Positions 1 through 64,000 of a stretch of 64,000 nt of DNA are shown in pieces. Both the position numbers and the translations under genes were made by a program. The stretch comes from a virus, in the IMG/VR virus record IMGVR_UViG_3300047157_000197, positions 1-64,000 of that record, one strand, 5' to 3'. Every line of letters starts with the position of its first letter. The stretch's first letter is position 1. The notes under the pieces are model-generated. The model made no database searches, was not told where the DNA came from, and worked only from the letters and a program-made list of their open reading frames with translations.

Positions 1-114
1 GAATACAAGTATTTAATCCTTCAAGGTGGACGATATTATATTTGTGGTAAATGTAATGATGTAACTTATCCTACCGAAGATATAGATAAGGTAGTAGAAA
101 GAGGAAGAGATTAA
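1..114 (+). CDS. 3' end of an unknown gene (partial)
   Basis: The reading frame is open from the first base to a TAA at 112-114, giving the last 37 residues of a protein that begins outside the window. A CGKC pair (residues about 15-18 of the fragment) looks like half of a zinc knuckle, and the tail is charged. No family can be named from so little sequence. Confidence 0.55.
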   Translation, partial: EYKYLILQGGRYYICGKCNDVTYPTEDIDKVVERGRD

Positions 115-543
115 CTAACCCTATATACATAATACCCCTATATACAGGTATACCGAATCCCACTACCGCATACTCTATACTCCCATACTCCCATACCAAC
201 AGTACCCCCTAACTCCAGACTCAACCCCAAACCCTTTCCCCCATAATAACCAAAACGATAACACCCTCGAACTCCCGATACTCACCTAAAACTTTCCCCA
301 TAACTCTCTCTATTCCAATGTGTTAAATGGGGGTAAAAGGGTGAGGGGGCTGTGAAAGTACGAGGTTTTTAATCCTTTTTAAGAGGGTCTGAGATTGAAT
401 CCGTACCAAGATATTACACCCTACCCTAATTAACCACTATACCCTCTTATATGGAGTGTACAAGGGAGTTGGGGAGTGGTGCACATACTCACTATGGGGT
501 AAGCGTATGTGTTGTTGGAGGTTATTTTTTTCCGGAGTAACTA

Positions 544-556
544 TGACACATTGTCA
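544..556. promoter_or_regulatory. Palindromic operator candidate TGACA-N3-TGTCA, copy 1
   Basis: Perfect 13-bp inverted repeat TGACACATTGTCA, followed by two more copies spaced 59 and 87 bases apart. The same half-sites recur at 1878 and at 30161-30205, which suggests a shared DNA-binding protein. No regulator is assigned. Confidence 0.5.
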
Positions 557-602
557 CACCCCCTACTTGGGACTCAATTGCATTATTCGTAATTCTACAC
601 TA

Positions 603-615
603 TGACACCTTGTCA
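603..615. promoter_or_regulatory. Palindromic operator candidate TGACA-N3-TGTCA, copy 2
   Basis: Perfect half-sites with a different spacer (TGACACCTTGTCA). The changed spacer with kept arms argues for selection on the arms rather than simple duplication. Confidence 0.5.
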
Positions 616-689
616 CCCGATTATGGATTATTTAAAATATTGGAATAAACCGCCCATTTCATTGTCATATTCGTAAATCCACCATACTA

Positions 690-702
690 TGACACATTGT
701 CA
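690..702. promoter_or_regulatory. Palindromic operator candidate TGACA-N3-TGTCA, copy 3
   Basis: Same 13 bases as copy 1 (TGACACATTGTCA), about 165 bases upstream of the promoter at 842-874. Confidence 0.5.
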
Positions 703-841
703 TGAGATTTATTTGTTTATTTAAAAAAATTGTCGTATCTTTAGGGTGGTTGTGGGTGGGAGTGTACACATCAGTATAAAGGGGTCACCAGCGGCACTGG
801 AGTACTGGAGTGGAAAATAAATTAAAAATAAGTCCTAAATT

Positions 842-874
842 GTTTGGTAGTCTCAGTTATTTTTCGTATATTAG
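842..874 (+). promoter_or_regulatory. Bacteroidetes-type promoter
   Basis: TTTGG at 842-846 and TCGTATATTAG ending at 874 form a -33/-7 pair of the kind used by Bacteroidetes sigma factors. It lies 9 bases before the start of the 72-aa membrane-protein gene. It belongs to the window-wide TT(A/T)GG-N19-20-TATATT family. Confidence 0.65.
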
Positions 875-883
875 TCATGTAAT

Positions 884-1102
884 ATGAGAGATATGAGAGA
901 TATAAAGAAATTAGTTCCCTATATAGGGTTAGGTGTAGTGATTGCCATTATACTGTTGTTGGTACCGATGATTATTCGAGGTTTTTTCGCGATATTGTTA
1001 CTTTTGATGAAAAATCCACTTGAATTCCTTATTGGAACCACGATTTTGCTCCTGTGTATGTATATAGGGGAGAAGATAATAAATAAACCATTAAATAAAT
1101 AA
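884..1102 (+). CDS. Small two-helix membrane protein
   Basis: 72 residues of unknown function. Two hydrophobic stretches (about residues 10-32 and 36-60) with a short basic linker predict a two-pass inner-membrane protein with both ends on the same side. It follows a promoter almost without a leader, so it is probably made early. A second in-frame ATG nine bases downstream is an alternative start. It is not recognised as a known holin, although the size and topology would allow that. Confidence 0.7.
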   Translation: MRDMRDIKKLVPYIGLGVVIAIILLLVPMIIRGFFAILLLLMKNPLEFLIGTTILLLCMYIGEKIINKPLNK

Positions 1103-1105
1103 AAC

Positions 1106-1438
1106 ATGAGAAACATTACCAAAATCCTCGACAGAAGTCAGAGGTTATTCCTAGCTGGGAATATGAAAAAGAGTTATTCTATCGCTATTGATGGGATTAC
1201 CGAACTATCCCAAGTAAACAGAAGATTAAACGAAGAAACCCAAGGTTGGGATTTAAAGAAAGCGTACGATTACAAGGGTACTTACAAGATTCAAGGTAAA
1301 ACTCTTACCAATTGGATGGAGAAATTATGGACAATAGTTGAAAATACTGGAGTTGAACCGATTGTAGAGGAGTATGAAACTGATATGATTCAGTACAGTA
1401 TAGATAATACACAGACGTTAGTAAAGAATAGAAAATAA
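1106..1438 (+). CDS. Hypothetical protein, 110 aa
   Basis: Soluble and helical in appearance, with an amphipathic N-terminus and a conserved-looking aromatic stretch around residues 48-75. It starts 3 bases after the membrane-protein stop and is likely co-transcribed with it from the promoter at 842. No family is recognised. Confidence 0.7.
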   Translation: MRNITKILDRSQRLFLAGNMKKSYSIAIDGITELSQVNRRLNEETQGWDLKKAYDYKGTYKIQGKTLTNWMEKLWTIVENTGVEPIVEEYETDMIQYSIDNTQTLVKNRK

Positions 1439-1449
1439 TTCTAATTTTA

Positions 1450-1481
1450 TTAGGATATATCAAATAAATTTTGTATATTAG
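1450..1481 (+). promoter_or_regulatory. Promoter of the candidate structured RNA
   Basis: TTAGG at 1450-1454, 19 bases of spacer, then TATATTAG at 1474-1481: an exact match to the window's early/middle promoter family. No coding sequence follows for over 500 bases; what follows is a hairpin-rich segment ending in a terminator. Confidence 0.75.
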
Positions 1482-1486
1482 CCCTG

Positions 1487-1850
1487 TAGTTGAGGTTGAT
1501 GATTGAGAATATAGGGTTTGATTCCCTCTCTAGTTAATCTCCAAAGACCTCCTCTTAATAGAATTAGAGGCCGTCAGTAGTGTTGGGAGATACACCTACT
1601 ATAAAAACTGAATCTCTTTTAAAGAAATGTGAGCTGTTGGTGGTATTTTCTCACTCTAAACAACGAACCACCACATATAACGATGATGAGTCACAGGCGA
1701 TGAAATGATACTACGCTCGGAATCGAATTTCATCCACAGATTAGGGGTTTTCTGTGGAGATTAATAGGAGCCAACTCAACTCTCTCCTATCCTAAGTGTT
1801 CAATCTGAACCACCCACTAAGTTATGGCTTCCTTCTTAGTGGGTTTTTTT
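1487..1850 (+). ncRNA. Candidate structured non-coding RNA, about 360 nt
   Basis: The stretch has its own promoter (1450-1481) and an intrinsic terminator (1813-1850), and no convincing reading frame. Stems visible by eye: AGGG/CCCT 1513-1527 with a T-arm-like loop; CCTCT/AGAGG 1551-1570; AGTAG-TGT/ACA-CTACT 1576-1600; GTGAG/CTCAC 1629-1654, whose loop TGGTGGT (1638-1644) can pair with ACCACCA (1667-1673) as a pseudoknot; GATGAAAT/ATTTCATC 1699-1734; CCACAGA/TCTGTGG 1734-1757; ATAGGAG/CTCCTAT 1764-1790. A 10-bp long-range stem (1534-1543 with 1755-1764) encloses the middle. It does not show tmRNA, RNase P or 6S landmarks that I can recognise. Function is unknown; the 5' end is inferred from the promoter. 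Confidence 0.6.
1813..1850 (+). terminator. Intrinsic terminator of the candidate RNA
   Basis: Perfect 9-bp stem CCCACTAAG (1813-1821) with CTTAGTGGG (1835-1843), followed by seven T residues. Confidence 0.85.
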
Positions 1851-1864
1851 ATTCCCTATACTCT

Positions 1865-1902
1865 GGAGCCGGGAACATGACATAATGTCAGATGCTGGCT
1901 CC
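1865..1902. promoter_or_regulatory. Operator palindrome nested in a larger hairpin
   Basis: TGACATAATGTCA at 1878-1890 has the same arms as the palindromes at 544-702. It is framed by GGAGCC (1865-1870) and GGCTCC (1897-1902), so the site can also fold as a 38-base hairpin. It lies upstream of the promoter at 1957-1988. Confidence 0.5.
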
Positions 1903-1910
1903 TGTACCTA

Positions 1911-1932
1911 TTGTTAATAACTTGTTAATAAC
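1911..1932 (+). repeat. Tandem 11-base direct repeat
   Basis: TTGTTAATAAC is present twice back to back (1911-1921 and 1922-1932), just upstream of the promoter at 1957. It could be an iteron or regulator site; with two copies only, this is weak. Confidence 0.45.
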
Positions 1933-1956
1933 TTTTTTAAAATAAACCTCTTTTTA

Positions 1957-1988
1957 TTAGGTTTTTACAAAAAATAGTCGTATATTAC
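1957..1988 (+). promoter_or_regulatory. Bacteroidetes-type promoter
   Basis: TTAGG (1957-1961), 19-base spacer, TATATTAC (1981-1988). It precedes the 86-aa gene with a leader of roughly 30 bases. Confidence 0.7.
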
Positions 1989-2024
1989 ATATGTAATAAG
2001 TAATAATCCTTAAAACTAAAAAAT

Positions 2025-2285
2025 ATGAATTTATTAAGATTAGAAAGCGTTGGTTCAGTCCTTGATTTGGTGGACAATATGGTATATCCAGAAATGGTAG
2101 ATGGTTCCCTTGATTTAGAAATGGGTGTTCATTTAGATGAATGTTCTGATGAGTGGGTACTTGGTTTATCTGTATATGATAGAACTCAGATGAGTATCAA
2201 CAATGCGGTGTGGTCTCAAACTTCAAACGTCCTGAGAAATCAGTTGAGGTTTGAAAACGAAATCGGTGGAATAGAAAATTTATAA
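2025..2285 (+). CDS. Hypothetical protein, 86 aa
   Basis: Acidic soluble protein of unknown function, monocistronic in appearance: it has its own promoter at 1957-1988 and is followed by a hairpin at 2296-2333. The A-rich leader before the ATG (AAACTAAAAAAT) is typical of Bacteroidetes genes. Confidence 0.65.
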   Translation: MNLLRLESVGSVLDLVDNMVYPEMVDGSLDLEMGVHLDECSDEWVLGLSVYDRTQMSINNAVWSQTSNVLRNQLRFENEIGGIENL

Positions 2286-2295
2286 AAAGAACTTC

Positions 2296-2333
2296 GGTAT
2301 ATGTAGTAATAATACTACTAGCTCACATATACC
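2296..2333. repeat. Nested inverted repeat (hairpin)
   Basis: Outer arms GGTATATG/CATATACC (2296-2303, 2326-2333) and inner arms GTAGTA/TACTAC (2303-2308, 2313-2318). No T-run follows, so a plain terminator is unlikely; the inner arms recur at 2803-2817. Confidence 0.5.
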
Positions 2334-2376
2334 CTATATACAGTATAGTAGTATAACAAATTAAATAAAATATAAT

Positions 2377-2613
2377 ATGAGTAAATGGAAACACAGAAAC
2401 TGTATTATTGAATTAACCCCTAGCGAGTTAATCCCTACTATGGTTACTATTACCAAAACCCCTAAACTTAGAGGTGGGTTTTTAAACAAAAGGTATATTA
2501 CCTTAGAAAAGTGCTTTGAACAAATTGAATATTTTGAATCCCATAGGTTGATAAAATCTAAAGAGAAATATGTCAAAGGACAATTAGAAGATGTGGTTGT
2601 TATAGACGAATAG
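2377..2613 (+). CDS. Hypothetical protein, 78 aa
   Basis: Basic N-terminus and an acidic, lysine-rich C-terminal half; probably soluble. No family is recognised. It is preceded by a leader with CCCTATATACAG (2332-2343) and followed by a terminator-like hairpin at 2624-2703. Confidence 0.65.
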   Translation: MSKWKHRNCIIELTPSELIPTMVTITKTPKLRGGFLNKRYITLEKCFEQIEYFESHRLIKSKEKYVKGQLEDVVVIDE

Positions 2614-2623
2614 CAAAACCCTT

Positions 2624-2703
2624 GTACTCCCCCCTACACACCGAGGTTTCTTGTAAATGGCTCGAAGGCGATTAAGGGTAAAGGGGCTCGAGTACGTTTT
2701 TTT
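2624..2703 (+). terminator. Terminator-like long hairpin with T-run
   Basis: GTACTC at 2624-2629 pairs with GAGTAC at 2690-2695; CCCC just inside pairs with GGGG at 2683-2686. Seven T residues follow (2697-2703). The 60-base loop is longer than usual, so the call is tentative. Confidence 0.45.
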
Positions 2704-2740
2704 ATCGAGGTCAATTTTTTTCCCTATAAGAAAAAATAGG

Positions 2741-2849
2741 CTATCCAACCCCCAAGGGTTGCATGGTATGCAATAATACAATATAACGCAATGATGAGCA
2801 GAGTAGTAGGGTACTACACATACGAGGTTGAAAATTTAAGAATAAAATT
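2741..2849 (+). promoter_or_regulatory. Hairpin-rich leader upstream of the 52-aa gene
   Basis: Three small perfect hairpins follow each other: CAACCC/GGGTTG (2746-2761), TTGCAT/ATGCAA (2759-2773, sharing bases with the first, so alternative) and GTAGTA/TACTAC (2803-2817). Mutually exclusive stems directly upstream of a start codon resemble a leader control element. No known riboswitch is recognised. Confidence 0.4.
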
Positions 2850-3008
2850 ATGAGTAAAATAGGAGATACAATCCGATTCAGATTCGCTGGTTGTTGGGAA
2901 TCAGGAGTGGTTACTGAGGTAGTTAAGAAAGGAAACAAGATTTTATCGTATAGGGTTAAGGATAGTAAATATACTTACTCTGTTGATAGGGTTAATGTTA
3001 AAAAGTAA
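2850..3008 (+). CDS. Small beta-rich protein, 52 aa
   Basis: Alternating hydrophobic and charged residues with IGDTIRFRF near the start suggest a small SH3- or KOW-like barrel, a fold often used for nucleic-acid or protein contacts. This is inference from pattern only. The leader contains several hairpins (2741-2817). Confidence 0.6.
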   Translation: MSKIGDTIRFRFAGCWESGVVTEVVKKGNKILSYRVKDSKYTYSVDRVNVKK

Positions 3009-3130
3009 TTTTCTTTTCTCTTCTGTATGTATATAGTGAGTAGAGCTAGTATCATTATTAGTGTTACCGAAGATTAATCGAGGTTATAAATGTTAGATTA
3101 CAATATTTAAATAAAAAAGAAAATAACAAT

Positions 3131-3409
3131 ATGGGAAATCCAGCTAGAGAGTATTTAAGAAAAATGAAAGAAATACAAAGAAAAAATGGCGATGAGAAAT
3201 TAACTCAAGAAGAAATAGATATGCTGTTTAAATCACTTAAAGATAAAGAAGGTAAATCTTTATTTCCTTTATCAAAACGAGAAAGAGATATAGATAGAAA
3301 AAATGGTATAAAACGAAATCCAAAATTAGGGTGTTTAGTAGCAACACTTGGAACTCTCTTAGTTTGGGCAACTTTATACAAAATTATAATTAATACAATA
3401 ATACAATAA
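3131..3409 (+). CDS. Hypothetical protein with C-terminal membrane helix, 92 aa
   Basis: The first 70 residues are strongly charged and helical. Residues about 71-91 form one hydrophobic segment near the C-terminus, so the protein is probably tail-anchored with its charged domain in the cytoplasm. It opens a long train of small same-strand genes. Confidence 0.65.
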   Translation: MGNPAREYLRKMKEIQRKNGDEKLTQEEIDMLFKSLKDKEGKSLFPLSKRERDIDRKNGIKRNPKLGCLVATLGTLLVWATLYKIIINTIIQ

Positions 3410-3414
3410 AAGTT

Positions 3415-3669
3415 ATGACAATTAAAGATTACAGAAAGTTTATAAACTCCCTACCAGAGAAGTTTGATGATTTTGAACTTACTCATCGTGAGTACACTAC
3501 CGTAGAGGGAGATAGTATAAAAGCAAAAGAAGTTGAAGTTTACTCAGTACATATAGATGAGGATAACAAAGTAGGGTGTAATATGCATCAAAACTCATAT
3601 GAAGCTTTTATCAAGTTTACGACCTCTACTTTGAACCGAAAGGTAGAATCAGAAAAAGTTGAAGAATAA
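3415..3669 (+). CDS. Hypothetical protein, 84 aa
   Basis: Acidic soluble protein, no recognised family. It starts 5 bases after the previous stop, which suggests co-transcription. It ends exactly where the promoter at 3670 begins. Confidence 0.65.
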   Translation: MTIKDYRKFINSLPEKFDDFELTHREYTTVEGDSIKAKEVEVYSVHIDEDNKVGCNMHQNSYEAFIKFTTSTLNRKVESEKVEE

Positions 3670-3701
3670 TTAGGATATATCCAAAATAATTCGTATATTA
3701 T
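3670..3701 (+). promoter_or_regulatory. Bacteroidetes-type promoter, leaderless start
   Basis: TTAGG (3670-3674), 19-base spacer, TATATTAT (3694-3701). The next ATG at 3706 would be at or next to the transcription start, so the first message is probably leaderless. Confidence 0.7.
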
Positions 3702-3705
3702 GAAT

Positions 3706-3798
3706 ATGAAAAAAACAGATAATGAACAAGTAGGTTGTGGAATAATGACCTTAATATTTGTAGTACTGGCAATAACACTAATCGTAAAACTATTATAA
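3706..3798 (+). CDS. Tiny membrane protein, 30 aa
   Basis: A short charged N-terminus is followed by one hydrophobic helix (about residues 12-30). The ATG at 3706 is chosen over one at 3700 because the latter lies inside the promoter -7 box. The stop overlaps the next ATG by one base (TAATG), typical of a translationally coupled pair. Confidence 0.5.
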   Translation: MKKTDNEQVGCGIMTLIFVVLAITLIVKLL

Positions 3799-3902
3799 TG
3801 AATAAATTAATTTGGAGAATGTATAACGAGAATCGTATCTCATTAGAAGTAGCAGAAGAACTACTTGATTGTTATTACAATAGAACTAATAAAATATATT
3901 AA
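3798..3902 (+). CDS. Hypothetical protein, 34 aa
   Basis: Small, helical, with a central EVAEELLD stretch. Both ends overlap neighbouring genes by one base, which supports it being real despite its size. Function is unknown. Confidence 0.5.
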   Translation: MNKLIWRMYNENRISLEVAEELLDCYYNRTNKIY

Positions 3903-4108
3903 TGAAAGAAGAATATAGACACTTACTTACAGATAGACAGAAATTGTGGTTAGAATCTCAACATCATAGATTAGAGAACGAATGGCAATATCTTGCTTTA
4001 GAAGTTAGACACAGAGGAAAGTATTCTGATTTTGAAAGAGGACAACTTAATGAGTTGGCTAGATTAGTTAGAACTAAAAAGAACACAATAGATAATATAA
4101 TCATATAA
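3902..4108 (+). CDS. Hypothetical protein, 68 aa
   Basis: Highly charged helical protein, rich in Arg, Glu and His. It overlaps both neighbours by one base (TAATG), so the block 3706-5191 behaves as one operon. No recognised domain. Confidence 0.65.
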   Translation: MKEEYRHLLTDRQKLWLESQHHRLENEWQYLALEVRHRGKYSDFERGQLNELARLVRTKKNTIDNIII

Positions 4109-4332
4109 TGTATAATAACGCAACATTCGTAGATAAGGCACAAATAAAGAATCTGAAGAAGATGGATGATTTCGTAAAGAATAATATGGATAGATTTCCA
4201 AACGATGTATCAGAGAAAATCAGAGAGTTAATTACCAAGATAATAGAAAAAGGACATTATTATGAAGCAGAGGCAGATGTTCTCAATATGGTAGGTAATG
4301 AATATAATCAATGGAAAAAAGAAAATAGATAA
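4108..4332 (+). CDS. Hypothetical protein, 74 aa
   Basis: Charged, predicted all-helical, with no membrane segment. Coupled to both neighbours by one-base overlaps. Its length and charge pattern resemble the two flanking small proteins, so these may be diverged relatives. Confidence 0.65.
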   Translation: MYNNATFVDKAQIKNLKKMDDFVKNNMDRFPNDVSEKIRELITKIIEKGHYYEAEADVLNMVGNEYNQWKKENR

Positions 4333-4562
4333 TGAGATATACAGAACTAAACGATAAAAAGTTAAAATGGATAAATAAATTTTTTGATACTATATATGGA
4401 TATTATTGTGATGGTAACAATAGAGTTTACCAATGGGAACTTCAAAAAGAATTGAAGTTTTTAAACTATATTAAAGATTGTGGTGAATATACCTTAGAAG
4501 ATGCAGATAAATTAAACTCAATAAAAAACTTATATAATCATATAAAAAATGGACAAGTATAG
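4332..4562 (+). CDS. Hypothetical protein, 76 aa
   Basis: Helical and aromatic-rich. A C-terminal LEDADKLNSIK stretch has the same layout as EAEADVLNMVG in the preceding protein, hinting at paralogy. It overlaps the next gene by 14 bases. Confidence 0.65.
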   Translation: MRYTELNDKKLKWINKFFDTIYGYYCDGNNRVYQWELQKELKFLNYIKDCGEYTLEDADKLNSIKNLYNHIKNGQV

Positions 4563-4770
4563 AAAAACTGATGGTAATAAATATTACCTAAAACAACTCA
4601 ATTCCGAATCAGGTGAATTAGAGTGGATAGAAATTAACTTAGAAAGTAGTACAGAACCAGTAGTAGAATTATCAAAAAATGAGATGATTCTGAATAAACC
4701 TACACATGAGTACTATTTTGAAAGAGAGTTTCCTGATTATGTAACCAAATCAGAGTATGAAGATAAATAA
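4549..4770 (+). CDS. Hypothetical protein, 73 aa
   Basis: Acidic and polar. It starts inside the end of the previous gene, as is common in compact phage operons. No family is recognised. Confidence 0.6.
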   Translation: MDKYRKTDGNKYYLKQLNSESGELEWIEINLESSTEPVVELSKNEMILNKPTHEYYFEREFPDYVTKSEYEDK

Positions 4771-4784
4771 TCAACTAAAATATC

Positions 4785-4970
4785 ATGGAAAAGAAAGAAT
4801 TAACAACCAACGAATATCGAAATGAGATAGAATTTCAGATAACTAACGCAAGAATAAACGCAGAATCCCCATATAATGATGGTTGGACTCAAGAAGGTTA
4901 CCGAGAAAAGGTGATTTCTTTAGAAAAAAAACTAAAAACAATAGGAAAACAACTAAAACTTAAGTTTTAA
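4785..4970 (+). CDS. Hypothetical protein, 61 aa
   Basis: A charged helical protein with a lysine-rich C-terminus. Its stop overlaps the ATG of the next gene by one base. Unknown function. Confidence 0.6.
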   Translation: MEKKELTTNEYRNEIEFQITNARINAESPYNDGWTQEGYREKVISLEKKLKTIGKQLKLKF

Positions 4971-5191
4971 TGCCTCCACAAAATAAGTTTACTGGAAATA
5001 AATTTGAAGATTACCACTATCAGTACCTAGAAAAGTTAATTAAATGGTATGCAACTGATAAAGTTGTACATAGGAACAATAAAATAAAGGTAGAGTGGTT
5101 ATCTGGTTTGATGAAAGAACAATTTTATGATGAACATCAAAGAAAATTTCTAAATAAGATGGTAAAATCTTATAATAATAGAAAAAAATGA
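4970..5191 (+). CDS. Hypothetical basic protein, 73 aa
   Basis: Strongly basic with many Lys, Tyr and His, so a nucleic-acid contact is possible but unproven. It overlaps the SGNH hydrolase gene by 4 bases (ATGA), linking the small-gene train to the accessory enzymes that follow. Confidence 0.65.
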   Translation: MPPQNKFTGNKFEDYHYQYLEKLIKWYATDKVVHRNNKIKVEWLSGLMKEQFYDEHQRKFLNKMVKSYNNRKK

Positions 5192-6072
5192 GTAAAAAAT
5201 ACTTAATTGCATGTGGAGATTCATTTACAGAAGGTCATGTTTTAGGTAAACCTGCAAGTTGGGCAACTTACGTTGGGCCAAAACTTGGGTTAGAAACCAT
5301 AAACATTGCATGTGGTGGTATGTCAAACGATTGGATTTGTAATACAACCCTTACTTGGTTGATGAAAAACAAAGAAAAAGCTAAAGATTCAGTAGTTATG
5401 ATAGGCTGGACAGAGTTTGGTAGGCAACATACTGTGTATCAACCGATTAATGAATATTGGCCAGGTAACACAAGATGGTCTACTACAATTTCTCCAGCAG
5501 ATTTTATACCTAATTTTGTTGATATTAACGATAATGATATTCCTCAAGCACTAAAAGAGCTAGAAATTAACAAAAAAGCACTGATTCCTTGGTTTGGTTC
5601 CTTTAGTGATTGTCTGTATAAGACGTATCGTTCTATACTTTTTGTTAAAGAATACTGTGAATCTAATAATATTCCTTATATATTCTTTGATATGGTAGAT
5701 AATCATAAGGCAATACTCACCCCATCTATTGAAGGAGATTCACCAGATGGTAAAAATTATAACATTTCAGTAAAAAATAGAGCTAAAAATGAGAAAAATG
5801 AGTGGACATACTTTGATTTAGGACCAGTAAGACACGACCAATATGATTTAATTAATGAAAATATGACCAATTATTTGTTTGATTCTCATTATCATTACAT
5901 TTCTGAGGAAAATTCTTTGTTAGGATTTATGGAAAATTACCCAAATAAAAGTAAAGGAGGCCAGGATGGTGATTATATGAAAGGAAATTCCGGTCATTTA
6001 AATATCGAGGGTTCTAAATGGTTCTCTGAATATGTAGTTAAATGGTATAAAAGTACCCCAAAATTAATATAA
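5188..6072 (+). CDS. SGNH/GDSL-family hydrolase or esterase
   Basis: SGNH hydrolases remove or transfer acyl groups from lipids or glycans using a Ser-His-Asp centre. The block I motif GDSFTEG places the nucleophile at Ser12; GGMSND near residue 44 fits block II, and a C-terminal GHLNIEGS with His270 fits the catalytic His block. There is no signal peptide, so it works in the cytoplasm or on virion parts. It overlaps the upstream small gene by 4 bases and precedes a late promoter. A related protein is at 23206. Trimming of glycan or lipid decorations is a reasonable guess; the substrate is not visible. Confidence 0.75.
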   Translation: MSKKYLIACGDSFTEGHVLGKPASWATYVGPKLGLETINIACGGMSNDWICNTTLTWLMKNKEKAKDSVVMIGWTEFGRQHTVYQPINEYWPGNTRWSTTISPADFIPNFVDINDNDIPQALKELEINKKALIPWFGSFSDCLYKTYRSILFVKEYCESNNIPYIFFDMVDNHKAILTPSIEGDSPDGKNYNISVKNRAKNEKNEWTYFDLGPVRHDQYDLINENMTNYLFDSHYHYISEENSLLGFMENYPNKSKGGQDGDYMKGNSGHLNIEGSKWFSEYVVKWYKSTPKLI

Positions 6073-6075
6073 TAA

Positions 6076-6086
6076 TATATTTATAT
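6076..6086 (+). promoter_or_regulatory. Late promoter motif TATATTTATAT
   Basis: Exact 11-base match, 16 bases before the ATG of the 411-aa gene. It shares sequence and spacing with motifs at 18749, 20683, 45036, 48224, 60541, 62559 and 63738. Confidence 0.65.
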
Positions 6087-6102
6087 TGGTAAAGGTTACA
6101 TC

Positions 6103-7338
6103 ATGGAAGAAGCAGATATAATAAAACAACGATTCAATACTCACGATAGGTCACAAATGAGCTATATGAGTTATGAATCAAAGAAATTTTACCTACAAAC
6201 CACAGCAAAAACGGCATCATCTTGGTCTAATTTAAGAATTGATGATACACCAATTAACCTTAGTTTTAAGATTAATACCCTAAAAGCATACACAGAAGCT
6301 TCTGAAATTGGTGCAGGTGAAGAATCGGATTATGGTAAACAACAAAAAAAGACTATAAAAGATTGGAATTCTCTTATGAATGGTAAATCTTGTAAAAAAG
6401 ATTTCGTTTTCTTTATAAGAAACCCACTAGAAAAGGTAGCTACTGGCTTTGTTCAAGATGTTTTACTAAAAGAAATAAATGAAGATAGTGTAAATTCACT
6501 TCTTTTTCAAAAATATTTATTAGATTTAGGATATTCTAAATATGAGGTTACTAAGTTTTGTAACTTTTATAACCCAAACTTTCACGCTCAAAATAAAAGA
6601 GGGGGTGTAAACTCAAAGAATTTTCAAAATTTTCCTGATGTAAGTAATTTTGGTACTGATAATATCTTTTTACCAATATTCTATCACATGATAGAATCAA
6701 TAGTAGACCATTGGTGTACTGATATACCTAGAGTTATTAATGAAGTCAATCAAGGTCACAAAATGAGTAATTTATTATTTATTTTAAAAATTTTAACATA
6801 TCCACCACATAATGTAGATATATCTAAGATTCATGTAATGGATATAAACAGACAGAATATTGGAGAATCACTAAACAGCAAGTATGGAATGAAAATAGAT
6901 ACAGCTAAAGCTCATTCTAGAGAACCATACTTTAAACATATGGTGTTTGCTGCTTTTAAAAAACACCTACCATTATTAAGTTCTTTTTTAAGTACGGAAC
7001 TTGCGATTTATTCTGAAATAATAAATAAGTTATATCCACTAGAAAACTATACTGAAGAAAAGAAACTACCATCTGGTGTTTTTAATACTGATGAGTATTT
7101 AGTTAATGATAATATACCACAAGATTTTAAACATAGAATTAATTGGACTCCATTAAATCAACATTTAATTTACGAACAATTTAAAGTTAAAAGTGTTAAT
7201 GTAGAAAGTGAGCTTTCCAAGGTTATGCATCTTATAAAATCTGATGGAAAGGGAAGTATAGAAACTGTTCTAAGGGAAAATGAGGATAACGATGCTAGTA
7301 GTAATAGTAGTCAGTTATTGGTTGATAATTTATTTTAA
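6103..7338 (+). CDS. Putative sulfotransferase-like P-loop protein
   Basis: Sulfotransferases move sulfate from PAPS to sugars, lipids or proteins. A KTASSW stretch near residue 36 resembles the 5'-phosphosulfate loop, and VFFIRNPLEK near residue 101 resembles the 3'-phosphate motif with its Arg. The rest is unfamiliar and the protein is longer than many family members. It has a late promoter motif immediately upstream, so it may act on, or be part of, the virion. Another P-loop protein of this kind lies at 26304. An unrelated structural role is the main alternative. Confidence 0.45.
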   Translation: MEEADIIKQRFNTHDRSQMSYMSYESKKFYLQTTAKTASSWSNLRIDDTPINLSFKINTLKAYTEASEIGAGEESDYGKQQKKTIKDWNSLMNGKSCKKDFVFFIRNPLEKVATGFVQDVLLKEINEDSVNSLLFQKYLLDLGYSKYEVTKFCNFYNPNFHAQNKRGGVNSKNFQNFPDVSNFGTDNIFLPIFYHMIESIVDHWCTDIPRVINEVNQGHKMSNLLFILKILTYPPHNVDISKIHVMDINRQNIGESLNSKYGMKIDTAKAHSREPYFKHMVFAAFKKHLPLLSSFLSTELAIYSEIINKLYPLENYTEEKKLPSGVFNTDEYLVNDNIPQDFKHRINWTPLNQHLIYEQFKVKSVNVESELSKVMHLIKSDGKGSIETVLRENEDNDASSNSSQLLVDNLF

Positions 7339-7428
7339 AGTTTTTTCAACCCCTAACCCCTTTATACAGCTATAACTACTAAGGAAAAATGAAAACGTAA
7401 AAAAAGTTTTAAAAACTTATTAACAATT

Positions 7429-8244
7429 ATGATATTAAATAAAAAATTACTGACCGAACGAGGATACCTAACCTTTAATTTAAAAGAGTTAGATGAAGAA
7501 CTTTATAATGAGTTTAAAAAAACATATACTAAAGAATTTTTAAATAAGAAAATAAAAATATTCAGATTTGATACCTCGATTGATATTAGTAATGGGGATG
7601 TGGTTCCAGATGAATTGTTTACAACACAATTTAAAGTTAAGTACGAGGGCGATACCTATATTAGAGAAGATGATTTTCCTATACGAGATATAAAAGGAAA
7701 GACACATGGCAAGATTGAAGAATTAAAAAAACTTCAAAACTATATAAATGAATTAGATACTCCACCAAATTTTGATAACGTAGGTCAAGAATGGTATTAT
7801 GGGCCATTACGAGTTATTGATAATTATGGAAATATAACCGAACCAGCCAAAACGTTACAAAAACTTTATATAGATGTTATTAAAAATTTATATAAAGATG
7901 ATATCGTAACTATTGAAGATTACCTACCACATACTACACGAAGACAAGACGGTAGTATAGTAGAAGGAACTGATGTTACAATGTATATTAAAAATAATTA
8001 TATCGCATCTCATGCAGATGGAATTGATGGTAATAGATTATGTGTATTATTAATGTATCTTAACGATGATTGGGAAAATGGATATGGTGGAGAAATTGTA
8101 GTGAACGAAGAAATAACAGTACCACCATTATTTGGAAATATTGTAATATTAGATTTCACAGAAAATAATATTGAACATGAAGTTTTAAAAGTACTAAACG
8201 AAAGTTTTGAAAGATATGCAATAATTAAGTTTTTTTACAAATAA
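7429..8244 (+). CDS. 2OG-Fe(II) oxygenase (prolyl-4-hydroxylase-like)
   Basis: Members of this superfamily hydroxylate protein, nucleic-acid or small-molecule substrates using 2-oxoglutarate, oxygen and Fe(II). The iron triad is visible as His195-x-Asp197 (SHADG) and His250 (IEHEV), with GYGGEIVV and GNIVILDF strands of the double-stranded beta helix between them and an Arg in ERYAIIKFF to bind 2-oxoglutarate. The N-terminal 130 residues are extra and unrecognised. A 90-base gap precedes it and the Cys-rich gene follows after 3 bases. The substrate is unknown. Confidence 0.85.
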   Translation: MILNKKLLTERGYLTFNLKELDEELYNEFKKTYTKEFLNKKIKIFRFDTSIDISNGDVVPDELFTTQFKVKYEGDTYIREDDFPIRDIKGKTHGKIEELKKLQNYINELDTPPNFDNVGQEWYYGPLRVIDNYGNITEPAKTLQKLYIDVIKNLYKDDIVTIEDYLPHTTRRQDGSIVEGTDVTMYIKNNYIASHADGIDGNRLCVLLMYLNDDWENGYGGEIVVNEEITVPPLFGNIVILDFTENNIEHEVLKVLNESFERYAIIKFFYK

Positions 8245-8247
8245 CAA

Positions 8248-8508
8248 ATGAGTCAAATTAGAGAAATAATAGAAGGTTGGGCAAATGTAATCAAAGACCA
8301 GTTTGATGCAGTAGACCCAGTCACTAAACAAGTATCAAAAAGAAGATTAGAATTATGTAACGGTTGTCCATTAAGACAAGGTAATGTATGTTCTCCTCAC
8401 ATATGGGGATATGATATAATTTCAGGTGACAAGAAAGTTGGGTGTGGTTGTAATATAAGTGCTAAGACATTATCACCATCATCTAGATGTCCTTTAAACA
8501 AATGGTAA
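8248..8508 (+). CDS. Small Cys-rich, metal-binding-like protein
   Basis: 86 residues with CNGCPL, a later Cys, GCGCN and a final CPLNKW, a spacing that suggests bound zinc or iron. Similar small Cys-rich proteins are common in large phages but have no assigned function. It follows the 2OG oxygenase by 3 bases and could be its partner. Confidence 0.7.
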   Translation: MSQIREIIEGWANVIKDQFDAVDPVTKQVSKRRLELCNGCPLRQGNVCSPHIWGYDIISGDKKVGCGCNISAKTLSPSSRCPLNKW

Positions 8509-8509
8509 A

Positions 8510-8911
8510 ATGAAATTAAAAATATTATTATTATTTGTTTGTTGTAATCTGTTCTCTCAGAAAATCATTATATCTGATGAGTTTACTTGGTACGATGGAA
8601 CTCTAAAAGGAGTAATAAATTATTCATCTATAATGGTTGGAGAGAAAATCTTTGTTGGAGTAGAAAGTGGAACATGGAAAAGTATTGATGGTATCTTGGC
8701 TGCAGAAACAAATATAAATGAGAACTTTTCTATATATTCAGGTATTAGGTTTAAGAAACAAATCAGAGGATACTTTATGAATGTCAACTATAATACAGAT
8801 AGATGTTTATGTAGAAAACAATGGCCTATAAAGTATTATATAGGATTAAAAAGCTTAGATTTAAAAAATGTTAGATTATCAATAGGGATAAGATACGGAT
8901 TAAAAATATGA
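8510..8911 (+). CDS. Exported protein of unknown function
   Basis: A clear N-terminal signal peptide (residues 1-17, ending FSQ, a common flavobacterial cleavage context) precedes a beta-rich domain with many Tyr and Gly. It would be delivered to the periplasm or outer membrane of the infected cell. It starts one base after the Cys-rich gene and overlaps the next by 4 bases. Confidence 0.65.
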   Translation: MKLKILLLFVCCNLFSQKIIISDEFTWYDGTLKGVINYSSIMVGEKIFVGVESGTWKSIDGILAAETNINENFSIYSGIRFKKQIRGYFMNVNYNTDRCLCRKQWPIKYYIGLKSLDLKNVRLSIGIRYGLKI

Positions 8912-9078
8912 TTATTATGAATAGAGAAAATCGAATGGCTAAATCAGAAACAGCTAGAAACAAAAGAAAAAAAGTTAAAGAAACTTTGGAAACAATAGAA
9001 AAAAGAAGAAGAGCAGATGCTAAGAATCTTAAAAAGAAAATTAATAAACTAAAAAAAAGACATCACGATGGGAAGTAA
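8908..9078 (+). CDS. Very basic coiled-coil peptide, 56 aa
   Basis: Dominated by Lys and Arg with heptad-like spacing after residue 10. ATGA overlap with the upstream gene and an overlap with the next ATG support it as real. It may bind nucleic acid; function is unknown. Confidence 0.55.
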   Translation: MIIMNRENRMAKSETARNKRKKVKETLETIEKRRRADAKNLKKKINKLKKRHHDGK

Positions 9079-9196
9079 ATTTTTCGGTAATAAACACGAC
9101 AACAAAACAAATAAGAATAAAAAATTAAATCCAAAATCTAACTCGAAAAGTAAGGGTAGTAATATGGGAGTAAGAAAAGTAGGTAGAGGAAGTTAA
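9068..9196 (+). CDS. Basic low-complexity peptide, 42 aa
   Basis: Lys-, Asn- and Ser-rich with a GVRKVGRGS tail, probably disordered. It starts inside the previous gene and ends one base before the next ATG. Function is unknown. Confidence 0.5.
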   Translation: MGSKFFGNKHDNKTNKNKKLNPKSNSKSKGSNMGVRKVGRGS

Positions 9197-9197
9197 G

Positions 9198-9905
9198 ATG
9201 AGTAAAACTTTATTAGTATTCTTTGGAGATTTCAGAACCTTTGATTTGGTAATACCACGTCTAAAAGATTTAGATAAAGTAGATATGATTATATCGACAT
9301 GGAGTACCACAACAAAAAATAATAATATCATTGATATTGATGAGGATGTAATAAGAAAGGTTATACCAAATATAAAACAAATTTTTATTTCAGATAGTAG
9401 TGTTGTAAAACATCACGCTAAGATTGGTAAAGACCACCCACATTGGATAAACACTCGTAGAATGATTTATCATTGGAAACTTGTAACAAACAATATTGAA
9501 AACCTCCACGAATACGATAACATAATATATCAACGATGTGATATAGTATCTAATTGGGAAAATATACTAACTAACGAAATAGAAAAAAATACTCTCTATT
9601 TAAATTATAATAATTCTCCATATGTAACTTCTAATATGTATCCAAACGCACATTGGTGTAATGACTATATCTTTTTCGGAGATGTTACAATTGTAAACAA
9701 ATTTATCAACTCTATAAACGAAGAAGATAAAGATGATGATGGCAACCAAATACCTTTAGATTCTCATAGAACAATATATCGAACTTTAGTTGACAATAAT
9801 ATTAACTACACTAACTACCCCTTACGAGGTTATCTATATAGAGAAGATACTATACCCACTTTCGATAGTGGAGAGTCTTTGGCACTTATTAGTGGTCCTG
9901 AATAA
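9198..9905 (+). CDS. Glycosyltransferase-like protein
   Basis: The protein opens with a Rossmann-type strand (LLVFFGDFR) and carries IIYQRCD near residue 112, which resembles the acceptor/metal-binding (Y)xRxD motif of some capsule and LPS sugar transferases, followed by aromatic segments YLNYNN and HWCNDYIFFGD. No signal peptide. The context (SGNH hydrolase, sulfotransferase-like protein, oxygenase) supports sugar modification. Assignment is by motif and context only. Confidence 0.5.
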   Translation: MSKTLLVFFGDFRTFDLVIPRLKDLDKVDMIISTWSTTTKNNNIIDIDEDVIRKVIPNIKQIFISDSSVVKHHAKIGKDHPHWINTRRMIYHWKLVTNNIENLHEYDNIIYQRCDIVSNWENILTNEIEKNTLYLNYNNSPYVTSNMYPNAHWCNDYIFFGDVTIVNKFINSINEEDKDDDGNQIPLDSHRTIYRTLVDNNINYTNYPLRGYLYREDTIPTFDSGESLALISGPE

Positions 9906-9918
9906 TTTAACTTAAATA

Positions 9919-9950
9919 TTTGGAATTATCATTTTTTTTTCGTATATTTA
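9919..9950 (+). promoter_or_regulatory. Bacteroidetes-type promoter, leaderless start
   Basis: TTTGG (9919-9923), 19-base spacer, TATATTTA (9943-9950). The ATG at 9957 sits about where transcription should begin, so this message is probably leaderless. Confidence 0.75.
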
Positions 9951-9956
9951 CATATT

Positions 9957-10175
9957 ATGAATACAATACAACAAATTTGCTTATACTTAGCAATAGGATT
10001 TCTTTGGGCAGGTGTAATAGAGTACACAACTACAAAATGGAAAGTAGGTGGAGAATGGAGTAATGGAGAACGAATAGTTCAAGCTACTCTATGGCCAATA
10101 TTCTTTTTGAAATTCGTAGTTGCTTTTTGGATTTCATTTTTTGGTATGGATAACGATGACACTAATGATTATTAA
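9957..10175 (+). CDS. Small membrane protein, 72 aa
   Basis: Two hydrophobic segments (about residues 6-22 and 45-63) separated by a polar loop, with an acidic C-terminus. Expressed from its own promoter with essentially no leader. No family recognised. Confidence 0.7.
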   Translation: MNTIQQICLYLAIGFLWAGVIEYTTTKWKVGGEWSNGERIVQATLWPIFFLKFVVAFWISFFGMDNDDTNDY

Positions 10176-10181
10176 GACTCA

Positions 10182-10532
10182 ATGAAGAAATGTAACGTAT
10201 GTAACAAACAAAAACCTAACCTATGGTTTAAACGAAATAAGAAAACTTGTAGAGGGTGTGAGAGAACGTTCAGCAACTGGTTAATAAGATTACTCGTTAT
10301 AGAGAGAAGATTAACACCTCAAGAAAGATTAGGTAATAGATTAGGGTATATGGGAAGTGCGTTTATAATGATGTCTCCTTACTTACTACCGTATGATAAC
10401 ATGGGAGTGTACACTTATTTAATCGGTGCAATATTATCCCTACCTCAAGTTTGGTTAGCAAAACAATGGAACTTAGTAGTAATCAATTTAAATTTATTAA
10501 TTGGTTATGGATTGTATCTATATAACGTATGA
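10182..10532 (+). CDS. Zinc-ribbon membrane protein, 116 aa
   Basis: The N-terminus carries two Cys pairs, CNVC and CRGC, spaced like a small zinc ribbon. The rest holds three or four hydrophobic helices; LPQVWLAKQWN recalls SWEET/PnuC-type small transporters, but the match is too short to name it. It follows the 72-aa membrane gene by 6 bases. Confidence 0.6.
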   Translation: MKKCNVCNKQKPNLWFKRNKKTCRGCERTFSNWLIRLLVIERRLTPQERLGNRLGYMGSAFIMMSPYLLPYDNMGVYTYLIGAILSLPQVWLAKQWNLVVINLNLLIGYGLYLYNV

Positions 10533-10543
10533 TATTTATATAC
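10531..10543 (+). promoter_or_regulatory. Possible late promoter motif (one base off)
   Basis: GATATTTATATAC matches the late motif core but lacks the first T, and the next gene starts 167 bases later. Weak candidate. Confidence 0.3.
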
Positions 10544-10709
10544 AAGAGATTTAAATCAAAAGATTACAACCTCGAATAACATTCATTCAAAGGTAATAAA
10601 AAATTTTTTCGGTAAATCTAATGTATCAAATACTAATAACACTATAACAATTAAGAACGGAAATCATTAATAACTAATAACTCAGTATAACAAAGGATAT
10701 AACACTACT

Positions 10710-11153
10710 ATGGCAGATAACTTTAATTGGGATGATTATTTACCTAACGATGATGAGGACGATAACAACGAAGATGATATGTTTGGAACTACACCCGAAC
10801 CATGGGTAGAAAGACAAATGGAAATTGAAAAAGCTTTGCTATTCTCAGAACTAAGAAGCGGAATACCTATACCCTTATCCCCTCAAGACTGGGATGAGAT
10901 GTGGGAACTAACTACCGAGGATATGAATACAATGACTCAAGTATGGATTAGACACTTTATGCGTGAATCCGATTCTAATAGAGGGAAGTGGAATATAATC
11001 AATACTTATCGCAATGAGTGGTTATCCCAACTTCTACACCATAACGAAGAACAAGAAGAGTATGAACTGTGTTCTCTTATTAACGAAATCTTACTTTGGT
11101 CTAACAATCAACGGACGTGGAAAAAGATATCGGATGCAATGATAGAAAAATAG
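10710..11153 (+). CDS. Hypothetical acidic protein, 147 aa
   Basis: The first 30 residues are almost all Asp, Glu and Asn; the rest is helical with many Trp. No recognised domain. The 177-base gap upstream holds only AT-rich sequence and a weak late motif. Confidence 0.65.
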   Translation: MADNFNWDDYLPNDDEDDNNEDDMFGTTPEPWVERQMEIEKALLFSELRSGIPIPLSPQDWDEMWELTTEDMNTMTQVWIRHFMRESDSNRGKWNIINTYRNEWLSQLLHHNEEQEEYELCSLINEILLWSNNQRTWKKISDAMIEK

Positions 11154-11246
11154 GGTATGCATAATATTTATAATACTATCAATAAAAAAGAGGAAGAAAA
11201 TTTCCGACTAAAAAATTTTAAAAAATCGACACGATTTTAGTTTTAT

Positions 11247-13055
11247 ATGAATGAAGTTGAAAAAAGGATAAAACATCAAATAGATAACAATACTGGTCAA
11301 GTTGATTTAAAGATTGATTTGGTTAAGTATATGCAACAATCTGAACGTGCCAAACAATACGAGGAATCGGTGAAGGAAAAGGGTGAGGAATTCAAACACC
11401 AATTTCGATATGAGGTAATCGGTGAACAAGATGCACTTCTTTTTCAAGTTCCCAATATAAACGAATCGGGTTATTACGCGGGTGTGGTTGCCTTAAAATC
11501 ATATGTAGATAAGTTCCATTCGGATTTGAACGTTGAGATTATCGACCCCATTATAGATTACTTCTATTTAAACCCACCTAACAAAGAAGGTGATTTCTTT
11601 CAAATGTTTAATACCTACGCAAGACAAGGTGAGTGGGAAGAACTTTTAAAGTTTCAAGAGATACATGATATGTGCGAAGGATTCATTTTCAAATACATAG
11701 ATAAGTGTAATCCCGCCTTTATTGGTTTAAGTATCATTGATGGTAATATAGATGCATCTCTCGCAATTTCAAGTTTAATAAAAAAGAAATACCCTCATAT
11801 TAAAATACTAATGGGTGGAAATGGAATCGAGGTTTTAGATTTCGGTATGTTACCTAACTCAAAATATACTACAATAAATTATGATTTTGTAGATGTATTT
11901 TCAAGAGGTGATGGTGAAGCAACATTTGTTGAAATTCTTAAATGTGATATGAGTGATGATGCTCTTTCAAAGATTAAAGGTCTTGTTTGGAGAAAATCAA
12001 CAGGTGGGTATGTAGATACTCCAATGGAATTGACTCACAATCCAACGAGAGAAAACATAGATATGAATTCATTACCAATGCCTGATTATTCATCATTGGA
12101 ACAAAATTATTATTACCACTCTACATATCAATATTCAGTTCCTTTAGTTTTAAGTAGAGGTTGTCCATATCGTTGTACCTTTTGTTCAGTACCAGAATTT
12201 ATACCTGTATTTAGATATAGAACACACGAGAGTGTTTTAGAAGAAATGGAGTATTGGATAAACAAAGGAAGAAAGGGATTCTTCATGCACGATAGTATTA
12301 TCAATGGTAATCCAAAATGGTTAATGACCTTTTGTGAAATGATAATAGAAAGGTGGGGAGAATATCAAATTGATTTCGGTGGTAATATGAGATTACAAAA
12401 TGTAATGAGAAACTTAGATACAATGTGGTTATTTAGAAGAGCAGGATTATCCAAGATGATAACTGGCTTTGAATCTGCATCTGAACCTGTTTTGAAACAT
12501 ATGAAGAAATATACTTCTATGGAAGGTGTACGAGAAATCTTTGATAATGTAAGAGCAATAAACAAAGTACTACAAAAGGAAAGACCTCATGCACCAAAGA
12601 TGCAATTTGCAATGCAACTTATTATTGGGTACTTAAATGAAACACGAGTAGATTTTCAACGAACAGTAGATTTCGTAAAAGAATATAATGATTGTATGTC
12701 AGAGATACTTACTTGTTCTGCATTTCTACTTCATCAAACCCTACAAGATAAATGGGTAAAAGAAGGAGAACCTCTTATTCAACATAGAAACTCTGTTATA
12801 TTTGATACAATGTATAACACCACACAGAACAGATTAGATTGGTTAAATGAAATAGAGGTGGTTTTTAAAAATTACAACTTACCATATTCCATATACAATA
12901 GAGGAATCTTTTATGAACTTATAAAAGAAAACGAAAATGAACAAGTTCATTACACATGGATTGATGGAGAATTATTCTTTGGCCCAAACGGAGAAACTCC
13001 TCACATAAAACAAATCCAAGAAAAACTTGGTATAGTAAAAAAACAATTATTTTAA
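11247..13055 (+). CDS. B12-binding-type radical SAM enzyme
   Basis: Radical SAM enzymes cleave S-adenosylmethionine with a [4Fe-4S] cluster to start radical chemistry such as methylation or ring formation. The cluster motif is Cys306-x3-Cys310-x2-Cys313 in RGCPYRCTFCS. Residues about 60-240 look like a cobalamin-binding Rossmann domain (ILMGGNGIE), although a DxHxxG His is not evident, so the cobalamin may be bound base-off or absent. The C-terminal region carries the remaining barrel and an unrecognised tail. It abuts the next membrane gene with no gap. The substrate is unknown. The window also encodes a SAM synthetase at 38169. Confidence 0.85.
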   Translation: MNEVEKRIKHQIDNNTGQVDLKIDLVKYMQQSERAKQYEESVKEKGEEFKHQFRYEVIGEQDALLFQVPNINESGYYAGVVALKSYVDKFHSDLNVEIIDPIIDYFYLNPPNKEGDFFQMFNTYARQGEWEELLKFQEIHDMCEGFIFKYIDKCNPAFIGLSIIDGNIDASLAISSLIKKKYPHIKILMGGNGIEVLDFGMLPNSKYTTINYDFVDVFSRGDGEATFVEILKCDMSDDALSKIKGLVWRKSTGGYVDTPMELTHNPTRENIDMNSLPMPDYSSLEQNYYYHSTYQYSVPLVLSRGCPYRCTFCSVPEFIPVFRYRTHESVLEEMEYWINKGRKGFFMHDSIINGNPKWLMTFCEMIIERWGEYQIDFGGNMRLQNVMRNLDTMWLFRRAGLSKMITGFESASEPVLKHMKKYTSMEGVREIFDNVRAINKVLQKERPHAPKMQFAMQLIIGYLNETRVDFQRTVDFVKEYNDCMSEILTCSAFLLHQTLQDKWVKEGEPLIQHRNSVIFDTMYNTTQNRLDWLNEIEVVFKNYNLPYSIYNRGIFYELIKENENEQVHYTWIDGELFFGPNGETPHIKQIQEKLGIVKKQLF

Positions 13056-13421
13056 ATGGCAGAAAAATTCAATTGGTTATTTTTAGGTTACGCAGTAATA
13101 TTAATAACTCTAGGTCAGGTAGGAGCTTACCTACAACACAATTATCAATTTTTAGATAAAAGATTTCCACCAGAGTGGTGGGGGTGGTATGTTTGTGCAA
13201 TACCAATCACATGGTTCTTTTTAAAAGGAACCTATTATGGTGTAAACGCATTTGATGGAGATTTATGGCCGAATCGTTTTATAGGATTTGTTATAGGTAT
13301 TGTATCATATAGTATCTTAACTTCATATATGTTTAAACAAGATATTACTCCAAAAATATTTACACAAATAGTATTGTGTTTTGTAATACTAATGGTACAA
13401 TTCTTATGGAAAGGAAAATAA
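13056..13421 (+). CDS. Four-helix membrane protein, 121 aa
   Basis: Four hydrophobic segments (about 8-27, 45-63, 75-95, 100-117) in a layout like half of a DMT-type transporter. No named family. It directly follows the radical SAM gene and overlaps the next reading frame by 16 bases. Confidence 0.65.
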   Translation: MAEKFNWLFLGYAVILITLGQVGAYLQHNYQFLDKRFPPEWWGWYVCAIPITWFFLKGTYYGVNAFDGDLWPNRFIGFVIGIVSYSILTSYMFKQDITPKIFTQIVLCFVILMVQFLWKGK

Positions 13422-13807
13422 GCTTAAATAATTTATTTAAAACAAAAATCAATAATAAGAGAATTCTATTATTAGAACCCGGTTGTGATTTACAGAACCT
13501 TGGTTTTTGTGGATTAAACTTTTTCCAAACAACCAAGACTTCAACATTAACAAATGTAACTAATATAGAAAGTTTCAAAAACACTCATTGGGATTATATT
13601 ATTTCTCATGTATTTCATATAAGAAATATGAGAAGAGCTGATGCTTCGTTATTTGAAAAATACAATATAACTTGTGATACACTTGTACTCGATGAGATAG
13701 GTGAAGGGTTTTCACTAGATGGTGATGCAAAACGAGTTTTTATTGATGTAGAATTTGATAAAAAAGTAAAAGCAAAGAAATGTAAATGGCTAGCCACCAT
13801 TTTATGA
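13406..13807 (+). CDS. N-terminal part of a frameshifted gene (unknown family)
   Basis: The ATG at 13406 is preferred over one 30 bases upstream because it leaves a short overlap with the previous gene. The frame runs through a Rossmann-like start (RILLLEPGCD) to KKCKW and ends at a TGA. The frame that continues the protein is open from 13794, one base out of register: dropping one base around 13793 gives a smooth WLPPFYDYSD join. So this and the next entry are most likely one gene of about 440 codons, split by a real frameshift, programmed slippage or a sequence error. Confidence 0.55.
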   Translation: MERKISLNNLFKTKINNKRILLLEPGCDLQNLGFCGLNFFQTTKTSTLTNVTNIESFKNTHWDYIISHVFHIRNMRRADASLFEKYNITCDTLVLDEIGEGFSLDGDAKRVFIDVEFDKKVKAKKCKWLATIL

Positions 13808-14729
13808 TTATTCCGATATTCAACCACGATATCCAAATGTAGAATTTTTCTCTGAGAAATTCACAACTCCATTGTTATTCTGTGGAAAAACAAATCATAT
13901 GATACATGGTGGTTTGGGAGAAGTTAATGGTGAAGTTGTTAAAGTACATCAGTTACAATTGGGTAATCACATAGTAGCCGGTTTAAAATGGAAACCCGAA
14001 GAAAAAGAAAAACTCTTTATGTCATTAAATAATGATGTTAGACCACATCGTAGTTTACTAATACATTATTTAACAAACGAAAACCTAATAGAAAAGGGTT
14101 ATGTATCTTACCTCAACCCACCATCTGATTTACAGATGAAACTAACAGATGATGTATATATAGAAAAATTAAATATTAAAAGACACACACTTCCATGGGA
14201 AGGGGATACTAATAATATGAATAGATTTGGTATTCAAAATATAGTAGCAGAAAAAACATACATTGATATTGTTACTGAATCAAGTACTGGACATTGGCCA
14301 TTTAAAACTGAAAAATGTTTAAAACCATTTTACAATTTACAATTCCCTATGATTATTGGTCATGGTGGAATTATGAAAGAATTAAGAGAATTAGGATTTG
14401 ATTTATTTGATGATATAATTAATCACGAATATGATACACACAAACATCCAAAATACATAAAATCCTCAATCCAAGATATAGAATTAGATGGTTGGAATGA
14501 TAATTTAAGAATACCATTATTAGTTGAGGAATTAAAAAGATTATCAACTCTTAATATTAAAAAAATCTATGAAGATAATAAAGATAGATTAATAAAAAAC
14601 CAAGAACTTGTTTGGAAACTAACCATTGAAAATAACGATATGTTATACGCGTTAGGAGATTTTGTTTTTGATAACGCTATAGAATACTTTGATACTCCAG
14701 TTGAACACTTAAAAAAGATTTATTTATGA
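13794..14729 (+). CDS. C-terminal part of the frameshifted gene, glycan-enzyme-like
   Basis: If it is translated alone, the first usable starts are TTG at 13872 or ATG at 13899; the frame itself is open from 13794. It contains TEKCLKPFYNLQFPMIIGH followed by a LRELGFDLFDD segment, a pattern familiar from many large-phage proteins that sit in sugar-modification clusters, where a KxxxPxxxxxPxIxxG core precedes an ELGF...D motif. The enzymatic activity is not established. It overlaps the Smr gene by 4 bases. Confidence 0.55.
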   Translation, partial: PPFYDYSDIQPRYPNVEFFSEKFTTPLLFCGKTNHMIHGGLGEVNGEVVKVHQLQLGNHIVAGLKWKPEEKEKLFMSLNNDVRPHRSLLIHYLTNENLIEKGYVSYLNPPSDLQMKLTDDVYIEKLNIKRHTLPWEGDTNNMNRFGIQNIVAEKTYIDIVTESSTGHWPFKTEKCLKPFYNLQFPMIIGHGGIMKELRELGFDLFDDIINHEYDTHKHPKYIKSSIQDIELDGWNDNLRIPLLVEELKRLSTLNIKKIYEDNKDRLIKNQELVWKLTIENNDMLYALGDFVFDNAIEYFDTPVEHLKKIYL

Positions 14730-14944
14730 AACAGATAGATTTACATGGATTAAGACATGATGCTGCAGTAGATAGAGCAGAAGATTTTGTATTAATGGAA
14801 TCACATAACTCTATGTTTGAATGTAGAATAATTGTAGGTAATTCCTCTACGATGACAAAGAGAGTTACTGATATGTTAGAGAGTCATCAATTTAAATATT
14901 ATATTCCAAGTTGGAATGTAGGAGAAATAATAGTTTCAAATTAA
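14726..14944 (+). CDS. Smr-domain protein, 72 aa
   Basis: IDLHGLRHDAA at the N-terminus and RIIVGNSSTMTKRV in the middle match the two signature segments of Smr domains (DLHG and the GxG-like loop), which bind or nick nucleic acid and are found at the end of MutS2. Here the domain stands alone. A role in cutting branched DNA or RNA during replication is plausible. It is the last gene before a promoter at 14945. Confidence 0.65.
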   Translation: MKQIDLHGLRHDAAVDRAEDFVLMESHNSMFECRIIVGNSSTMTKRVTDMLESHQFKYYIPSWNVGEIIVSN

Positions 14945-14976
14945 TTAGGATATTACAAATATTTTTCGTATATTTG
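14945..14976 (+). promoter_or_regulatory. Bacteroidetes-type promoter
   Basis: TTAGG (14945-14949), 19-base spacer, TATATTTG (14969-14976): here the -7 box is a full TAnnTTTG match. Drives the 62-aa gene and probably those following. Confidence 0.8.
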
Positions 14977-14993
14977 TAGTACAAATAAAGCAA

Positions 14994-15182
14994 ATGAGAA
15001 AATTAACATACAAAATAACAGAAGTATCTAATACTTATGGATTAGAGTTTATTACCGATAGAAGTGATAAATGGACTAAAGAACAATATACAAGAAATAG
15101 AAAACCATTAACAATGGAATTAATTAGTGATGAAACCACAAAAGAAAAAGAACCAATATCAAGAAAAATTAAGTTGGGATGA
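14994..15182 (+). CDS. Hypothetical protein, 62 aa
   Basis: Polar and basic, no recognised domain. Starts about 10 bases after the expected transcription start. Its stop overlaps an out-of-frame ATG; the next real start is at 15184. Confidence 0.6.
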   Translation: MRKLTYKITEVSNTYGLEFITDRSDKWTKEQYTRNRKPLTMELISDETTKEKEPISRKIKLG

Positions 15183-15183
15183 T

Positions 15184-15303
15184 ATGTCATATGGTGAGGC
15201 TTCTCATCATATTGGTAAAAAGACAACTGAGAAGGTTCACAAATCTCAAAAACAATATTCAAGAAAACCCAAACACAAAAACAGATTTACAGATGATGAA
15301 TAA
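15184..15303 (+). CDS. Hypothetical basic peptide, 39 aa
   Basis: His- and Lys-rich, starting one base after the previous stop and overlapping the next start by 8 bases, which fits a coupled operon. It occupies what an alternative reading would take as an N-terminal extension of the DUF6580 gene. Confidence 0.5.
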   Translation: MSYGEASHHIGKKTTEKVHKSQKQYSRKPKHKNRFTDDE

Positions 15304-15787
15304 AAGACAGCTATTAATTATTGGATTTATTCTTATGGCAATAATAGTGAGAGTATTACCACATCCACCTAATGTTACACCAATACTTGCAATCGCTTTA
15401 TTTGGTGGAACTACATTTAAAAACAAATGGCTTGGTGTGTTACTACCTCTGATAGCAATGGGAATATCTGATATGTATTTAGGTTTTTATAGTATCTCTT
15501 ATTGGGTATATGGTTCGTTCTTTCTTGTTAGTATGTTAGGAACATATTGGAAAAAGATAGGGGTTAAGAATGTACTTATATCATCTTTAATCTTTTTTAT
15601 AATTACCAACTTTGGAGTTTGGTTAGGTGGTTATCCAAAAACAATAGAAGGGTTTTTACTTTGTTATACAATGGCAATACCTTTCTTTATAAACTCTATA
15701 TTAGGAAATTTATTTTTCAGTTATCTATTAAAGTATTCATTTAGATATTCTGAAAAGAAACTTATGCTCGGTTCGTCTATCGGTTAG
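15296..15787 (+). CDS. DUF6580-like membrane protein
   Basis: About 163 residues and five hydrophobic helices. RVLPHPPNVTPILAIALFGG, then SDMYLG, and FFIITNFGVWLGG are the hallmark segments of DUF6580, a Bacteroidetes family resembling the substrate-binding subunit of ECF vitamin transporters. The start at 15296 is chosen because the conserved part begins there; longer in-frame starts would add a hydrophilic tail overlapping two other genes. The last seven codons run into the tRNA-Glu gene at 15766, so the normal C-terminus has probably been replaced. Host-derived in appearance. Confidence 0.7.
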   Translation: MNKRQLLIIGFILMAIIVRVLPHPPNVTPILAIALFGGTTFKNKWLGVLLPLIAMGISDMYLGFYSISYWVYGSFFLVSMLGTYWKKIGVKNVLISSLIFFIITNFGVWLGGYPKTIEGFLLCYTMAIPFFINSILGNLFFSYLLKYSFRYSEKKLMLGSSIG

Positions 15788-15837
15788 GACCTCAGGTTTT
15801 CATCCTGGTAAGAGGGGTTCGATTCCCCTACCGAGTA
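15766..15837 (+). tRNA. tRNA-Glu (UUC)
   Basis: Acceptor GCTCGGT pairs with ACCGAGT (first pair G-U). The anticodon loop is TTTTCAT on a TCAGG/CCTGG stem, and the T-arm is AGGGG-TTCGATT-CCCCT. CCA is not encoded. Its first 22 bases overlap the end of the DUF6580-like gene. Confidence 0.9.
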
Positions 15838-15884
15838 CAACTATTGTTCATTGAAATATTGTTTAATTAAATAAAAATAAAATT

Positions 15885-16244
15885 ATGGAAACACTTTATA
15901 TTGTAATAGGTGCATTCTCATCCATTTTTATATTCCTTTTGGGATATGCGGTGAGTGGTGTGTTTAATGGAAAAAAAAGAGTAGATGAACTTGAGAAGTT
16001 CATTGATGTAACAGATGATAGAGTTACAGAAGTAGATAGAGAAAGAAACTTTTGGAAAGAAGATACTTACGCAACTCTTGAACGCTTAAACGAAGAAGAT
16101 GATAATATAAAAAAATTATTAGATTCAAGATTAGATAGATTAGAAAGTAGAATTATAGGTATGATTCCACCTACCAACGAAGAGTTGATGAAGCGAATCG
16201 AGAAAATAGAAGAAGAATCTTACAGATTAAGAATGAATATGTAA
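15885..16244 (+). CDS. Membrane-anchored coiled-coil protein, 119 aa
   Basis: One N-terminal membrane helix (about residues 4-25) followed by about 90 charged residues with heptad spacing, so it is likely a coiled coil in the cytoplasm. It lies between two tRNA genes. No family assigned. Confidence 0.65.
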   Translation: METLYIVIGAFSSIFIFLLGYAVSGVFNGKKRVDELEKFIDVTDDRVTEVDRERNFWKEDTYATLERLNEEDDNIKKLLDSRLDRLESRIIGMIPPTNEELMKRIEKIEEESYRLRMNM

Positions 16245-16267
16245 GATATTAAATTGAACAATAGTTA

Positions 16268-16353
<86 letters not shown>

Positions 16354-16357
16354 AAAA

Positions 16358-16431
16358 GGGGAATTAGCTCAGTTGGCTAGAGCACTACGCTTGCACCGTA
16401 GGGGTCATCGGTTCGAATCCGATATTCTCCA
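16358..16431 (+). tRNA. tRNA-Ala (UGC)
   Basis: Acceptor GGGGAAT/ATTCTCC with one G-U pair, D-arm GCTC/GAGC, anticodon arm CTACG-CTTGCAC-CGTAG with anticodon TGC, and T-arm ATCGG-TTCGAAT-CCGAT. It begins 5 bases after tRNA-Ser. Confidence 0.9.
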
Positions 16432-16472
16432 CAATGGTGGTATCACCACTAATTAATAATAATAATAAAAAC

Positions 16473-16943
16473 ATGAGTAAATTAAAAGAAAAGTTTGGTA
16501 AATACTTTCAATTCAAAAATACCACAAATGGAACTGATTACTTTTTAAGAGGATTGGCACTAATATTATTCATCATTCCAATAGGAATATGTATAGGAAT
16601 AGGAATCGCATTACTTCCATCTAATCCAGCAATCGCAGGATTATTAGTTGGGTTAGGTGTATTGGGTGTTATACCAATGATATGGTTTTCACTAGCAACT
16701 ACTTACAAAAGAATCAATGCATTCTTTCCTGGTAAAGCTGGATGGTTAGTAGCAATAACAATTTTATATTCTTTTATCTTAGAAGCATTTAATCCTCAGA
16801 ATGTATTAAATACGTTGGATACACCAGCACCAACTTTACCTAATGGAGATTACATTACTTATTTAGTATTAGCAATACCTTCATTAGTGTGGAGTTTATA
16901 TTTACTATTTGGTAATTCAAAAGTTAAAAAACATATTGGATAA
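16473..16943 (+). CDS. Membrane protein, DUF805-like
   Basis: About 156 residues with four hydrophobic helices. TYKRINAFFPGKAGW sits where DUF805 proteins carry their conserved R-x(3-8)-GW turn, and the helix order fits. The ATG at 16473 is chosen; upstream in-frame codons lie in the tRNA-Ala region. Overlaps the next start by one base. Confidence 0.6.
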   Translation: MSKLKEKFGKYFQFKNTTNGTDYFLRGLALILFIIPIGICIGIGIALLPSNPAIAGLLVGLGVLGVIPMIWFSLATTYKRINAFFPGKAGWLVAITILYSFILEAFNPQNVLNTLDTPAPTLPNGDYITYLVLAIPSLVWSLYLLFGNSKVKKHIG

Positions 16944-17320
16944 TGAATAAGGTATTCTTATTTATATTACTTCTAACTTCTTCCTTACTTAGTTCACAAA
17001 ACTTTGTTGGGGAGAATTTTAGGTTATCAACGGATAGTGGTAACGTAGTAATTACATTTGAGGACCAAAATTCTGATGGAACTTATATTGGTGGTGTACT
17101 AACTAAATCATTTGGAAAACTTACAATTACAAAAAAAGAATTCCAAACTAAGTTTATTCCTAATCTAAAAAAGATTAGTGGTAAAAAAGATTATGAGATA
17201 GTAGAAGGTTCATATCGATTAGATAAATACTCGTTTGATACAGAGAGTGTATTTATACAAGTAGGTAATAAGATAGGTTCTATTACAACAAAAGAAATTA
17301 AAAAGTTAAGAAAACTATAA
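16943..17320 (+). CDS. Exported protein of unknown function, 125 aa
   Basis: Signal peptide at residues 1-19 ending LLSSQ, as in many flavobacterial secreted proteins, followed by a beta-rich domain without recognisable motifs. Probably periplasmic or surface-located in the infected host. Shares this design with the 133-aa protein at 8510. Confidence 0.65.
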   Translation: MNKVFLFILLLTSSLLSSQNFVGENFRLSTDSGNVVITFEDQNSDGTYIGGVLTKSFGKLTITKKEFQTKFIPNLKKISGKKDYEIVEGSYRLDKYSFDTESVFIQVGNKIGSITTKEIKKLRKL

Positions 17321-17326
17321 AACTAA

Positions 17327-17401
17327 GCCTTTGTAGCTCAGCTGGCTAGAGCATCTGCATTTGTAATCAGAATGTCGTGGGTTCGAGTCCCTCCAAAGGC
17401 T
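17327..17401 (+). tRNA. tRNA-Thr (UGU) with irregular anticodon stem
   Basis: Acceptor GCCTTTG/CAAAGGC pairs perfectly and the D-arm is GCTC/GAGC. The anticodon loop TTTGTAA gives UGU. The anticodon stem pairs TCTG with CAGA, but an extra C is bulged before the closing A-T pair, and the T-stem GTGGG/CCCTC has one T-T mismatch. It may be active, may need special folding, or may be decaying. Confidence 0.75.
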
Positions 17402-17424
17402 CAATAATAATTTAAACAAAGTAA

Positions 17425-17622
17425 ATGAAAGATAAGATAGTATTTCTTTTATCGGTAGGTATAATCGTTTTACTTGGAATGTTAATAATAGGAGATTTTA
17501 TTATTTCTTTAAAAGAAAACAGACCAGTAGATGAATCAATTATACATTTGATACAAATATCAATTACAGGTATAATAGGAATATTAGGAACTTATTTTGG
17601 AATGAAAAACAAAAACAAATAA
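17425..17622 (+). CDS. Two-helix membrane protein, holin-like
   Basis: 65 residues: helices at about 5-28 and 42-60, charged linker ENRPVDES and a lysine-rich end. GIIGILGTYFGMK recalls small phage membrane proteins sometimes annotated as holins. No lysis gene is adjacent, so the role is a guess. Confidence 0.6.
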   Translation: MKDKIVFLLSVGIIVLLGMLIIGDFIISLKENRPVDESIIHLIQISITGIIGILGTYFGMKNKNK

Positions 17623-17625
17623 ATT

Positions 17626-17862
17626 ATGGCAAATCCAATAGTATGTCTTGAAGCAATCAACAAAGTAAAATCCTCAGTTCAAGGGAATGACCCAAGAACT
17701 TGGATGAAAGCCTGTGCAATAGAAACCTTACTAAAAGGTAAAAGTGGTAAACATTTTAAAAATTGTTTAATAGGTAAAATGGAATCTACTGCTCATCATA
17801 TCGAAGACCCTGCTGGTTATGCAGATGAATTGTATAATAAGATTAAGGGAGCTTGTAGTTAA
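17626..17862 (+). CDS. Hypothetical Cys-containing protein, 78 aa
   Basis: Small helical protein with four Cys residues (C7, one in KACAIE, one in KNCLIG, and the penultimate residue). Disulfides or metal binding are possible. Starts 3 bases after the preceding membrane gene. Confidence 0.65.
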   Translation: MANPIVCLEAINKVKSSVQGNDPRTWMKACAIETLLKGKSGKHFKNCLIGKMESTAHHIEDPAGYADELYNKIKGACS

Positions 17863-17868
17863 ATAAAA

Positions 17869-18075
17869 ATGGTATTTCCTTCATATAAAAGACCGATAGA
17901 ATATATTAATAAGAAACCTTTTCTTATTCATTCTATTATGCCTATTGATAGAGTTAGGAACGCTAACATGGTTAAAGAATGGTTAGGAGTTGATACTGTA
18001 TTTAAAGTACATTCAAAAGGAGTGTACTATTTTTGTGAAGAAATAAAAGAACCCGAATGGGAAAATATAGATTAA
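17869..18075 (+). CDS. Hypothetical protein, 68 aa
   Basis: Basic and aromatic-rich; no recognised family. Sits in the same run as the dCMP deaminase gene, separated by 13 bases. Confidence 0.6.
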   Translation: MVFPSYKRPIEYINKKPFLIHSIMPIDRVRNANMVKEWLGVDTVFKVHSKGVYYFCEEIKEPEWENID

Positions 18076-18088
18076 ATACTTATATAAT

Positions 18089-18547
18089 ATGAGATGGGTA
18101 GAATACTTTAGAAACTTGGCACACCAAGTAAAACTTAAATCAAAAGATGAAAGCACACAGATAGGTGCAATTATCGTTGGTAAAGATAAAGAAATTGTAT
18201 CTACTGGATATAACTCATTCCCACGAGGATTGACAGATGATATTAAATCAAGACAAGAACGACCTGAAAAATATTATTGGTTTGAACATGCTGAAAGAAA
18301 TGCAATATACAATGCTGCAAGAATAGGAGTATCTACTAAAGGAACTACTATGTATCTTAGTTGTGGAATCCCATGTGTAGATTGTGCAAGAGGAATCATA
18401 AATGCTGGTATCACAAGAATCTTTTGTGAACGAGGTGTTACCACTAAAGGAAAACATTGGGAAGAAAATTACCACAGAAGCTTCGATATGTTAGAAGAAG
18501 CAGAAATAAATGTTCAATTTTATGACAATGAATATGGAGGGTTGTAA
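18089..18547 (+). CDS. Deoxycytidylate (dCMP) deaminase
   Basis: Converts dCMP to dUMP, the substrate of thymidylate synthase. The zinc site is complete: His67-Ala-Glu69 (HAERNA) and Cys96-x2-Cys99 (PCVDC). Its 152 residues and the N-terminal STQIGAIIV match phage and cellular dCMP deaminases. It complements ThyA at 37156 and the nucleotidase at 28170 in remodelling the host nucleotide pool. The Glu69 proton shuttle is present, so it should be active. Confidence 0.9.
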   Translation: MRWVEYFRNLAHQVKLKSKDESTQIGAIIVGKDKEIVSTGYNSFPRGLTDDIKSRQERPEKYYWFEHAERNAIYNAARIGVSTKGTTMYLSCGIPCVDCARGIINAGITRIFCERGVTTKGKHWEENYHRSFDMLEEAEINVQFYDNEYGGL

Positions 18548-18560
18548 TACTTATAATTAT

Positions 18561-18569
18561 AAAGGAGGT
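18561..18569 (+). promoter_or_regulatory. Consensus Shine-Dalgarno site
   Basis: AAAGGAGGT lies 7 bases before the ATG at 18577. Most genes here have A-rich leaders without such a site, so this one stands out and fixes the start of the 53-aa gene. Confidence 0.6.
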
Positions 18570-18576
18570 ATTCACT

Positions 18577-18738
18577 ATGTCAACATGCTCAAAGTACACA
18601 GAAGAACTATTACACAAATCCCATTCACTTGGTATAATCGATGATGTATATTCTTTATCTAAAGAAATTAGAGAACAAGATACACGAATAGATTTTGATT
18701 GTGCTATTGAAAAGGCATTCAATCATCTTACCAAGTAA
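18577..18738 (+). CDS. Hypothetical protein, 53 aa
   Basis: Small, charged and helical, supported mainly by the strong ribosome-binding site upstream. Function unknown. It ends just before the late promoter at 18749. Confidence 0.6.
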   Translation: MSTCSKYTEELLHKSHSLGIIDDVYSLSKEIREQDTRIDFDCAIEKAFNHLTK

Positions 18739-18748
18739 TTTCTTTTAA

Positions 18749-18759
18749 TATATTTATAT
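18749..18759 (+). promoter_or_regulatory. Late promoter motif TATATTTATAT
   Basis: Exact match, 16 bases before the ATG of the 321-aa protein, the same distance as at 6076. Confidence 0.7.
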
Positions 18760-18775
18760 TAAAGAAAACCGCATA

Positions 18776-19741
18776 ATGGCTCGTACAGAAATAAATAGTG
18801 GAGATTCTAATAGCTCAACACAAACTACTATCTTAAATAACTTAAGACCAGAGCAGGGTATAACAGAACCAATACAACCAACTGATAGTAATTCCACAGA
18901 CACTTCTAATACAAACACCCCACCAACACCATCAACAGGTTTAGATATTACAAACATAACCGCAACCGAAGTTGTGGGAATGAGTAGTTTACCTTACGTT
19001 CAACAACCATATCCATTTGAGGTAGGAATAGACCCATCTTCAAAATACATAGTTTCTAATGATGCAATAAAATTTACAGGAAAATATGATGAAAATTTTA
19101 TAAAGTTCAAAACATATTCAATTGATGATATTCTTTCTTTAGATATAGCTGAATATCCAACTAGTTTTAATTTTATAGTAGAGTTTATAGATGATGCAAC
19201 ACGAGAGTTTTGGTCATCACCAGATTTAGTAGCTCAACTAAAAGCAGAAAAACAAGCAGGAAACCCATATACTAATAGAAGAACAGTGCCTATTATTCAA
19301 TTTGATTTTAAATTTATAAAAAACTATGGTATAGGTGAACAGTTTAAAATACCAGAAGATTATGCAGAAGTTGAAGTTCTCTCTACAATTACTTCAAAAG
19401 AAGATGTCTTGAAACATATAAACTGGTTAGTAAGTAGTGATACTTCTTTACGACCTGCTAGTGAAATGGGAAGTTGGGAATTACAACTTACAGAAACTTT
19501 AGGAATGGACCATTCCAAGGAATTGGATGCATTAAATTCAAAACTTATAAACGAAGAATCAAATATATCAGAAAATATAAGACCAGATGATTATGATGAT
19601 AGTGATACAGCCACAAATTCTTTTATAGAATTTTCTCCATTTGGTGTACCTGGTCAAAGAGCACATGAACGTAGAAGATATGAAGGTACATTATATAGAT
19701 GGAGTAAGATTAACAATACTTGGTTTATTATAACGGAATGA
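18776..19741 (+). CDS. Probable virion protein of unknown function, 321 aa
   Basis: Residues 1-60 are Ser/Thr/Asn/Pro-rich and probably disordered; the rest is a mixed alpha/beta domain ending in YRWSKINNTWFIITE. The late promoter directly upstream argues for a structural or assembly role. No T4 counterpart is recognised. Confidence 0.6.
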   Translation: MARTEINSGDSNSSTQTTILNNLRPEQGITEPIQPTDSNSTDTSNTNTPPTPSTGLDITNITATEVVGMSSLPYVQQPYPFEVGIDPSSKYIVSNDAIKFTGKYDENFIKFKTYSIDDILSLDIAEYPTSFNFIVEFIDDATREFWSSPDLVAQLKAEKQAGNPYTNRRTVPIIQFDFKFIKNYGIGEQFKIPEDYAEVEVLSTITSKEDVLKHINWLVSSDTSLRPASEMGSWELQLTETLGMDHSKELDALNSKLINEESNISENIRPDDYDDSDTATNSFIEFSPFGVPGQRAHERRRYEGTLYRWSKINNTWFIITE

Positions 19742-19742
19742 T

Positions 19743-20090
19743 ATGGTTAATAACAACTTATTAGCAACAACGTCTTGGAGAAATTATTTACTTCCAAGAA
19801 ATCAACGCGTTACAAACTTTTTAAAATCGCGTGGGTCTGATGTATTTTGGCAAATATGTCAAAACATACATGAAGCATATAGAGATAAGAAAAGTGAATT
19901 AATGATGTTGATACATCCAAACTTATCACACGCAATATTAATACCAGAAAAAGATTATATTGAAGTAATTAATCTTGCACTAAAACATTTTACAGAAGAT
20001 GAGAATTATGAAAAGTGTATTAAAATTAATACTATAAAAATAGATATAACAACAAAAACAAAAGTTATTTCAGATATATCTTTATTATAA
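19743..20090 (+). CDS. Hypothetical protein, 115 aa
   Basis: Helical, aromatic N-terminal half (WRNYLLPRNQR). It follows the probable virion gene by one base and is therefore likely expressed late. No family recognised. Confidence 0.6.
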   Translation: MVNNNLLATTSWRNYLLPRNQRVTNFLKSRGSDVFWQICQNIHEAYRDKKSELMMLIHPNLSHAILIPEKDYIEVINLALKHFTEDENYEKCIKINTIKIDITTKTKVISDISLL

Positions 20091-20098
20091 TACAAAAC

Positions 20099-20644
20099 AT
20101 GGTTTTACAAAAAATATTATTTTCTAAAGAGGAATGTAATAAAATATTATCTTTTTCTAAAAGTTTTAAACAATCAACTGTTACCACTACATCTACATCT
20201 AATTCCCCCCACAAATTCACAATCTCTTATAACAAAGAACATAGAGATTCACTAACATCTAATGTTGATTGTCTTGAAATTGGAAAAATTATATTACCTA
20301 AAATCTCTTTATTGGATGATACTATAATATCAACACCTACAATAAACATGAATATAGTAAAGTATGAAGAAGGTCATTACTTTAAAAAACACCAAGATAG
20401 AAGTAGTGATAATTATTTTGAAAGAAAAAAAACATTAGTAGTACAACTATCCGAAGAAGATACATATAAAGGTGGTTCTTTACGAGTTTGGGAAAATGAA
20501 AAAAATCCATATATAACTGCTTCAAAGAAAATAGGAAACACAATTATATTTGATTCTGGTCATTATCATGAAGTTACTACATTGGAAGTAGGAACTCGAT
20601 ATGCATTGATATGTTGGTTAGAACCTAATAATTTAAAAAAGTAG
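20099..20644 (+). CDS. 2OG-Fe(II) oxygenase (prolyl-4-hydroxylase-like), second copy
   Basis: The iron ligands are His98-x-Asp100 (KHQDR) and a distal His at 155 or 157 (GHYHEVT), with GGSLRVW and the closing Arg in TRYALICW completing the fold. At 181 residues it is close to a minimal P4H-type domain, unlike the longer relative at 7429. It lies between late-promoter genes, so hydroxylation of a virion or host-surface protein is one idea. A role in DNA base modification is another. Confidence 0.85.
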   Translation: MVLQKILFSKEECNKILSFSKSFKQSTVTTTSTSNSPHKFTISYNKEHRDSLTSNVDCLEIGKIILPKISLLDDTIISTPTINMNIVKYEEGHYFKKHQDRSSDNYFERKKTLVVQLSEEDTYKGGSLRVWENEKNPYITASKKIGNTIIFDSGHYHEVTTLEVGTRYALICWLEPNNLKK

Positions 20645-20682
20645 TTTTCTTTTGTTTAATAAACACCAAAAGTTATTTTAAT

Positions 20683-20693
20683 TATATTTATAT
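20683..20693 (+). promoter_or_regulatory. Late promoter motif TATATTTATAT
   Basis: Exact match, 33 bases before the start of the tandem-Hint protein gene. Confidence 0.7.
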
Positions 20694-20726
20694 ACAAACG
20701 ATAAACATTACAAAAGGAAATAAATA

Positions 20727-23021
20727 ATGAAAGGAACTTTATTCTCAGCGGATTTTATAGAAGATTCAAGCTCAAACCTTAGATTATTAGAATTAAATAC
20801 CGATACTGGTTTTATATCAAATACATTAGATACACGATTTGATTTTACAGCTTTCAACACAGTACTATCAACAAATAATATAACAGAGCTAGTTATTGTT
20901 TATAAAGATTTTCAAAAAAACTTTGTAACAACACTTGAATCATATATACAATCCAACGCAACATTTATAACAACAGTTACAAAACAAGTTGAGGATTCTG
21001 ATAGTATATATCCTACGGCAGTTACTGATGCTGCTGATAAGTTTATACTTAGGTTAGCATATGATGAAAACGCATTGTTTGATTCAACGTATTGTAAAGA
21101 AAGAGCAAATGTACAAAAATTATTTTATGATAATTCTGCAACAGGTTCTATACCTGAGTTTTATTATAGTGGTAGTGATTATGTTGTAAATACACTTACT
21201 AGTGATTTAAACGCACATTCAATTTTACCTGATTTAGTTGTTAAAGATAAAACAGAAACATTTAGTCCTTTAAGGTTTTTAAAACTTGGTAACGCAACAT
21301 CAGCTTCTGCAGATAGAATTAGTGATTACGTTAACAATTACATAGGAGATTCTCAAACAGTTGAAAAATTCCATTACAACAATGCAGATATTACAGCGGA
21401 TAATAAATTATCAGCTATAAGAATATTTGGGATTGTATATGGTTCAGATATTAATCATGTAGTTATTGGTCAATATAAAGTACCATCGTTTTTTGAAATA
21501 CCAACGGCCGATTCTTTATCTTATATAGAATCTAATAAATTAATAAATGAATACCAACCTAAACATTATTTTGAACTTACTTCAAATTATGTTAGACTTA
21601 CAACAGAAGATGCAATTCATAAAGATGAAGTAGTAATCACATCTACTGATGGTGAACTACAAGTAGAAAATGTAGTAACTGGTTCTCTGCTTAAATCAAT
21701 GTTTATTGCTGGGTCACCAGATACTGATGATTTAGATGTTTATAAACATTGGGTTGCAACTGGTTCTATACTTCCAAGCGGTTCGTTTGTAACACAATCA
21801 ATTGTTACTTCAGTTGAGGAAAGTTCGCTTGATAATTATGGTATGACTGGAGAAATTATATTAGCAAATGATGAAAAAATATATACATCTATAACAAAAA
21901 ATTTATTAGCATATAATACAAGTTCTAATGATTATAGATTCTTACAACAGTACGAACTAATACCATCAGAACATTTCTTAGTAGATAAAGATGATAATAA
22001 AATTAATATAGTAGCTAACAATGTTGCAGTATTAGATGATGCATCAATTGAAAATTATTATAGAATTGATGTTGAAACAACCGATTCATATTTTGTAAGT
22101 GCATCTGCAAATTCATTTATTGTTCACAATGCTCCATGTTTTATAGCAGGAACTAAAGTTCATATAGAAGAAAAAGGAATAACAAACATTGAAGATGTTG
22201 AAGTTGGAGATAAAGTTATTTCATACAACCACGATACAGACACATCAGAATATAAAGAAGTATTAAAGGTTAGAAAACAAGAAGATAAAAATGTTGTAAA
22301 ATATGTATTTGAAAATGGTACAGAATTAACAGGTACACCAGACCACCCATTGTTTGTAAATGGCAAAGGATACTCTTCATATTATCCAAAAGAAACACTT
22401 GAAGATAGTGGATTGGACGTAGAACAGATATTACTTGGTGATGAAGTTTTACATATAGATGGATATGGTGTAGTTATATCTGATATTATAGAGATAGAAG
22501 AAACACATACAGTTTATAATCTAGAAGAAGTAGAAGATAATCATAACTTTTTTGTAAACCAATTTTTGGCACACAATAGAGAAAGTTTACCTTGTTGTTT
22601 TATCGCAGGTACACAAATATCTTTATCTAATAACGATAGTAAAAATATAGAAGATATTATAATAGGTGATGAAGTAATAGGTTGGAAAGATGGTGAGTTT
22701 ACAAATGGTCTTGTAACTGAGTTAAAACCAACAATACTAGGTAACCGTTCTTTATATAATATCAACGATTTTGAATTAACATTTACAAGTGAACATCCAT
22801 TTTTAACAAAAGATGGTTGGAAATCAATTGCACCAGATAGTGGAACTGGTTATGGAATTTTAGAAGTAAATGATATTATCAATAAAGATGGTAAATGGAT
22901 TCAAATAAAAGAAATCAAAGAAGTTCAAGGAGATGCTGAATACAACACTCCAGTTTATAACTTTACAGTAAAGGATATTCGCAGTTATATTGCTGATGGT
23001 ATCGTAGTACATAACAAATAA
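20727..23021 (+). CDS. Late protein with tandem C-terminal Hint (intein-like) domains
   Basis: 764 residues. Residues 1-320 are an unrecognised probable virion domain. A first full Hint domain runs from Cys471 (CFIAGT) through TPDHPLF to His616-Asn617; a second runs from Cys624 (CFIAGT) through TSEHPFL to His762-Asn763, followed by a single Lys and the stop. Hint domains of this bacterial intein-like type cut or splice the chain at the N-terminal Cys and C-terminal Asn. A third, decayed copy may precede them: MFIAGS at 325, a PSEHFL stretch, and IVHN ending at 468. No homing-endonuclease block is seen. Since the second domain ends at the stop there is no C-extein, so cleavage rather than splicing is expected. 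Driven by a late promoter. Confidence 0.8.
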   Translation: MKGTLFSADFIEDSSSNLRLLELNTDTGFISNTLDTRFDFTAFNTVLSTNNITELVIVYKDFQKNFVTTLESYIQSNATFITTVTKQVEDSDSIYPTAVTDAADKFILRLAYDENALFDSTYCKERANVQKLFYDNSATGSIPEFYYSGSDYVVNTLTSDLNAHSILPDLVVKDKTETFSPLRFLKLGNATSASADRISDYVNNYIGDSQTVEKFHYNNADITADNKLSAIRIFGIVYGSDINHVVIGQYKVPSFFEIPTADSLSYIESNKLINEYQPKHYFELTSNYVRLTTEDAIHKDEVVITSTDGELQVENVVTGSLLKSMFIAGSPDTDDLDVYKHWVATGSILPSGSFVTQSIVTSVEESSLDNYGMTGEIILANDEKIYTSITKNLLAYNTSSNDYRFLQQYELIPSEHFLVDKDDNKINIVANNVAVLDDASIENYYRIDVETTDSYFVSASANSFIVHNAPCFIAGTKVHIEEKGITNIEDVEVGDKVISYNHDTDTSEYKEVLKVRKQEDKNVVKYVFENGTELTGTPDHPLFVNGKGYSSYYPKETLEDSGLDVEQILLGDEVLHIDGYGVVISDIIEIEETHTVYNLEEVEDNHNFFVNQFLAHNRESLPCCFIAGTQISLSNNDSKNIEDIIIGDEVIGWKDGEFTNGLVTELKPTILGNRSLYNINDFELTFTSEHPFLTKDGWKSIAPDSGTGYGILEVNDIINKDGKWIQIKEIKEVQGDAEYNTPVYNFTVKDIRSYIADGIVVHNK

Positions 23022-23036
23022 TAAATAAAAAGAAAA

Positions 23037-23186
23037 ATGGCAAATACACCTCTATCAACTTATAAGACAATACCAGTTGCTGATTTATATACACGACCTT
23101 CGAGTGCATTAACTAGTGATGAATCAACTAAAAGTGATACTATATTAAGTAATTTTTTTACTTACTTTAAAGCGAAACACTCATAA
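23037..23186 (+). CDS. Hypothetical protein, 49 aa
   Basis: Short polar protein rich in Ser and Thr, starting 15 bases after the Hint protein gene with an A-rich leader. Probably co-expressed late. No family. Confidence 0.5.
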   Translation: MANTPLSTYKTIPVADLYTRPSSALTSDESTKSDTILSNFFTYFKAKHS

Positions 23187-23205
23187 TAGAACCAAAATTC
23201 TGTTT

Positions 23206-23934
23206 ATGGATATTTTGAAATATTGGAATAAAATTACATTTGATATAACATCTTTCAAATGGTTTTTATCCGAGAGAAAAAATAAAAGTTTTAAAACAAG
23301 TGGTTCTGATAGTACCACTAACAATCTTTATACTTACAACGACTTAGGATTTAGAGGTGATTCACTTCCTCTTGTTGGTAAAAAGTTAATGGCAGTTGGT
23401 TGTTCTCACACAGAAGGAATTGGTGTAAACGATAATCAAACCTGGCCTCACTACTTATCTAAACTCTTAAACTATTCACACATCAACTTTGGATTTACTG
23501 GTAGGAGTAATGATTATATAGCTAGATGTATCTTAACCTTTACCGAAGAAATAAAACCTGATTTAGTTTGTATAATGTATTCTTATCCAGAAAGACGAGA
23601 ATATTACACAAAAGAAAACGGAGTTGAACCATTTCACCCAAACCCTTGGGGATGGTTTTCAGAATCAAAAAATACAAATTATTTTAAATCTAAATTACAA
23701 CTATCGAATGATAATGAGGATTTTATAAATTGGTATAAAAATCATTTACTAATTACAAACTTTTTACAGAACAAGAACATTCCTTATATTTGGAATGGAA
23801 TATTTATTAACAATGAGTATGATGATGGTTTTAGATTTGATGGTGATTATAATATACCATATAACAACCACGCAACTCCAAACGAAAATAAAGATTACGC
23901 AAATAAATTATTTAATTTTATAAAGAAAAAATAA
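23206..23934 (+). CDS. SGNH/GDSL-family hydrolase, second copy
   Basis: GCSHTEG places the nucleophile at Ser67, and a GRSND block follows. A clear catalytic His block near the C-terminus is less obvious than in the protein at 5188. A 60-residue N-terminal extension precedes the domain (LGFRGDSLP). It shares one base with the phoH start codon. Likely an esterase acting on glycan or lipid, substrate unknown. Confidence 0.7.
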   Translation: MDILKYWNKITFDITSFKWFLSERKNKSFKTSGSDSTTNNLYTYNDLGFRGDSLPLVGKKLMAVGCSHTEGIGVNDNQTWPHYLSKLLNYSHINFGFTGRSNDYIARCILTFTEEIKPDLVCIMYSYPERREYYTKENGVEPFHPNPWGWFSESKNTNYFKSKLQLSNDNEDFINWYKNHLLITNFLQNKNIPYIWNGIFINNEYDDGFRFDGDYNIPYNNHATPNENKDYANKLFNFIKKK

Positions 23935-24599
23935 TGGGTACAGAAAACAAAAGTAAAACTCCACCAAAGGGAAAAGTTAGATTTTCAATTACATTATCAG
24001 AAGAACAAAAGATGGCTAAGACAAATATCTTATATCATCCTTATAACTTTGTTCTTGGAAAAGCAGGTAGTGGTAAAACGTTACTTGCAGTACAAATCGG
24101 ATTAGATATGTTTTTTCAAAGAAAGATAAATCAAATCATTATAACAAGACCAACAGTATCTAATGAAGATAATGGATATCTACCAGGTTCACTTGATGAA
24201 AAGATGGAACCTTGGTTAGTACCAATTCGTTCCAATATGAGAAAGGTTTATAACAAACCAGCCATTTTAGAAAAAATGGAATCTGATGAGAAGATTGAAT
24301 TGGTATCTTTATCTCACTTTAGAGGAAGAACATTTGATAACGCAATAGTTATAGTAGATGAGTTCCAAAACTTGACTAAACAACAACTTAGTATGGTGTT
24401 GGGTAGATTGGGTAAGGGTTCTACTATGATACTTTGTGGAGACCCACAACAAATTGATTTAAAGTTTGCTAATGATTCTGCTATACACGAAGTACCAAAG
24501 GTTAAAGAATCTAAATATGTTTATTCAGTTAGTCTATTAGATAACCACAGACATGAATCATTAGATGAGATACTAAGATTGTTACAAAATTACGCATAA
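23934..24599 (+). CDS. phoH: PhoH-like ATPase
   Basis: PhoH proteins are P-loop ATPases very common in marine phages; a role in RNA metabolism is suspected but not settled. Walker A is GKAGSGKT (42-49), Walker B is IVIVDEFQN near 134, and GDPQQID with a final NHR arginine complete the helicase-superfamily-1-like core. At 221 residues it is a single domain without KH or PIN extensions. It overlaps the SGNH hydrolase gene by one base. Confidence 0.9.
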   Translation: MGTENKSKTPPKGKVRFSITLSEEQKMAKTNILYHPYNFVLGKAGSGKTLLAVQIGLDMFFQRKINQIIITRPTVSNEDNGYLPGSLDEKMEPWLVPIRSNMRKVYNKPAILEKMESDEKIELVSLSHFRGRTFDNAIVIVDEFQNLTKQQLSMVLGRLGKGSTMILCGDPQQIDLKFANDSAIHEVPKVKESKYVYSVSLLDNHRHESLDEILRLLQNYA

Positions 24600-24639
24600 T
24601 TGTTAAGGTAAAACTTTAACATAATTTTAACATTTAATA

Positions 24640-24671
24640 TTAGGTTTTGTAGTTTATTTTCACTATATTTA
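24640..24671 (+). promoter_or_regulatory. Bacteroidetes-type promoter
   Basis: TTAGG (24640-24644), 19-base spacer, TATATTTA (24664-24671). It begins the early/middle block after phoH. Confidence 0.75.
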
Positions 24672-24708
24672 CTATGTAAATAATTAATAACACTTAAAAC
24701 TTAAATAA

Positions 24709-24987
24709 ATGAATTACTTAGTACATCCTCAACATATCGTATCAAGAGCCCTTGGTATCGATTCTTTCACAAAAATGATTAATGACGAACAAGTTCAATT
24801 CTCTGAATTGGTTGATACCTCAGTTGAAATAGCTGAAGAATGGACTAATGATTGGGATGAAGACCAAGGATTTGGTTCTTCAGATGGAACTTACCTTCTA
24901 AAAGATTTTATTGATACTATTATATCATCTTACACTAAGGGATATAAAACAGTATTTAATCCTTCATTATCAATCGTAAAACTTTAA
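24709..24987 (+). CDS. Hypothetical protein, 92 aa
   Basis: Acidic soluble protein with a Trp-rich centre (EEWTNDWDED). First gene after the promoter at 24640. Unknown function. Confidence 0.65.
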   Translation: MNYLVHPQHIVSRALGIDSFTKMINDEQVQFSELVDTSVEIAEEWTNDWDEDQGFGSSDGTYLLKDFIDTIISSYTKGYKTVFNPSLSIVKL

Positions 24988-24990
24988 GAC

Positions 24991-25245
24991 ATGAGAATAG
25001 GATATAAAAAATTTAAAGAAATTAAAAAATGGTATGGTTCATCTGATTTTGAAATCGGATATGATTCTTACTTTACTCAAGGTAAAGGAATAACACTTAG
25101 ATTTGGGTATTGGCAAAAAGTAGATTTTGAAGGATTACAAGAAATACTACCACATTATTGTAAGGTAACCGAAAACATTGTTGATGAAGATGATGATTGT
25201 GGAACTTTATATAATTATAATATTACTGATGATAGAATTTATTAA
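24991..25245 (+). CDS. Hypothetical protein, 84 aa
   Basis: Aromatic-rich with an acidic, Cys-containing C-terminus (DEDDDCGTL). Follows the previous gene by 3 bases. No family. Confidence 0.6.
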   Translation: MRIGYKKFKEIKKWYGSSDFEIGYDSYFTQGKGITLRFGYWQKVDFEGLQEILPHYCKVTENIVDEDDDCGTLYNYNITDDRIY

Positions 25246-25320
25246 AAATAATGTTATTTAGAATCAATATAAACTGATAAAATAAATCACTTTTTACTTG
25301 ACTCGTATTGCTTTTTTTCG

Positions 25321-25328
25321 TATATTAG
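25321..25328 (+). promoter_or_regulatory. Bacteroidetes-type promoter -7 box with hairpin leader
   Basis: TCGTATATTAG matches the window's -7 box, but the upstream element is weak (CTTGA around 25297). The downstream leader TGTAGTTGAG is shared with the candidate RNA at 1487, and GGGG-ATTTAA-CCCC can form a small hairpin before the ATG at 25384. Confidence 0.6.
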
Positions 25329-25383
25329 TCTTGTAGTTGAGTTGGGGATTTAACCCCATTAATAAACCTTTAAAATATAAAAT

Positions 25384-25683
25384 ATGATAAAAGAAATGAA
25401 TTTAGGATTAGTAAAAATGAATGAGAGTAAGACTGAACTTTATGGAGTTCAATATTACAAATCTAAGTGGGAAAGAAACTTAGGTGATACTTTAACTATC
25501 GATGGTGAAAAGTGGTTAGTTGGTATTATCGGTGATACTAAGAATGGTGTAATTTCTGCTCTTAATGATATTGTTAAAAAACACAATTCTATAACCAATA
25601 AGAAAAAATACCAACAGAGAAAAGAAGAAAAGTTCATTATGAATAATATTCTTAATAATGTAATGAAAGAATTAAACCTTTAA
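25384..25683 (+). CDS. Hypothetical protein, 99 aa
   Basis: The N-terminal half looks beta-rich (LYGVQYY...GEKWLVGIIGD) and the C-terminal third is a lysine-rich helix. No recognised domain. The leader has a GGGG/CCCC hairpin. Confidence 0.65.
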   Translation: MIKEMNLGLVKMNESKTELYGVQYYKSKWERNLGDTLTIDGEKWLVGIIGDTKNGVISALNDIVKKHNSITNKKKYQQRKEEKFIMNNILNNVMKELNL

Positions 25684-25695
25684 AATAATTAAAAT

Positions 25696-25887
25696 ATGAT
25701 AAAAGTAAACGATAAAATAAAATTTGAAAACAAGTATGGAACAATACAAGAAGGAATTGTTACCGATACTAACTACCAATGTGAATTTGATGCAGACCTT
25801 AATGGGTGTGTTAGAATAGACGTAGATTATGGCAATAAAATCATTGGTTCAATAAGTACATTAATAGATAAATCACAAATAATATAA
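25696..25887 (+). CDS. Small beta-barrel-like protein, 63 aa
   Basis: Short strands around IKVNDKIKFENKYG and EGIVTDTNYQ suggest an SH3-like barrel, similar in feel to the 52-aa protein at 2850. Inference from pattern only. Confidence 0.6.
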   Translation: MIKVNDKIKFENKYGTIQEGIVTDTNYQCEFDADLNGCVRIDVDYGNKIIGSISTLIDKSQII

Positions 25888-25904
25888 ATTTTAAAACGTA
25901 AAAT

Positions 25905-26087
25905 ATGAGTAAATTAAATGAAAGATATCCGAATGGGTACATGGGTAAAATTGAGTATTGGACTAGTAAGTTGAATGCTGAGGTTATGAATACGAAAGTT
26001 CCTAACTTAGAGGAGATAGATAGGATTCACAGAAAGTTGGATTACTTTATCCAAAGACAATGGGATTCCGTAGTAACAGTAAAATAA
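25905..26087 (+). CDS. Hypothetical protein, 60 aa
   Basis: Helical and charged, with a Tyr/Trp-rich N-terminus. Part of the run of small genes after 25384. Unknown. Confidence 0.55.
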   Translation: MSKLNERYPNGYMGKIEYWTSKLNAEVMNTKVPNLEEIDRIHRKLDYFIQRQWDSVVTVK

Positions 26088-26118
26088 GATTTAGTACTAA
26101 CCAGTAAAATTAATTAAA

Positions 26119-26298
26119 ATGATAAAAGCAATTAAAAGTAAATTATTAACTTACCTATTCAAAGATTGGGTAATGAATGAAACAGATTTAGAAACACTAC
26201 AAGTATCTAAACAATTTATCTCAAAAAGAGAACAAGCAATTACAGGTCATGTACCGATATTGGGATTCAGGTCTCACTCAACCGAGAAGATACAATAA
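26119..26298 (+). CDS. Hypothetical protein, 59 aa
   Basis: Amphipathic N-terminus (KSKLLTYLFKDW) and a polar rest, possibly membrane-associated. It ends 5 bases before the TTG start of the next gene. Unknown function. Confidence 0.5.
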   Translation: MIKAIKSKLLTYLFKDWVMNETDLETLQVSKQFISKREQAITGHVPILGFRSHSTEKIQ

Positions 26299-26303
26299 AA
26301 ATT

Positions 26304-26918
26304 TTGAAAGTATTAATATTAGGTATATCAAGAAGTGGAACCACTTCATTACTAAAGGGATTTAAACACCAAAAGTATATAACAGTTGGGGAACCTTTTA
26401 ATAATGCTATTAATTTAAATAGAGATTATCCACCCGTAGAACTTATTGATAATGATAATATTTGTGTAAAAACCCTTTGCAATCAAATACCTAATAATCT
26501 CGATATATCATTTTATGCTTTTATTAAAAAATTTATTAAAGAGTTTGATAAAATTATTTTACTCGATAGAAAAAATAGCATAGAACATGAAGAAAGTTTT
26601 ATGCATATGTATTGGAGATTATCCATTAATCAACTTGCTCATACAAAATGGAGTAGTGGTGTAGTACCAAATGATTTTAAAGAGAATTTTTATAAAGACG
26701 GTGGAATGAATCGTTTATATTTACAAAAAGAACAATTAAAAAAAATATCAAGCTACATTAATACTCCAATAACATGGTATGAAGAATTATATGGCGAAGA
26801 TAGAATACAATCACTAAAGGTTATAACCAAATGGGATTTAGACTTAGATTCAAACCTTTTAAACAATTATCTCAATCCAAAACATAAACTTAAACAAGTT
26901 AATAAAACCATAATATAA
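26304..26918 (+). CDS. P-loop protein, sulfotransferase-like
   Basis: Starts at TTG; the first strand and P-loop (VLILGISRSGTTSLLKG) match the PAPS-binding loop of sulfotransferases (typically SGTT). A later KIILLDRKNS resembles the second, 3'-phosphate-binding strand. At 204 residues it is small for the family but has the correct order of motifs. Together with the protein at 6103, it suggests transfer of sulfate onto glycans or lipids. Kinase-like alternatives cannot be excluded. Confidence 0.6.
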   Translation: MKVLILGISRSGTTSLLKGFKHQKYITVGEPFNNAINLNRDYPPVELIDNDNICVKTLCNQIPNNLDISFYAFIKKFIKEFDKIILLDRKNSIEHEESFMHMYWRLSINQLAHTKWSSGVVPNDFKENFYKDGGMNRLYLQKEQLKKISSYINTPITWYEELYGEDRIQSLKVITKWDLDLDSNLLNNYLNPKHKLKQVNKTII

Positions 26919-26923
26919 ATAAA

Positions 26924-28129
26924 ATGAAAGTAAAAAATTTAATATTCTATATTACTATTTTTATAGGATTAACCTCATGTGAAAAAGATTTTATTGATGA
27001 TGAGCTTTGTTGTGTACCACCACCTGTGGAAACAATGAAACTTGAATCATATTATAACCAAAAAAGTGGAATAGTATTTAGATGGGGACATTATACATCT
27101 AACTCAACCTCATCAGATATGGGTGAAGTTGGTGGTCATTTTGCTGGTGGACAAGCATACCATGATGTTAATAATGATGGATTTCAAGATATACTTGTTA
27201 CATACCATAGTGAAACAAACGAGTCATCTACTAATTGGTATTTAAATCAAGGAGATGATATACAATTTACAAAAACTTATTTAATAAACGAATCAACAAC
27301 AGGCTTATCTTCATACAAAATTCTTAAAACAGATGTTAATAATGATAATAGAGCAGATTTTATTTTATTAGGTGTAGATGAAACTGTACCAGGAAATTAT
27401 GGTGGAAACTTTACAGTTTTAAAACAAACAACCGAAGGAACCTTTGATGTTATTTCAATTGATGATGGAAATGGATTATGGTTTCACACCGGAGCTGCAG
27501 GAGATTTAAACAACGATGGTTTTGTTGATGTGGTTGGTGCAACGTATATTTGGTTAGGAGATGGAAATGGAAACTTTACTAATACAAATATTAGTGTTCA
27601 TGATTTTGGAGTTGAACCAGCATTAAGTTATGAGATACTTGATATAAACAACGATGGGTTTAATGATATAGTAGTAGGAACACAAGAACCAGGACCTGAT
27701 ATGTATGGAAGTACTTCGAGTATATTATTAGGTAAATCTATTTTTGGAGAGTATAATGTTATACCATTACCGAGTACCGAGACAACACATACAATGGATT
27801 TAGAATTTTTAGATTATGATAATGATGGTGATTTGGATATTTTAGAATTAAGGGGTGTTTCATCTGGTCATGATGAATACTCAACTTATACTTTTATACA
27901 TCTATATACAAATAACAATTTAACATTTACTTTGGATAACGATGTTTTTAGTGAAGCTATAGATGGTGGATATTTACTTGGAAGTGATGATAAAAATGGT
28001 TGGTCAAGAATAAAAATTGATGATATTGATAATGATGGAGTAGATGATATAGTACAAGATAACCACAATGATAGTAATTATAACGGATTAAAAAAAATTA
28101 ACGGAAATTGGAAAAAATATCAATTTTAA
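26924..28129 (+). CDS. Surface lipoprotein with FG-GAP/VCBS repeats
   Basis: Signal peptide with lipobox (GLTSC, Cys19) marks a lipoprotein for the host envelope. At least five DxNNDGxxD-type calcium-binding loops follow (DVNNDGFQD, DVNNDNRAD, DLNNDGFVD, DINNDGFND, DYDNDGDLD, DIDNDGVDD), the signature of FG-GAP/VCBS beta-propellers used in adhesion by Bacteroidetes. A phage-encoded host-surface adhesin or exclusion factor is a reasonable guess. It looks acquired from a host. The promoter at 28130 begins right at its stop. Confidence 0.8.
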   Translation: MKVKNLIFYITIFIGLTSCEKDFIDDELCCVPPPVETMKLESYYNQKSGIVFRWGHYTSNSTSSDMGEVGGHFAGGQAYHDVNNDGFQDILVTYHSETNESSTNWYLNQGDDIQFTKTYLINESTTGLSSYKILKTDVNNDNRADFILLGVDETVPGNYGGNFTVLKQTTEGTFDVISIDDGNGLWFHTGAAGDLNNDGFVDVVGATYIWLGDGNGNFTNTNISVHDFGVEPALSYEILDINNDGFNDIVVGTQEPGPDMYGSTSSILLGKSIFGEYNVIPLPSTETTHTMDLEFLDYDNDGDLDILELRGVSSGHDEYSTYTFIHLYTNNNLTFTLDNDVFSEAIDGGYLLGSDDKNGWSRIKIDDIDNDGVDDIVQDNHNDSNYNGLKKINGNWKKYQF

Positions 28130-28161
28130 TTAGGATATTACAAATATTTTTCGTATATTTA
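28130..28161 (+). promoter_or_regulatory. Bacteroidetes-type promoter, near-leaderless
   Basis: TTAGG (28130-28134), 19-base spacer, TATATTTA (28154-28161). The ATG at 28170 is only a few bases beyond the expected start of transcription. Confidence 0.8.
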
Positions 28162-28169
28162 CATAGTAA

Positions 28170-28688
28170 ATGAGTGATAATATTAACCCTAACAAAGAAA
28201 AAGATTTGAAAAAAAAGATAGTTTACATTGACATGGATGGCGTATTAGTTGATTTCGGAAAAGCAATCGAAGATTGGTTTACTAACCACCCACATTTAAA
28301 AGGAAGATACGAAACGTTTCCTGACCACATCCAAGGATTATTCAGAATTGCACCACCAATGAAAGATGCTATTGAGGCTGTAAAGAAACTACACGAAAGT
28401 GGTAAGTATGAATTATTCATTGCTACTTCTGCTCCTTGGGGTAACCCACAAAGTAATACCGATAAAAGATTTTGGATAGAGGATTACTTCGGTGATATAT
28501 TTCACAAAAGAATGTTCATCACTCACAGAAAAGATTTGTTAGTTGGTGATTATCTTATTGATGATAGAATCAAGAATGGTGCTGGTGAGTTTGGTGGAGA
28601 GTTATTGAGATTCGGAGTAGATTGGGAAAACGATAACAAACCAAATGAATATCCAACTTGGGATAGTATATTAGAAAAATTATTATAA
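28170..28688 (+). CDS. 5'(3')-deoxyribonucleotidase-like HAD phosphatase
   Basis: This family removes phosphate from deoxynucleoside monophosphates. DMDGVLVD holds the nucleophile Asp21 and acid/base Asp23; ATSAP is motif II, the Lys of HRKD fits motif III and YLIDDR is motif IV. Length matches NT5C-type proteins. It probably tunes dNTP pools along with dCMP deaminase and ThyA. It shares one base with the next start. Confidence 0.85.
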   Translation: MSDNINPNKEKDLKKKIVYIDMDGVLVDFGKAIEDWFTNHPHLKGRYETFPDHIQGLFRIAPPMKDAIEAVKKLHESGKYELFIATSAPWGNPQSNTDKRFWIEDYFGDIFHKRMFITHRKDLLVGDYLIDDRIKNGAGEFGGELLRFGVDWENDNKPNEYPTWDSILEKLL

Positions 28689-29161
28689 TGAATAGAAAAG
28701 AACAAACAGAAAAATTCGCATTAGATGGAATTAAATTAATAGTTCTTATCATAGCGGTACTAGCAGTATTTGCATCTTTCATGAGTTGTACAGTTGAAGA
28801 TGATATGTTGATGTTGGAACAACCAAAATTAGAACTTGACGGTAGATTACCAATGGATTCAAATGGATATTATCATTTAGAACTAAATCAAAATACTAAT
28901 CAAACAATACACACAATAAGTGGTACTGTTGATGACTATTATTCTAATGAACCATTAAAGGTAAGTTGGGATAGTAATCTTACTTGGATATACCAAGGAG
29001 ATGATGTGAGTACATCTAATCAATCATCTTATGTAGTTAATGGTAAAGTTCACAATGTGATAGCACCAATCAATACAATGGTAGGAGATACTCTTATACT
29101 AACAGGTACTATTAGAGAATATTTAGTTACCGATACAATTAAAATAGTTCTTAATGAGTGA
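28688..29161 (+). CDS. Membrane-anchored or lipoprotein-like exported protein
   Basis: Residues 16-34 form a hydrophobic helix ending in FMSC, close to a lipobox, after an unusually long 15-residue polar N-terminus. The rest is beta-rich and Thr/Asn-rich, as in surface proteins. Likely in the host envelope. It overlaps its neighbours by 1 and 8 bases. Confidence 0.65.
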   Translation: MNRKEQTEKFALDGIKLIVLIIAVLAVFASFMSCTVEDDMLMLEQPKLELDGRLPMDSNGYYHLELNQNTNQTIHTISGTVDDYYSNEPLKVSWDSNLTWIYQGDDVSTSNQSSYVVNGKVHNVIAPINTMVGDTLILTGTIREYLVTDTIKIVLNE

Positions 29162-29486
29162 AGTAGTTGAATGGCCATTAAACCCAATTACCGAAGAAAC
29201 TTTTGTAAATCAAAATTGGGAAAGATACGATGAAATTGAAATAACAAAAAGTGGTAAAAAAGATAAATATTATTATTTTATGTTACCTTTACCAAAAGAT
29301 AATCCCGATGATAAAGCATTATGTTTGATATCAACTACAAATGATGAATATGAAGATTTTGATTTTTTAAAAAAAGGTGAATACTTAGTTGAAGTTGAGG
29401 GAACTGCATCTTTAGGTATTTGTAGATATGAAGAAGAATTAGCAATATTATATAAAGCATTAACAAAACAAAATATAGAAGATTAA
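29154..29486 (+). CDS. Hypothetical acidic protein, 110 aa
   Basis: Soluble, Glu/Asp/Tyr-rich, beta-rich in the middle (KYYYFMLPLPKD). No recognised motif. Starts inside the end of the previous gene. Confidence 0.65.
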   Translation: MSEVVEWPLNPITEETFVNQNWERYDEIEITKSGKKDKYYYFMLPLPKDNPDDKALCLISTTNDEYEDFDFLKKGEYLVEVEGTASLGICRYEEELAILYKALTKQNIED

Positions 29487-29496
29487 ATTATAAAAC

Positions 29497-30159
29497 ATGA
29501 GAAATTATACAGCAGAACAATTACAAGGTAACTATGATAAATTCATAGGTGCATTAAAAAAAGTATTTAAAGGTGAGAGATTAGAAAAACTCTTACTTAT
29601 GTATTCCGAAACGGAATTAGGACAAGAACTGGCATTGGCACCCGCAAGTGGTAAACTACATTTCCATTCAGCTTATGTTGGTGGTTATATAGACCATGTT
29701 ATGAATGTTGCAAGAAACGCATATAAATTAAGAAAAGTTTACGAAGAAGGTGGAGTTAAGGTAGATTTTACAGATGAAGAATTATTATTCGCTGCATTCC
29801 ATCACGATTTAGGTAAACTTGGTACTAGAGAAAACGGCCCTTTATATAAAGCAGAAACATCTGATTGGCATAGAAAGAATCAAAACTCAATGTTCAAACA
29901 TAATGGTGAATTACATTTTATGGATGTAACCCATAGAGCACTTTGGTTACTTAATCAATATGATATCAAATATAACGAAAAAGAAATGTTAGGAATTATG
30001 TTGGCCGATGGATTATATAATGATGCAACTAAACCATACTTCATTTCTTACAGAGAAGAATTTAGATTAAAAACAGATTTACCATATGTTTTACATTGGG
30101 CAGACCACATGAGTTGTAGACAAGAAAATAAAGAGTGGGAAGATTCAAAACCATTTTAA
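29497..30159 (+). CDS. HD-domain phosphohydrolase
   Basis: HD proteins hydrolyse phosphate esters of nucleotides or cyclic messengers. The metal site is visible as His102-His103-Asp104 in HHDLGK, with an upstream IDHVMNVA helix carrying another His and a downstream WADHMS. The 220 residues contain no other recognised domain. Substrates could be dNMPs or signalling nucleotides. It is followed by TGACA palindromes at 30161. Confidence 0.8.
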   Translation: MRNYTAEQLQGNYDKFIGALKKVFKGERLEKLLLMYSETELGQELALAPASGKLHFHSAYVGGYIDHVMNVARNAYKLRKVYEEGGVKVDFTDEELLFAAFHHDLGKLGTRENGPLYKAETSDWHRKNQNSMFKHNGELHFMDVTHRALWLLNQYDIKYNEKEMLGIMLADGLYNDATKPYFISYREEFRLKTDLPYVLHWADHMSCRQENKEWEDSKPF

Positions 30160-30160
30160 C

Positions 30161-30205
30161 TGACAAATAGTCATGTTATATGTTTACAAAACTGACAAAA
30201 TGTCA
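30161..30205. promoter_or_regulatory. Pair of TGACA/TGTCA operator candidates before hsp20
   Basis: TGACAAATAGTCA at 30161-30173 (one arm mismatch) and the perfect TGACAAAATGTCA at 30193-30205 are separated by 32 bases, with a further half-site TGACA at 30216. They share arms with sites at 544-702 and 1878. Confidence 0.5.
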
Positions 30206-30283
30206 TCTTATATGTTGACAAAAACGATTGGTATGAATTTGGTACAATAGATAGTAAATGTATAATTAAAAAAAAGGAATATT

Positions 30284-30655
30284 ATGTTTTACACAATTAA
30301 TGAAAATTTCGTAGATAACTTCTTTAAGGACATCTACACAACAAAACCAACTGATAGATTGAATTCACAATTTGAAGCAACAATATTAGAAGATGGTAAA
30401 CAACAAGTTACAATTAACACTATTGGACATAATCCAAAAGATATTACAGTAGATGTTACAGATGAAGAAATCACAGTCAAATCTACAAAAGGAGAAGATA
30501 CTTCTTCGTTTGTTAAGAATATTGATTTAGTATTAACAGTTGGTGCTGATTACGATGGTACAAAAACAACTGCTAAATTTGATAATGGGTTACTTACTCT
30601 CCTCATTGATAAGAAAATTAATAAAAAGGCAAAGTCTTTAAAGATTTCTTATTAA
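30284..30655 (+). CDS. hsp20: Small heat-shock protein Hsp20 (alpha-crystallin)
   Basis: A beta-sandwich of about 85 residues with IGHNPKDITVDVTD and the closing NGLLTLLIDKK, the position of the conserved NGxL segment. Hsp20 holds unfolding proteins in a refoldable state, and T4-like marine phages often carry one, perhaps for capsid or tail assembly. The N-terminal arm is short. Upstream lie palindromic operator candidates; downstream is a strong terminator, so it may be a single-gene unit. Confidence 0.85.
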   Translation: MFYTINENFVDNFFKDIYTTKPTDRLNSQFEATILEDGKQQVTINTIGHNPKDITVDVTDEEITVKSTKGEDTSSFVKNIDLVLTVGADYDGTKTTAKFDNGLLTLLIDKKINKKAKSLKISY

Positions 30656-30676
30656 AACCAATTAATCAAAAATAAG

Positions 30677-30703
30677 AAAAGGGGATTGGTTTCCCCTTTT
30701 TTT
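30677..30703 (+). terminator. Intrinsic terminator after hsp20
   Basis: AAAAGGGGA (30677-30685) pairs with TCCCCTTTT (30692-30700), followed by T residues. Confidence 0.85.
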
Positions 30704-30708
30704 ATATC

Positions 30709-30720
30709 TTAATATTTATA
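30709..30720 (+). promoter_or_regulatory. Possible late promoter motif (partial)
   Basis: TTAATATTTATA keeps the TATTTATA core directly after the terminator and 22 bases before the next ATG, but lacks the full 11-base match. Confidence 0.4.
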
Positions 30721-30742
30721 CATATACAATAAACTATATCAA

Positions 30743-30922
30743 ATGAAAGATATTTACAAACAAAAAGTTTCAAACGCATTAGATTCGTGTGTAAGCAAAT
30801 CTAAAGTAGTTAGAGAAATGGTAACAGGTGAAAGACCCGCTGACCCTAAAACAGCTAGTTCTTATTTACAACAAATCGAGAAATCACTCGAAGAAATCAA
30901 GGAATTTATTGAAAGGGGGTAA
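30743..30922 (+). CDS. Hypothetical protein, 59 aa
   Basis: Helical and charged; a Lys/Ser-rich centre and an acidic C-terminal helix (EKSLEEIKEF). It is followed after 6 bases by the large membrane coiled-coil gene. Unknown function. Confidence 0.6.
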   Translation: MKDIYKQKVSNALDSCVSKSKVVREMVTGERPADPKTASSYLQQIEKSLEEIKEFIERG

Positions 30923-30928
30923 CACCTT

Positions 30929-32200
30929 ATGAAGTTTAGAACTTTACTATTAGGAATATCAGCATTGTTCGTGGCATTTAATGCTGCGTTCTTTTCGGTA
31001 AGTGGTTTATCGAAACTATTTGCTGGTGCTTCACTCTCTGTAATTGTTATGGCTAGTTCATTAGAACTTGCTAAACTTATTACTGCTGGTTACCTATACA
31101 ATTATTGGGATAAGATAAACAAATCATTTAGATTGTATTTAAGTGGTGCAGTTATTATTTTAATCCTTATAACATCATTAGGTATCTATGGATTCTTAAC
31201 TTCTGCATTTCAAGATACATTCAATCAATTCAGTATAAAAGAAAAACAATTAGCATTCCTACAACAAAAAGAAAAGTTTTGGGGTGATGATGTAATAAGA
31301 TATGATGAAGAACTTAAAAGAATTAGCGGTAACATTAGTACTCTTTCTAATGCGAAATCTCAATCAATCCAAGTACGAGACACCTCGGTGGTTGGGGGCG
31401 TTAGAACAACCATCTCTACTTCCGAACTTAGGATTTCTCAAAAACGTATCGAAGTTGAAGAACAAAATCGTAAAGGTGTTCAAGCGAAAAGAGAAGTAGC
31501 AGCAGATTCATTACAATCAATTCAATTAAAAATATTAGATGTTGAATCATCAGAAGGTGTATCATCTGAATTAGGACCACTTGAATATCTTAGTGGATTA
31601 TTAGATAGACCTATGGATGTTATTATTAATTGGTTTATCTTAATTATTATCTTTGTATTTGACCCACTTGCAGTTGCACTTGTAATTGCATTTAACAACG
31701 CAGTAATGGTTGATAGGGGAATTGTTAAAAAAGAAAAAGTAATTCGTAAGAGAGAGTTATATGATGAGATACCAGAAGATGAGGATGATAGTTCTATTGA
31801 TAAAGAAATGGCTATGGCTCATTTAACAAACCAAATGGGAGATGATGATAGTGATATTGACAATCTAACAGAATCTGATAAAGATTCTAAAATAGAAAGC
31901 TTAGAAGAAACATTAGATACTGTATTAGATGACGTTACTTTTGAAAAAGCAGATTTAAACAAAGATGGTATTGTAACCCAAGAAGAAGAAAGAGAATTTT
32001 ACGAAACAACAGGTTGGAAAAACTCACATAATGGTAATCCTTATTTTACTCACCCTTGGTTTGATTGGCAGAAAAAAGAAAGATGGATTAACGATAGAGA
32101 TGCTATCAATTATTGGTTAAATGTAAAGGGAGGTAACAGAACCGCACTATCTCAATTTAAAAAAGAATACCCAACAGATTTTACTAAAAAAACTTATTAA
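30929..32200 (+). CDS. Membrane coiled-coil protein with EF-hand
   Basis: 423 residues. Three membrane helices (about 5-27, 31-56, 68-93) lead to a Gln/Lys/Glu-rich coiled coil (98-220), a fourth helix (228-255), then an acidic cytoplasmic tail with a classic EF-hand loop DLNKDGIVTQEE near residue 342 and a Trp-rich end. The coiled coil would lie between helices 3 and 4, on the periplasmic side if the N-terminus is inside. No family is recognised; envelope remodelling or exclusion are guesses. Confidence 0.7.
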   Translation: MKFRTLLLGISALFVAFNAAFFSVSGLSKLFAGASLSVIVMASSLELAKLITAGYLYNYWDKINKSFRLYLSGAVIILILITSLGIYGFLTSAFQDTFNQFSIKEKQLAFLQQKEKFWGDDVIRYDEELKRISGNISTLSNAKSQSIQVRDTSVVGGVRTTISTSELRISQKRIEVEEQNRKGVQAKREVAADSLQSIQLKILDVESSEGVSSELGPLEYLSGLLDRPMDVIINWFILIIIFVFDPLAVALVIAFNNAVMVDRGIVKKEKVIRKRELYDEIPEDEDDSSIDKEMAMAHLTNQMGDDDSDIDNLTESDKDSKIESLEETLDTVLDDVTFEKADLNKDGIVTQEEEREFYETTGWKNSHNGNPYFTHPWFDWQKKERWINDRDAINYWLNVKGGNRTALSQFKKEYPTDFTKKTY

Positions 32201-32204
32201 AAAA

Positions 32205-32236
32205 TTTGGATAATTCAAATAATTTTCGTATATTTA
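32205..32236 (+). promoter_or_regulatory. Bacteroidetes-type promoter
   Basis: TTTGG (32205-32209), 19-base spacer, TATATTTA (32229-32236), 30 bases before the UV endonuclease gene. Confidence 0.8.
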
Positions 32237-32266
32237 CTTTGTAAATAAAACGTAAAACTATATAAT

Positions 32267-33214
32267 ATGAATTTAGGTTATGCCTGTATCAACATGACTC
32301 TTGGTAAAAACAAACCAAAAGTTACTACTAATCGTTCAATGATTAAACGTACCTTCTTAGAGAAAGGTATAGATTATGCTGGTGAATTATCTTTACAAAA
32401 TGCTAGAGATTTATTCACTATACTAGAATGGAACAACAAAAACAACATCAAATGTTTCAGATTATCCTCGGATATATTTCCTTGGGCTTCTGAATATGGT
32501 ATTGAAAATTCTCCATACTACAAACGTATAGAAACTGTATTACAAGCATGTGGTAAATATGCTATTGATAATGGTATTCGTATCACATCACACCCTGGTC
32601 CTTTCAATGTATTAGTTTCACCAAGACCTCATGTTGTAGAAAATACTATTACTGATTTATCATTACATGGTAAAGTATTTGATATGATGGGATTGAGTAG
32701 AACTCCATACAACAAACTAAACATTCATTGTAATGGTGTGTATGGTGATAAGATTTCTGCTATGGATAGATTCTGTAAGAACTTCGAGAGATTACCAGAA
32801 TCAGTACAAACAAGATTAACAGTAGAGAATGATGATAAGGCATCTATGTACTCAGTAAAAGATTTGATGTACATACATGAACGTATTGGTATCCCTATTG
32901 TATTTGATTATCATCACCACAAATTCAATACAGGTGATTTATCAGAACAAGAAGCATTAGAACTTGCATTATCTACTTGGCCTAAAGGTATCAAACCAAT
33001 GGTTCATTATTCAGAATCAAAAAGATTACACGAAGGTAATGATAAGATTAAAGTACAGGCTCATTCAGATTACATTAATGAATTACCAAACTCATATGGT
33101 AACGATATAGATGTTATGGTTGAGGCTAAGGCAAAAGAACTATCTATACTTCCATATATTAATTCAAATAGATGTGAGTATAGTGGATTATTAAGTACAT
33201 CAAGTTATGAATAA
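32267..33214 (+). CDS. uvsE: UV-damage endonuclease (UVDE/UvsE)
   Basis: UVDE nicks DNA 5' of UV photoproducts in a TIM-barrel active site with several metal ions. LGYACINMTL at the start, RLSSDIFPWAS, SHPGPFNVL, TVENDD, FDYHHHKFN and KPMVHYSE follow in the family order and supply the His, Glu and Asp metal ligands. Length is typical. It gives repair in sunlit surface water. It has its own promoter and overlaps the next gene by 8 bases. Confidence 0.9.
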   Translation: MNLGYACINMTLGKNKPKVTTNRSMIKRTFLEKGIDYAGELSLQNARDLFTILEWNNKNNIKCFRLSSDIFPWASEYGIENSPYYKRIETVLQACGKYAIDNGIRITSHPGPFNVLVSPRPHVVENTITDLSLHGKVFDMMGLSRTPYNKLNIHCNGVYGDKISAMDRFCKNFERLPESVQTRLTVENDDKASMYSVKDLMYIHERIGIPIVFDYHHHKFNTGDLSEQEALELALSTWPKGIKPMVHYSESKRLHEGNDKIKVQAHSDYINELPNSYGNDIDVMVEAKAKELSILPYINSNRCEYSGLLSTSSYE

Positions 33215-33518
33215 AATAAAACAACACTTACAAAGATACATTGGGTGGTACTTTTTAGTAGCATCACTTGGATTGATTATAGGAGAAGAATACTTTACAG
33301 GTTTTCTTATAGGATTAATAACTCTTTTAAAAATACCACCATTTGATTGGATAGGTAGAGCTATGGATTGGGCTGCTGGTATCGGAGTTTATTGGGGATT
33401 GAAACTGAGAAGTTGGAAAGAGAAACAAAATAAACCAATTCAAGTAATAGTAACAATAGTTGCTATAATTCTAATATTATTAATATGGTGGTTTATGCCT
33501 GAATGTGAATTATGTTAA
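33207..33518 (+). CDS. Small membrane protein, 103 aa
   Basis: Three hydrophobic segments, the last (about 75-95) very Ile-rich, and a CELC end. No family. Starts inside the end of uvsE, so it is translated from the same message. Confidence 0.6.
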   Translation: MNKIKQHLQRYIGWYFLVASLGLIIGEEYFTGFLIGLITLLKIPPFDWIGRAMDWAAGIGVYWGLKLRSWKEKQNKPIQVIVTIVAIILILLIWWFMPECELC

Positions 33519-33527
33519 AAATAAAAT

Positions 33528-33680
33528 ATGAAAAAAGAAAAGAAAGTTAGACAGTACAGAAGTAATCAAGGTAGAAGTCCAAAACAACAAAGTCAAAATG
33601 AAAAGGGAATGTTCATTAGTTGTATGGGTTTATTGATTATAGTAACTGGATTAATCTTATATGGATTATTCAATGGGTAA
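33528..33680 (+). CDS. Tail-anchored basic peptide, 50 aa
   Basis: The first 27 residues are Lys/Arg/Gln-rich and the last 22 are one hydrophobic helix. A basic cytoplasmic end with a membrane anchor is the likely form. Overlaps the next start by 8 bases. Confidence 0.5.
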   Translation: MKKEKKVRQYRSNQGRSPKQQSQNEKGMFISCMGLLIIVTGLILYGLFNG

Positions 33681-33888
33681 TATAAACTCAATTCCACAAG
33701 TAGTTGTGGTACACAAAAAACCTCGTAAGAATGGTAAAGTATTTTTAGAGGTATTTGAAAACACGCGTGTTGATGATATTATCAATGCTAGAAAATTAAA
33801 ACCACTTATACCAAAAGAAAACGAAATACTCGATATAGGAGTAGGAATTTCATTTGTTGAAAGGTATAAGAAAAAACACAAATTATGA
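33673..33888 (+). CDS. Hypothetical protein, 71 aa
   Basis: The ATG at 33673 gives a short 8-base overlap with the upstream peptide; an ATG at 33661 is an alternative start. Beta-rich beginning (QVVVVHKKP) and a lysine-rich end. ATGA overlap with the next gene. Confidence 0.6.
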   Translation: MGNINSIPQVVVVHKKPRKNGKVFLEVFENTRVDDIINARKLKPLIPKENEILDIGVGISFVERYKKKHKL

Positions 33889-34124
33889 AAAAATTAAAAC
33901 TTATTATGGGAATTATAATTCCCTTCGGATTAGCAGGAATTCCATTTGGAGCTGCATTAGAACTTGTTAAACAAGGAGAAGAACCAACTGCAATAATTGT
34001 AGGATTGTTAACACCAACAATATTAGCAGCATTTATCTTAGTCAAACAAATAAAAAATGATTATGATAGAAAAGAAGCTATTCAAAGAAGAAGAGCAAAT
34101 AATTACAGAAGAAAAAAGAAATAA
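33885..34124 (+). CDS. Small membrane protein, 79 aa
   Basis: Two hydrophobic segments (about 6-25 and 37-56) and a strongly basic C-terminus that should stay in the cytoplasm. Coupled by ATGA overlap to the preceding gene. Confidence 0.6.
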   Translation: MKKLKLIMGIIIPFGLAGIPFGAALELVKQGEEPTAIIVGLLTPTILAAFILVKQIKNDYDRKEAIQRRRANNYRRKKK

Positions 34125-34127
34125 GGT

Positions 34128-34712
34128 TTGAGTACAAAAAAGCATTTAGTAGTAATCGGTCATCCTGACAATAAATCATTTTGTTACAATGGTATATTTA
34201 AAACTATTGTAAGACAACTGAAAAGACACAACGAAACTTTTGAGGTTATTGATGTGTATGATGATAAACTACATCGTGATAGAACAGAATTAATTAAGGA
34301 TTATAAAAGATTAGTTACATGGTCAACTCACATTTATTTTGTATCACCAGTATGGTGGTTTAGAATGACACCTAAGATGGAAACATTCTTTGATGAAGTT
34401 CTTACACCAGGATTTGCATATAAGTTTGTACCTTTATTTGGTAAGTATGCTTACCCAAAACCATTTCTTAGTGATAAGAAAGTTAGAACTTATATTACAC
34501 ATGGTGCACCGATGTTACCTGTTATTACTTTATATCTTAATTCAGTTAAGTTAAGATTGGTAATGGGAGTATATACATTTGTATTTGGGTGGAAACCATC
34601 GAGGTGGTTTAAAACAAAACAATTTTGGTCTGTTCCATTTGTAGATGCAAAGAAACGAGCAAAATACTTACGAGTAGTAAAAGAAGATATTAGAAAAGAT
34701 TTAGGTCTGTGA
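34128..34712 (+). CDS. Flavodoxin-fold NAD(P)H:quinone oxidoreductase-like protein
   Basis: Begins at TTG. VVIGHPDNKSFC is the FMN-binding first loop of the flavodoxin_2 family, and the SPVWWFRMTPKMETFFDEVL segment is its second hallmark. These enzymes reduce quinones or drop-in substrates using NAD(P)H and flavin. The 194 residues fit one domain. It overlaps the helicase gene by 4 bases. Its value to a phage is unclear. Confidence 0.8.
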   Translation: MSTKKHLVVIGHPDNKSFCYNGIFKTIVRQLKRHNETFEVIDVYDDKLHRDRTELIKDYKRLVTWSTHIYFVSPVWWFRMTPKMETFFDEVLTPGFAYKFVPLFGKYAYPKPFLSDKKVRTYITHGAPMLPVITLYLNSVKLRLVMGVYTFVFGWKPSRWFKTKQFWSVPFVDAKKRAKYLRVVKEDIRKDLGL

Positions 34713-36091
34713 AATTAAGAGAGAATCAAATAGAACCAGTAGCAATTGGAGTTGAGTTTTTACGAACTCCAAAAATGAAACCATCGATTATCGTAGCACC
34801 AACTGCTTTCGGTAAATCGATTGTTATTGCTGCAATTGCCAAAGAACTTGGTGAGAAGATTTTGGTTCTACAACCATCAAAAGAATTATTAGAACAAAAC
34901 TATGATAAGTTTGTTACTCTTGGTGGAACTGCATCAATCTATTCAGCATCGGCTGGTAGTAAAGAAATGGGTCGTGTAACATACGCAACAATTGGTTCGA
35001 TAATCAATATTGCACACGAGTTCAAAAGTATGGGGGTCAGTAAAATCATCATAGATGAGTGTGATAGATATCCAAGAAACAAATCAGGACAGTTAAGGAG
35101 ATTTGTGGATGGTATGAAAGCAACTCATGTCCTTGGTCTTACTGCAACCCCCTTGAAATTGCAAACGAATATGGGAGATACTGGTCCGTATTCTAAATTA
35201 GTAATGTTAACGAATCGTTCTAAACATGGTGTATTTTTTAAGTACATACTTCATGTTTCACAGATTCAAGATATTGTTAAGTTAAACTATTGGAGTAAGT
35301 TAGAATATCAATCATATGATTTCGATACAGGTGCCTTAGTTTATAATTCGAGTGGTGCTGAATATACACAAGATTCTATTGCTCGTTCTTATGAGAATCA
35401 AAACATTGGTGATAAGATTGTAAAGAAGATTGCTGAAGTACAAGATAGGAAATCTATATTAGTTGCAGTACCAACGATAGAACAAGCAACTAATCTTGCA
35501 AAAAGAATTCCACAAGCAGCAGTTGTACATGGTGGAACTCCAAAAGATGAACGTAAAAGAATCATAGAAGAATTCAGAAATCAACAGATACGAGTTATTG
35601 TACAAGTTAATGTACTAACAGTTGGATTTGATTATCCTGAATTGGATTGTTTGATTACAGGTAGACCAACCGCATCTATATCTTGGTGGTATCAGTTTGT
35701 TGGTAGAGGAACTCGTATTCACGATGATAAAGAAGATTGTTTAGTTGTAGATTTTGTAGGTTCAGTAGAAAGATTTGGTAAAGTAGAGGAACTATATTAT
35801 AAAGATACTGGTGGTGAAGAATGGGAATTGTTTGGAGAAGGTAAAAAACAAATCACAGGTATTCCAATACACGAAATCGGAATTCACTTAGAGGGTGGAG
35901 TAAATCTTGCAGAAAAGAAAAACGAAGATGGTGATATAGAAAAAGTTTATATGACCTTTGGAAAGTATAAAGGTAAACCCGTTGCATCAGTTCCACCTTA
36001 TTATAGAAAGTGGATGATAGATAATATTACATGGGGGCCATGGAATATTAAAATAAAAGAAGAAATAGAAAGATTAGCAAATATAAAATAA
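34709..36091 (+). CDS. SF2 DNA helicase, UvsW/RadD-like
   Basis: Starts at GTG. Motifs in order: Q-like LRENQIEPV, Walker A APTAFGKS (30-37), IIIDECD (a DExD box), LTATP, and motif VI FVGRGTRI. The layout fits UvsW of T4 and bacterial RadD, which remodel branched DNA in recombination-dependent replication. A C-terminal segment FGKYKGKPVASVPPYYRKWM resembles a small module found at the end of some exonucleases. T4 UvsW also helps switch from origin- to recombination-primed replication, which may apply here. Confidence 0.85.
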   Translation: MKLRENQIEPVAIGVEFLRTPKMKPSIIVAPTAFGKSIVIAAIAKELGEKILVLQPSKELLEQNYDKFVTLGGTASIYSASAGSKEMGRVTYATIGSIINIAHEFKSMGVSKIIIDECDRYPRNKSGQLRRFVDGMKATHVLGLTATPLKLQTNMGDTGPYSKLVMLTNRSKHGVFFKYILHVSQIQDIVKLNYWSKLEYQSYDFDTGALVYNSSGAEYTQDSIARSYENQNIGDKIVKKIAEVQDRKSILVAVPTIEQATNLAKRIPQAAVVHGGTPKDERKRIIEEFRNQQIRVIVQVNVLTVGFDYPELDCLITGRPTASISWWYQFVGRGTRIHDDKEDCLVVDFVGSVERFGKVEELYYKDTGGEEWELFGEGKKQITGIPIHEIGIHLEGGVNLAEKKNEDGDIEKVYMTFGKYKGKPVASVPPYYRKWMIDNITWGPWNIKIKEEIERLANIK

Positions 36092-36669
36092 TGTATAAAA
36101 AACTTTTATATAATGATGATTGTATTTTAGATACCATTTCAAAAAAGGTAATTTTTGATTTTAATAAAGAATGGGATAATTACGAAAAATGGAAACTAAA
36201 AAATCCAAACATTGAGCATGGTATTACAAAAGAAAGAGATGGTAGGTTAAAATGGAATCAAGGAGTACCTATTAAAAAAGAAAATGAAGAGTTTTACTAC
36301 CAATTAAACGGTAAACTATTTAAGAAAAAAATATACAATGAAACTGAACTAATTCAGCAGTTAGAATATTTTACAGAAGATGATTTAAATTTTGATGCGG
36401 AAGTAGTATATAAAGAAACTAATTATTCTAACGGAGTATTGACAGAAGAAATACGATATTATTATTATCCTAGATATGTTCAAACTCATATAATTTTTTA
36501 TCCACCAAATGATACATATTCTTTATCATATTATAAAAAAGAACTAGATATAGCTGGAAAATTGATTAGTGAAATAGAATGTAAAGTTATAAATGAAATA
36601 AAATATTTTAAAGAAACCATATTTGATGCAATCGGTAATATAAAAAATACAAAAGAGTGGGAAGAGTAA
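36091..36669 (+). CDS. Hypothetical protein, 192 aa
   Basis: Tyr-, Lys- and Glu-rich with beta-like repeats (YNETELIQQLEYF). No recognised family. It shares one base with the helicase stop and overlaps the next reading frame by 13 bases. Confidence 0.65.
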   Translation: MYKKLLYNDDCILDTISKKVIFDFNKEWDNYEKWKLKNPNIEHGITKERDGRLKWNQGVPIKKENEEFYYQLNGKLFKKKIYNETELIQQLEYFTEDDLNFDAEVVYKETNYSNGVLTEEIRYYYYPRYVQTHIIFYPPNDTYSLSYYKKELDIAGKLISEIECKVINEIKYFKETIFDAIGNIKNTKEWEE

Positions 36670-37154
36670 AAAAATTATTTATTGATAAAATTATAAAAGA
36701 TAAAAAAATTACTTTTAGTAAAAACAAAAACTTTTATCTTCATGTCTATGTAAATGTAGAAAATGGAGTAGGTACGTTTAATATAAATAATAATTTTATA
36801 AAACACACTGCAAAAAAACTTACAGAATATATAAATGACTCAAAATATAAAAATGTAGTTTTAATATGTAGAAGTGAAAAAGAACAATTTTCAGAAGCAT
36901 TTCCTAAATTAAATGATTTAATGTATTTAAAAGATAATACTAAAAAGAATTTAAAAATATTTTATCAAGACCCATGGCCATCTCATGTTCCAAATTTTAT
37001 TGAAGATGAAAAAACTTTATATATAAGATTTGGGTTTGATGAAGGAAGTGAATTTGATAAATTATGTGTTAATGACCCAACCTTTAAAACAACACAAGTA
37101 GATGGAGATTATTGGTTTTTGTTAAACAACATAAATAATAAATTATTATATTAA
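36657..37154 (+). CDS. Hypothetical protein, 165 aa
   Basis: Begins at GTG within the previous gene. Mixed alpha/beta with repeated Asn/Lys segments; no motif recognised. One base separates its stop from the ThyA start, so it belongs to the same transcript. Confidence 0.6.
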   Translation: MGRVKKLFIDKIIKDKKITFSKNKNFYLHVYVNVENGVGTFNINNNFIKHTAKKLTEYINDSKYKNVVLICRSEKEQFSEAFPKLNDLMYLKDNTKKNLKIFYQDPWPSHVPNFIEDEKTLYIRFGFDEGSEFDKLCVNDPTFKTTQVDGDYWFLLNNINNKLLY

Positions 37155-37155
37155 T

Positions 37156-38061
37156 ATGAATTCACTAGATTTAAGATACCAAAATATATTACAAGATATA
37201 TTATTAGAAGGAAAAGAAAAAGGAGATAGAACTGGCACAGGTACTATATCTGTATTTGGTAAACAAATTAGACATGATATGAGTGATGGATTTCCTTTAC
37301 TAACCACAAAGAAGATGGCAGTTAAAACTATGATGACTGAATTAAAGTGGTTTCTAAAAGGAGATACTAATATCAAATACTTAGTTGAGAACAACTGTCA
37401 TATTTGGGACGGTGATGCTTATAAAGTATATGAACGAACTTATCTTCATGATTTAGATGAACCTCTACCACAAAAAGAGTTTATAAATAAAATAAAAACC
37501 GATGATGAGTTTGCAAGAGTATGGGGTGAGTTAGGACCAATCTATGGTAAACAATGGAGAGAATGGTCACCAGTTGCAGGTGAGATAAACAAAGGTGGTA
37601 AAGACCAAATCAAAGAATTAATTAAAAATATAAAAGAGAACCCTGATAGTAGAAGATTGATGGTATCAGCTTGGAACGTAAGTGAGTTACCTCTAGTAGT
37701 TCTTCCTCCTTGTCATTATGGATTCCAATGTTATGTAAACGATGGTAAGTTATCTCTAATGTGGAATCAACGTTCAGTAGATACATTCTTAGGGTTACCA
37801 TTTAATATTGCATCCTATGGTACTCTATTACTCTTATTATGTGAAGAAACAAATTTAGAACCAGGTGAACTGATTGGGAACTTAGGTGATACTCATTTAT
37901 ATAAAAATCATATTGAACAAGCAGAAGAACAGAGATTACGAAGTTCTTTTACATTACCAACAATAAAATTATCTAACGTAGATATTTTAAATGGAGAATG
38001 GGATTATGAAATAGAAGGATATAAATATCACCCAACAATTAAAGCACCATTAAGTAATTAA
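37156..38061 (+). CDS. thyA: Thymidylate synthase
   Basis: Methylates dUMP to dTMP with methylene-tetrahydrofolate. GDRTGTGT and the Arg in it bind phosphate, PIYGKQWR is the next conserved block, the nucleophile is Cys186 in LPPCHYGFQ, and MWNQRSVD and GDTHLY complete the site. 301 residues, full length. It is the downstream partner of the dCMP deaminase at 18089. Conventional ThyA suggests ordinary T or a precursor of a modified base. Confidence 0.95.
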   Translation: MNSLDLRYQNILQDILLEGKEKGDRTGTGTISVFGKQIRHDMSDGFPLLTTKKMAVKTMMTELKWFLKGDTNIKYLVENNCHIWDGDAYKVYERTYLHDLDEPLPQKEFINKIKTDDEFARVWGELGPIYGKQWREWSPVAGEINKGGKDQIKELIKNIKENPDSRRLMVSAWNVSELPLVVLPPCHYGFQCYVNDGKLSLMWNQRSVDTFLGLPFNIASYGTLLLLLCEETNLEPGELIGNLGDTHLYKNHIEQAEEQRLRSSFTLPTIKLSNVDILNGEWDYEIEGYKYHPTIKAPLSN

Positions 38062-38062
38062 T

Positions 38063-38176
38063 ATGACAAAACAAGAAATAGTAAAAAAAATCGTGGAATT
38101 AAAACTTATTAAACCACAAACACAAAAAATTAAATTACAAATTCAAAAGTTACAACAAAAACTAAACAATGATTAG
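38063..38176 (+). CDS. Hypothetical coiled-coil peptide, 37 aa
   Basis: Lys/Gln/Leu-rich with heptad spacing, between thyA and metK; overlaps metK by 8 bases. Real coding status is likely but not certain. Confidence 0.5.
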   Translation: MTKQEIVKKIVELKLIKPQTQKIKLQIQKLQQKLNND

Positions 38177-39134
38177 AACAGCAGAATGTGTATCACCGAT
38201 GCACCCAGACAAGATGTGTGATAGAATATCAGACACATTATTAGATTTACATTTAGAACAAGACCCAAACTCACGAGTAGCAATTGAAACTTGTGGTGGT
38301 ATGGGAGAAGTTTATATCACAGGAGAAGTTACTTCAAATGCAGTAGTAACGAGAAATGATATTGTAAAGGTAGTTCATAGTGTAACTACCGATGATACGA
38401 TTGAAGTTATCATTAACATCAACTCACAATCACCAGAGATTGCAAATGGAGTAGATACTGGTGGAGCAGGTGACCAAGGAATTATGATTGGTTATGCTTG
38501 TAGAGATAATAAAGAATTTTTACCACAAGAATATTTCTTATCAAGAGAACTAAACAAGTATGTATTTAGTAAATATCCGTATGATGGTAAAACTCAAGTT
38601 ACTATGAATGGTAACTCACTTAGAGTTGTATGTTCATTTCAGAAAGCACCAACAAAAGAATTACAACAATTGGTATATGAATATTTTGAAGATTATCCAG
38701 AATATCAAATTGAAGCATTACATTGTAATCCTGCTGGAGAGTGGAACATTGGTGGATTTACTGCTGATGCTGGATTAACTGGTAGAAAACTTGCAGTAGA
38801 TAATTATGGACCGAGAGTTCCACTTGGTGGTGGAGCATTTAGTGGTAAGGATTCTACTAAGGTTGATAGAAGTGCAGCTTATATGGGAAGAAGAATAGCA
38901 GTAGATATATTAGAACAAAGACCAGAGGTACAAGAAGTAATGGTTCAACTTGCTTATGCAATTGGATATGACCAACCTCTACAAGCAACTGCTATCGTTG
39001 ATGGAGAACACGAATTTATCAAGGGATATGATTTATCCCCTAAAGGAATAATTGATTTCTTAGAACTAAGAAAACCAATATTTGGAGAAACCGCAGGGTT
39101 TGGACACATGGGTGCAGGATTTAAATGGAAATAA
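38169..39134 (+). CDS. metK: S-adenosylmethionine synthetase (compact form)
   Basis: Makes SAM from methionine and ATP. HPDKMCD holds the catalytic His and metal site, GGAGDQG is the ATP-binding loop, and GGGAFSGKD is the phosphate-binding loop. At 321 residues it is clearly shorter than cellular enzymes of about 380-400, with less sequence in the central region. The SAM could feed DNA methylation or the radical SAM protein at 11247. It ends just before a promoter. Confidence 0.9.
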   Translation: MIRTAECVSPMHPDKMCDRISDTLLDLHLEQDPNSRVAIETCGGMGEVYITGEVTSNAVVTRNDIVKVVHSVTTDDTIEVIININSQSPEIANGVDTGGAGDQGIMIGYACRDNKEFLPQEYFLSRELNKYVFSKYPYDGKTQVTMNGNSLRVVCSFQKAPTKELQQLVYEYFEDYPEYQIEALHCNPAGEWNIGGFTADAGLTGRKLAVDNYGPRVPLGGGAFSGKDSTKVDRSAAYMGRRIAVDILEQRPEVQEVMVQLAYAIGYDQPLQATAIVDGEHEFIKGYDLSPKGIIDFLELRKPIFGETAGFGHMGAGFKWK

Positions 39135-39135
39135 A

Positions 39136-39167
39136 TTAGGAATTATAAAATAATTTTCGTATATTTG
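39136..39167 (+). promoter_or_regulatory. Bacteroidetes-type promoter
   Basis: TTAGG (39136-39140), 19-base spacer, TATATTTG (39160-39167), a full TAnnTTTG match, 18 bases before the nucleotidyltransferase ATG. Confidence 0.8.
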
Positions 39168-39185
39168 TATAACAAATAGATTACA

Positions 39186-39659
39186 ATGAGTAAAAAATAT
39201 AAAGTAATATTAATTAGTGGTGGATTTGACCCTGTACATAAAGGTCATATCGAATGTATCCAAAATGCTAAGAAGTTAGCAGATGAAGTTTGGATAGGAC
39301 TTAACAACGATAGTTGGTTAAGAAGAAAAAAAGGTAAATCTTTTATGAAAGAAGGAGAACGAAAGTTTATAATGGAATCACTAAGAGATGTAGATTATGT
39401 TTATGTAATGAATCCACTTATACATGGAGATGATACAGCAATTGATTTTATTGACCATGCAAGAAAAAAGTTTGTAAATCAAAATGGTGATTTACCAAAA
39501 GGTGTAATGGCATTTGGTAATGGTGGAGATAGAACAGAAACAACTACACCAGAGAATGATGTATGTAATTCATACGGAATAGAATCAGTATGGGGATTGG
39601 GTAAGAAGATTCAATCATCATCTTGGTTATTAGAAAAATATTTAAATATAGCAGAATAA
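39186..39659 (+). CDS. Cytidylyltransferase-like nucleotidyltransferase
   Basis: GGFDPVHKGH (His18-x2-His21) is the HxGH motif of enzymes that join a nucleotide to a phosphorylated sugar, alcohol or pantetheine. The rest of the small Rossmann fold follows, though a clear ISSTK motif is replaced by IQSSSW. It resembles the nucleotidyltransferase half of HldE or TagD. It may supply activated sugars to the glycan genes elsewhere in the window. Substrate unresolved. Confidence 0.8.
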   Translation: MSKKYKVILISGGFDPVHKGHIECIQNAKKLADEVWIGLNNDSWLRRKKGKSFMKEGERKFIMESLRDVDYVYVMNPLIHGDDTAIDFIDHARKKFVNQNGDLPKGVMAFGNGGDRTETTTPENDVCNSYGIESVWGLGKKIQSSSWLLEKYLNIAE

Positions 39660-39660
39660 A

Positions 39661-39900
39661 ATGAACATAGAACAATTAGTAAACGATTACCCCAATGATA
39701 TGGAGCTTGGAAAAAAAGTAAGAGAACTATATCGCGAGGGAAGAAAATTCCAAGATAAACTTTCTGAAAAAATGAAAGATGCAAAAATATTTGAATCACC
39801 TGATGGTGGTAGAACAATCTACGTTAGAGGTTGGGGAGAACCAACATCAAATAGAAAATTATCAACAACCCAATTAAATATATTTGATGAAACTAATTAA
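39661..39900 (+). CDS. Hypothetical protein, 79 aa
   Basis: Basic, helical N-terminal half (KKVRELYREGRK) and a Gly/Thr-rich end. Starts one base after the nucleotidyltransferase and overlaps the deformylase gene by 14 bases. No family. Confidence 0.6.
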   Translation: MNIEQLVNDYPNDMELGKKVRELYREGRKFQDKLSEKMKDAKIFESPDGGRTIYVRGWGEPTSNRKLSTTQLNIFDETN

Positions 39901-40507
39901 AGACCCAAATAAATTAAAATCAGTAATTACCCCATCTACTTTTACTAAAGAAGAAATTGATAAAGTATCAAAAGTTTTATCAACAGAACTTGAAAAACAT
40001 GGCGGATTAGGATTATCTGCAAACCAAATAGGTTTAACAGATAGAGTATGTATAGTAAATGTAAAAGAACCATTGATATTGGTTAATCCAAGAGTTACAG
40101 AAGCTTCAAAAGAAACAGTTGTATATCTTGAGCAATGTTTATCATTAGATAAAACAATGAAAAAACCTGTGCAAACATTAAGACATAAATCATTTACAGT
40201 AGAATGTGATAATTTAGGAACAGTTATATTTTCATCTGATAAAAAAGAAGGAGAAACTTGGAAAGATTCAGAAGAATTTTATTCTGATGAAGGATTATTA
40301 GAATGTGTATGTGCTCAACACGAAATAGACCATCTTAATGGAATTCTTATAACAGATTCTTCAAGAAGATATACTACAACAGTACGAAGAGAAAAAAAGT
40401 ATGGTAGAAACGAAAGAGTAATGGTAAAATTACCAGATGGTTCTACTGAATTTATGAAATACAAAAAGGCAGAACCACTACTTTTAGTTGGTTGTGAAAT
40501 CTTATAA
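39887..40507 (+). CDS. def: Peptide deformylase
   Basis: Removes the N-formyl group from new proteins. Motif 1 is GLSANQIG (residues 42-49), motif 2 is EQCLS with the metal-binding Cys, and motif 3 is QHEIDHLNG with His145, Glu146 and His149. The ATG at 39887 is preferred to a TTG one codon upstream. Marine phage deformylases are known and may favour host or phage protein turnover. The C-terminal extension after motif 3 is longer than usual. Confidence 0.9.
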   Translation: MKLIKDPNKLKSVITPSTFTKEEIDKVSKVLSTELEKHGGLGLSANQIGLTDRVCIVNVKEPLILVNPRVTEASKETVVYLEQCLSLDKTMKKPVQTLRHKSFTVECDNLGTVIFSSDKKEGETWKDSEEFYSDEGLLECVCAQHEIDHLNGILITDSSRRYTTTVRREKKYGRNERVMVKLPDGSTEFMKYKKAEPLLLVGCEIL

Positions 40508-40519
40508 TTTAATTTAAAA

Positions 40520-40789
40520 ATGGGTAAACTTATATTTACATATACAGACAAAGACTTTATAGAACTCAATAGAGAAGCAAGTAGAATTGAATTAGATGTG
40601 CCAGATGATATGGATATTAACGAATATAAAGTTGTTTGTATTCGATTGGCTACAGCAATGGGTTATAGTAGTACCACTATAAAAAAATCATTTGGTGATT
40701 TAGTTTATGGGGGAGAAGATAAAAACGAACTAAAGGAATTACTAAATGAACTCAACATCAAAGACAACAATAAAAAAACTAAAAAGTAA
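40520..40789 (+). CDS. Hypothetical protein, 89 aa
   Basis: Acidic with one longer helix and a lysine-rich end; no recognised family. Overlaps the next reading frame by 44 bases. Confidence 0.6.
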   Translation: MGKLIFTYTDKDFIELNREASRIELDVPDDMDINEYKVVCIRLATAMGYSSTTIKKSFGDLVYGGEDKNELKELLNELNIKDNNKKTKK

Positions 40790-41051
40790 ATTACTTACTC
40801 AAAGTTTAGTGACTCAGAGTTTAATGGATTTACTAATAGAAAAAAAGATTTTTACTAGAGAAGAAATATTAGATAAAATTGATTTTAATATGGAACTATG
40901 GGAAGAAGTAGTTGCAGAAAATAAAGAAAGAATTACTGATGCTGATGTCGATGCATTAAATGAAATATTAGAAACAGATATATTAGAAGAATCTGAACTT
41001 GGAGAAGATGTTTTTAGTGGGTTATATTACGGACCAATGGGAGAGTGTTAA
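40746..41051 (+). CDS. Hypothetical acidic protein, 101 aa
   Basis: Helical; begins basic (TTIKKLKSKL) and turns very acidic (DILEESELGED). Its start lies inside the previous gene, which is more overlap than usual here, so a later start is possible. Unknown function. Confidence 0.55.
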   Translation: MNSTSKTTIKKLKSKLLTQSLVTQSLMDLLIEKKIFTREEILDKIDFNMELWEEVVAENKERITDADVDALNEILETDILEESELGEDVFSGLYYGPMGEC

Positions 41052-41067
41052 AAAAACTCTTTAAAAA

Positions 41068-41099
41068 TTAGGATATATCGAATTTTTTTCGTATATTTA
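41068..41099 (+). promoter_or_regulatory. Bacteroidetes-type promoter
   Basis: TTAGG (41068-41072), 19-base spacer, TATATTTA (41092-41099). Followed by an AAGGAG ribosome site at 41111 and the transglycosylase ATG at 41125. Confidence 0.8.
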
Positions 41100-41124
41100 C
41101 ATAGTAAATCAAGGAGAAGTATCT

Positions 41125-41709
41125 ATGAAAAAACAAATATTAACAGTAATCATATCAATGATTGCAACAATTAGTTTAGTTGGATTCACAAAACATTATA
41201 TAAAACCTAAAATAAAAATAGTTACTGAATTGGAAAGTAAACCAATTCAACCTATTGAAATAAAACTAGAACCTGTATCTATTGAAATTAATGAAACTGA
41301 AATGTTTCTAAATGCAGTAGGAATGAGGGAATCATCAAACAGATATACAGTTGTAAACAAATGGGGTTACATGGGAAAATATCAGTTTGGTAAAAGAACT
41401 TTAAAGAATCTTGGATATGATGTATCGAGAAAAGAATTCTTAAATTCACCACACTTACAAGAAATGGCAATGTTAGATTTACTTTTACACAATAAAAAGA
41501 TTTTACAATCTTACATTGATATACATGAGGGTGAAGTAATCCATGGAACAGAAATAACTGAAAGTGGAATTTTAGCAGCTGCACATCTTGCAGGACCTGG
41601 TAATGTAAAAAGATACTTTAAAAAAGGAAAACAATTTAAAGATGGTAATGGTACAAAACTTACTTCGTATCTAACCAACTTTAGTGGATATGCATTAAAT
41701 TTAAAATAA
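41125..41709 (+). CDS. Lytic transglycosylase-like peptidoglycan hydrolase
   Basis: One N-terminal hydrophobic helix (about 5-22) may be a signal-anchor. The catalytic Glu69 lies in GMRESSNRY, followed by GYMGKYQFG and AAAHLAGPG, the order of the lysozyme-like SLT fold. It cuts the peptidoglycan glycan chain, probably for host lysis. It has its own promoter, so it need not be late. The next gene may be a partner. Confidence 0.75.
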   Translation: MKKQILTVIISMIATISLVGFTKHYIKPKIKIVTELESKPIQPIEIKLEPVSIEINETEMFLNAVGMRESSNRYTVVNKWGYMGKYQFGKRTLKNLGYDVSRKEFLNSPHLQEMAMLDLLLHNKKILQSYIDIHEGEVIHGTEITESGILAAAHLAGPGNVKRYFKKGKQFKDGNGTKLTSYLTNFSGYALNLK

Positions 41710-41710
41710 C

Positions 41711-41986
41711 ATGATAGAACTACTTACTACCTATAATATTGTTATAGGAGTTTCTGTAATACTCAATATTATTTTGTTAATAGGTGTTAGAAACTTATTA
41801 AAACAAAATGAACAACTTGAAGATAGATTAATTAATACAATCAACTCTACAAGAAATAAAGTATCAGATGCTCTTGATAATATGAGAAAAATAGATAAAC
41901 GAGAGGCTTTTGAAAAAGATGATGAAGTTGGAATAACTTTTGATGAAATCAAAAAAATAGTAAATACCCTCAATAACGAAATATAA
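41711..41986 (+). CDS. Membrane-anchored coiled-coil protein, 91 aa
   Basis: One N-terminal helix (about 8-27) followed by a charged coiled coil. Directly behind the transglycosylase (1-base gap), which is where lysis genes often carry a spanin, but no lipobox or second component is seen. Unproven. Confidence 0.6.
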   Translation: MIELLTTYNIVIGVSVILNIILLIGVRNLLKQNEQLEDRLINTINSTRNKVSDALDNMRKIDKREAFEKDDEVGITFDEIKKIVNTLNNEI

Positions 41987-41987
41987 T

Positions 41988-42761
41988 ATGCCAAAACCTA
42001 GAAGAAAAAAATCCAAGATATATTTTGGAACACCTGCACAAGAAGCAATAATAGAATATAATAACTGTGATGATTCGACTGTAAGGTCTAAAATTTATGA
42101 GGAACGAATCAAATATCCATTTGAAAAACTTGCAGAAAATGTTATGAATACATTCAAGTTTACTTATTTCGATGTACCGAAAATAGATGTACAAACAGAA
42201 GTTGTATCTATTATGGTACAAAAGATGCATATGTTTCAAGAAGGTAAGGGTAGAGCATTTTCTTATTTCACCATTATTGCAAAGAATCATTTAATTTTAA
42301 AAAATAATGGTAACTTTAAAAGGTGGAAACAAAACAATCTCCTTTCTCAAATGCCACTAACATGGAACCCTGAAAATGATTTTGTTAAAGAACAACGAGA
42401 TAGTGAGTTCAATGAATTTAAAAACATAATGTTAAAATATTGGGATGAAAACTTAAACTTTGTTTTTACTAAAAAAAGAGATTTACAAATTGCAGATTCT
42501 ATACTTGAATTATTTAGAAGAAGTGAGCATATAGAAAATTTTAATAAAAAACATTTATATTTACTTATCAGAGAAATGACAGATTGTAAAACTCATTATA
42601 TTACTAAGGTTGTAAATGTAATGAAAAAACATCAAAAGAAATTATTAAATGATTTTTTAGAACATGGTGAAATTATCAACAAACCAAAACCTAGATTTTG
42701 GGAAGATGAAGAAGATAAAAAGAATGATACGAATCCATATATAGATAATGAATATTTGTAA
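41988..42761 (+). CDS. Late transcription sigma factor, gp55-like
   Basis: T4 gp55 is a minimal sigma factor that recruits host RNA polymerase to late promoters. The stretch from PFEKLAENVMNTFKF through EVVSIMVQKM, GKGRAFSYFTIIAKNHLI and the basic tail resembles sigma region 2 of gp55 in order and spacing. At 257 residues it is longer than T4 gp55 (about 185). The last 20 residues are acidic with hydrophobic ends (NPYIDNEYL), where gp55 has its sliding-clamp-binding tail. It is the candidate reader of TATATTTATAT. Confidence 0.65.
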   Translation: MPKPRRKKSKIYFGTPAQEAIIEYNNCDDSTVRSKIYEERIKYPFEKLAENVMNTFKFTYFDVPKIDVQTEVVSIMVQKMHMFQEGKGRAFSYFTIIAKNHLILKNNGNFKRWKQNNLLSQMPLTWNPENDFVKEQRDSEFNEFKNIMLKYWDENLNFVFTKKRDLQIADSILELFRRSEHIENFNKKHLYLLIREMTDCKTHYITKVVNVMKKHQKKLLNDFLEHGEIINKPKPRFWEDEEDKKNDTNPYIDNEYL

Positions 42762-42763
42762 AA

Positions 42764-44482
42764 ATGAGTAACGGTTATATTTTAGGAATAAGTTGTGGTT
42801 ATCATGATAGTGCAGCTGCATTAATTAAAGATGGGAATGTTTTGGGTGCATGTGAAGAAGAAAGATTCACTGGTATCAAACATGATTCTAGATTTCCAAT
42901 TAATACTATAAAGTGGTTAATGAAAACATACAAAGTAACACCAGATACTTTAAACGCTATCTGTTTTTACGAAAACCCACAAAATAAATTAGATAGAATA
43001 AAAGTAAGTACCGAAAAAAAACCTAAAAAATGGTATGAGTTTTTAAATAAAAAAAATAGTATTTTAATTAAAAATCAAGAGGCTTATAAAATTCTTCAAG
43101 AACAATTAAAAACTCTTTGTGGTAAAAATACAAAAATACATTATACTGACCACCACCAATCACATTTAGCATATTCATATTACACTTCAAACTTTAACGA
43201 ATCTGCAATCCTTTCAGTTGATGGTGTAGGTGAGTGGGAAACAACTGTTTTAGGAATAGGAACTGAAAATAAAATAAAAAAATTAAATAGTGTAAATTTT
43301 CCTCATTCCCTTGGAATGTTATATTCAACATTTACTGCCTTTCTTGGGTTTAAACCAAACGAGGGTGAGTATAAAGTAATGGGTTTAGCACCATATGGTA
43401 AACCTGAAAAGTATAATAAATTATTTAAGGAATTATATACAGAAAAAGAAGATGGTACTTTTGAATTAAAAATGGAGTACTTTACATACGAGTATTCTAA
43501 TACACATATGTTTAATGAAAAGTTAGGAAAATTATTTGAATTTCCAAACAGATTACCAGAAGAGCCATTAGAACAACATCACAAGGATTTAGCAGCATCA
43601 TTACAATACAATTACGAAAAACTATTTTTTAGATTATTGAATGAATTACATGATAAAACAAAATCTGACAACTTATGTTTGAGTGGTGGGTGTGCTTATA
43701 ATGGAACTGCAAATGGTAAGATATTAAAAAGAACAAACTTTAAAAATCTATACATCCCACCTGCTCCATCAGATGCTGGTTCTGCTATTGGATGTGGACT
43801 TGATTATTACTATAAATCAAAAGATAATGTAAGAATAAAAAATTCAAACCCATATCTTGGTCCAATGTATTCAAAAGATGAAATTTTTGAAGCAACAGAA
43901 AAATATAAAGATAAAATTTGGGTAGAAACAAAACTTTATGAACAAATTATTGATATTGTTGCTGAAGAAATTAAAGATGGTAGTGTTATAGGATGGTTTC
44001 AAGGTAGGATGGAGTTTGGTGCACGTGCATTAGGTAATCGTTCTATCTTAGCAAATCCAAGAGACCCTCAAATGAAATCTCGTTTAAATAAGATGATTAA
44101 AAAAAGAGAAGGGTTTAGACCTTTTGCTCCAATTGTAAAAGAATCTTCTTCAACCAGTTATTTTAATTACGAAGATACTGTACCTTATATGAATCAGGTA
44201 GTAAAGGTAAAAAGCCATCATGCAAAAAACTTACCAGCAATAACACATATTGATAATTCAGCTAGAATACAAACTCTAAATAAAAATCAACATAGACATA
44301 TGTTTTCTTTGTTAGAAAAATTAGAAACAATAAATGATTACCCTATTGTTATAAACACTTCATTTAATTTAAAAGACCAAACAATGGTTCTTACACCCGA
44401 GGATGCAATTAAAACTTTCTTAAATTGTGAAATGGATATTCTTATACTTCATAACCTTATAATTAAAAAAAAGATACTTTAG
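42764..44482 (+). CDS. NodU/CmcH-family carbamoyltransferase
   Basis: Transfers a carbamoyl group from carbamoyl phosphate to a hydroxyl of a sugar, antibiotic or nucleobase. GISCGYHDSAAALI starts the YgjD-like ATP domain, DHHQSHLAYSYY and LSVDGVGEW follow, and the C-terminal domain has GRMEFGARALGNRSILA, PFAPIVKE and NTSFN in family order. 572 residues, full length. It starts 2 bases after the sigma gene. Carbamoylation of a hypermodified DNA base or of a surface sugar are both possible. Confidence 0.9.
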   Translation: MSNGYILGISCGYHDSAAALIKDGNVLGACEEERFTGIKHDSRFPINTIKWLMKTYKVTPDTLNAICFYENPQNKLDRIKVSTEKKPKKWYEFLNKKNSILIKNQEAYKILQEQLKTLCGKNTKIHYTDHHQSHLAYSYYTSNFNESAILSVDGVGEWETTVLGIGTENKIKKLNSVNFPHSLGMLYSTFTAFLGFKPNEGEYKVMGLAPYGKPEKYNKLFKELYTEKEDGTFELKMEYFTYEYSNTHMFNEKLGKLFEFPNRLPEEPLEQHHKDLAASLQYNYEKLFFRLLNELHDKTKSDNLCLSGGCAYNGTANGKILKRTNFKNLYIPPAPSDAGSAIGCGLDYYYKSKDNVRIKNSNPYLGPMYSKDEIFEATEKYKDKIWVETKLYEQIIDIVAEEIKDGSVIGWFQGRMEFGARALGNRSILANPRDPQMKSRLNKMIKKREGFRPFAPIVKESSSTSYFNYEDTVPYMNQVVKVKSHHAKNLPAITHIDNSARIQTLNKNQHRHMFSLLEKLETINDYPIVINTSFNLKDQTMVLTPEDAIKTFLNCEMDILILHNLIIKKKIL

Positions 44483-44734
44483 TTAATTTTTTCTCTACTT
44501 ATCTTAAAGAACCCTTGTCGTATAATAAAGAGGCTAGGAATAGAAACCCAACGAATTTCGGTTGGGTTTTTTTGTACATAAATATATAAACCCCAAATAC
44601 ACTTCGTTAATTAGGTATAGAATATATATTCTAATTTTTTTGTTTATATATACCATAGTTATTTAGTGGATATCCCTTAGTTTTGTAAGATGGAACAGTT
44701 ATTCACATTTAATTAAAACAAAAGGAAAAACAAT
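44483..44734. other. Intergenic region before an isolated late gene
   Basis: About 250 bases with a terminator (44545-44573), then AT-rich sequence including TGTTTATATATACC at 44641, which resembles but does not match the late motif. No gene seen. Confidence 0.6.
44545..44573 (+). terminator. Intrinsic terminator after the carbamoyltransferase
   Basis: AACCCAAC (44545-44552) pairs with GTTGGGTT (44561-44568) followed by a T-run. Confidence 0.85.
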
Positions 44735-44965
44735 ATGGAATTTTTGAAAAAAATAGGCTCTTGGGCTGATGAATTGACAAAGATTGGTATTAGCATAATC
44801 GCCTTAGGAGTAGTATTTGAAGTATTATTCAAAGGTGCAGACATCCCTTTCTGGCCAGAAGTATCAGTAGTTGATAACATTATGGCTATTTTAGGAAGTT
44901 TGAGTGCTGAAGGTCTGTTAGGACTTGTAGGTGCTTTTGTACTTTATCACATTATTAAGAAGTAA
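44735..44965 (+). CDS. Isolated two-helix membrane protein, 76 aa
   Basis: Two hydrophobic helices (about 17-33 and 56-73) with a polar loop, and an amphipathic N-terminus. It stands alone between two strong terminators, so it is a one-gene transcript, a layout often used for a protein needed in high amounts or at a precise time. Holin or virion membrane component are guesses. Confidence 0.7.
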   Translation: MEFLKKIGSWADELTKIGISIIALGVVFEVLFKGADIPFWPEVSVVDNIMAILGSLSAEGLLGLVGAFVLYHIIKK

Positions 44966-45001
44966 GGATTAGAAGTAATTCTAACAACGCGTTTATGATT
45001 A

Positions 45002-45028
45002 AACCTCACACTAAAAGTGAGGTTTTTT
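45002..45028 (+). terminator. Intrinsic terminator after the isolated membrane gene
   Basis: AACCTCAC (45002-45009) pairs with GTGAGGTT (45017-45024) followed by T residues. Confidence 0.85.
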
Positions 45029-45035
45029 CGTTTAC

Positions 45036-45046
45036 TATATTTATAT
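45036..45046 (+). promoter_or_regulatory. Late promoter motif TATATTTATAT
   Basis: Exact match immediately behind the terminator and 20 bases before the first gene of the tail module. Confidence 0.75.
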
Positions 45047-45066
45047 ACAACTAATATGGTATAATC

Positions 45067-45480
45067 ATGAGTACAGATTTTGAATTATTTCCTGGTAAGA
45101 ACCTTAGTGGATTGTTTAAAGATATCTATGAGAATCAACAAAACAAGAAACAAAGAATTTCTGAGCTAATTGCTGAAATGAAAACAGTAATTAGACATGC
45201 AGGGGATATGGCAGTAATTGGGCCAATCATAAAAGATTTAGTTGATACATCAGTTAAGAATGATGATTCACTAATCAAGATGGCAGCAATTGCACAAAGA
45301 ATTATTGGAGCATCACAAAAAGCAGAAGGGGATAGTGGATTTCTTTCTGATGATGAAAAAGAACAATTACTAAAACAATTGGATGAAACTATTTCACAAG
45401 TAGCAGATGAACAAGATATAAAAGTTGATGAACTTACTAATGAAGTAGAAGAATTAAAACAAAAGGTAAGTAATGCGTAG
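45067..45480 (+). CDS. Tail-module protein of unknown function, 137 aa
   Basis: All-helical and charged; a central hydrophobic stretch (IIKDLVDTSVKNDDSLIKMAA) and a C-terminal coiled coil. It opens the baseplate operon behind a late promoter. It is not recognised as a T4 protein; an assembly factor for the next gene is a reasonable idea. Overlaps that gene by 8 bases. Confidence 0.65.
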   Translation: MSTDFELFPGKNLSGLFKDIYENQQNKKQRISELIAEMKTVIRHAGDMAVIGPIIKDLVDTSVKNDDSLIKMAAIAQRIIGASQKAEGDSGFLSDDEKEQLLKQLDETISQVADEQDIKVDELTNEVEELKQKVSNA

Positions 45481-46780
45481 AGGAGCAGTTGCAGCATCGG
45501 CAAAAAGTAATTTAAGTGGCAGAGCTCCAAATGAATCTGCATCGTCTACTGGTTTAGTGATGGATGTAGTTTACAATGAAACGCACCCAAAGATAGTAGA
45601 ACTTCAAAAAGAACTTCAAAAAGAAGGAGTTGACCCACGCACCGTAAATTTTTTATATTACGCAAAAATTAGAAAAGAAAGTGATACCACATCATCACCA
45701 ACAAGTGGTCAATGGGTTCCACCACATAGTTATAATGATTTAGATTTACCAGTAAAAAATGAACGAGTTCAATTAATAAAAATACAAGGTAGAGAATGTT
45801 ATAAACGTATTGCATCATTTAATTTAAATTTACCAAACTTTGACCCAAATGCAATATTGGTAAACAATCCAGTCACTCACAAAGATGATTCTGACCAATC
45901 AACAAAATATAAAGAAGTATCTTCCACAGGTACCCCAACCTCTGATAAAGCAAGTTCAGAAGAACAACGACCAAAAAATGAGTTCATAAAACCAGAACAA
46001 ATAAATCCACTAAAAGCATTTGAGGGTGATAAATTAATACAATCAAGATTTGGTCAATCAATACGATTTAGTGGTTACTACAATGAGACAGAAGAGTTTT
46101 CACCAACTATAATAATTAGAAATAGACAGGCAACTCCAGCGGATTTAAATGAAAAAACCCCAACACTAGAAGATTTTAAAGAAGATGGTTCTATAATTGC
46201 ATTATCAAGTAATGAACAGAAATTACCTTATTCAAAAGATTTTCTAAATGCACAAGTAAGTGCTTTTGGTGGAGGATATACCGAGGGTGGTGAGTTCGAA
46301 GAAAATACATATCCTGCAGAACTTGTGGGTGGTAACATTTTAATTAAAAGTTCAAGAATAACACTTGCATCACAAGAGGGAGAAATGATATTTTTATCTA
46401 AAGGAAATTATGGATTTATTTCTGATGGCTTATTTACTATTGATAATTTTAATCCTAATGCTGAAGAATCTGATAAGGGTTTAGGTGGTGCACTTTTAAA
46501 TTTTGGTGGAGATGTGATTGTAAAGAGTAATGGAGATGATATAAAATTATTAGGAGATGAGGGTGGTTTGATTTATCTTAATACACTAAATCAAGAAGAA
46601 CCAATCGTTAAAGGAAATACATTAAAGGATTTATTAACAGAATTAATTGATTTAATTAATAATCAAATTTTTTCTACTCCAGCAGGTCCAACCGCATTAG
46701 GACCAAATAATAGAACAGATTTTCAAAATTTAAGTGATAGGTTAGAAACATTCTTATCTGAAAAAAACTATACAGAATAA
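45473..46780 (+). CDS. Baseplate central spike/hub protein, gp5-like
   Basis: 435 residues: a low-complexity start, an OB-like N-terminal part around VVYNETHPK and VNFLYYAKIR, and a C-terminal repeat region (GGNILIKSSRITLAS, GGDVIVKSNGDDIKL) typical of the triple beta-helix of spike proteins. There is no lysozyme insertion as in T4 gp5; the peptidoglycan hydrolase is instead in the next gene. It should form the membrane-piercing tip. Confidence 0.7.
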   Translation: MRRGAVAASAKSNLSGRAPNESASSTGLVMDVVYNETHPKIVELQKELQKEGVDPRTVNFLYYAKIRKESDTTSSPTSGQWVPPHSYNDLDLPVKNERVQLIKIQGRECYKRIASFNLNLPNFDPNAILVNNPVTHKDDSDQSTKYKEVSSTGTPTSDKASSEEQRPKNEFIKPEQINPLKAFEGDKLIQSRFGQSIRFSGYYNETEEFSPTIIIRNRQATPADLNEKTPTLEDFKEDGSIIALSSNEQKLPYSKDFLNAQVSAFGGGYTEGGEFEENTYPAELVGGNILIKSSRITLASQEGEMIFLSKGNYGFISDGLFTIDNFNPNAEESDKGLGGALLNFGGDVIVKSNGDDIKLLGDEGGLIYLNTLNQEEPIVKGNTLKDLLTELIDLINNQIFSTPAGPTALGPNNRTDFQNLSDRLETFLSEKNYTE

Positions 46781-46783
46781 CCA

Positions 46784-48205
46784 ATGTCGTTCCAAGTATT
46801 CAAAACAAATATGAGTTTATGGATGCAAACACCAGATAAACTAGCTACTGGTAATGCAGAATCATATCAAGATTTCGCGGATAAATTAACCGCAGAATAT
46901 GATATTGCCGTAAAAAGTGGTTACCAAACAATTAATTTGGTTAGGGTAAGTAAAGGTAATACCGAATTAATGAAATCATTAATAACTATTGCGTGTTTAA
47001 CTGCATTAAATAAACAAGAGGGTAAACATAACTTTATAGATGAAATTGGAAAAGCCGTATTAGGTTATTGGACAGGGTGTCAACTAACATCAGGTATACC
47101 ACCACTACTTCCTGCATTTGGAGCAATAAGAAATATATCAACAATATACGCGTTTTGTAGTTCACCTGGTACTTGGACACCAACTGGTTTAAACGAACCA
47201 ACTGATGATAGTGATATATTTTTAGATAATCTTATAAGTGCTATGTTAATACATTTAACAAGTTTAAATTTTATTTATTTTACATTATCAATATATCCAG
47301 GTCCTGTAACACCACCTGCACCTGGTTTTTTATTTTCACAAGGTTATACAATTTCACCTTCAACCAAATCACCTGTGAATTTAATACAAATAGTTGAGGA
47401 AATAATAAACACACAAGTTACCGATACATCAGATACCTTAACTGAAAAAGAAATTACATTATATAAACAAGAAAAGGAAAGTGCACAAACTATTATTAAT
47501 GATGATGCACAACCAGAACAAGCAAAACAAGTTGCAGAAGAATTTACTAAAAGAGTAACACAATTAATATCAACAAAAGCACATGATTCTACTCCTGTTT
47601 TTTATTCCGAAGAAGAACTTAAACAAATTGATGCACTACAACCAGATGAGTTTAAATGTGAAAGTGGAAGAAGGGTTGTAGAAATTGCAAGAGGTGATAT
47701 TGGAATATGTGAATATAAAAACAGAAACTATGGTGGGTTTGGGCCAGGAGAACAAAGAAATGCCTCTGGTAGAATTGATGAAATGGTAAACACGACTGGA
47801 TTGGATAATGAAGGAAATGTACAAAGAACAGGTAAAGGATATTTTTGGTGTGCAGGAGCAACAAGTCAATGGTGGAAAGATGCGGGATTATCATTACCTA
47901 CTTATAATTCAACAGGTGGTCCTGCCTTATGTAATCGTTGGTTAGAGTGGGGTAGAGAAAACGGTTATTTTTCTTCAATACCAAAAGAGGGTGCTGCTAT
48001 TTTATATAGAGGTGGACGAAAGCCAGGAGCTGTTCACATTGGTATTGTAGAAAGTATTATTCCAGGTATTGGTGTTGGAACCATAGAAGGAAACACAAGT
48101 GGTGGTGCAGCTTTTGCTGATAATGGGGGTGGATGTTATCGAAAAGTAGCCAAATGGAGTAAAGGAAATATTATAGGTTTTGTAAATCCACCCGATTGCG
48201 TATAA
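46784..48205 (+). CDS. Tail-associated CHAP peptidoglycan hydrolase
   Basis: The C-terminal CHAP domain (about residues 310-473) has the nucleophile Cys356 in YFWCAGA, His418 in AVHIGIV and an Asn in EGNTSGG. CHAP enzymes cut peptide bonds or the amide link in peptidoglycan. The N-terminal 300 residues are an unrecognised structural part. Position behind the spike gene suggests cell-wall penetration at infection. It lies 3 bases after the spike gene. Confidence 0.8.
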   Translation: MSFQVFKTNMSLWMQTPDKLATGNAESYQDFADKLTAEYDIAVKSGYQTINLVRVSKGNTELMKSLITIACLTALNKQEGKHNFIDEIGKAVLGYWTGCQLTSGIPPLLPAFGAIRNISTIYAFCSSPGTWTPTGLNEPTDDSDIFLDNLISAMLIHLTSLNFIYFTLSIYPGPVTPPAPGFLFSQGYTISPSTKSPVNLIQIVEEIINTQVTDTSDTLTEKEITLYKQEKESAQTIINDDAQPEQAKQVAEEFTKRVTQLISTKAHDSTPVFYSEEELKQIDALQPDEFKCESGRRVVEIARGDIGICEYKNRNYGGFGPGEQRNASGRIDEMVNTTGLDNEGNVQRTGKGYFWCAGATSQWWKDAGLSLPTYNSTGGPALCNRWLEWGRENGYFSSIPKEGAAILYRGGRKPGAVHIGIVESIIPGIGVGTIEGNTSGGAAFADNGGGCYRKVAKWSKGNIIGFVNPPDCV

Positions 48206-48223
48206 CCATAAAATTAATACTAA

Positions 48224-48234
48224 TATATTTATAT
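48224..48234 (+). promoter_or_regulatory. Late promoter motif TATATTTATAT
   Basis: Exact match, 20 bases before the ATG at 48255, the start of the gp25-gp6 group. Confidence 0.75.
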
Positions 48235-48254
48235 TCAGACAAACACAATTTAAA

Positions 48255-48845
48255 ATGAACAACAAACAATTAATAAAAGTAATAAAGACTCTTGTTGAGG
48301 TAGAAACTGCCAAACAACAAGAACGTTTTTTATCGAAAACTTTTCCAAAGATATTGGCAGAGGAAGTAAATAAAAGATTAGCAGAGATGAAGGGAGGTGT
48401 AGTCAGCGTTCCCTCTCCGCAAGTAGTTGTAGAGAATGTGATAGACCCATTTGAACAAGCAGAACTTGCACTTGAGGAACAAAGACAAGCACCAACAAAA
48501 AAACTTTCAAACAATCCAATATTGAATGAGGTTTTAAATAATACAAAACCCTTTTCAAAAGCACAGAGAAGTTCAACACCAGGTGGAGGTAAATCAGTAT
48601 TAGATAATCTACCACAACAACAACCAATTCAAGAGAGTATGGATAAAACTGTTGAGTTTACTTCTCAAGGAGCTGGAGCTGGAGTTGGAGGATTGAGAAC
48701 TCAGATGGCTCATAAAATGGGATATGGTGAGGTTACAACAAGACAAAATAAAACAGGTCTTGGAGTACAAACAGGATTACCTGGTCTTGATAAAATATTA
48801 AATAGAGATAATTCTGAACTTGTAAAAAAGTTTAAAACTAGATAG
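48255..48845 (+). CDS. Baseplate-region protein of unknown function, 196 aa
   Basis: Helical N-terminus and a Gln/Pro/Gly-rich middle (GGGKSVLDN, GAGAGVGG). It starts the transcript that carries gp25 and gp6, so a baseplate or assembly role is likely. No domain recognised. Confidence 0.65.
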   Translation: MNNKQLIKVIKTLVEVETAKQQERFLSKTFPKILAEEVNKRLAEMKGGVVSVPSPQVVVENVIDPFEQAELALEEQRQAPTKKLSNNPILNEVLNNTKPFSKAQRSSTPGGGKSVLDNLPQQQPIQESMDKTVEFTSQGAGAGVGGLRTQMAHKMGYGEVTTRQNKTGLGVQTGLPGLDKILNRDNSELVKKFKTR

Positions 48846-48855
48846 GGAGTAAACA

Positions 48856-49287
48856 ATGGCTTATATTCTTGATAAAAAAGTAGTAACCGATACTGAGGAG
48901 TTTTCAAATCAGGCATATGGTATCACCTTACCAGTACAACGAGGTAATACTGGTTATTTTTCTCAAGCGTTTAGTTCATTCGAGCAGGCAAAAAGTAATT
49001 TAAGAAATTTACTTTTAACAAGAAAGGGAGAAAGAATATTTCAACCAAATTTTGGTTCTGGTATTCATGAGTTATTATTTGAACAATCAACTAATGACCT
49101 TGAATCAAGATTACAAGAAAATATAACAGATAGTGTAAACTTTTGGTTACCATATATAAACATAGATACCATAGATGTAAATATGACTGATGAAATGAAA
49201 GATAGATATACTGCAGAAATGAAAGTACAATTTACAGTTGGTAATGTATATGAACCACAAGAAATAACATTTTTAGTTGAGGGATAA
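48856..49287 (+). CDS. Baseplate wedge protein gp25-like
   Basis: 143 residues of the gp25/GPW family that forms the inner baseplate and nucleates the sheath. QAKSNLRNLLLTRKGERIFQ and PNFGSGIHELLFE are the family's core, with the Glu-rich RKGERxxxPxFGS stretch that gives it its lysozyme-like label. It sits directly before gp6, as in T4-like phages. Confidence 0.9.
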   Translation: MAYILDKKVVTDTEEFSNQAYGITLPVQRGNTGYFSQAFSSFEQAKSNLRNLLLTRKGERIFQPNFGSGIHELLFEQSTNDLESRLQENITDSVNFWLPYINIDTIDVNMTDEMKDRYTAEMKVQFTVGNVYEPQEITFLVEG

Positions 49288-49293
49288 TAAAAC

Positions 49294-51318
49294 ATGGCAT
49301 TAAATAGTATAAATAGAAATCCAAATAGTGGTAGAGATATTAAGTATCTTAATAAAGATTTTTCTCAATTTAGACAAAATCTAATTGAGTACGCAAAAAC
49401 TTATTTCCCAACAACCTATTCAGATTTTAATGAAGCATCACCTGGAATGATGTTTATAGAAATGGCATCATATCTTGGAGATGTACTTTCATATTATACA
49501 GATGATACTTTAAAAGAATCGTTAATAACAACAGCAGAAGATAGAGAGAACATAATTGCACTGGCCGAGTACTTGGGTTATAAACCAAAAGTAACCTCTC
49601 CAGCGATTGTTAAATTGAGTGTATATCAAACAGTTCCAGTCATTGGTGCAGGTACAACCGAAGTTAGACCCGATGATAGATATTATTTAAGAATACCAGA
49701 AGGAATGACAGTAACTGCCACAACTCAAGGACAACAATTTAGAAGTACTGAAATGGTAGATTTTGCATCTGAGGATGATAGAGAAGTTTCAATTTATAGA
49801 ACGGATGATGATGGAGAACCAACTCTTTATTTAATTAAAAAATATGTAAATGCAATATCAGGTCAATTGGTAAGTGTAACTCATAATTTTGGTTCATCTC
49901 CTTCTCAATTTTCTAAAATACCTTTAGTTGAAAATAATATAATAGATATTGTAGATGTAAGAGATTCCAATGGAAATAAATGGTATCATGTTCCTTACCT
50001 AGCACAAGAAATGGTTTTTTCTGACTACGCAACAAGTGATACAACAGATAAAGAGTTAGCACAATTTAAAGAATCGGTACCAAGTATTTTAAAAACTTTA
50101 AAAACAACGAGAAGATTTACAACAAAAGTAAATGCAGATAATACAACAACTCTTGTATTTGGTGCAGGAAACTCAACTTCATCAGATGAGCAATTAATTC
50201 CAAACTTTAAAAATGTTGGTTTAGGATTAAAATCTTCAATTGATAATTTAGGTGCATCTTTTGACCCATCAAATTTTTTAAAAACAACATCATACGGACA
50301 GGCACCAACTGGTGAATTTACAATTGATTATATTATAGGTGGTGGAGTTGGTTCTAATGTTGGTGTTGGAGAATTGGTACAACTAGATAGAATAACTTTT
50401 CAAGATGATAGAGAAACCTTTACAACAGATGCAGAAAGACGTTTACTACAACAATGTAAAAATTCAGTAGCATGTGATAACGAGGAAGCTGGTACAGGTG
50501 GTAAGGGTGCAGATACATCCGATGAAATTAAACAAAACGCATTAGCTAATTTTGGTTCACAAAATAGAGCAGTAACAAGAAAAGATTACCAAGTAAGAGC
50601 ACTTTCATTACCTGCAAAGTATGGTGGAATTGCTAAAGCATATTGTGCACCAGATGGTGAACTTGATAACAACTCACCTTCTTCTATTCTTACAGATAAA
50701 AATTCTTTAGAAGAATTTGTAGGATTGGTAGAACAATTAAAAGATTCAGATTCATCTCAGCAAGAAATTAAAAATAGAGTTGTAAAATATCTTGGTAGTA
50801 AAAAGAAAAACATAACTGAAAAAAATAACCCATTTGCAATTAACTTATATGTTTTAGGATATAATTCAGATAAAAATCTTTCAACATTAAATCAAGCTAT
50901 TAAAGAAAATTTAAAAACATATATAAGTGAATATAGAATGTTAACAGATGGTATTAATATTTTAAATGGATTTATTATTAACATTGGTGTTGAATTTGAA
51001 ATAAAAGTTTACAATGGGTATAATAAAAGACAAGTACTTACAAGAACTCAGATAGAAATACAAAATTATTTCAATATTGATAAATGGGCATTTAATATGC
51101 CAATTAATATTTCTGAGGTAGAGTTATTAATAGCAGGTGTAGAGGGAGTTCAATCTGTACCAAAGTGTGAAATCGTTAACAAATGTTTAGGAAACTATTC
51201 ACAAAATTCATATAACATAATAGATGCAACTAAAGGTAAGATAGTTTATCCATCTTTAGACCCATCGATATTTGAAGTTAAGTTTCCAAATAAAGATATA
51301 AGAGGGAGAGTAGTATAA
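49294..51318 (+). CDS. Baseplate wedge protein gp6-like (baseplate J family)
   Basis: 674 residues. YLNKDFSQFRQNLIEYAKTY and SPGMMFIEMASYLGDVLSYYTD are the classic start of gp6-type wedge proteins, which form the inner ring around the hub with gp25 and gp53. AVTRKDYQVRALSLP is a second family segment in the C-terminal half. It follows gp25 by 6 bases. Confidence 0.9.
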   Translation: MALNSINRNPNSGRDIKYLNKDFSQFRQNLIEYAKTYFPTTYSDFNEASPGMMFIEMASYLGDVLSYYTDDTLKESLITTAEDRENIIALAEYLGYKPKVTSPAIVKLSVYQTVPVIGAGTTEVRPDDRYYLRIPEGMTVTATTQGQQFRSTEMVDFASEDDREVSIYRTDDDGEPTLYLIKKYVNAISGQLVSVTHNFGSSPSQFSKIPLVENNIIDIVDVRDSNGNKWYHVPYLAQEMVFSDYATSDTTDKELAQFKESVPSILKTLKTTRRFTTKVNADNTTTLVFGAGNSTSSDEQLIPNFKNVGLGLKSSIDNLGASFDPSNFLKTTSYGQAPTGEFTIDYIIGGGVGSNVGVGELVQLDRITFQDDRETFTTDAERRLLQQCKNSVACDNEEAGTGGKGADTSDEIKQNALANFGSQNRAVTRKDYQVRALSLPAKYGGIAKAYCAPDGELDNNSPSSILTDKNSLEEFVGLVEQLKDSDSSQQEIKNRVVKYLGSKKKNITEKNNPFAINLYVLGYNSDKNLSTLNQAIKENLKTYISEYRMLTDGINILNGFIINIGVEFEIKVYNGYNKRQVLTRTQIEIQNYFNIDKWAFNMPINISEVELLIAGVEGVQSVPKCEIVNKCLGNYSQNSYNIIDATKGKIVYPSLDPSIFEVKFPNKDIRGRVV

Positions 51319-52376
51319 TGTATTATTTTGTAACAGCATCCAAAGATTCAACAATTTATCTTCAACAACCAGGTCAAAATACTGGTAGAGATGAGATATT
51401 AGAAATATCTAAAATTTATTATGGTAATCTTAAAGATATTGCTCGTTCTTTAATTAAATTTGATACAGCACCACTATCTGAATCTATTGCAAGTGGAGAA
51501 ATAACAATGAGTTCTGCAGAAATGCTTTTAACACATTGTGTAGGAACTGAAATACCAAATGAATATACAATTTATGCATATCCTATATCGCAATCATGGG
51601 ATATGGGTATTGGAACACGATTTGATAAGATTTCAACCGATGGAGTATCTTGGAATAGTAGAAAAACATCTACTTCTTGGATAATTGGTTCGGCATCATT
51701 AGAAAGTTCAGGTTCATATAATGGTAAAGGTGGGGTATGGTACACTGGTTCTTCCGCAAGTCAATTATTTAATTACGAATCAACTGATATTTCAATGGAT
51801 GTATCTCAATCAATATCATCATGGGTTGAGGGAGATTTACCAAACGAAGGATTTATATTAAAACATGATTCTGCTAAAGAAAACGATACGATTGATTATG
51901 GACAATTAAAATTCTTTTCAAAAGAAACAAATACTATATATCAACCGAAATTAAGAATTGGATGGGATGATTCTAGTTTTATAACTGGTTCACTAACAGA
52001 ACTTACATCTGATGATATTCATGTTACTTTTAAAAGATTAAAAACTAGATATAAAGTTGGAAGCAAACCAGAAATTAGAGTTTTCGGTAGAGAAAAATAC
52101 CCACTTAAAACTTATGCAAATGAATATGCTTATACAGATGTTTATTATTTACCAACTTCAAGTTATTATCAAGTTAAAGATATAGTTACGGATGACGTAG
52201 TTGTGCCTTTTGGAGATTATACAAAATTATCTTGTGATTCAAATGGAAATTATTTTAAACTTAATTTAACAAATTGGGAATATAATAGAGATTATTATTT
52301 AGAAATTAAAATAGATAGAGATGGTGTAGTTGAATACTTTGTAGATAAAGATTTAACTTTTACTGTGGAAAAATAA
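51318..52376 (+). CDS. Virion protein with DNRLRE/CBM-like fold
   Basis: 352 residues, beta-rich. ASKDSTIYLQQP, NTGRDEILEIS and ARSLIKFD near the start resemble the DNRLRE domain of secreted surface proteins, a jelly-roll that often binds carbohydrate. The C-terminal part (VGSKPEIRVFGREKYPL) continues with Ig-like strands. It overlaps gp6 by one base; a baseplate appendage is likely. Confidence 0.65.
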   Translation: MYYFVTASKDSTIYLQQPGQNTGRDEILEISKIYYGNLKDIARSLIKFDTAPLSESIASGEITMSSAEMLLTHCVGTEIPNEYTIYAYPISQSWDMGIGTRFDKISTDGVSWNSRKTSTSWIIGSASLESSGSYNGKGGVWYTGSSASQLFNYESTDISMDVSQSISSWVEGDLPNEGFILKHDSAKENDTIDYGQLKFFSKETNTIYQPKLRIGWDDSSFITGSLTELTSDDIHVTFKRLKTRYKVGSKPEIRVFGREKYPLKTYANEYAYTDVYYLPTSSYYQVKDIVTDDVVVPFGDYTKLSCDSNGNYFKLNLTNWEYNRDYYLEIKIDRDGVVEYFVDKDLTFTVEK

Positions 52377-52377
52377 G

Positions 52378-53568
52378 ATGGCATTAACTGATAAATTTAG
52401 AATCAACGAACTTGCACAAAAAGGTTCCAAGGTAGAGAGAAGAACTACTTCTGGTAAAATTCTTGTGCAAAAACTAGATGGAAAAGAAATCAGGCCTAAG
52501 AATATAGAAGAACAAAAACCATTTGGTGATGTAGTAATTAAAGCAAAAAATCAAAACCCAAAGTTTAAATCAGAACTTAATGAGGTTGATATTACACCAA
52601 ATATAGAACAAACTTCTTTTAGTGGTGAATCTACTGGTTATGTAGAGAAACCAAAATATAATGAAGAAGAATTAAAAAAGGCAGTAGATGTTAAGGTTGA
52701 TGAGTTAATTAAAAAAAAGAAACCCAAAAGAGGACCATATATACTTAAATCAAAATATGATGATTTACGAAAAAAATATGAAGATGCTCTGGCACAAATA
52801 GCTGATTTAAGAAAACAACTTAATACTGCACTTGCAGAAATTGAAAGATTAAATGGAGTTGTTGAACAATTAAAAGTAGAAGTTGATTCTGCAAAATTAC
52901 AACAAGCAGCAGCAGAAAACCAATTACAAGCAGCAAACAATAGATACATTACACTATTAAGTGATTTCCAACAAGCAATTATTAAAGGTACTAAGGAAGC
53001 AATAGAGAGAGTATCATTAGAAGCACAAGTACGAGGATTACAGGCACAAAAAGAAACTTTAATTAGAATAGAAGAACAAGAAGAAGCAGCACAAGAGGAA
53101 ACAGCAATAAGAGCAAACCTAAGTGGACCTGATAATTCATATGACCAAAAAGGAGATACTGGTTGGAAAGTACCCGAACCACATCAAGACCCGAGTTTAT
53201 TTGAAACTAGACAAATTCATTTTAGAAGTAACAGAGGAGGTTCAGGTTGGAGTGGTTTAGATTCACTTGAATTATATAACTTTAGTGAAGAAGCAGAAAC
53301 TACATGGTCTATTTCAGTAGTAGCAGGACAAGGTGGTCATGGAACACCATGGTTAGGTTTTTCAAAAAGTAATGGTACAATACCACCAAGAAGTGGTGAA
53401 ACACCTGGTAAGGTTGAAATAGATGCGGTGAAAGTTAGAGCAGTGAATTCCCCTAAAGGTAGAAGAAAAGAATTTACAGATGATATTACACTAACTATTG
53501 GTCAAGATACTTATAACTTAAAAGGTATATTTTATAGAAAACTTAGAAAAGGCGGCGACGGAAACTAA
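52378..53568 (+). CDS. Tail protein with long coiled coil, 396 aa
   Basis: Residues about 130-240 are a long Ala/Glu/Gln/Leu coiled coil (ADLRKQLNTALAEIERLN). A C-terminal beta domain (260-396) has WSGLDSLELYNFS and many Gly, like a receptor- or glycan-binding head. Probably a trimeric fibre or baseplate spike. No named family. Confidence 0.65.
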   Translation: MALTDKFRINELAQKGSKVERRTTSGKILVQKLDGKEIRPKNIEEQKPFGDVVIKAKNQNPKFKSELNEVDITPNIEQTSFSGESTGYVEKPKYNEEELKKAVDVKVDELIKKKKPKRGPYILKSKYDDLRKKYEDALAQIADLRKQLNTALAEIERLNGVVEQLKVEVDSAKLQQAAAENQLQAANNRYITLLSDFQQAIIKGTKEAIERVSLEAQVRGLQAQKETLIRIEEQEEAAQEETAIRANLSGPDNSYDQKGDTGWKVPEPHQDPSLFETRQIHFRSNRGGSGWSGLDSLELYNFSEEAETTWSISVVAGQGGHGTPWLGFSKSNGTIPPRSGETPGKVEIDAVKVRAVNSPKGRRKEFTDDITLTIGQDTYNLKGIFYRKLRKGGDGN

Positions 53569-55292
53569 TGGCAATAAAAGATTTTAAAGACATAGAGGGA
53601 AGAAAGGGTTATCTTGTAGAACAAGAAGATAGAAAAATATTTCAAAAAGAAATATCAAAGGCTAACTTTGGTCTTGGGTGTGCCGATATGATTGAGTTTA
53701 TACTTTATGATGTGAGTGATAATAAGTTACCACAAGGTGATACTGGTAATCTTGTAAGATATATTCATTTAGATGATGCAAATATTTCTAAATATTTTTT
53801 AATATCGGATAACATTCTTACTAAAAAAATAGGAGATGTGCCGGAATTTGTGGTAGATTTAGAAGCTCTAATAAAAGAGGCTGGATATAATAATGGTATT
53901 TTTAAAACACAAGTTACTCTTTTAAATCGTAGATTAGGAGAAGAACTTCTTGATTCTAATAAATTATGGATACATGAAATTGCACCATCAAGGACTGAAA
54001 TTAGAGTTTTACCAATTAGAGCAAAAGAAGAAAATAAAGATTTAGAAAAAAGATATAGTGTTTTTACAGAAGGTGATACTTTTAGAGATGATGTAATTTA
54101 TCATATTGAAAAATTTATAGAAAGTTTTGATATAGAAAAAATCATAACAAAATTTTTACTTTCAAAAGGAACTGAGAGTGATGGTAAAAACTATATCAAT
54201 AAAATAAAACAAGAATTTAAAATTCAAAATTTTGATATCTTTATGTACCAAATTGAAACAAAATTAATCGAATCAATGAAGTATTACGCAAACAGAAGAG
54301 TTTGGAATATAAATGATATTAATTATGGTAAACCAACCGAAGAACAAGATTGTATAGAATTATCAGTTAAAAAATTAAAACAAGATACAATTACTGCTCT
54401 AATTAATTCAATTGATTTTAATTTACCAAAAAGAACTATTCAAGATAATAGTGTACTTACTAAGGAAGAACAAATAACTTTAGATAAGGTAAAACAAATA
54501 TTAAAAAGTTCAACATCAGATAATATTTATGATACAACCGTACCTCCAAATGAGGTCAAAGGTTGTACAGACCCAAAAGCACTTAATTTTAATGAGGCAG
54601 CAACAGTTAATGATGGTACTTGTGAGTATAGAGATACAATAGTTATAAAAGGGTGTACTAATCCAAAAGCTACAAACTATAACCCTAAGGCAAATGAAGA
54701 TGATGGTAGTTGTACATTTGAAAGCAATACAGAAACAAAAATATGGTATATTTGGTCTGATATTGCATCATTCGAATATAGAGATGAGTTTGATGTGTTA
54801 CAAACAATAAATGGAGGAGAATATGATTCATTTAAAGTAGCACAAAAAAAGAATTCATTTAAGATAGTAACTGGTGATGTTAGAGATTATGCAAAAACAA
54901 GACCACAAACTACATTAAAAAAGTATAGTATAAAAAACACAGACGGAATCGATGAATACGGTGAAGACATATATGGAAGCCAATTAAACTCAGCGTTTAG
55001 TGCACAATATATGGATGCAAATGGAGAACCTCGTGATACTAATCTGATTTACCAAGGAGAAAGTATTACTATCTGTGCAGAAAAAGATAGTATAACATAT
55101 CCTCCTAATTTAAAAGTTACATTATTAGGAGAGTGTGATACACAAATTAGTCCAGGCGGTGGAAGTACTAGTGGTGGAAGTGGAAATAACTCAGGTCCTC
55201 TTGGTGGAGGGAGTGGTAGAGATATACCAGTTCCAGGTGATGGCGATGTAGTAGTAGATTACAATGATTTAAACATAAAAAATTACAGATAA
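53568..55292 (+). CDS. Tail protein with two GCT-NYN-GSC calcium-binding-type repeats
   Basis: 574 residues. The N-terminal 330 are mixed alpha/beta and unrecognised. Two repeats near 332-354 and 362-384, GCTDPKALNFN...DGTC and GCTNPKATNYN...DGSC, are a motif frequent in secreted Bacteroidetes proteins. The C-terminus is Gly/Ser-rich (GGGSTSGGSG). A surface-exposed adhesive part of the tail is likely. Shares one base with the previous gene. Confidence 0.7.
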   Translation: MAIKDFKDIEGRKGYLVEQEDRKIFQKEISKANFGLGCADMIEFILYDVSDNKLPQGDTGNLVRYIHLDDANISKYFLISDNILTKKIGDVPEFVVDLEALIKEAGYNNGIFKTQVTLLNRRLGEELLDSNKLWIHEIAPSRTEIRVLPIRAKEENKDLEKRYSVFTEGDTFRDDVIYHIEKFIESFDIEKIITKFLLSKGTESDGKNYINKIKQEFKIQNFDIFMYQIETKLIESMKYYANRRVWNINDINYGKPTEEQDCIELSVKKLKQDTITALINSIDFNLPKRTIQDNSVLTKEEQITLDKVKQILKSSTSDNIYDTTVPPNEVKGCTDPKALNFNEAATVNDGTCEYRDTIVIKGCTNPKATNYNPKANEDDGSCTFESNTETKIWYIWSDIASFEYRDEFDVLQTINGGEYDSFKVAQKKNSFKIVTGDVRDYAKTRPQTTLKKYSIKNTDGIDEYGEDIYGSQLNSAFSAQYMDANGEPRDTNLIYQGESITICAEKDSITYPPNLKVTLLGECDTQISPGGGSTSGGSGNNSGPLGGGSGRDIPVPGDGDVVVDYNDLNIKNYR

Positions 55293-55309
55293 AAACTAGG
55301 GTAAAATAA

Positions 55310-58300
55310 ATGCCACATAATAATAGAGAACATATAAAACCAACCCAACGAGGGAAACGAAAAGGCCAAATCATTACTGATGGAGAGAAAGTTAATGGTC
55401 AAGTTGTGTATGGTACTTGGGAATGGAATGGAAGTCGATGGATTGATATTACAACCGATTCGGATGTATTTAGTAGAGATGAAGATGTAGATAAATCATC
55501 TGATAATCCAAGTAGTTCTAAAAATGGAGTTGATATATTTGATTCAAAGCTAACAGATGGTGATTCAAATACAAAAGGTAGTGATTTAGATACAGAAGAT
55601 AGTGATTTAAAGCCAGATGGTGAAAACCCACTTTCACTAGCTCCGAGTATAGAAATAACTGTTAAGGCAACCAAACCTTCAGCAATATTTATTGATGGAG
55701 AAGACACGCTATTACAAACATCTCATACATTTAATTATACGGCAAAAGAATTATTAACTCCAAAAATATTTACAGTTAAAGCAAGTGAAAGTTTTATATC
55801 AACGGATGTATATAAAGTTTCTGCAGTTCAAAAAGAATTTGGAAAAGGAGTTGAAGACTTAGACCTAGAGAATAAAAAAGGTTTGGTTAAATTTTCTTAC
55901 TATGAGTTTATAATATTAAAAAACAATAAAATATTTACAGAATTTACTCTAGACTATGATACCTTATTAGAAAATAGAGCAGCAACATTAGATTTTTCTA
56001 TTGATACTGATGGTACAGTAATCACACCAGAGCCAGAAAAAACATTAGTAGTAATTACATCAAATGTATCATCAAATGATATAATAAGATATCAAACAGC
56101 TCCTGATAATCAAACTGATTTTTTACTTGCTGAAGATGAAATTGAATTAGAGGTTACTTCAAATGTAAAAGATTTAGATAAATTTATTCAATTTTATGGT
56201 GTAGGAATTGATGATACAACTCATACAGTTGAATATACTATTAATACTCCAAATAATAGAGGAGGACAGACCGTAACTAATATTGATAGTGGAAAAGTAT
56301 TATTACAAGCAGGAACAACAAATATAACAGTTGATGCGATAAAAATACCACGAACTGATACACCAGGAATTCCACTTTTAAATATTTCTTCTAATCAATT
56401 AGTATATAACATAAATGGTGAAGAATTATTACAAATTCCATATAGAACTACTAATGCGGATTTAGTAGAATATTCAATAGGAAGTATTAAAAGACAAATT
56501 GGAAGTAGTGGTAGTATCACTCTAGATACAAAAGATTTTACAAACGGAGTTGGTACTTATACATTATATGCTCAAGCAAGAAGTTCTAATGGTGGTAGTG
56601 ATGTTAAAAAAATTATTATTGTTGTAGAAAGTAGAGAATATATACCTGGACCAGATATAACTCATATTAATTATCCACAAAATATTAAAGGAGCAGATTT
56701 TAAACAATTTAATGTCCCATTTAATGTTAGTTGGCAATCAATCAATACCGATTATATTAGAATCTATTCAGGAAAGTATGATGTTGAAGCTGAAAATAAC
56801 TATTACTTAGGTCAGTTTTCAGAATCAGGAGTTGCAACCTTTACTGTTGAAGATGTTTTAAGAAATGCAAGAAGAGAATTTTCTGAAGATGATAATATAT
56901 TACAATTTAAATTATTATTAGTTCCATTTAATTCTCAAGGTGATAAATTAACTGCTGGTAAAATAGAAGAAATAAATATTACATTTGATAAAGGTGATTT
57001 AGATTTAAGAAGAGGCGATGTAATTGGTGATATTAGAAAAGCATTTGAATATTGTTTTGATTATTCTGATTTTGATGAACCCACTTCACCATTCTTAACT
57101 CATTATTTACATTTAGGAGATGGAGATAATAAATTAATATCAACATATGGTATTGATGATGAAACGTTCTCAGAATATGAATTTGTAAATGATACAAATC
57201 AGAGAAAAAAGATTAAAGAAAATAAATCTATTGTTTTAAAATTATACGAACCTTTAGAAAATAAAATAGATGTAAACGATAAAATTTGGATTTCAAAAAT
57301 ACAATCAATACCTTTAATTGACCAAATAACACTATTAGATGATGTAACTTCTGATTGTATTCCATTAACACCAAATTTAAGTTTAGAATTAAATGATGAT
57401 ATTGGTTATCAAATTTATGATGATTTAGTAGCAAGTGGTTCAACATCATCAGAAGCAATAATACAAGAATTTGTTTCAGGTAGTGGATTCTCACTTGATA
57501 CACTTGAGTTAGAATATACATCGGGTAGTACTTACCAATGGGAAAATTTTGTAAAATACTCATCAGCAAAAGAAAGAGTTGCAAACTTTTATTATAAAAT
57601 AAAATTATTAGAATCACATAGAAGTAAACATGAATTACTTTCAAATGCTACTGGTTCTGCAGGTTCAGTTGCGAGTAAAAACGAACAAAAAAGAATACTT
57701 GGAAAAATATCTGAAATTAAACAAAACTTTGATGCATTTGAAAAACATCTTTATACTGTAAATGGTTCATTACAATACCCAAAAAATGGTAGTGTTGTTG
57801 GTGATATTAAACTTACCGATACTGGTAGTATAGTAAACCCATCTGATACCGCTGCAGTTAATTGGTATAATTCAATTTATACAGATGCAGCTTTATATGA
57901 TAGAAATAGCACAGAAAGATTAGTTAATAATTTACCAAGTCATATTCAAGAAGATGATAAAGGACAAGAATTTATTTTATTCTTTGATATGATTGGTCAA
58001 CATTTTGATATTTTATATCATTATATTAAACGATTATCTAAATCTAAAAAAACAGAAAACAAATTTGAAAATGGTATTATAAATGACTTAATGTATGAAA
58101 TGTTAAGTTCACTTGGTTGGGATGCCGATTTAGGATTATCATCAGAAACACTTTGGGAATATGCATTTGGTGAACATTCGGATGGTACAGAAATATCATC
58201 AATGTCAGGTAAAAGTAGACAAGAAGAAACTTGGAGAAGAATATTAAATAATTTACCATACCTATACAAACACAAAGGAACTAAAAGAGCTATTCACGCT

Positions 58301-60499
58301 GCATTATCTATTTATGGAATTCCAAATTCTATGTTAACTATAATGGAGTTTGGTGGACCAAAAGATACTACTACATCAAAATTAGTTAAATATACATATG
58401 ATGATAGCACATCTGCATTAAATATTAATGGTTCTAAAAAATTAACACTTCCTTGGAAAGTTTATAATGGCTCATATCCAAGTGCAGTTGAAATGAGAGT
58501 AGAAACTAATACTAAACAAAATCAAACTATACTTTCAAGTAGTGGTTGGAGTTTAGATTTAAATTATACATCAGGTTCAAATGCTAATTTACAATTAAAC
58601 GTATTATCTGGTTCAACTAATTATTCTGCATCAACAGAAGATTTTCCTTACTTTAACCAAGATTATACACAACTAGTTGTAAATAGAATAACTGGTTCAA
58701 CTACAACATTTGAAGTTCATGCAAAAGAAGGATTCCAAGAAAGAATTAGAAACGCAGTAAGTGCATCAGTAACAGTTGGAAATTCAAATGATTGGAATAG
58801 TGGAAGTGAATTGATTGTAGGTGGAGATAGTTCAGATTTTACTGGTTCAATAGATGAAATTAGATTATGGACAACTCCATTATCAGAATCACGAATTGAA
58901 AACCATGCATTAAATGGTGATGCAATTGATGGTAATCATATATCTTCTTCAACTGAAGATTTATTATTAAGAATTGATTTTGAACATCCAAGAAACTTAA
59001 ATTCAACTAGTGATAATTGGAGAAACACAATTGTTTCGGCATCTATGGTTTCAGATGGATTAACTTCGGTATCGGGTTCAATAGAAAATATTTCTCCTAA
59101 TACAAGTTATGCAAACTTTATAACTGCATCTAATTTTCCATCGGCATCATATCCACATGGGTTTACATTTTACAATAGAAAAAATACTTCAAATGTACCA
59201 AGTGTTGGAATAGCAGTTGGAGATAAAGTTAGATTTGAAGAACAATCATTAACATCAAATTTATCTTATAGAAGTAGAGCAACAAAAAAATCATACGATA
59301 CTTCACCATTAGATTCAGATAAATTAGGATTATTTTTCTCACCAGCAAAAGAATTAAATCTTGATATTGTAAAAACAATAGGTGATTTTAATATAGATGA
59401 TTTGATTGGAGACCCAAGTGATTACTACCAAGATAGTTATTCATCATTAGATTCTTTTAGAAAGTATTATTTTAATCGATATAACGTAGATTTCCACGAG
59501 TATATCCAATTAGTAAGGTATATTGATAAATCATTATTTAGTCTCTTAGAATCCCTTGTTCCTGCAAGAGCTAAGGTTACTACTGGTTTATTAATTGAAC
59601 CACATATGTTGGAGAGAAGTAAAATTAAAAGAGTTAAACCAACTGCAGAAAATAATAAAATTGAAGCTTCTATTAATATTCAAGATAATGTAGTTATAGA
59701 ATCATCAAAAGACAATTATTTAGTTGAACTTAATTTAATAGAACAATCAACAATATCTGGTTCTACAAATTTCTATGATGTTGAAATACAAGAAGTAATA
59801 AATAGTAATCTTGTAGGAACAAAAGATAATTATGAAAGTATAATATCTGCATCTAATACTATAACTCCAAGTGGAACCATTACACGAAATTCTGGTTCTG
59901 ATATGGGAGGATTTGATATTTCGGTCAATGCTAGGTTTACTCAAGCAATTCAAGGTGAATACGATTCAACTGCATATCAACAAATAGGAATGGAACCTGA
60001 TTCATTAACAGTTGGTGGTTTTGGATTATATGGTAGTGGTTCAAATGCAATTATTACAAAATTAGATAAAAACAATAACTTTGTTAGAGAACGAAATAAA
60101 GTATTTTTATTAAAAGAGGCATATACGATTAATATTCCGAAGAATATAAGTTCGCTTGATTCTTCACTAGGAACAGAAATAGAATCAGTAACCGAATATA
60201 GACATAAATTAACTATTTTACCATTTACTGGTTCTGATGGAAACGAATCAATAGACCCAATTGTAACTGGTAGTATTGTAGAAGTAACACCTTTAAATGG
60301 TGCATTCCCAACACATTACAAAAATACAGGAGATTTAACAAGTGGTATGGAAAATTCATTTTTTAATGGTTCAAAACAAACAAGTGCAACTACTTTAGAT
60401 GGTAGTTCACCAGTTCAATCATTTACTACTAATCCAAATACTCTTAGAGTTAATGAGAGTGGTAGAGGTTCAGGTGAACCAATATTAGAAGTAGAATAA
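55310..60499 (+). CDS. Giant baseplate/tail-fibre protein with LamG domain, 1729 aa
   Basis: Residues 1-130 are low-complexity; several Ig-like beta domains follow to about 560. The middle (about 870-1010) has QHFDILYHYIKRLS and LPYLYKHKGTKRAIHAALSIYG, a helical block shared by gp7-like wedge proteins and large tail proteins of many phages. Residues about 1040-1210 are a laminin-G/concanavalin-type domain with FTGSIDEIRLWTTPLSESRI. The C-terminal 400 residues are beta-rich. It probably bridges baseplate and receptor-binding parts. Confidence 0.75.
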   Translation: MPHNNREHIKPTQRGKRKGQIITDGEKVNGQVVYGTWEWNGSRWIDITTDSDVFSRDEDVDKSSDNPSSSKNGVDIFDSKLTDGDSNTKGSDLDTEDSDLKPDGENPLSLAPSIEITVKATKPSAIFIDGEDTLLQTSHTFNYTAKELLTPKIFTVKASESFISTDVYKVSAVQKEFGKGVEDLDLENKKGLVKFSYYEFIILKNNKIFTEFTLDYDTLLENRAATLDFSIDTDGTVITPEPEKTLVVITSNVSSNDIIRYQTAPDNQTDFLLAEDEIELEVTSNVKDLDKFIQFYGVGIDDTTHTVEYTINTPNNRGGQTVTNIDSGKVLLQAGTTNITVDAIKIPRTDTPGIPLLNISSNQLVYNINGEELLQIPYRTTNADLVEYSIGSIKRQIGSSGSITLDTKDFTNGVGTYTLYAQARSSNGGSDVKKIIIVVESREYIPGPDITHINYPQNIKGADFKQFNVPFNVSWQSINTDYIRIYSGKYDVEAENNYYLGQFSESGVATFTVEDVLRNARREFSEDDNILQFKLLLVPFNSQGDKLTAGKIEEINITFDKGDLDLRRGDVIGDIRKAFEYCFDYSDFDEPTSPFLTHYLHLGDGDNKLISTYGIDDETFSEYEFVNDTNQRKKIKENKSIVLKLYEPLENKIDVNDKIWISKIQSIPLIDQITLLDDVTSDCIPLTPNLSLELNDDIGYQIYDDLVASGSTSSEAIIQEFVSGSGFSLDTLELEYTSGSTYQWENFVKYSSAKERVANFYYKIKLLESHRSKHELLSNATGSAGSVASKNEQKRILGKISEIKQNFDAFEKHLYTVNGSLQYPKNGSVVGDIKLTDTGSIVNPSDTAAVNWYNSIYTDAALYDRNSTERLVNNLPSHIQEDDKGQEFILFFDMIGQHFDILYHYIKRLSKSKKTENKFENGIINDLMYEMLSSLGWDADLGLSSETLWEYAFGEHSDGTEISSMSGKSRQEETWRRILNNLPYLYKHKGTKRAIHAALSIYGIPNSMLTIMEFGGPKDTTTSKLVKYTYDDSTSALNINGSKKLTLPWKVYNGSYPSAVEMRVETNTKQNQTILSSSGWSLDLNYTSGSNANLQLNVLSGSTNYSASTEDFPYFNQDYTQLVVNRITGSTTTFEVHAKEGFQERIRNAVSASVTVGNSNDWNSGSELIVGGDSSDFTGSIDEIRLWTTPLSESRIENHALNGDAIDGNHISSSTEDLLLRIDFEHPRNLNSTSDNWRNTIVSASMVSDGLTSVSGSIENISPNTSYANFITASNFPSASYPHGFTFYNRKNTSNVPSVGIAVGDKVRFEEQSLTSNLSYRSRATKKSYDTSPLDSDKLGLFFSPAKELNLDIVKTIGDFNIDDLIGDPSDYYQDSYSSLDSFRKYYFNRYNVDFHEYIQLVRYIDKSLFSLLESLVPARAKVTTGLLIEPHMLERSKIKRVKPTAENNKIEASINIQDNVVIESSKDNYLVELNLIEQSTISGSTNFYDVEIQEVINSNLVGTKDNYESIISASNTITPSGTITRNSGSDMGGFDISVNARFTQAIQGEYDSTAYQQIGMEPDSLTVGGFGLYGSGSNAIITKLDKNNNFVRERNKVFLLKEAYTINIPKNISSLDSSLGTEIESVTEYRHKLTILPFTGSDGNESIDPIVTGSIVEVTPLNGAFPTHYKNTGDLTSGMENSFFNGSKQTSATTLDGSSPVQSFTTNPNTLRVNESGRGSGEPILEVE

Positions 60500-60510
60500 T
60501 ATTTATATTA
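60495..60510 (+). promoter_or_regulatory. Possible late promoter motif (one base off)
   Basis: AATAATATTTATATTA overlaps the end of the giant gene and precedes the exact motif at 60541 by 40 bases. Confidence 0.35.
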
Positions 60511-60540
60511 AAAGAAAAAATTACTAAAATCAAAAATCAT

Positions 60541-60551
60541 TATATTTATAT
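60541..60551 (+). promoter_or_regulatory. Late promoter motif TATATTTATAT
   Basis: Exact match, 26 bases before the ATG at 60578. Confidence 0.7.
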
Positions 60552-60577
60552 ATTGAAACATAATAGGAAAAAACACT

Positions 60578-61204
60578 ATGGCATATTTAGATAATACAGA
60601 AATTACAGTAGATGCAATTCTTACCAAAAAGGGTAGAGAAAAACTTGCATCTGGAGAAGGTCTTAATATCACCAAGTTCGCATTGGGTGATGATGAGATT
60701 GACTACACATTATATGAACCGGCACATCCAAAGGGTAGTGCATATTATGATGCTGCAATTAAAGCAATTCCAATTACAGAGGCATCACCAGATGAAACAC
60801 AAACTTTAAGATATAAGTTAGTTACTCTTCCAAAGGGTACTACAAAAATTCCAAAAGTAGAATTTGGTATTCCATCTATTTCTGTAAATCAAAATAGTGG
60901 TCAAGTATCCCTTACACCAACAACTTCACCAAGTGGTAATAAGCAAGGTGGATATACAATAGTGTTATCTAATAAAAACGCAGGTAGTATTGTTGGAAGT
61001 GGATTATCAGGAGGAGCTAGTTCAGTTCCTACTTTCTTAGGAGACGAAATAACTGCAACTGCAGCAATAGAAACAGGAGCAAAATTTACATTTATACCTA
61101 ATCCAAACGTAACTGCTACAATTGCAACAACAATTACAGTATATGGTAACGAAACAGGTGGTTCACAAACTATTCCTGTAACAGTAACATATGTATCAAG
61201 ATAA
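60578..61204 (+). CDS. Virion structural protein, 208 aa
   Basis: VDAILTKKGREKLASGE and FALGDDEIDYTLYEPAHP form a segment that recurs in tail-region proteins of large marine T4-like phages. The rest is Thr/Gly-rich and Ig-like. Late promoter directly upstream. The exact place in the virion is not known. Confidence 0.7.
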   Translation: MAYLDNTEITVDAILTKKGREKLASGEGLNITKFALGDDEIDYTLYEPAHPKGSAYYDAAIKAIPITEASPDETQTLRYKLVTLPKGTTKIPKVEFGIPSISVNQNSGQVSLTPTTSPSGNKQGGYTIVLSNKNAGSIVGSGLSGGASSVPTFLGDEITATAAIETGAKFTFIPNPNVTATIATTITVYGNETGGSQTIPVTVTYVSR

Positions 61205-61224
61205 AATAACAAGGAAAAAATAAA

Positions 61225-62451
61225 ATGGCACAAATACAAGGACAAGCGGGAGTAAATTTAACACAAGAGTTGGCTAACTATTTACAAGCCAGTAGTGGTA
61301 ATTTAACCTCAGAACAATTAATAAAAATAACCAACCAATATTTAAGTGGAGGTGATAAGTTAGGTGCAACTGGTGGTTCAATCTCAAATGGTATCTATAA
61401 AAGATTCGGAGAGTTTGACCAAGTAAATGGAAAAGTACAAGTTGTAACTACTGGTCTTTGGAGTGGAGATACTGGAAGTTTATCTTCTTTCTTTACATCT
61501 TCAACACAAGAAGTAGCAGCAAGTTCAAACTATTATTTAAATGCTTATGACTCATCAGCCATTTCAGATGTACAATTCGCAGTTGCTTATGGACATAAAT
61601 TTGGTAGTGGTTCTATATCACTTGCAAATGATGATTCTTCAACATTGGCAACTAAAGCAACTTATTCACAATATAAATCAATTCTTTTAGAACAAGGAGA
61701 TGATAAATTTGAAGTACCAAACAGTTCAGGTTCACTTCATAGTATAGATGATATTTATGTTATTAATTTATCAAGAGCAAGATATAAAGAAAAAATGGAT
61801 GCAGGAAACTGGTCATTAAGTTTAAGTGGTTCTAATGGAATCTCTACATTAATTGATGATAGTGGAAAGAAATTCTCAGATACAGTTGGAAAAGCGGGTA
61901 GAGTATTTGATGTAGTAAGTGGTTCACTTAATCTAGGTTCAGAAAATGAAGCAACAATAGTAGCAAAATATTCAAGTGGTTCACAAGCACAAGGACAAGG
62001 GTTTGGTAAATTTTATCCAGACCAAGGAATTATAATTCTTAATCCATCTGCAGTTGAATCATCAATTGGTTCATCAATAGATAAAGATTCTAGTGATGGT
62101 GGTGTATTAGGATATGGAATTTCTGCAGAAGCAAAAAATCATTTCTTATTATACAATGCAATTAAAGGTGGTGGAGATTTTGAAGCAAGAAGAACAGAAA
62201 ACGTTTCTACTTCACATTACTTTATAAGAGCAACAAATAGAGAATTTAACTTTTCTAATAATCCATCATTTGTAACTGGTTCAGATAATTCATTTGTTGA
62301 ATCATCTTTTGAAAAAGACCCAAAAACATTTATTACAACTATTGGATTATATAGTGATTCTAATGAAATGTTAGCAGTGGCTAAAACATCTCAACCAATT
62401 GCTAAATCGTTTGATAAAGAAGTATTAATCAAAGTAAAACTTGATTTTTAA
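61225..62451 (+). CDS. Virion appendage protein A, 408 aa
   Basis: Ser/Gly/Asn-rich beta protein, 20 bases after the previous gene. Its C-terminal 90 residues (REFNFSNNPSFV ... TTIGLYSDSNEMLAVAKTSQPI ... KVKLDF) match those of the protein at 62587, so both carry a common terminal module. Such ends are typical of exposed tail or collar appendages. Followed by a terminator. Confidence 0.7.
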   Translation: MAQIQGQAGVNLTQELANYLQASSGNLTSEQLIKITNQYLSGGDKLGATGGSISNGIYKRFGEFDQVNGKVQVVTTGLWSGDTGSLSSFFTSSTQEVAASSNYYLNAYDSSAISDVQFAVAYGHKFGSGSISLANDDSSTLATKATYSQYKSILLEQGDDKFEVPNSSGSLHSIDDIYVINLSRARYKEKMDAGNWSLSLSGSNGISTLIDDSGKKFSDTVGKAGRVFDVVSGSLNLGSENEATIVAKYSSGSQAQGQGFGKFYPDQGIIILNPSAVESSIGSSIDKDSSDGGVLGYGISAEAKNHFLLYNAIKGGGDFEARRTENVSTSHYFIRATNREFNFSNNPSFVTGSDNSFVESSFEKDPKTFITTIGLYSDSNEMLAVAKTSQPIAKSFDKEVLIKVKLDF

Positions 62452-62527
62452 TAAATAACACAGAACGTTTGAGGTTGCAAACTTGAATGTTCACGAAAAA
62501 ATTTAAAGAATGATATCATTTTTTATA

Positions 62528-62551
62528 CCCCACCACAAAGTGGGGTTTTTT
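62528..62551 (+). terminator. Intrinsic terminator after appendage protein A
   Basis: CCCCAC (62528-62533) pairs with GTGGGG (62540-62545), then six T residues. Confidence 0.85.
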
Positions 62552-62558
62552 GTTTCCA

Positions 62559-62569
62559 TATATTTATAT
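62559..62569 (+). promoter_or_regulatory. Late promoter motif TATATTTATAT
   Basis: Exact match just behind the terminator and 17 bases before the ATG at 62587. Confidence 0.75.
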
Positions 62570-62586
62570 AGAGGAGTAACAATATT

Positions 62587-63726
62587 ATGTTAAAAACAAT
62601 TCCAAAATCAAATATAAACCAAAGAACTTTTAAAGTTCACAAAAAGTTTGTACAAACTGAGGCTACTAACCCAATATATGTTGGGGAGTTAGCAAGTGAT
62701 GGTGCGTTTGAATCTTCTTCTGCAGCCACTACAAATGGAATATCTAATCATTCTTTATATGCATCAATAAAACATAAGTATTATAGAAATGATGGTAATA
62801 TTTTTAATACATTTGGTAAATACAATAATTTAGGTTTAATTTCATTTGAAAGACAACTTGAAAATAAAATAAGAGTTATCTCAATTCCACAATCTAAGAG
62901 AGGTTTGGGAATCAAACCAGGTAGTATTGAATTATTAGATACTAATACGGATATAATATATAGAGATACTGCAGATGGTACGATTTCATCAGATACACCA
63001 CAATATACTATAACTGATTTAGATTTTGGTACGGGAGACATAACAATATTAGATTCCGATAACGAAACCTTTACAGGTACTATTACCTCATTGGATTTAG
63101 AATCGGGTATATCAACAATGACATTTGATGGAGATACTAATATAGTAGATATTGTTTTAATAGATTTAGAAAATGGTATTTTAAAAACAGCAGCACCTTT
63201 AGAGTTTGAGGGATTAGAAATTGATGAACCAAGATTCGGTAATATATTTTACTCAGATGGTTTAATCGTTTTAGGAGATTCTACAAACATTGTTTCATAC
63301 AATTTAGAATATCGTTCAACAGAAACTATAACAGAACAAGAAGTTTTAATTACGGCTAAAGCAGGTGAATTCAATTATTCACAAAACCCATCGGCGGTAG
63401 AAGTTCAAGTTAGTGGTTCTTATGATTTTGTAACAACTGCAATACCAAATGTTTCTCCTGCAAGAACAAGAAAAATAACAGAATACAATGATATTAAACG
63501 AAGAGAATTTTATTCTGGTTCGATTAATCACTCAATAAGTGGTAGTTGGAATGACTATCATGAATCATCATCGATTGATAAAATAGGTTCATATTTATCA
63601 ACATACATAAGTACAATAGGATTATATGATACAGATGGTGATATGATTGCAGTAGCAAAATTACCAAAACCAATAAAAAATCTACCTAATTATGATGTAA
63701 ACTTTATAGTTAGATTTGACGTATAA
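62587..63726 (+). CDS. Virion appendage protein B, 379 aa
   Basis: Beta-rich; central repeats such as ITSLDLESGI and IVLIDLENGI. The C-terminal module (GEFNYSQNPSAV ... STIGLYDTDGDMIAVAKLPKPI ... VRFDV) is related to that of the protein at 61225, with an additional insert of about 50 residues. A paralogous appendage with its own late promoter. Confidence 0.7.
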   Translation: MLKTIPKSNINQRTFKVHKKFVQTEATNPIYVGELASDGAFESSSAATTNGISNHSLYASIKHKYYRNDGNIFNTFGKYNNLGLISFERQLENKIRVISIPQSKRGLGIKPGSIELLDTNTDIIYRDTADGTISSDTPQYTITDLDFGTGDITILDSDNETFTGTITSLDLESGISTMTFDGDTNIVDIVLIDLENGILKTAAPLEFEGLEIDEPRFGNIFYSDGLIVLGDSTNIVSYNLEYRSTETITEQEVLITAKAGEFNYSQNPSAVEVQVSGSYDFVTTAIPNVSPARTRKITEYNDIKRREFYSGSINHSISGSWNDYHESSSIDKIGSYLSTYISTIGLYDTDGDMIAVAKLPKPIKNLPNYDVNFIVRFDV

Positions 63727-63737
63727 TTAAAAAAAGT

Positions 63738-63748
63738 TATATTTATAT
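63738..63748 (+). promoter_or_regulatory. Late promoter motif TATATTTATAT
   Basis: Exact match, 18 bases before the ATG at 63767. Confidence 0.7.
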
Positions 63749-63766
63749 AAAATAGGAGAAAACATT

Positions 63767-63982
63767 ATGGCATATCAAATTTTAAACATTGATAAAACAG
63801 TACAAGAGGATAATTTAGAATTATCAGAAGAGCAATTACAAGCATACCGCGATTCTGCAGAATTAAATTATTACATTTACGACAGTTATGAAGGAGAGAG
63901 TGACATCTTTTCCGTACTTTTAGAAGAAAAAGGTGAAGAAGGTTGTGCAGATATACGAATCATTAAATTAATAGAAGAATAA
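63767..63982 (+). CDS. Hypothetical acidic protein, 71 aa
   Basis: Glu-rich, helical N-terminus and an acidic, Ser/Tyr-rich middle. The late motif upstream indicates a virion or assembly role. No family recognised. Confidence 0.65.
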   Translation: MAYQILNIDKTVQEDNLELSEEQLQAYRDSAELNYYIYDSYEGESDIFSVLLEEKGEEGCADIRIIKLIEE

Positions 63983-63986
63983 AATT

Positions 63987-64000
63987 ATGGCAGCAATATA
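63987..64000 (+). CDS. Start of a further late gene (cut by the window edge)
   Basis: ATGGCAGCAATA begins 4 bases after the previous stop with an A-rich leader, in keeping with the operon. Only four codons are visible. Confidence 0.4.

Follow-up and report, generated by a model that had tools for sequence, protein, structure and literature searches.

Stand-alone structured RNAs are already known from phages, and the role of structured phage RNAs such as GOLLD and ROOL is an open problem. GOLLD (RF02032) combines a conserved 3′ region with a less conserved 5′ region and forms a homo-oligomeric RNA nanocage (PMC12286853), and the leaders of rrn operons are ordered as a boxB hairpin followed by boxA (PMC10250234). 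We analyzed a candidate structured RNA of ∼365 nt near the start of a virus record of 275,970 bp; the window, as used here, is the initial 64 kb (64,000 nucleotides) of that record. This RNA and its relatives, which we call B RNA, form a family that is not among the stand-alone structured phage RNAs described to date, and no description of their motifs was found in the open-access literature. Like GOLLD, B RNA is a structured phage noncoding RNA with a conserved 3′ part and a variable linker; unlike GOLLD, it is shorter and has other conserved sequences, and because two phages (G038 and G047) carry both RNAs, the two are not mutual replacements. It resembles tmRNA (RF00023) and tRNA-like RNAs in its length and in the T-arm-like hairpins of the window and L168, and tmRNA lies near the type-A hairpins (see below) of its relatives. 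In contrast to tmRNA, the B RNA unit has no acceptor stem, no tag ORF, and no Rfam or ARAGORN match. The rrn and lambdoid antitermination leaders (boxB-boxA, HK022 put) are comparable to type A in that a hairpin starts an untranslated transcript, often with a boxA-like GTTCTTT next, whereas type A is present in single copy and can be internal in a terminated RNA. None of the Rfam leader families was matched by the type-A loop.

When the unit was compared with Rfam, no match was obtained at the gathering score, and at E ≤ 10 nothing in the unit was matched by any of 4227 Rfam 15 families, including RNase P RNA, 6S RNA, and the group I intron; a mir-144 match (E 3.1) lies outside the unit and was dismissed as chance. 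Neither Rfam nor ARAGORN detected a tmRNA in the region 1380-1920, and the same tools detect tmRNA at sister loci. The original prediction, made from the sequence of the window alone, had recognized no tmRNA, RNase P, 6S, or group I core here and had asked beforehand for an Rfam search, the results of which bore it out. GOLLD gave no match in the unit (E ≤ 10) or in the record (E ≤ 1), in a search that placed 18 of 26 sister records above the 150-bit gathering score.

Proteins encoded in the window matched helicase, baseplate wedge, carbamoyltransferase, and other phage families, and Flavobacterium phages are among the closest annotated relatives of the baseplate protein. On the basis of the protein matches, the baseplate relatives, and the flavobacterial-type promoters, we infer that the source is a T4-like jumbo phage whose host belongs to the Bacteroidetes. 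The record ends (window 1-2024 and record 273871-275970) are redundant over ∼2 kb with 97-99% identity and indels, one copy having a 90-base insertion upstream of the RNA, and represent either a terminal repeat or an assembly join of two strains. The second, near-identical copy of the RNA unit lies in this redundant part at 275397-275798; the two copies differ by C1542T within the RNA and by one base inserted directly 3′ of the promoter. The greatest difference between the two record-end copies is in window 120-450, which is noncoding and strongly C-rich (GC skew approximately -0.43) against the positive skew of the genome. Elsewhere in the window, at 17327-17402, ARAGORN called a tRNA with an undetermined two-base anticodon (Rfam score, 56 bits). 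The unit comprises the following features.

1450-1481, plus strand: promoter of flavobacterial type (TTAGG ... TATATTAG), recognized as a repeated motif confined to the plus strand and by the published consensus.
1486-1850, plus strand: predicted composite noncoding transcript (B RNA), delimited by the promoter and the terminator, with homologues in G012, G038, G047, and G042.
1492-1541, plus strand: hairpin HP1, with stem 1492-1500/1533-1541, internal loop GATT (1501-1504)/TA (1531-1532), and inner stem GAGA (1505-1508)/TCTC (1527-1530), supported by covariation.
1513-1527, plus strand: T-arm-like hairpin AGGGTTTGATTCCCT within HP1, read from the sequence; found in the window phage only and absent from HP1 of the four relatives.
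1542-1684, plus strand: lineage-specific insert containing the pseudoknot of the original prediction, variable in length among relatives.
1674-1731, plus strand: degenerate type-A module, with AGG at 1695 and GATGAAA-T-GATACT-ACG-CTCGG at 1699-1720; the best match of model R1 in the RNA.
1734-1757, plus strand: hairpin CCACAGA/TCTGTGG with an AGGGG-containing loop, identified by alignment.
1779-1797, plus strand: conserved strand ACTCTCTCCTATCCTAAGT, nearly invariant in five phages.
1798-1810, plus strand: small 3′ hairpin GTTC-AATCT-GAAC, supported by compensatory changes.
1812-1850, plus strand: intrinsic terminator, with stem 1812-1821/1835-1844 and T-run 1844-1850, its pairs kept across five sequences.

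The promoter that had been proposed ahead of the unit held up. Its letters, TTAGGATATATCAAATAAATTTTGTATATTAG, belong to a motif family that matched the record 11 times on the plus strand and 0 times on the minus strand or with the control, and they match the Bacteroidetes -33/-7 consensus TTTG/TAnnTTTG (PMC6847099; PMC9723704). Since the -7 box of F. johnsoniae ends at -5 (PMC6847099), the start is expected at ∼1486. The terminator also stood, with compensatory changes in the four relatives keeping its pairing, but its stem is of 10 bp followed by T7 rather than the 9 bp first given; all ten pairs are retained in the five sequences, and five of them show changes on both sides. It was missing from the list of a generic scanner because its loop exceeds the length allowed by that program. 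Between promoter and terminator, the ∼360 bases said to be free of a reading frame (∼365 nt by our bounds) indeed hold none longer than 42 aa; this ORF has a GTG start and lies in a stretch missing from two relatives, and no short ORF is conserved among the homologues.

A homologue search with the RNA itself, covering 46 related viral records, returned two clear matches, both to the 3′ part: G012 (78% over 111 bases) and G038, which on reading were seen to have a common core plus a 3′ module. G047 (L177) was added by pattern scans, and G042 was found independently by model R2 (E 1.6e-4, the E-values of the models built in this work being rough) and again by pattern; the R2 score of the window is not independent because the window was among the four sequences used to build that model. 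The family so assembled consists of five B RNAs, two of them mutually close. L361, L362, and most other pattern-scan matches looked like chance matches to coding sequence. The homologues are metagenomic contigs, many of them fragmentary, and failure to find an element in a record therefore carries little weight; records very near the window genome may be missing from the scans. A similarity search of named phages with the RNA gave short chance matches only, an exact search with the 5′ region gave no matches, and no relatives were found with the upstream ORF (1106-1438) as bait.

In all five phages the B RNA is laid out as HP1, a middle module, and a 3′ module. HP1 lies directly 3′ of the promoter in four of the five; in G042 the B parts follow an ORF. 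The HP1 loop, GAUUGAG...CUCUA, is common to the window and the four contigs, the HP1 fold is reached by each of the five sequences alone, and the outer pairs have changes on both sides at 5/5 positions (covariation 0.625 vs 0.243 for shuffled sequences; 0/500 shuffles). The 3′ module consists of UCUCUCCUAUCCYAA, the small hairpin, and the terminator, and it too carries compensatory changes (covariation 0.471 vs 0.211; 0/500 shuffles); in G042 the GTTC/GAAC of the small hairpin becomes ATCC/GGAT through two of them. A loose pattern of the 1779-1797 strand retrieved the true members and two coding matches only, and a search of the window for an antisense target of the UCUCUCCUAUCC strand returned nothing except the strand itself. 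The hairpin with the AGGGG loop also follows the module in L168, L169, and L177. The window has both HP1 and the 3′ module with compensatory pairs and was assigned to the B RNA family on that basis. Homologues, covarying stems, and the lack of an Rfam match together support the proposal that the unit, with a dedicated promoter and terminator, encodes a structured RNA not described before. T-arm-like hairpins are present within two B RNAs, at L168:619-635 (GTAGGTTCGATTCCTAC) and window 1513-1527, and are possibly the remains of tRNA genes; no tRNA was detected at either place by ARAGORN or Rfam.

The original account of the fold fared less well. The total folding energy of the window sequence gave a z of -1.39, with 9/100 shuffles folding equally well. 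The 10-bp stem reported between 1534-1543 and 1755-1764 exists but is at chance level, a Watson-Crick stem of 10 bp being present in 53/500 dinucleotide shuffles, and it clashes with the covarying HP1 stem (1492-1500/1533-1541); on both grounds it was rejected as conserved architecture. At -94.8 kcal/mol, the energy optimum of the window RNA favors this long-range stem (forcing HP1 gives -87.9 kcal/mol), and folding favored HP1 for transcription endpoints between 1600 and 1750, before the 3′ partner exists. The long-range stem might be an alternative structure that forms late and only in the window phage. Several of the predicted hairpins, together with the pseudoknot (loop 1638-1644, complementary to 1667-1673), fall in the insert at ∼1542-1684, and the stretch from HP1 to the module ranges in length from ∼25 nt (G038 and G047) through ∼145 nt (the window) to ∼330 nt (G012). 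No homologue of the insert was found among the related viral records searched. The informative conserved parts are the two ends and one swappable module.

The middle module is type A in three relatives, RNA X in the fourth, and a degenerate type A in the window. Type A is a hairpin with the loop AGGNGAUGAAAGAUACUCGG. It was sampled by means of the exact 16-mer GATGAAAGATACTCGG, which matched at least 120 stretches; because the records were mostly chosen by this 16-mer, invariance inside it is by construction. Among the matches listed, AGG, which is outside the query, directly precedes the 16-mer in 61/66 distinct contexts, and the remaining five look like coding chance matches. The stem outside the 16-mer has both-side changes in 9/11 pairs across 32 distinct sequences (covariation 0.459 vs 0.220, 0/500 shuffles; slid controls, ≤0.165). 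In 44/61 contexts a -7 box is present whose TTTG ends 22-25 nt ahead of the core, so the RNA should begin at the type-A hairpin. Model R1 detected one strong copy in each of 26 type-A records, including those of 245, 294, 317, and 326 kb, and no type A in the phage records Mel-JY01, immuto 3-5A, LR756508, and LR756500; weak R1 matches in LR756500, G030, G040, and G043 look like coding sequence. An exact search for AGGYGATGAAAGATACTCGG in ∼85,000 bacterial and archaeal genomes gave no match. The idea that the type-A loop pairs with GOLLD was considered and rejected, such pairing being neither conserved nor better than in shuffles. Downstream of type A, L198, L203, L206, L210, and L240 have a tRNA-like sequence (GGTTGAGGTAGCTCAGTAACTC...), apparently a tRNA whose D-loop is enlarged, and L219 has an ordinary tRNA-Phe. 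The module of the window scored 13.4 bits with R1, which corresponds to a (likewise rough) E of 0.011 over 411 bases but 2.9 over 105 kb, and its loop contains insertions. In B RNA alignment A3 it aligns at the same place as the canonical type A, a position that supports its descent from that module.

The alternative module, RNA X (GTTGAAGCCAnCAnnTAATAAAACCGAnTGnGTGA ... AAAGCCGGAnAC), lies directly upstream of type A in many phages. It is ∼70-105 nt in length, usually has its own promoter, and is found near tmRNA or GOLLD.

G042:C1:75580-75671, minus strand: RNA X, also found in L193, L196, L197, L221, L274, and others.

In the RNA X alignment, 99.4% of cells are paired (covariation 0.603 vs 0.171; 0/500 shuffles). 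It has no Rfam match, and its core is without an exact match in the ∼85,000 bacterial and archaeal genomes. The annotated phage collection yielded no cultured Bacteroidetes jumbo phage with either type A or RNA X. The B RNAs of G038 and G047 contain type A, and the RNA X of these phages is ∼33-34 kb from it, at a site ∼1 kb upstream of GOLLD; the B RNA of G042 contains RNA X, and type A is separate. This exchange of modules between carrier and stand-alone genes indicates which parts behave as functional units. Type A and RNA X are found in many phages within ∼0.3-1.1 kb of GOLLD, on its upstream side; a model search of the record of the window found neither GOLLD nor RNA X. A possible third small RNA with its own promoter, RNA Y (GTTGTTCAGAAGTAGGAAGCATAGATGGTGTAAGTAAACATAGCCGAAAATGTTCAAC, with complementary ends), was observed on the minus strand of L258 at ∼2262-2205 and in L244.

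The results indicate that the unit is very probably a gene for a structured noncoding RNA, belonging to a new family assembled from small RNA modules that many large phages of Bacteroidetes-type hosts have in common. The more specific reading, that 1486-1850 is a stand-alone gene for a trans-acting RNA of the composite B RNA family in T4-like jumbo phages of Bacteroidetes-type hosts, we regard as an even call. From the sequence features we infer transcription, action in trans, and a binding partner, as follows. Transcription of B RNA would start at a host-type promoter and stop at the terminator of the unit, and HP1 and the 3′ module would frame a swappable module (type A or RNA X) and a dispensable insert, the frame yielding a discrete stable transcript. 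The conserved loop of the module would then bind a host or phage component in trans; the likeliest such component, a guess from the gene neighborhood, is a protein of the machinery for translation or transcription. Other phages encode the same modules as separate small RNAs in the tRNA/tmRNA/GOLLD cluster, and in the window phage, where GOLLD and RNA X went undetected, the module has drifted. Because its module is degenerate, the window copy may have lost function.

The strongest competing explanation, which we nonetheless consider unlikely, is that type A is a cis leader, a put- or nut-like element for antitermination or RNA processing in untranslated RNA operons, and that the window RNA is a short transcript with a worn copy. 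Type A is usually at the transcription start, and its stand-alone form has the 5′-end position of a put/nut leader. A boxA-like GTTCTTTRA often lies 12-24 nt beyond it, matching the boxB-boxA order of the rrn leaders, tRNA, tmRNA, or GOLLD is often nearby or downstream, and in L168 a boxA-like GTTCTTTGAAA directly follows HP1. However, there is one strong type-A copy per record despite many RNA genes, some copies are directly followed by another promoter, and GOLLD is 55 kb from type A in G051. Three B RNAs, moreover, contain an internal canonical type A with a terminator and no gene after it. The module of the window lies ∼190-345 nt into the RNA, and a cis leader is ill-suited to this arrangement because the terminator comes ∼115 nt past the module with no gene between. 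Action in trans by a stand-alone B RNA fits better, given the single copy, the absence of a cellular-genome match, the conserved loop on a varying stem, and the use of the module both alone and in a carrier.

It is improbable that the unit makes no functional RNA and is an intergenic promoter, 3′ untranslated part, and terminator conserved for reasons of DNA (operators, genome ends, or an origin). Such a reading would accommodate the palindrome TGACA-N3-TGTCA that lies 18-41 nt beyond the unit in four of the five phages, the B parts that follow an ORF in G042, the placement of the unit within redundant record ends, and the ordinary single-sequence fold. In contrast, HP1, the small hairpin, and the stems of the modules have changed in a compensatory manner, which indicates selection on RNA pairing. 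The palindrome looks like a general operator because it is also present upstream of an hsp20 gene, and the genes on both sides of the unit have the same direction, for which reason a replication origin was rejected: the site is not divergent. The palindrome itself occurs far above chance, in the window at 543-703, 1877-1891, and 30161-30206, with three copies before the RNA and one directly after the terminator (as also in G012, G038, and G047). Near-matching pairs lie upstream of the hsp20 gene (PF00011), and the palindrome looks like a regulator's operator. Very improbable is a B RNA that is a reduced relative or analogue of GOLLD/ROOL, an RNA-only assembly with the insert as cage linker, for although the conserved 3′ part, the variable 5′/linker part, the phage origin, and the type-A/RNA X neighbors in common with GOLLD would suit it, the unit has no GOLLD or ROOL match, the record lacks GOLLD, two B RNAs are only ∼235 nt, and GOLLD and B RNA are both present in G038 and G047.

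The analysis of B RNA as a composite noncoding RNA gene yields three covariation-supported RNA elements (B RNA, type A, and RNA X), none of which matches Rfam. Many phages carry type A and RNA X in physical linkage with GOLLD, tmRNA, and tRNA genes, and the loops of the modules are short enough for direct use as baits for their partners. We tentatively suggest that large Bacteroidetes-type phages may share single-copy trans-acting modules, among them type A, RNA X, and perhaps others, which would shuttle between separate genes of the GOLLD/tRNA cluster and composite carrier RNAs and would make up a so far unrecognized toolkit against the translation or transcription machinery of the host.
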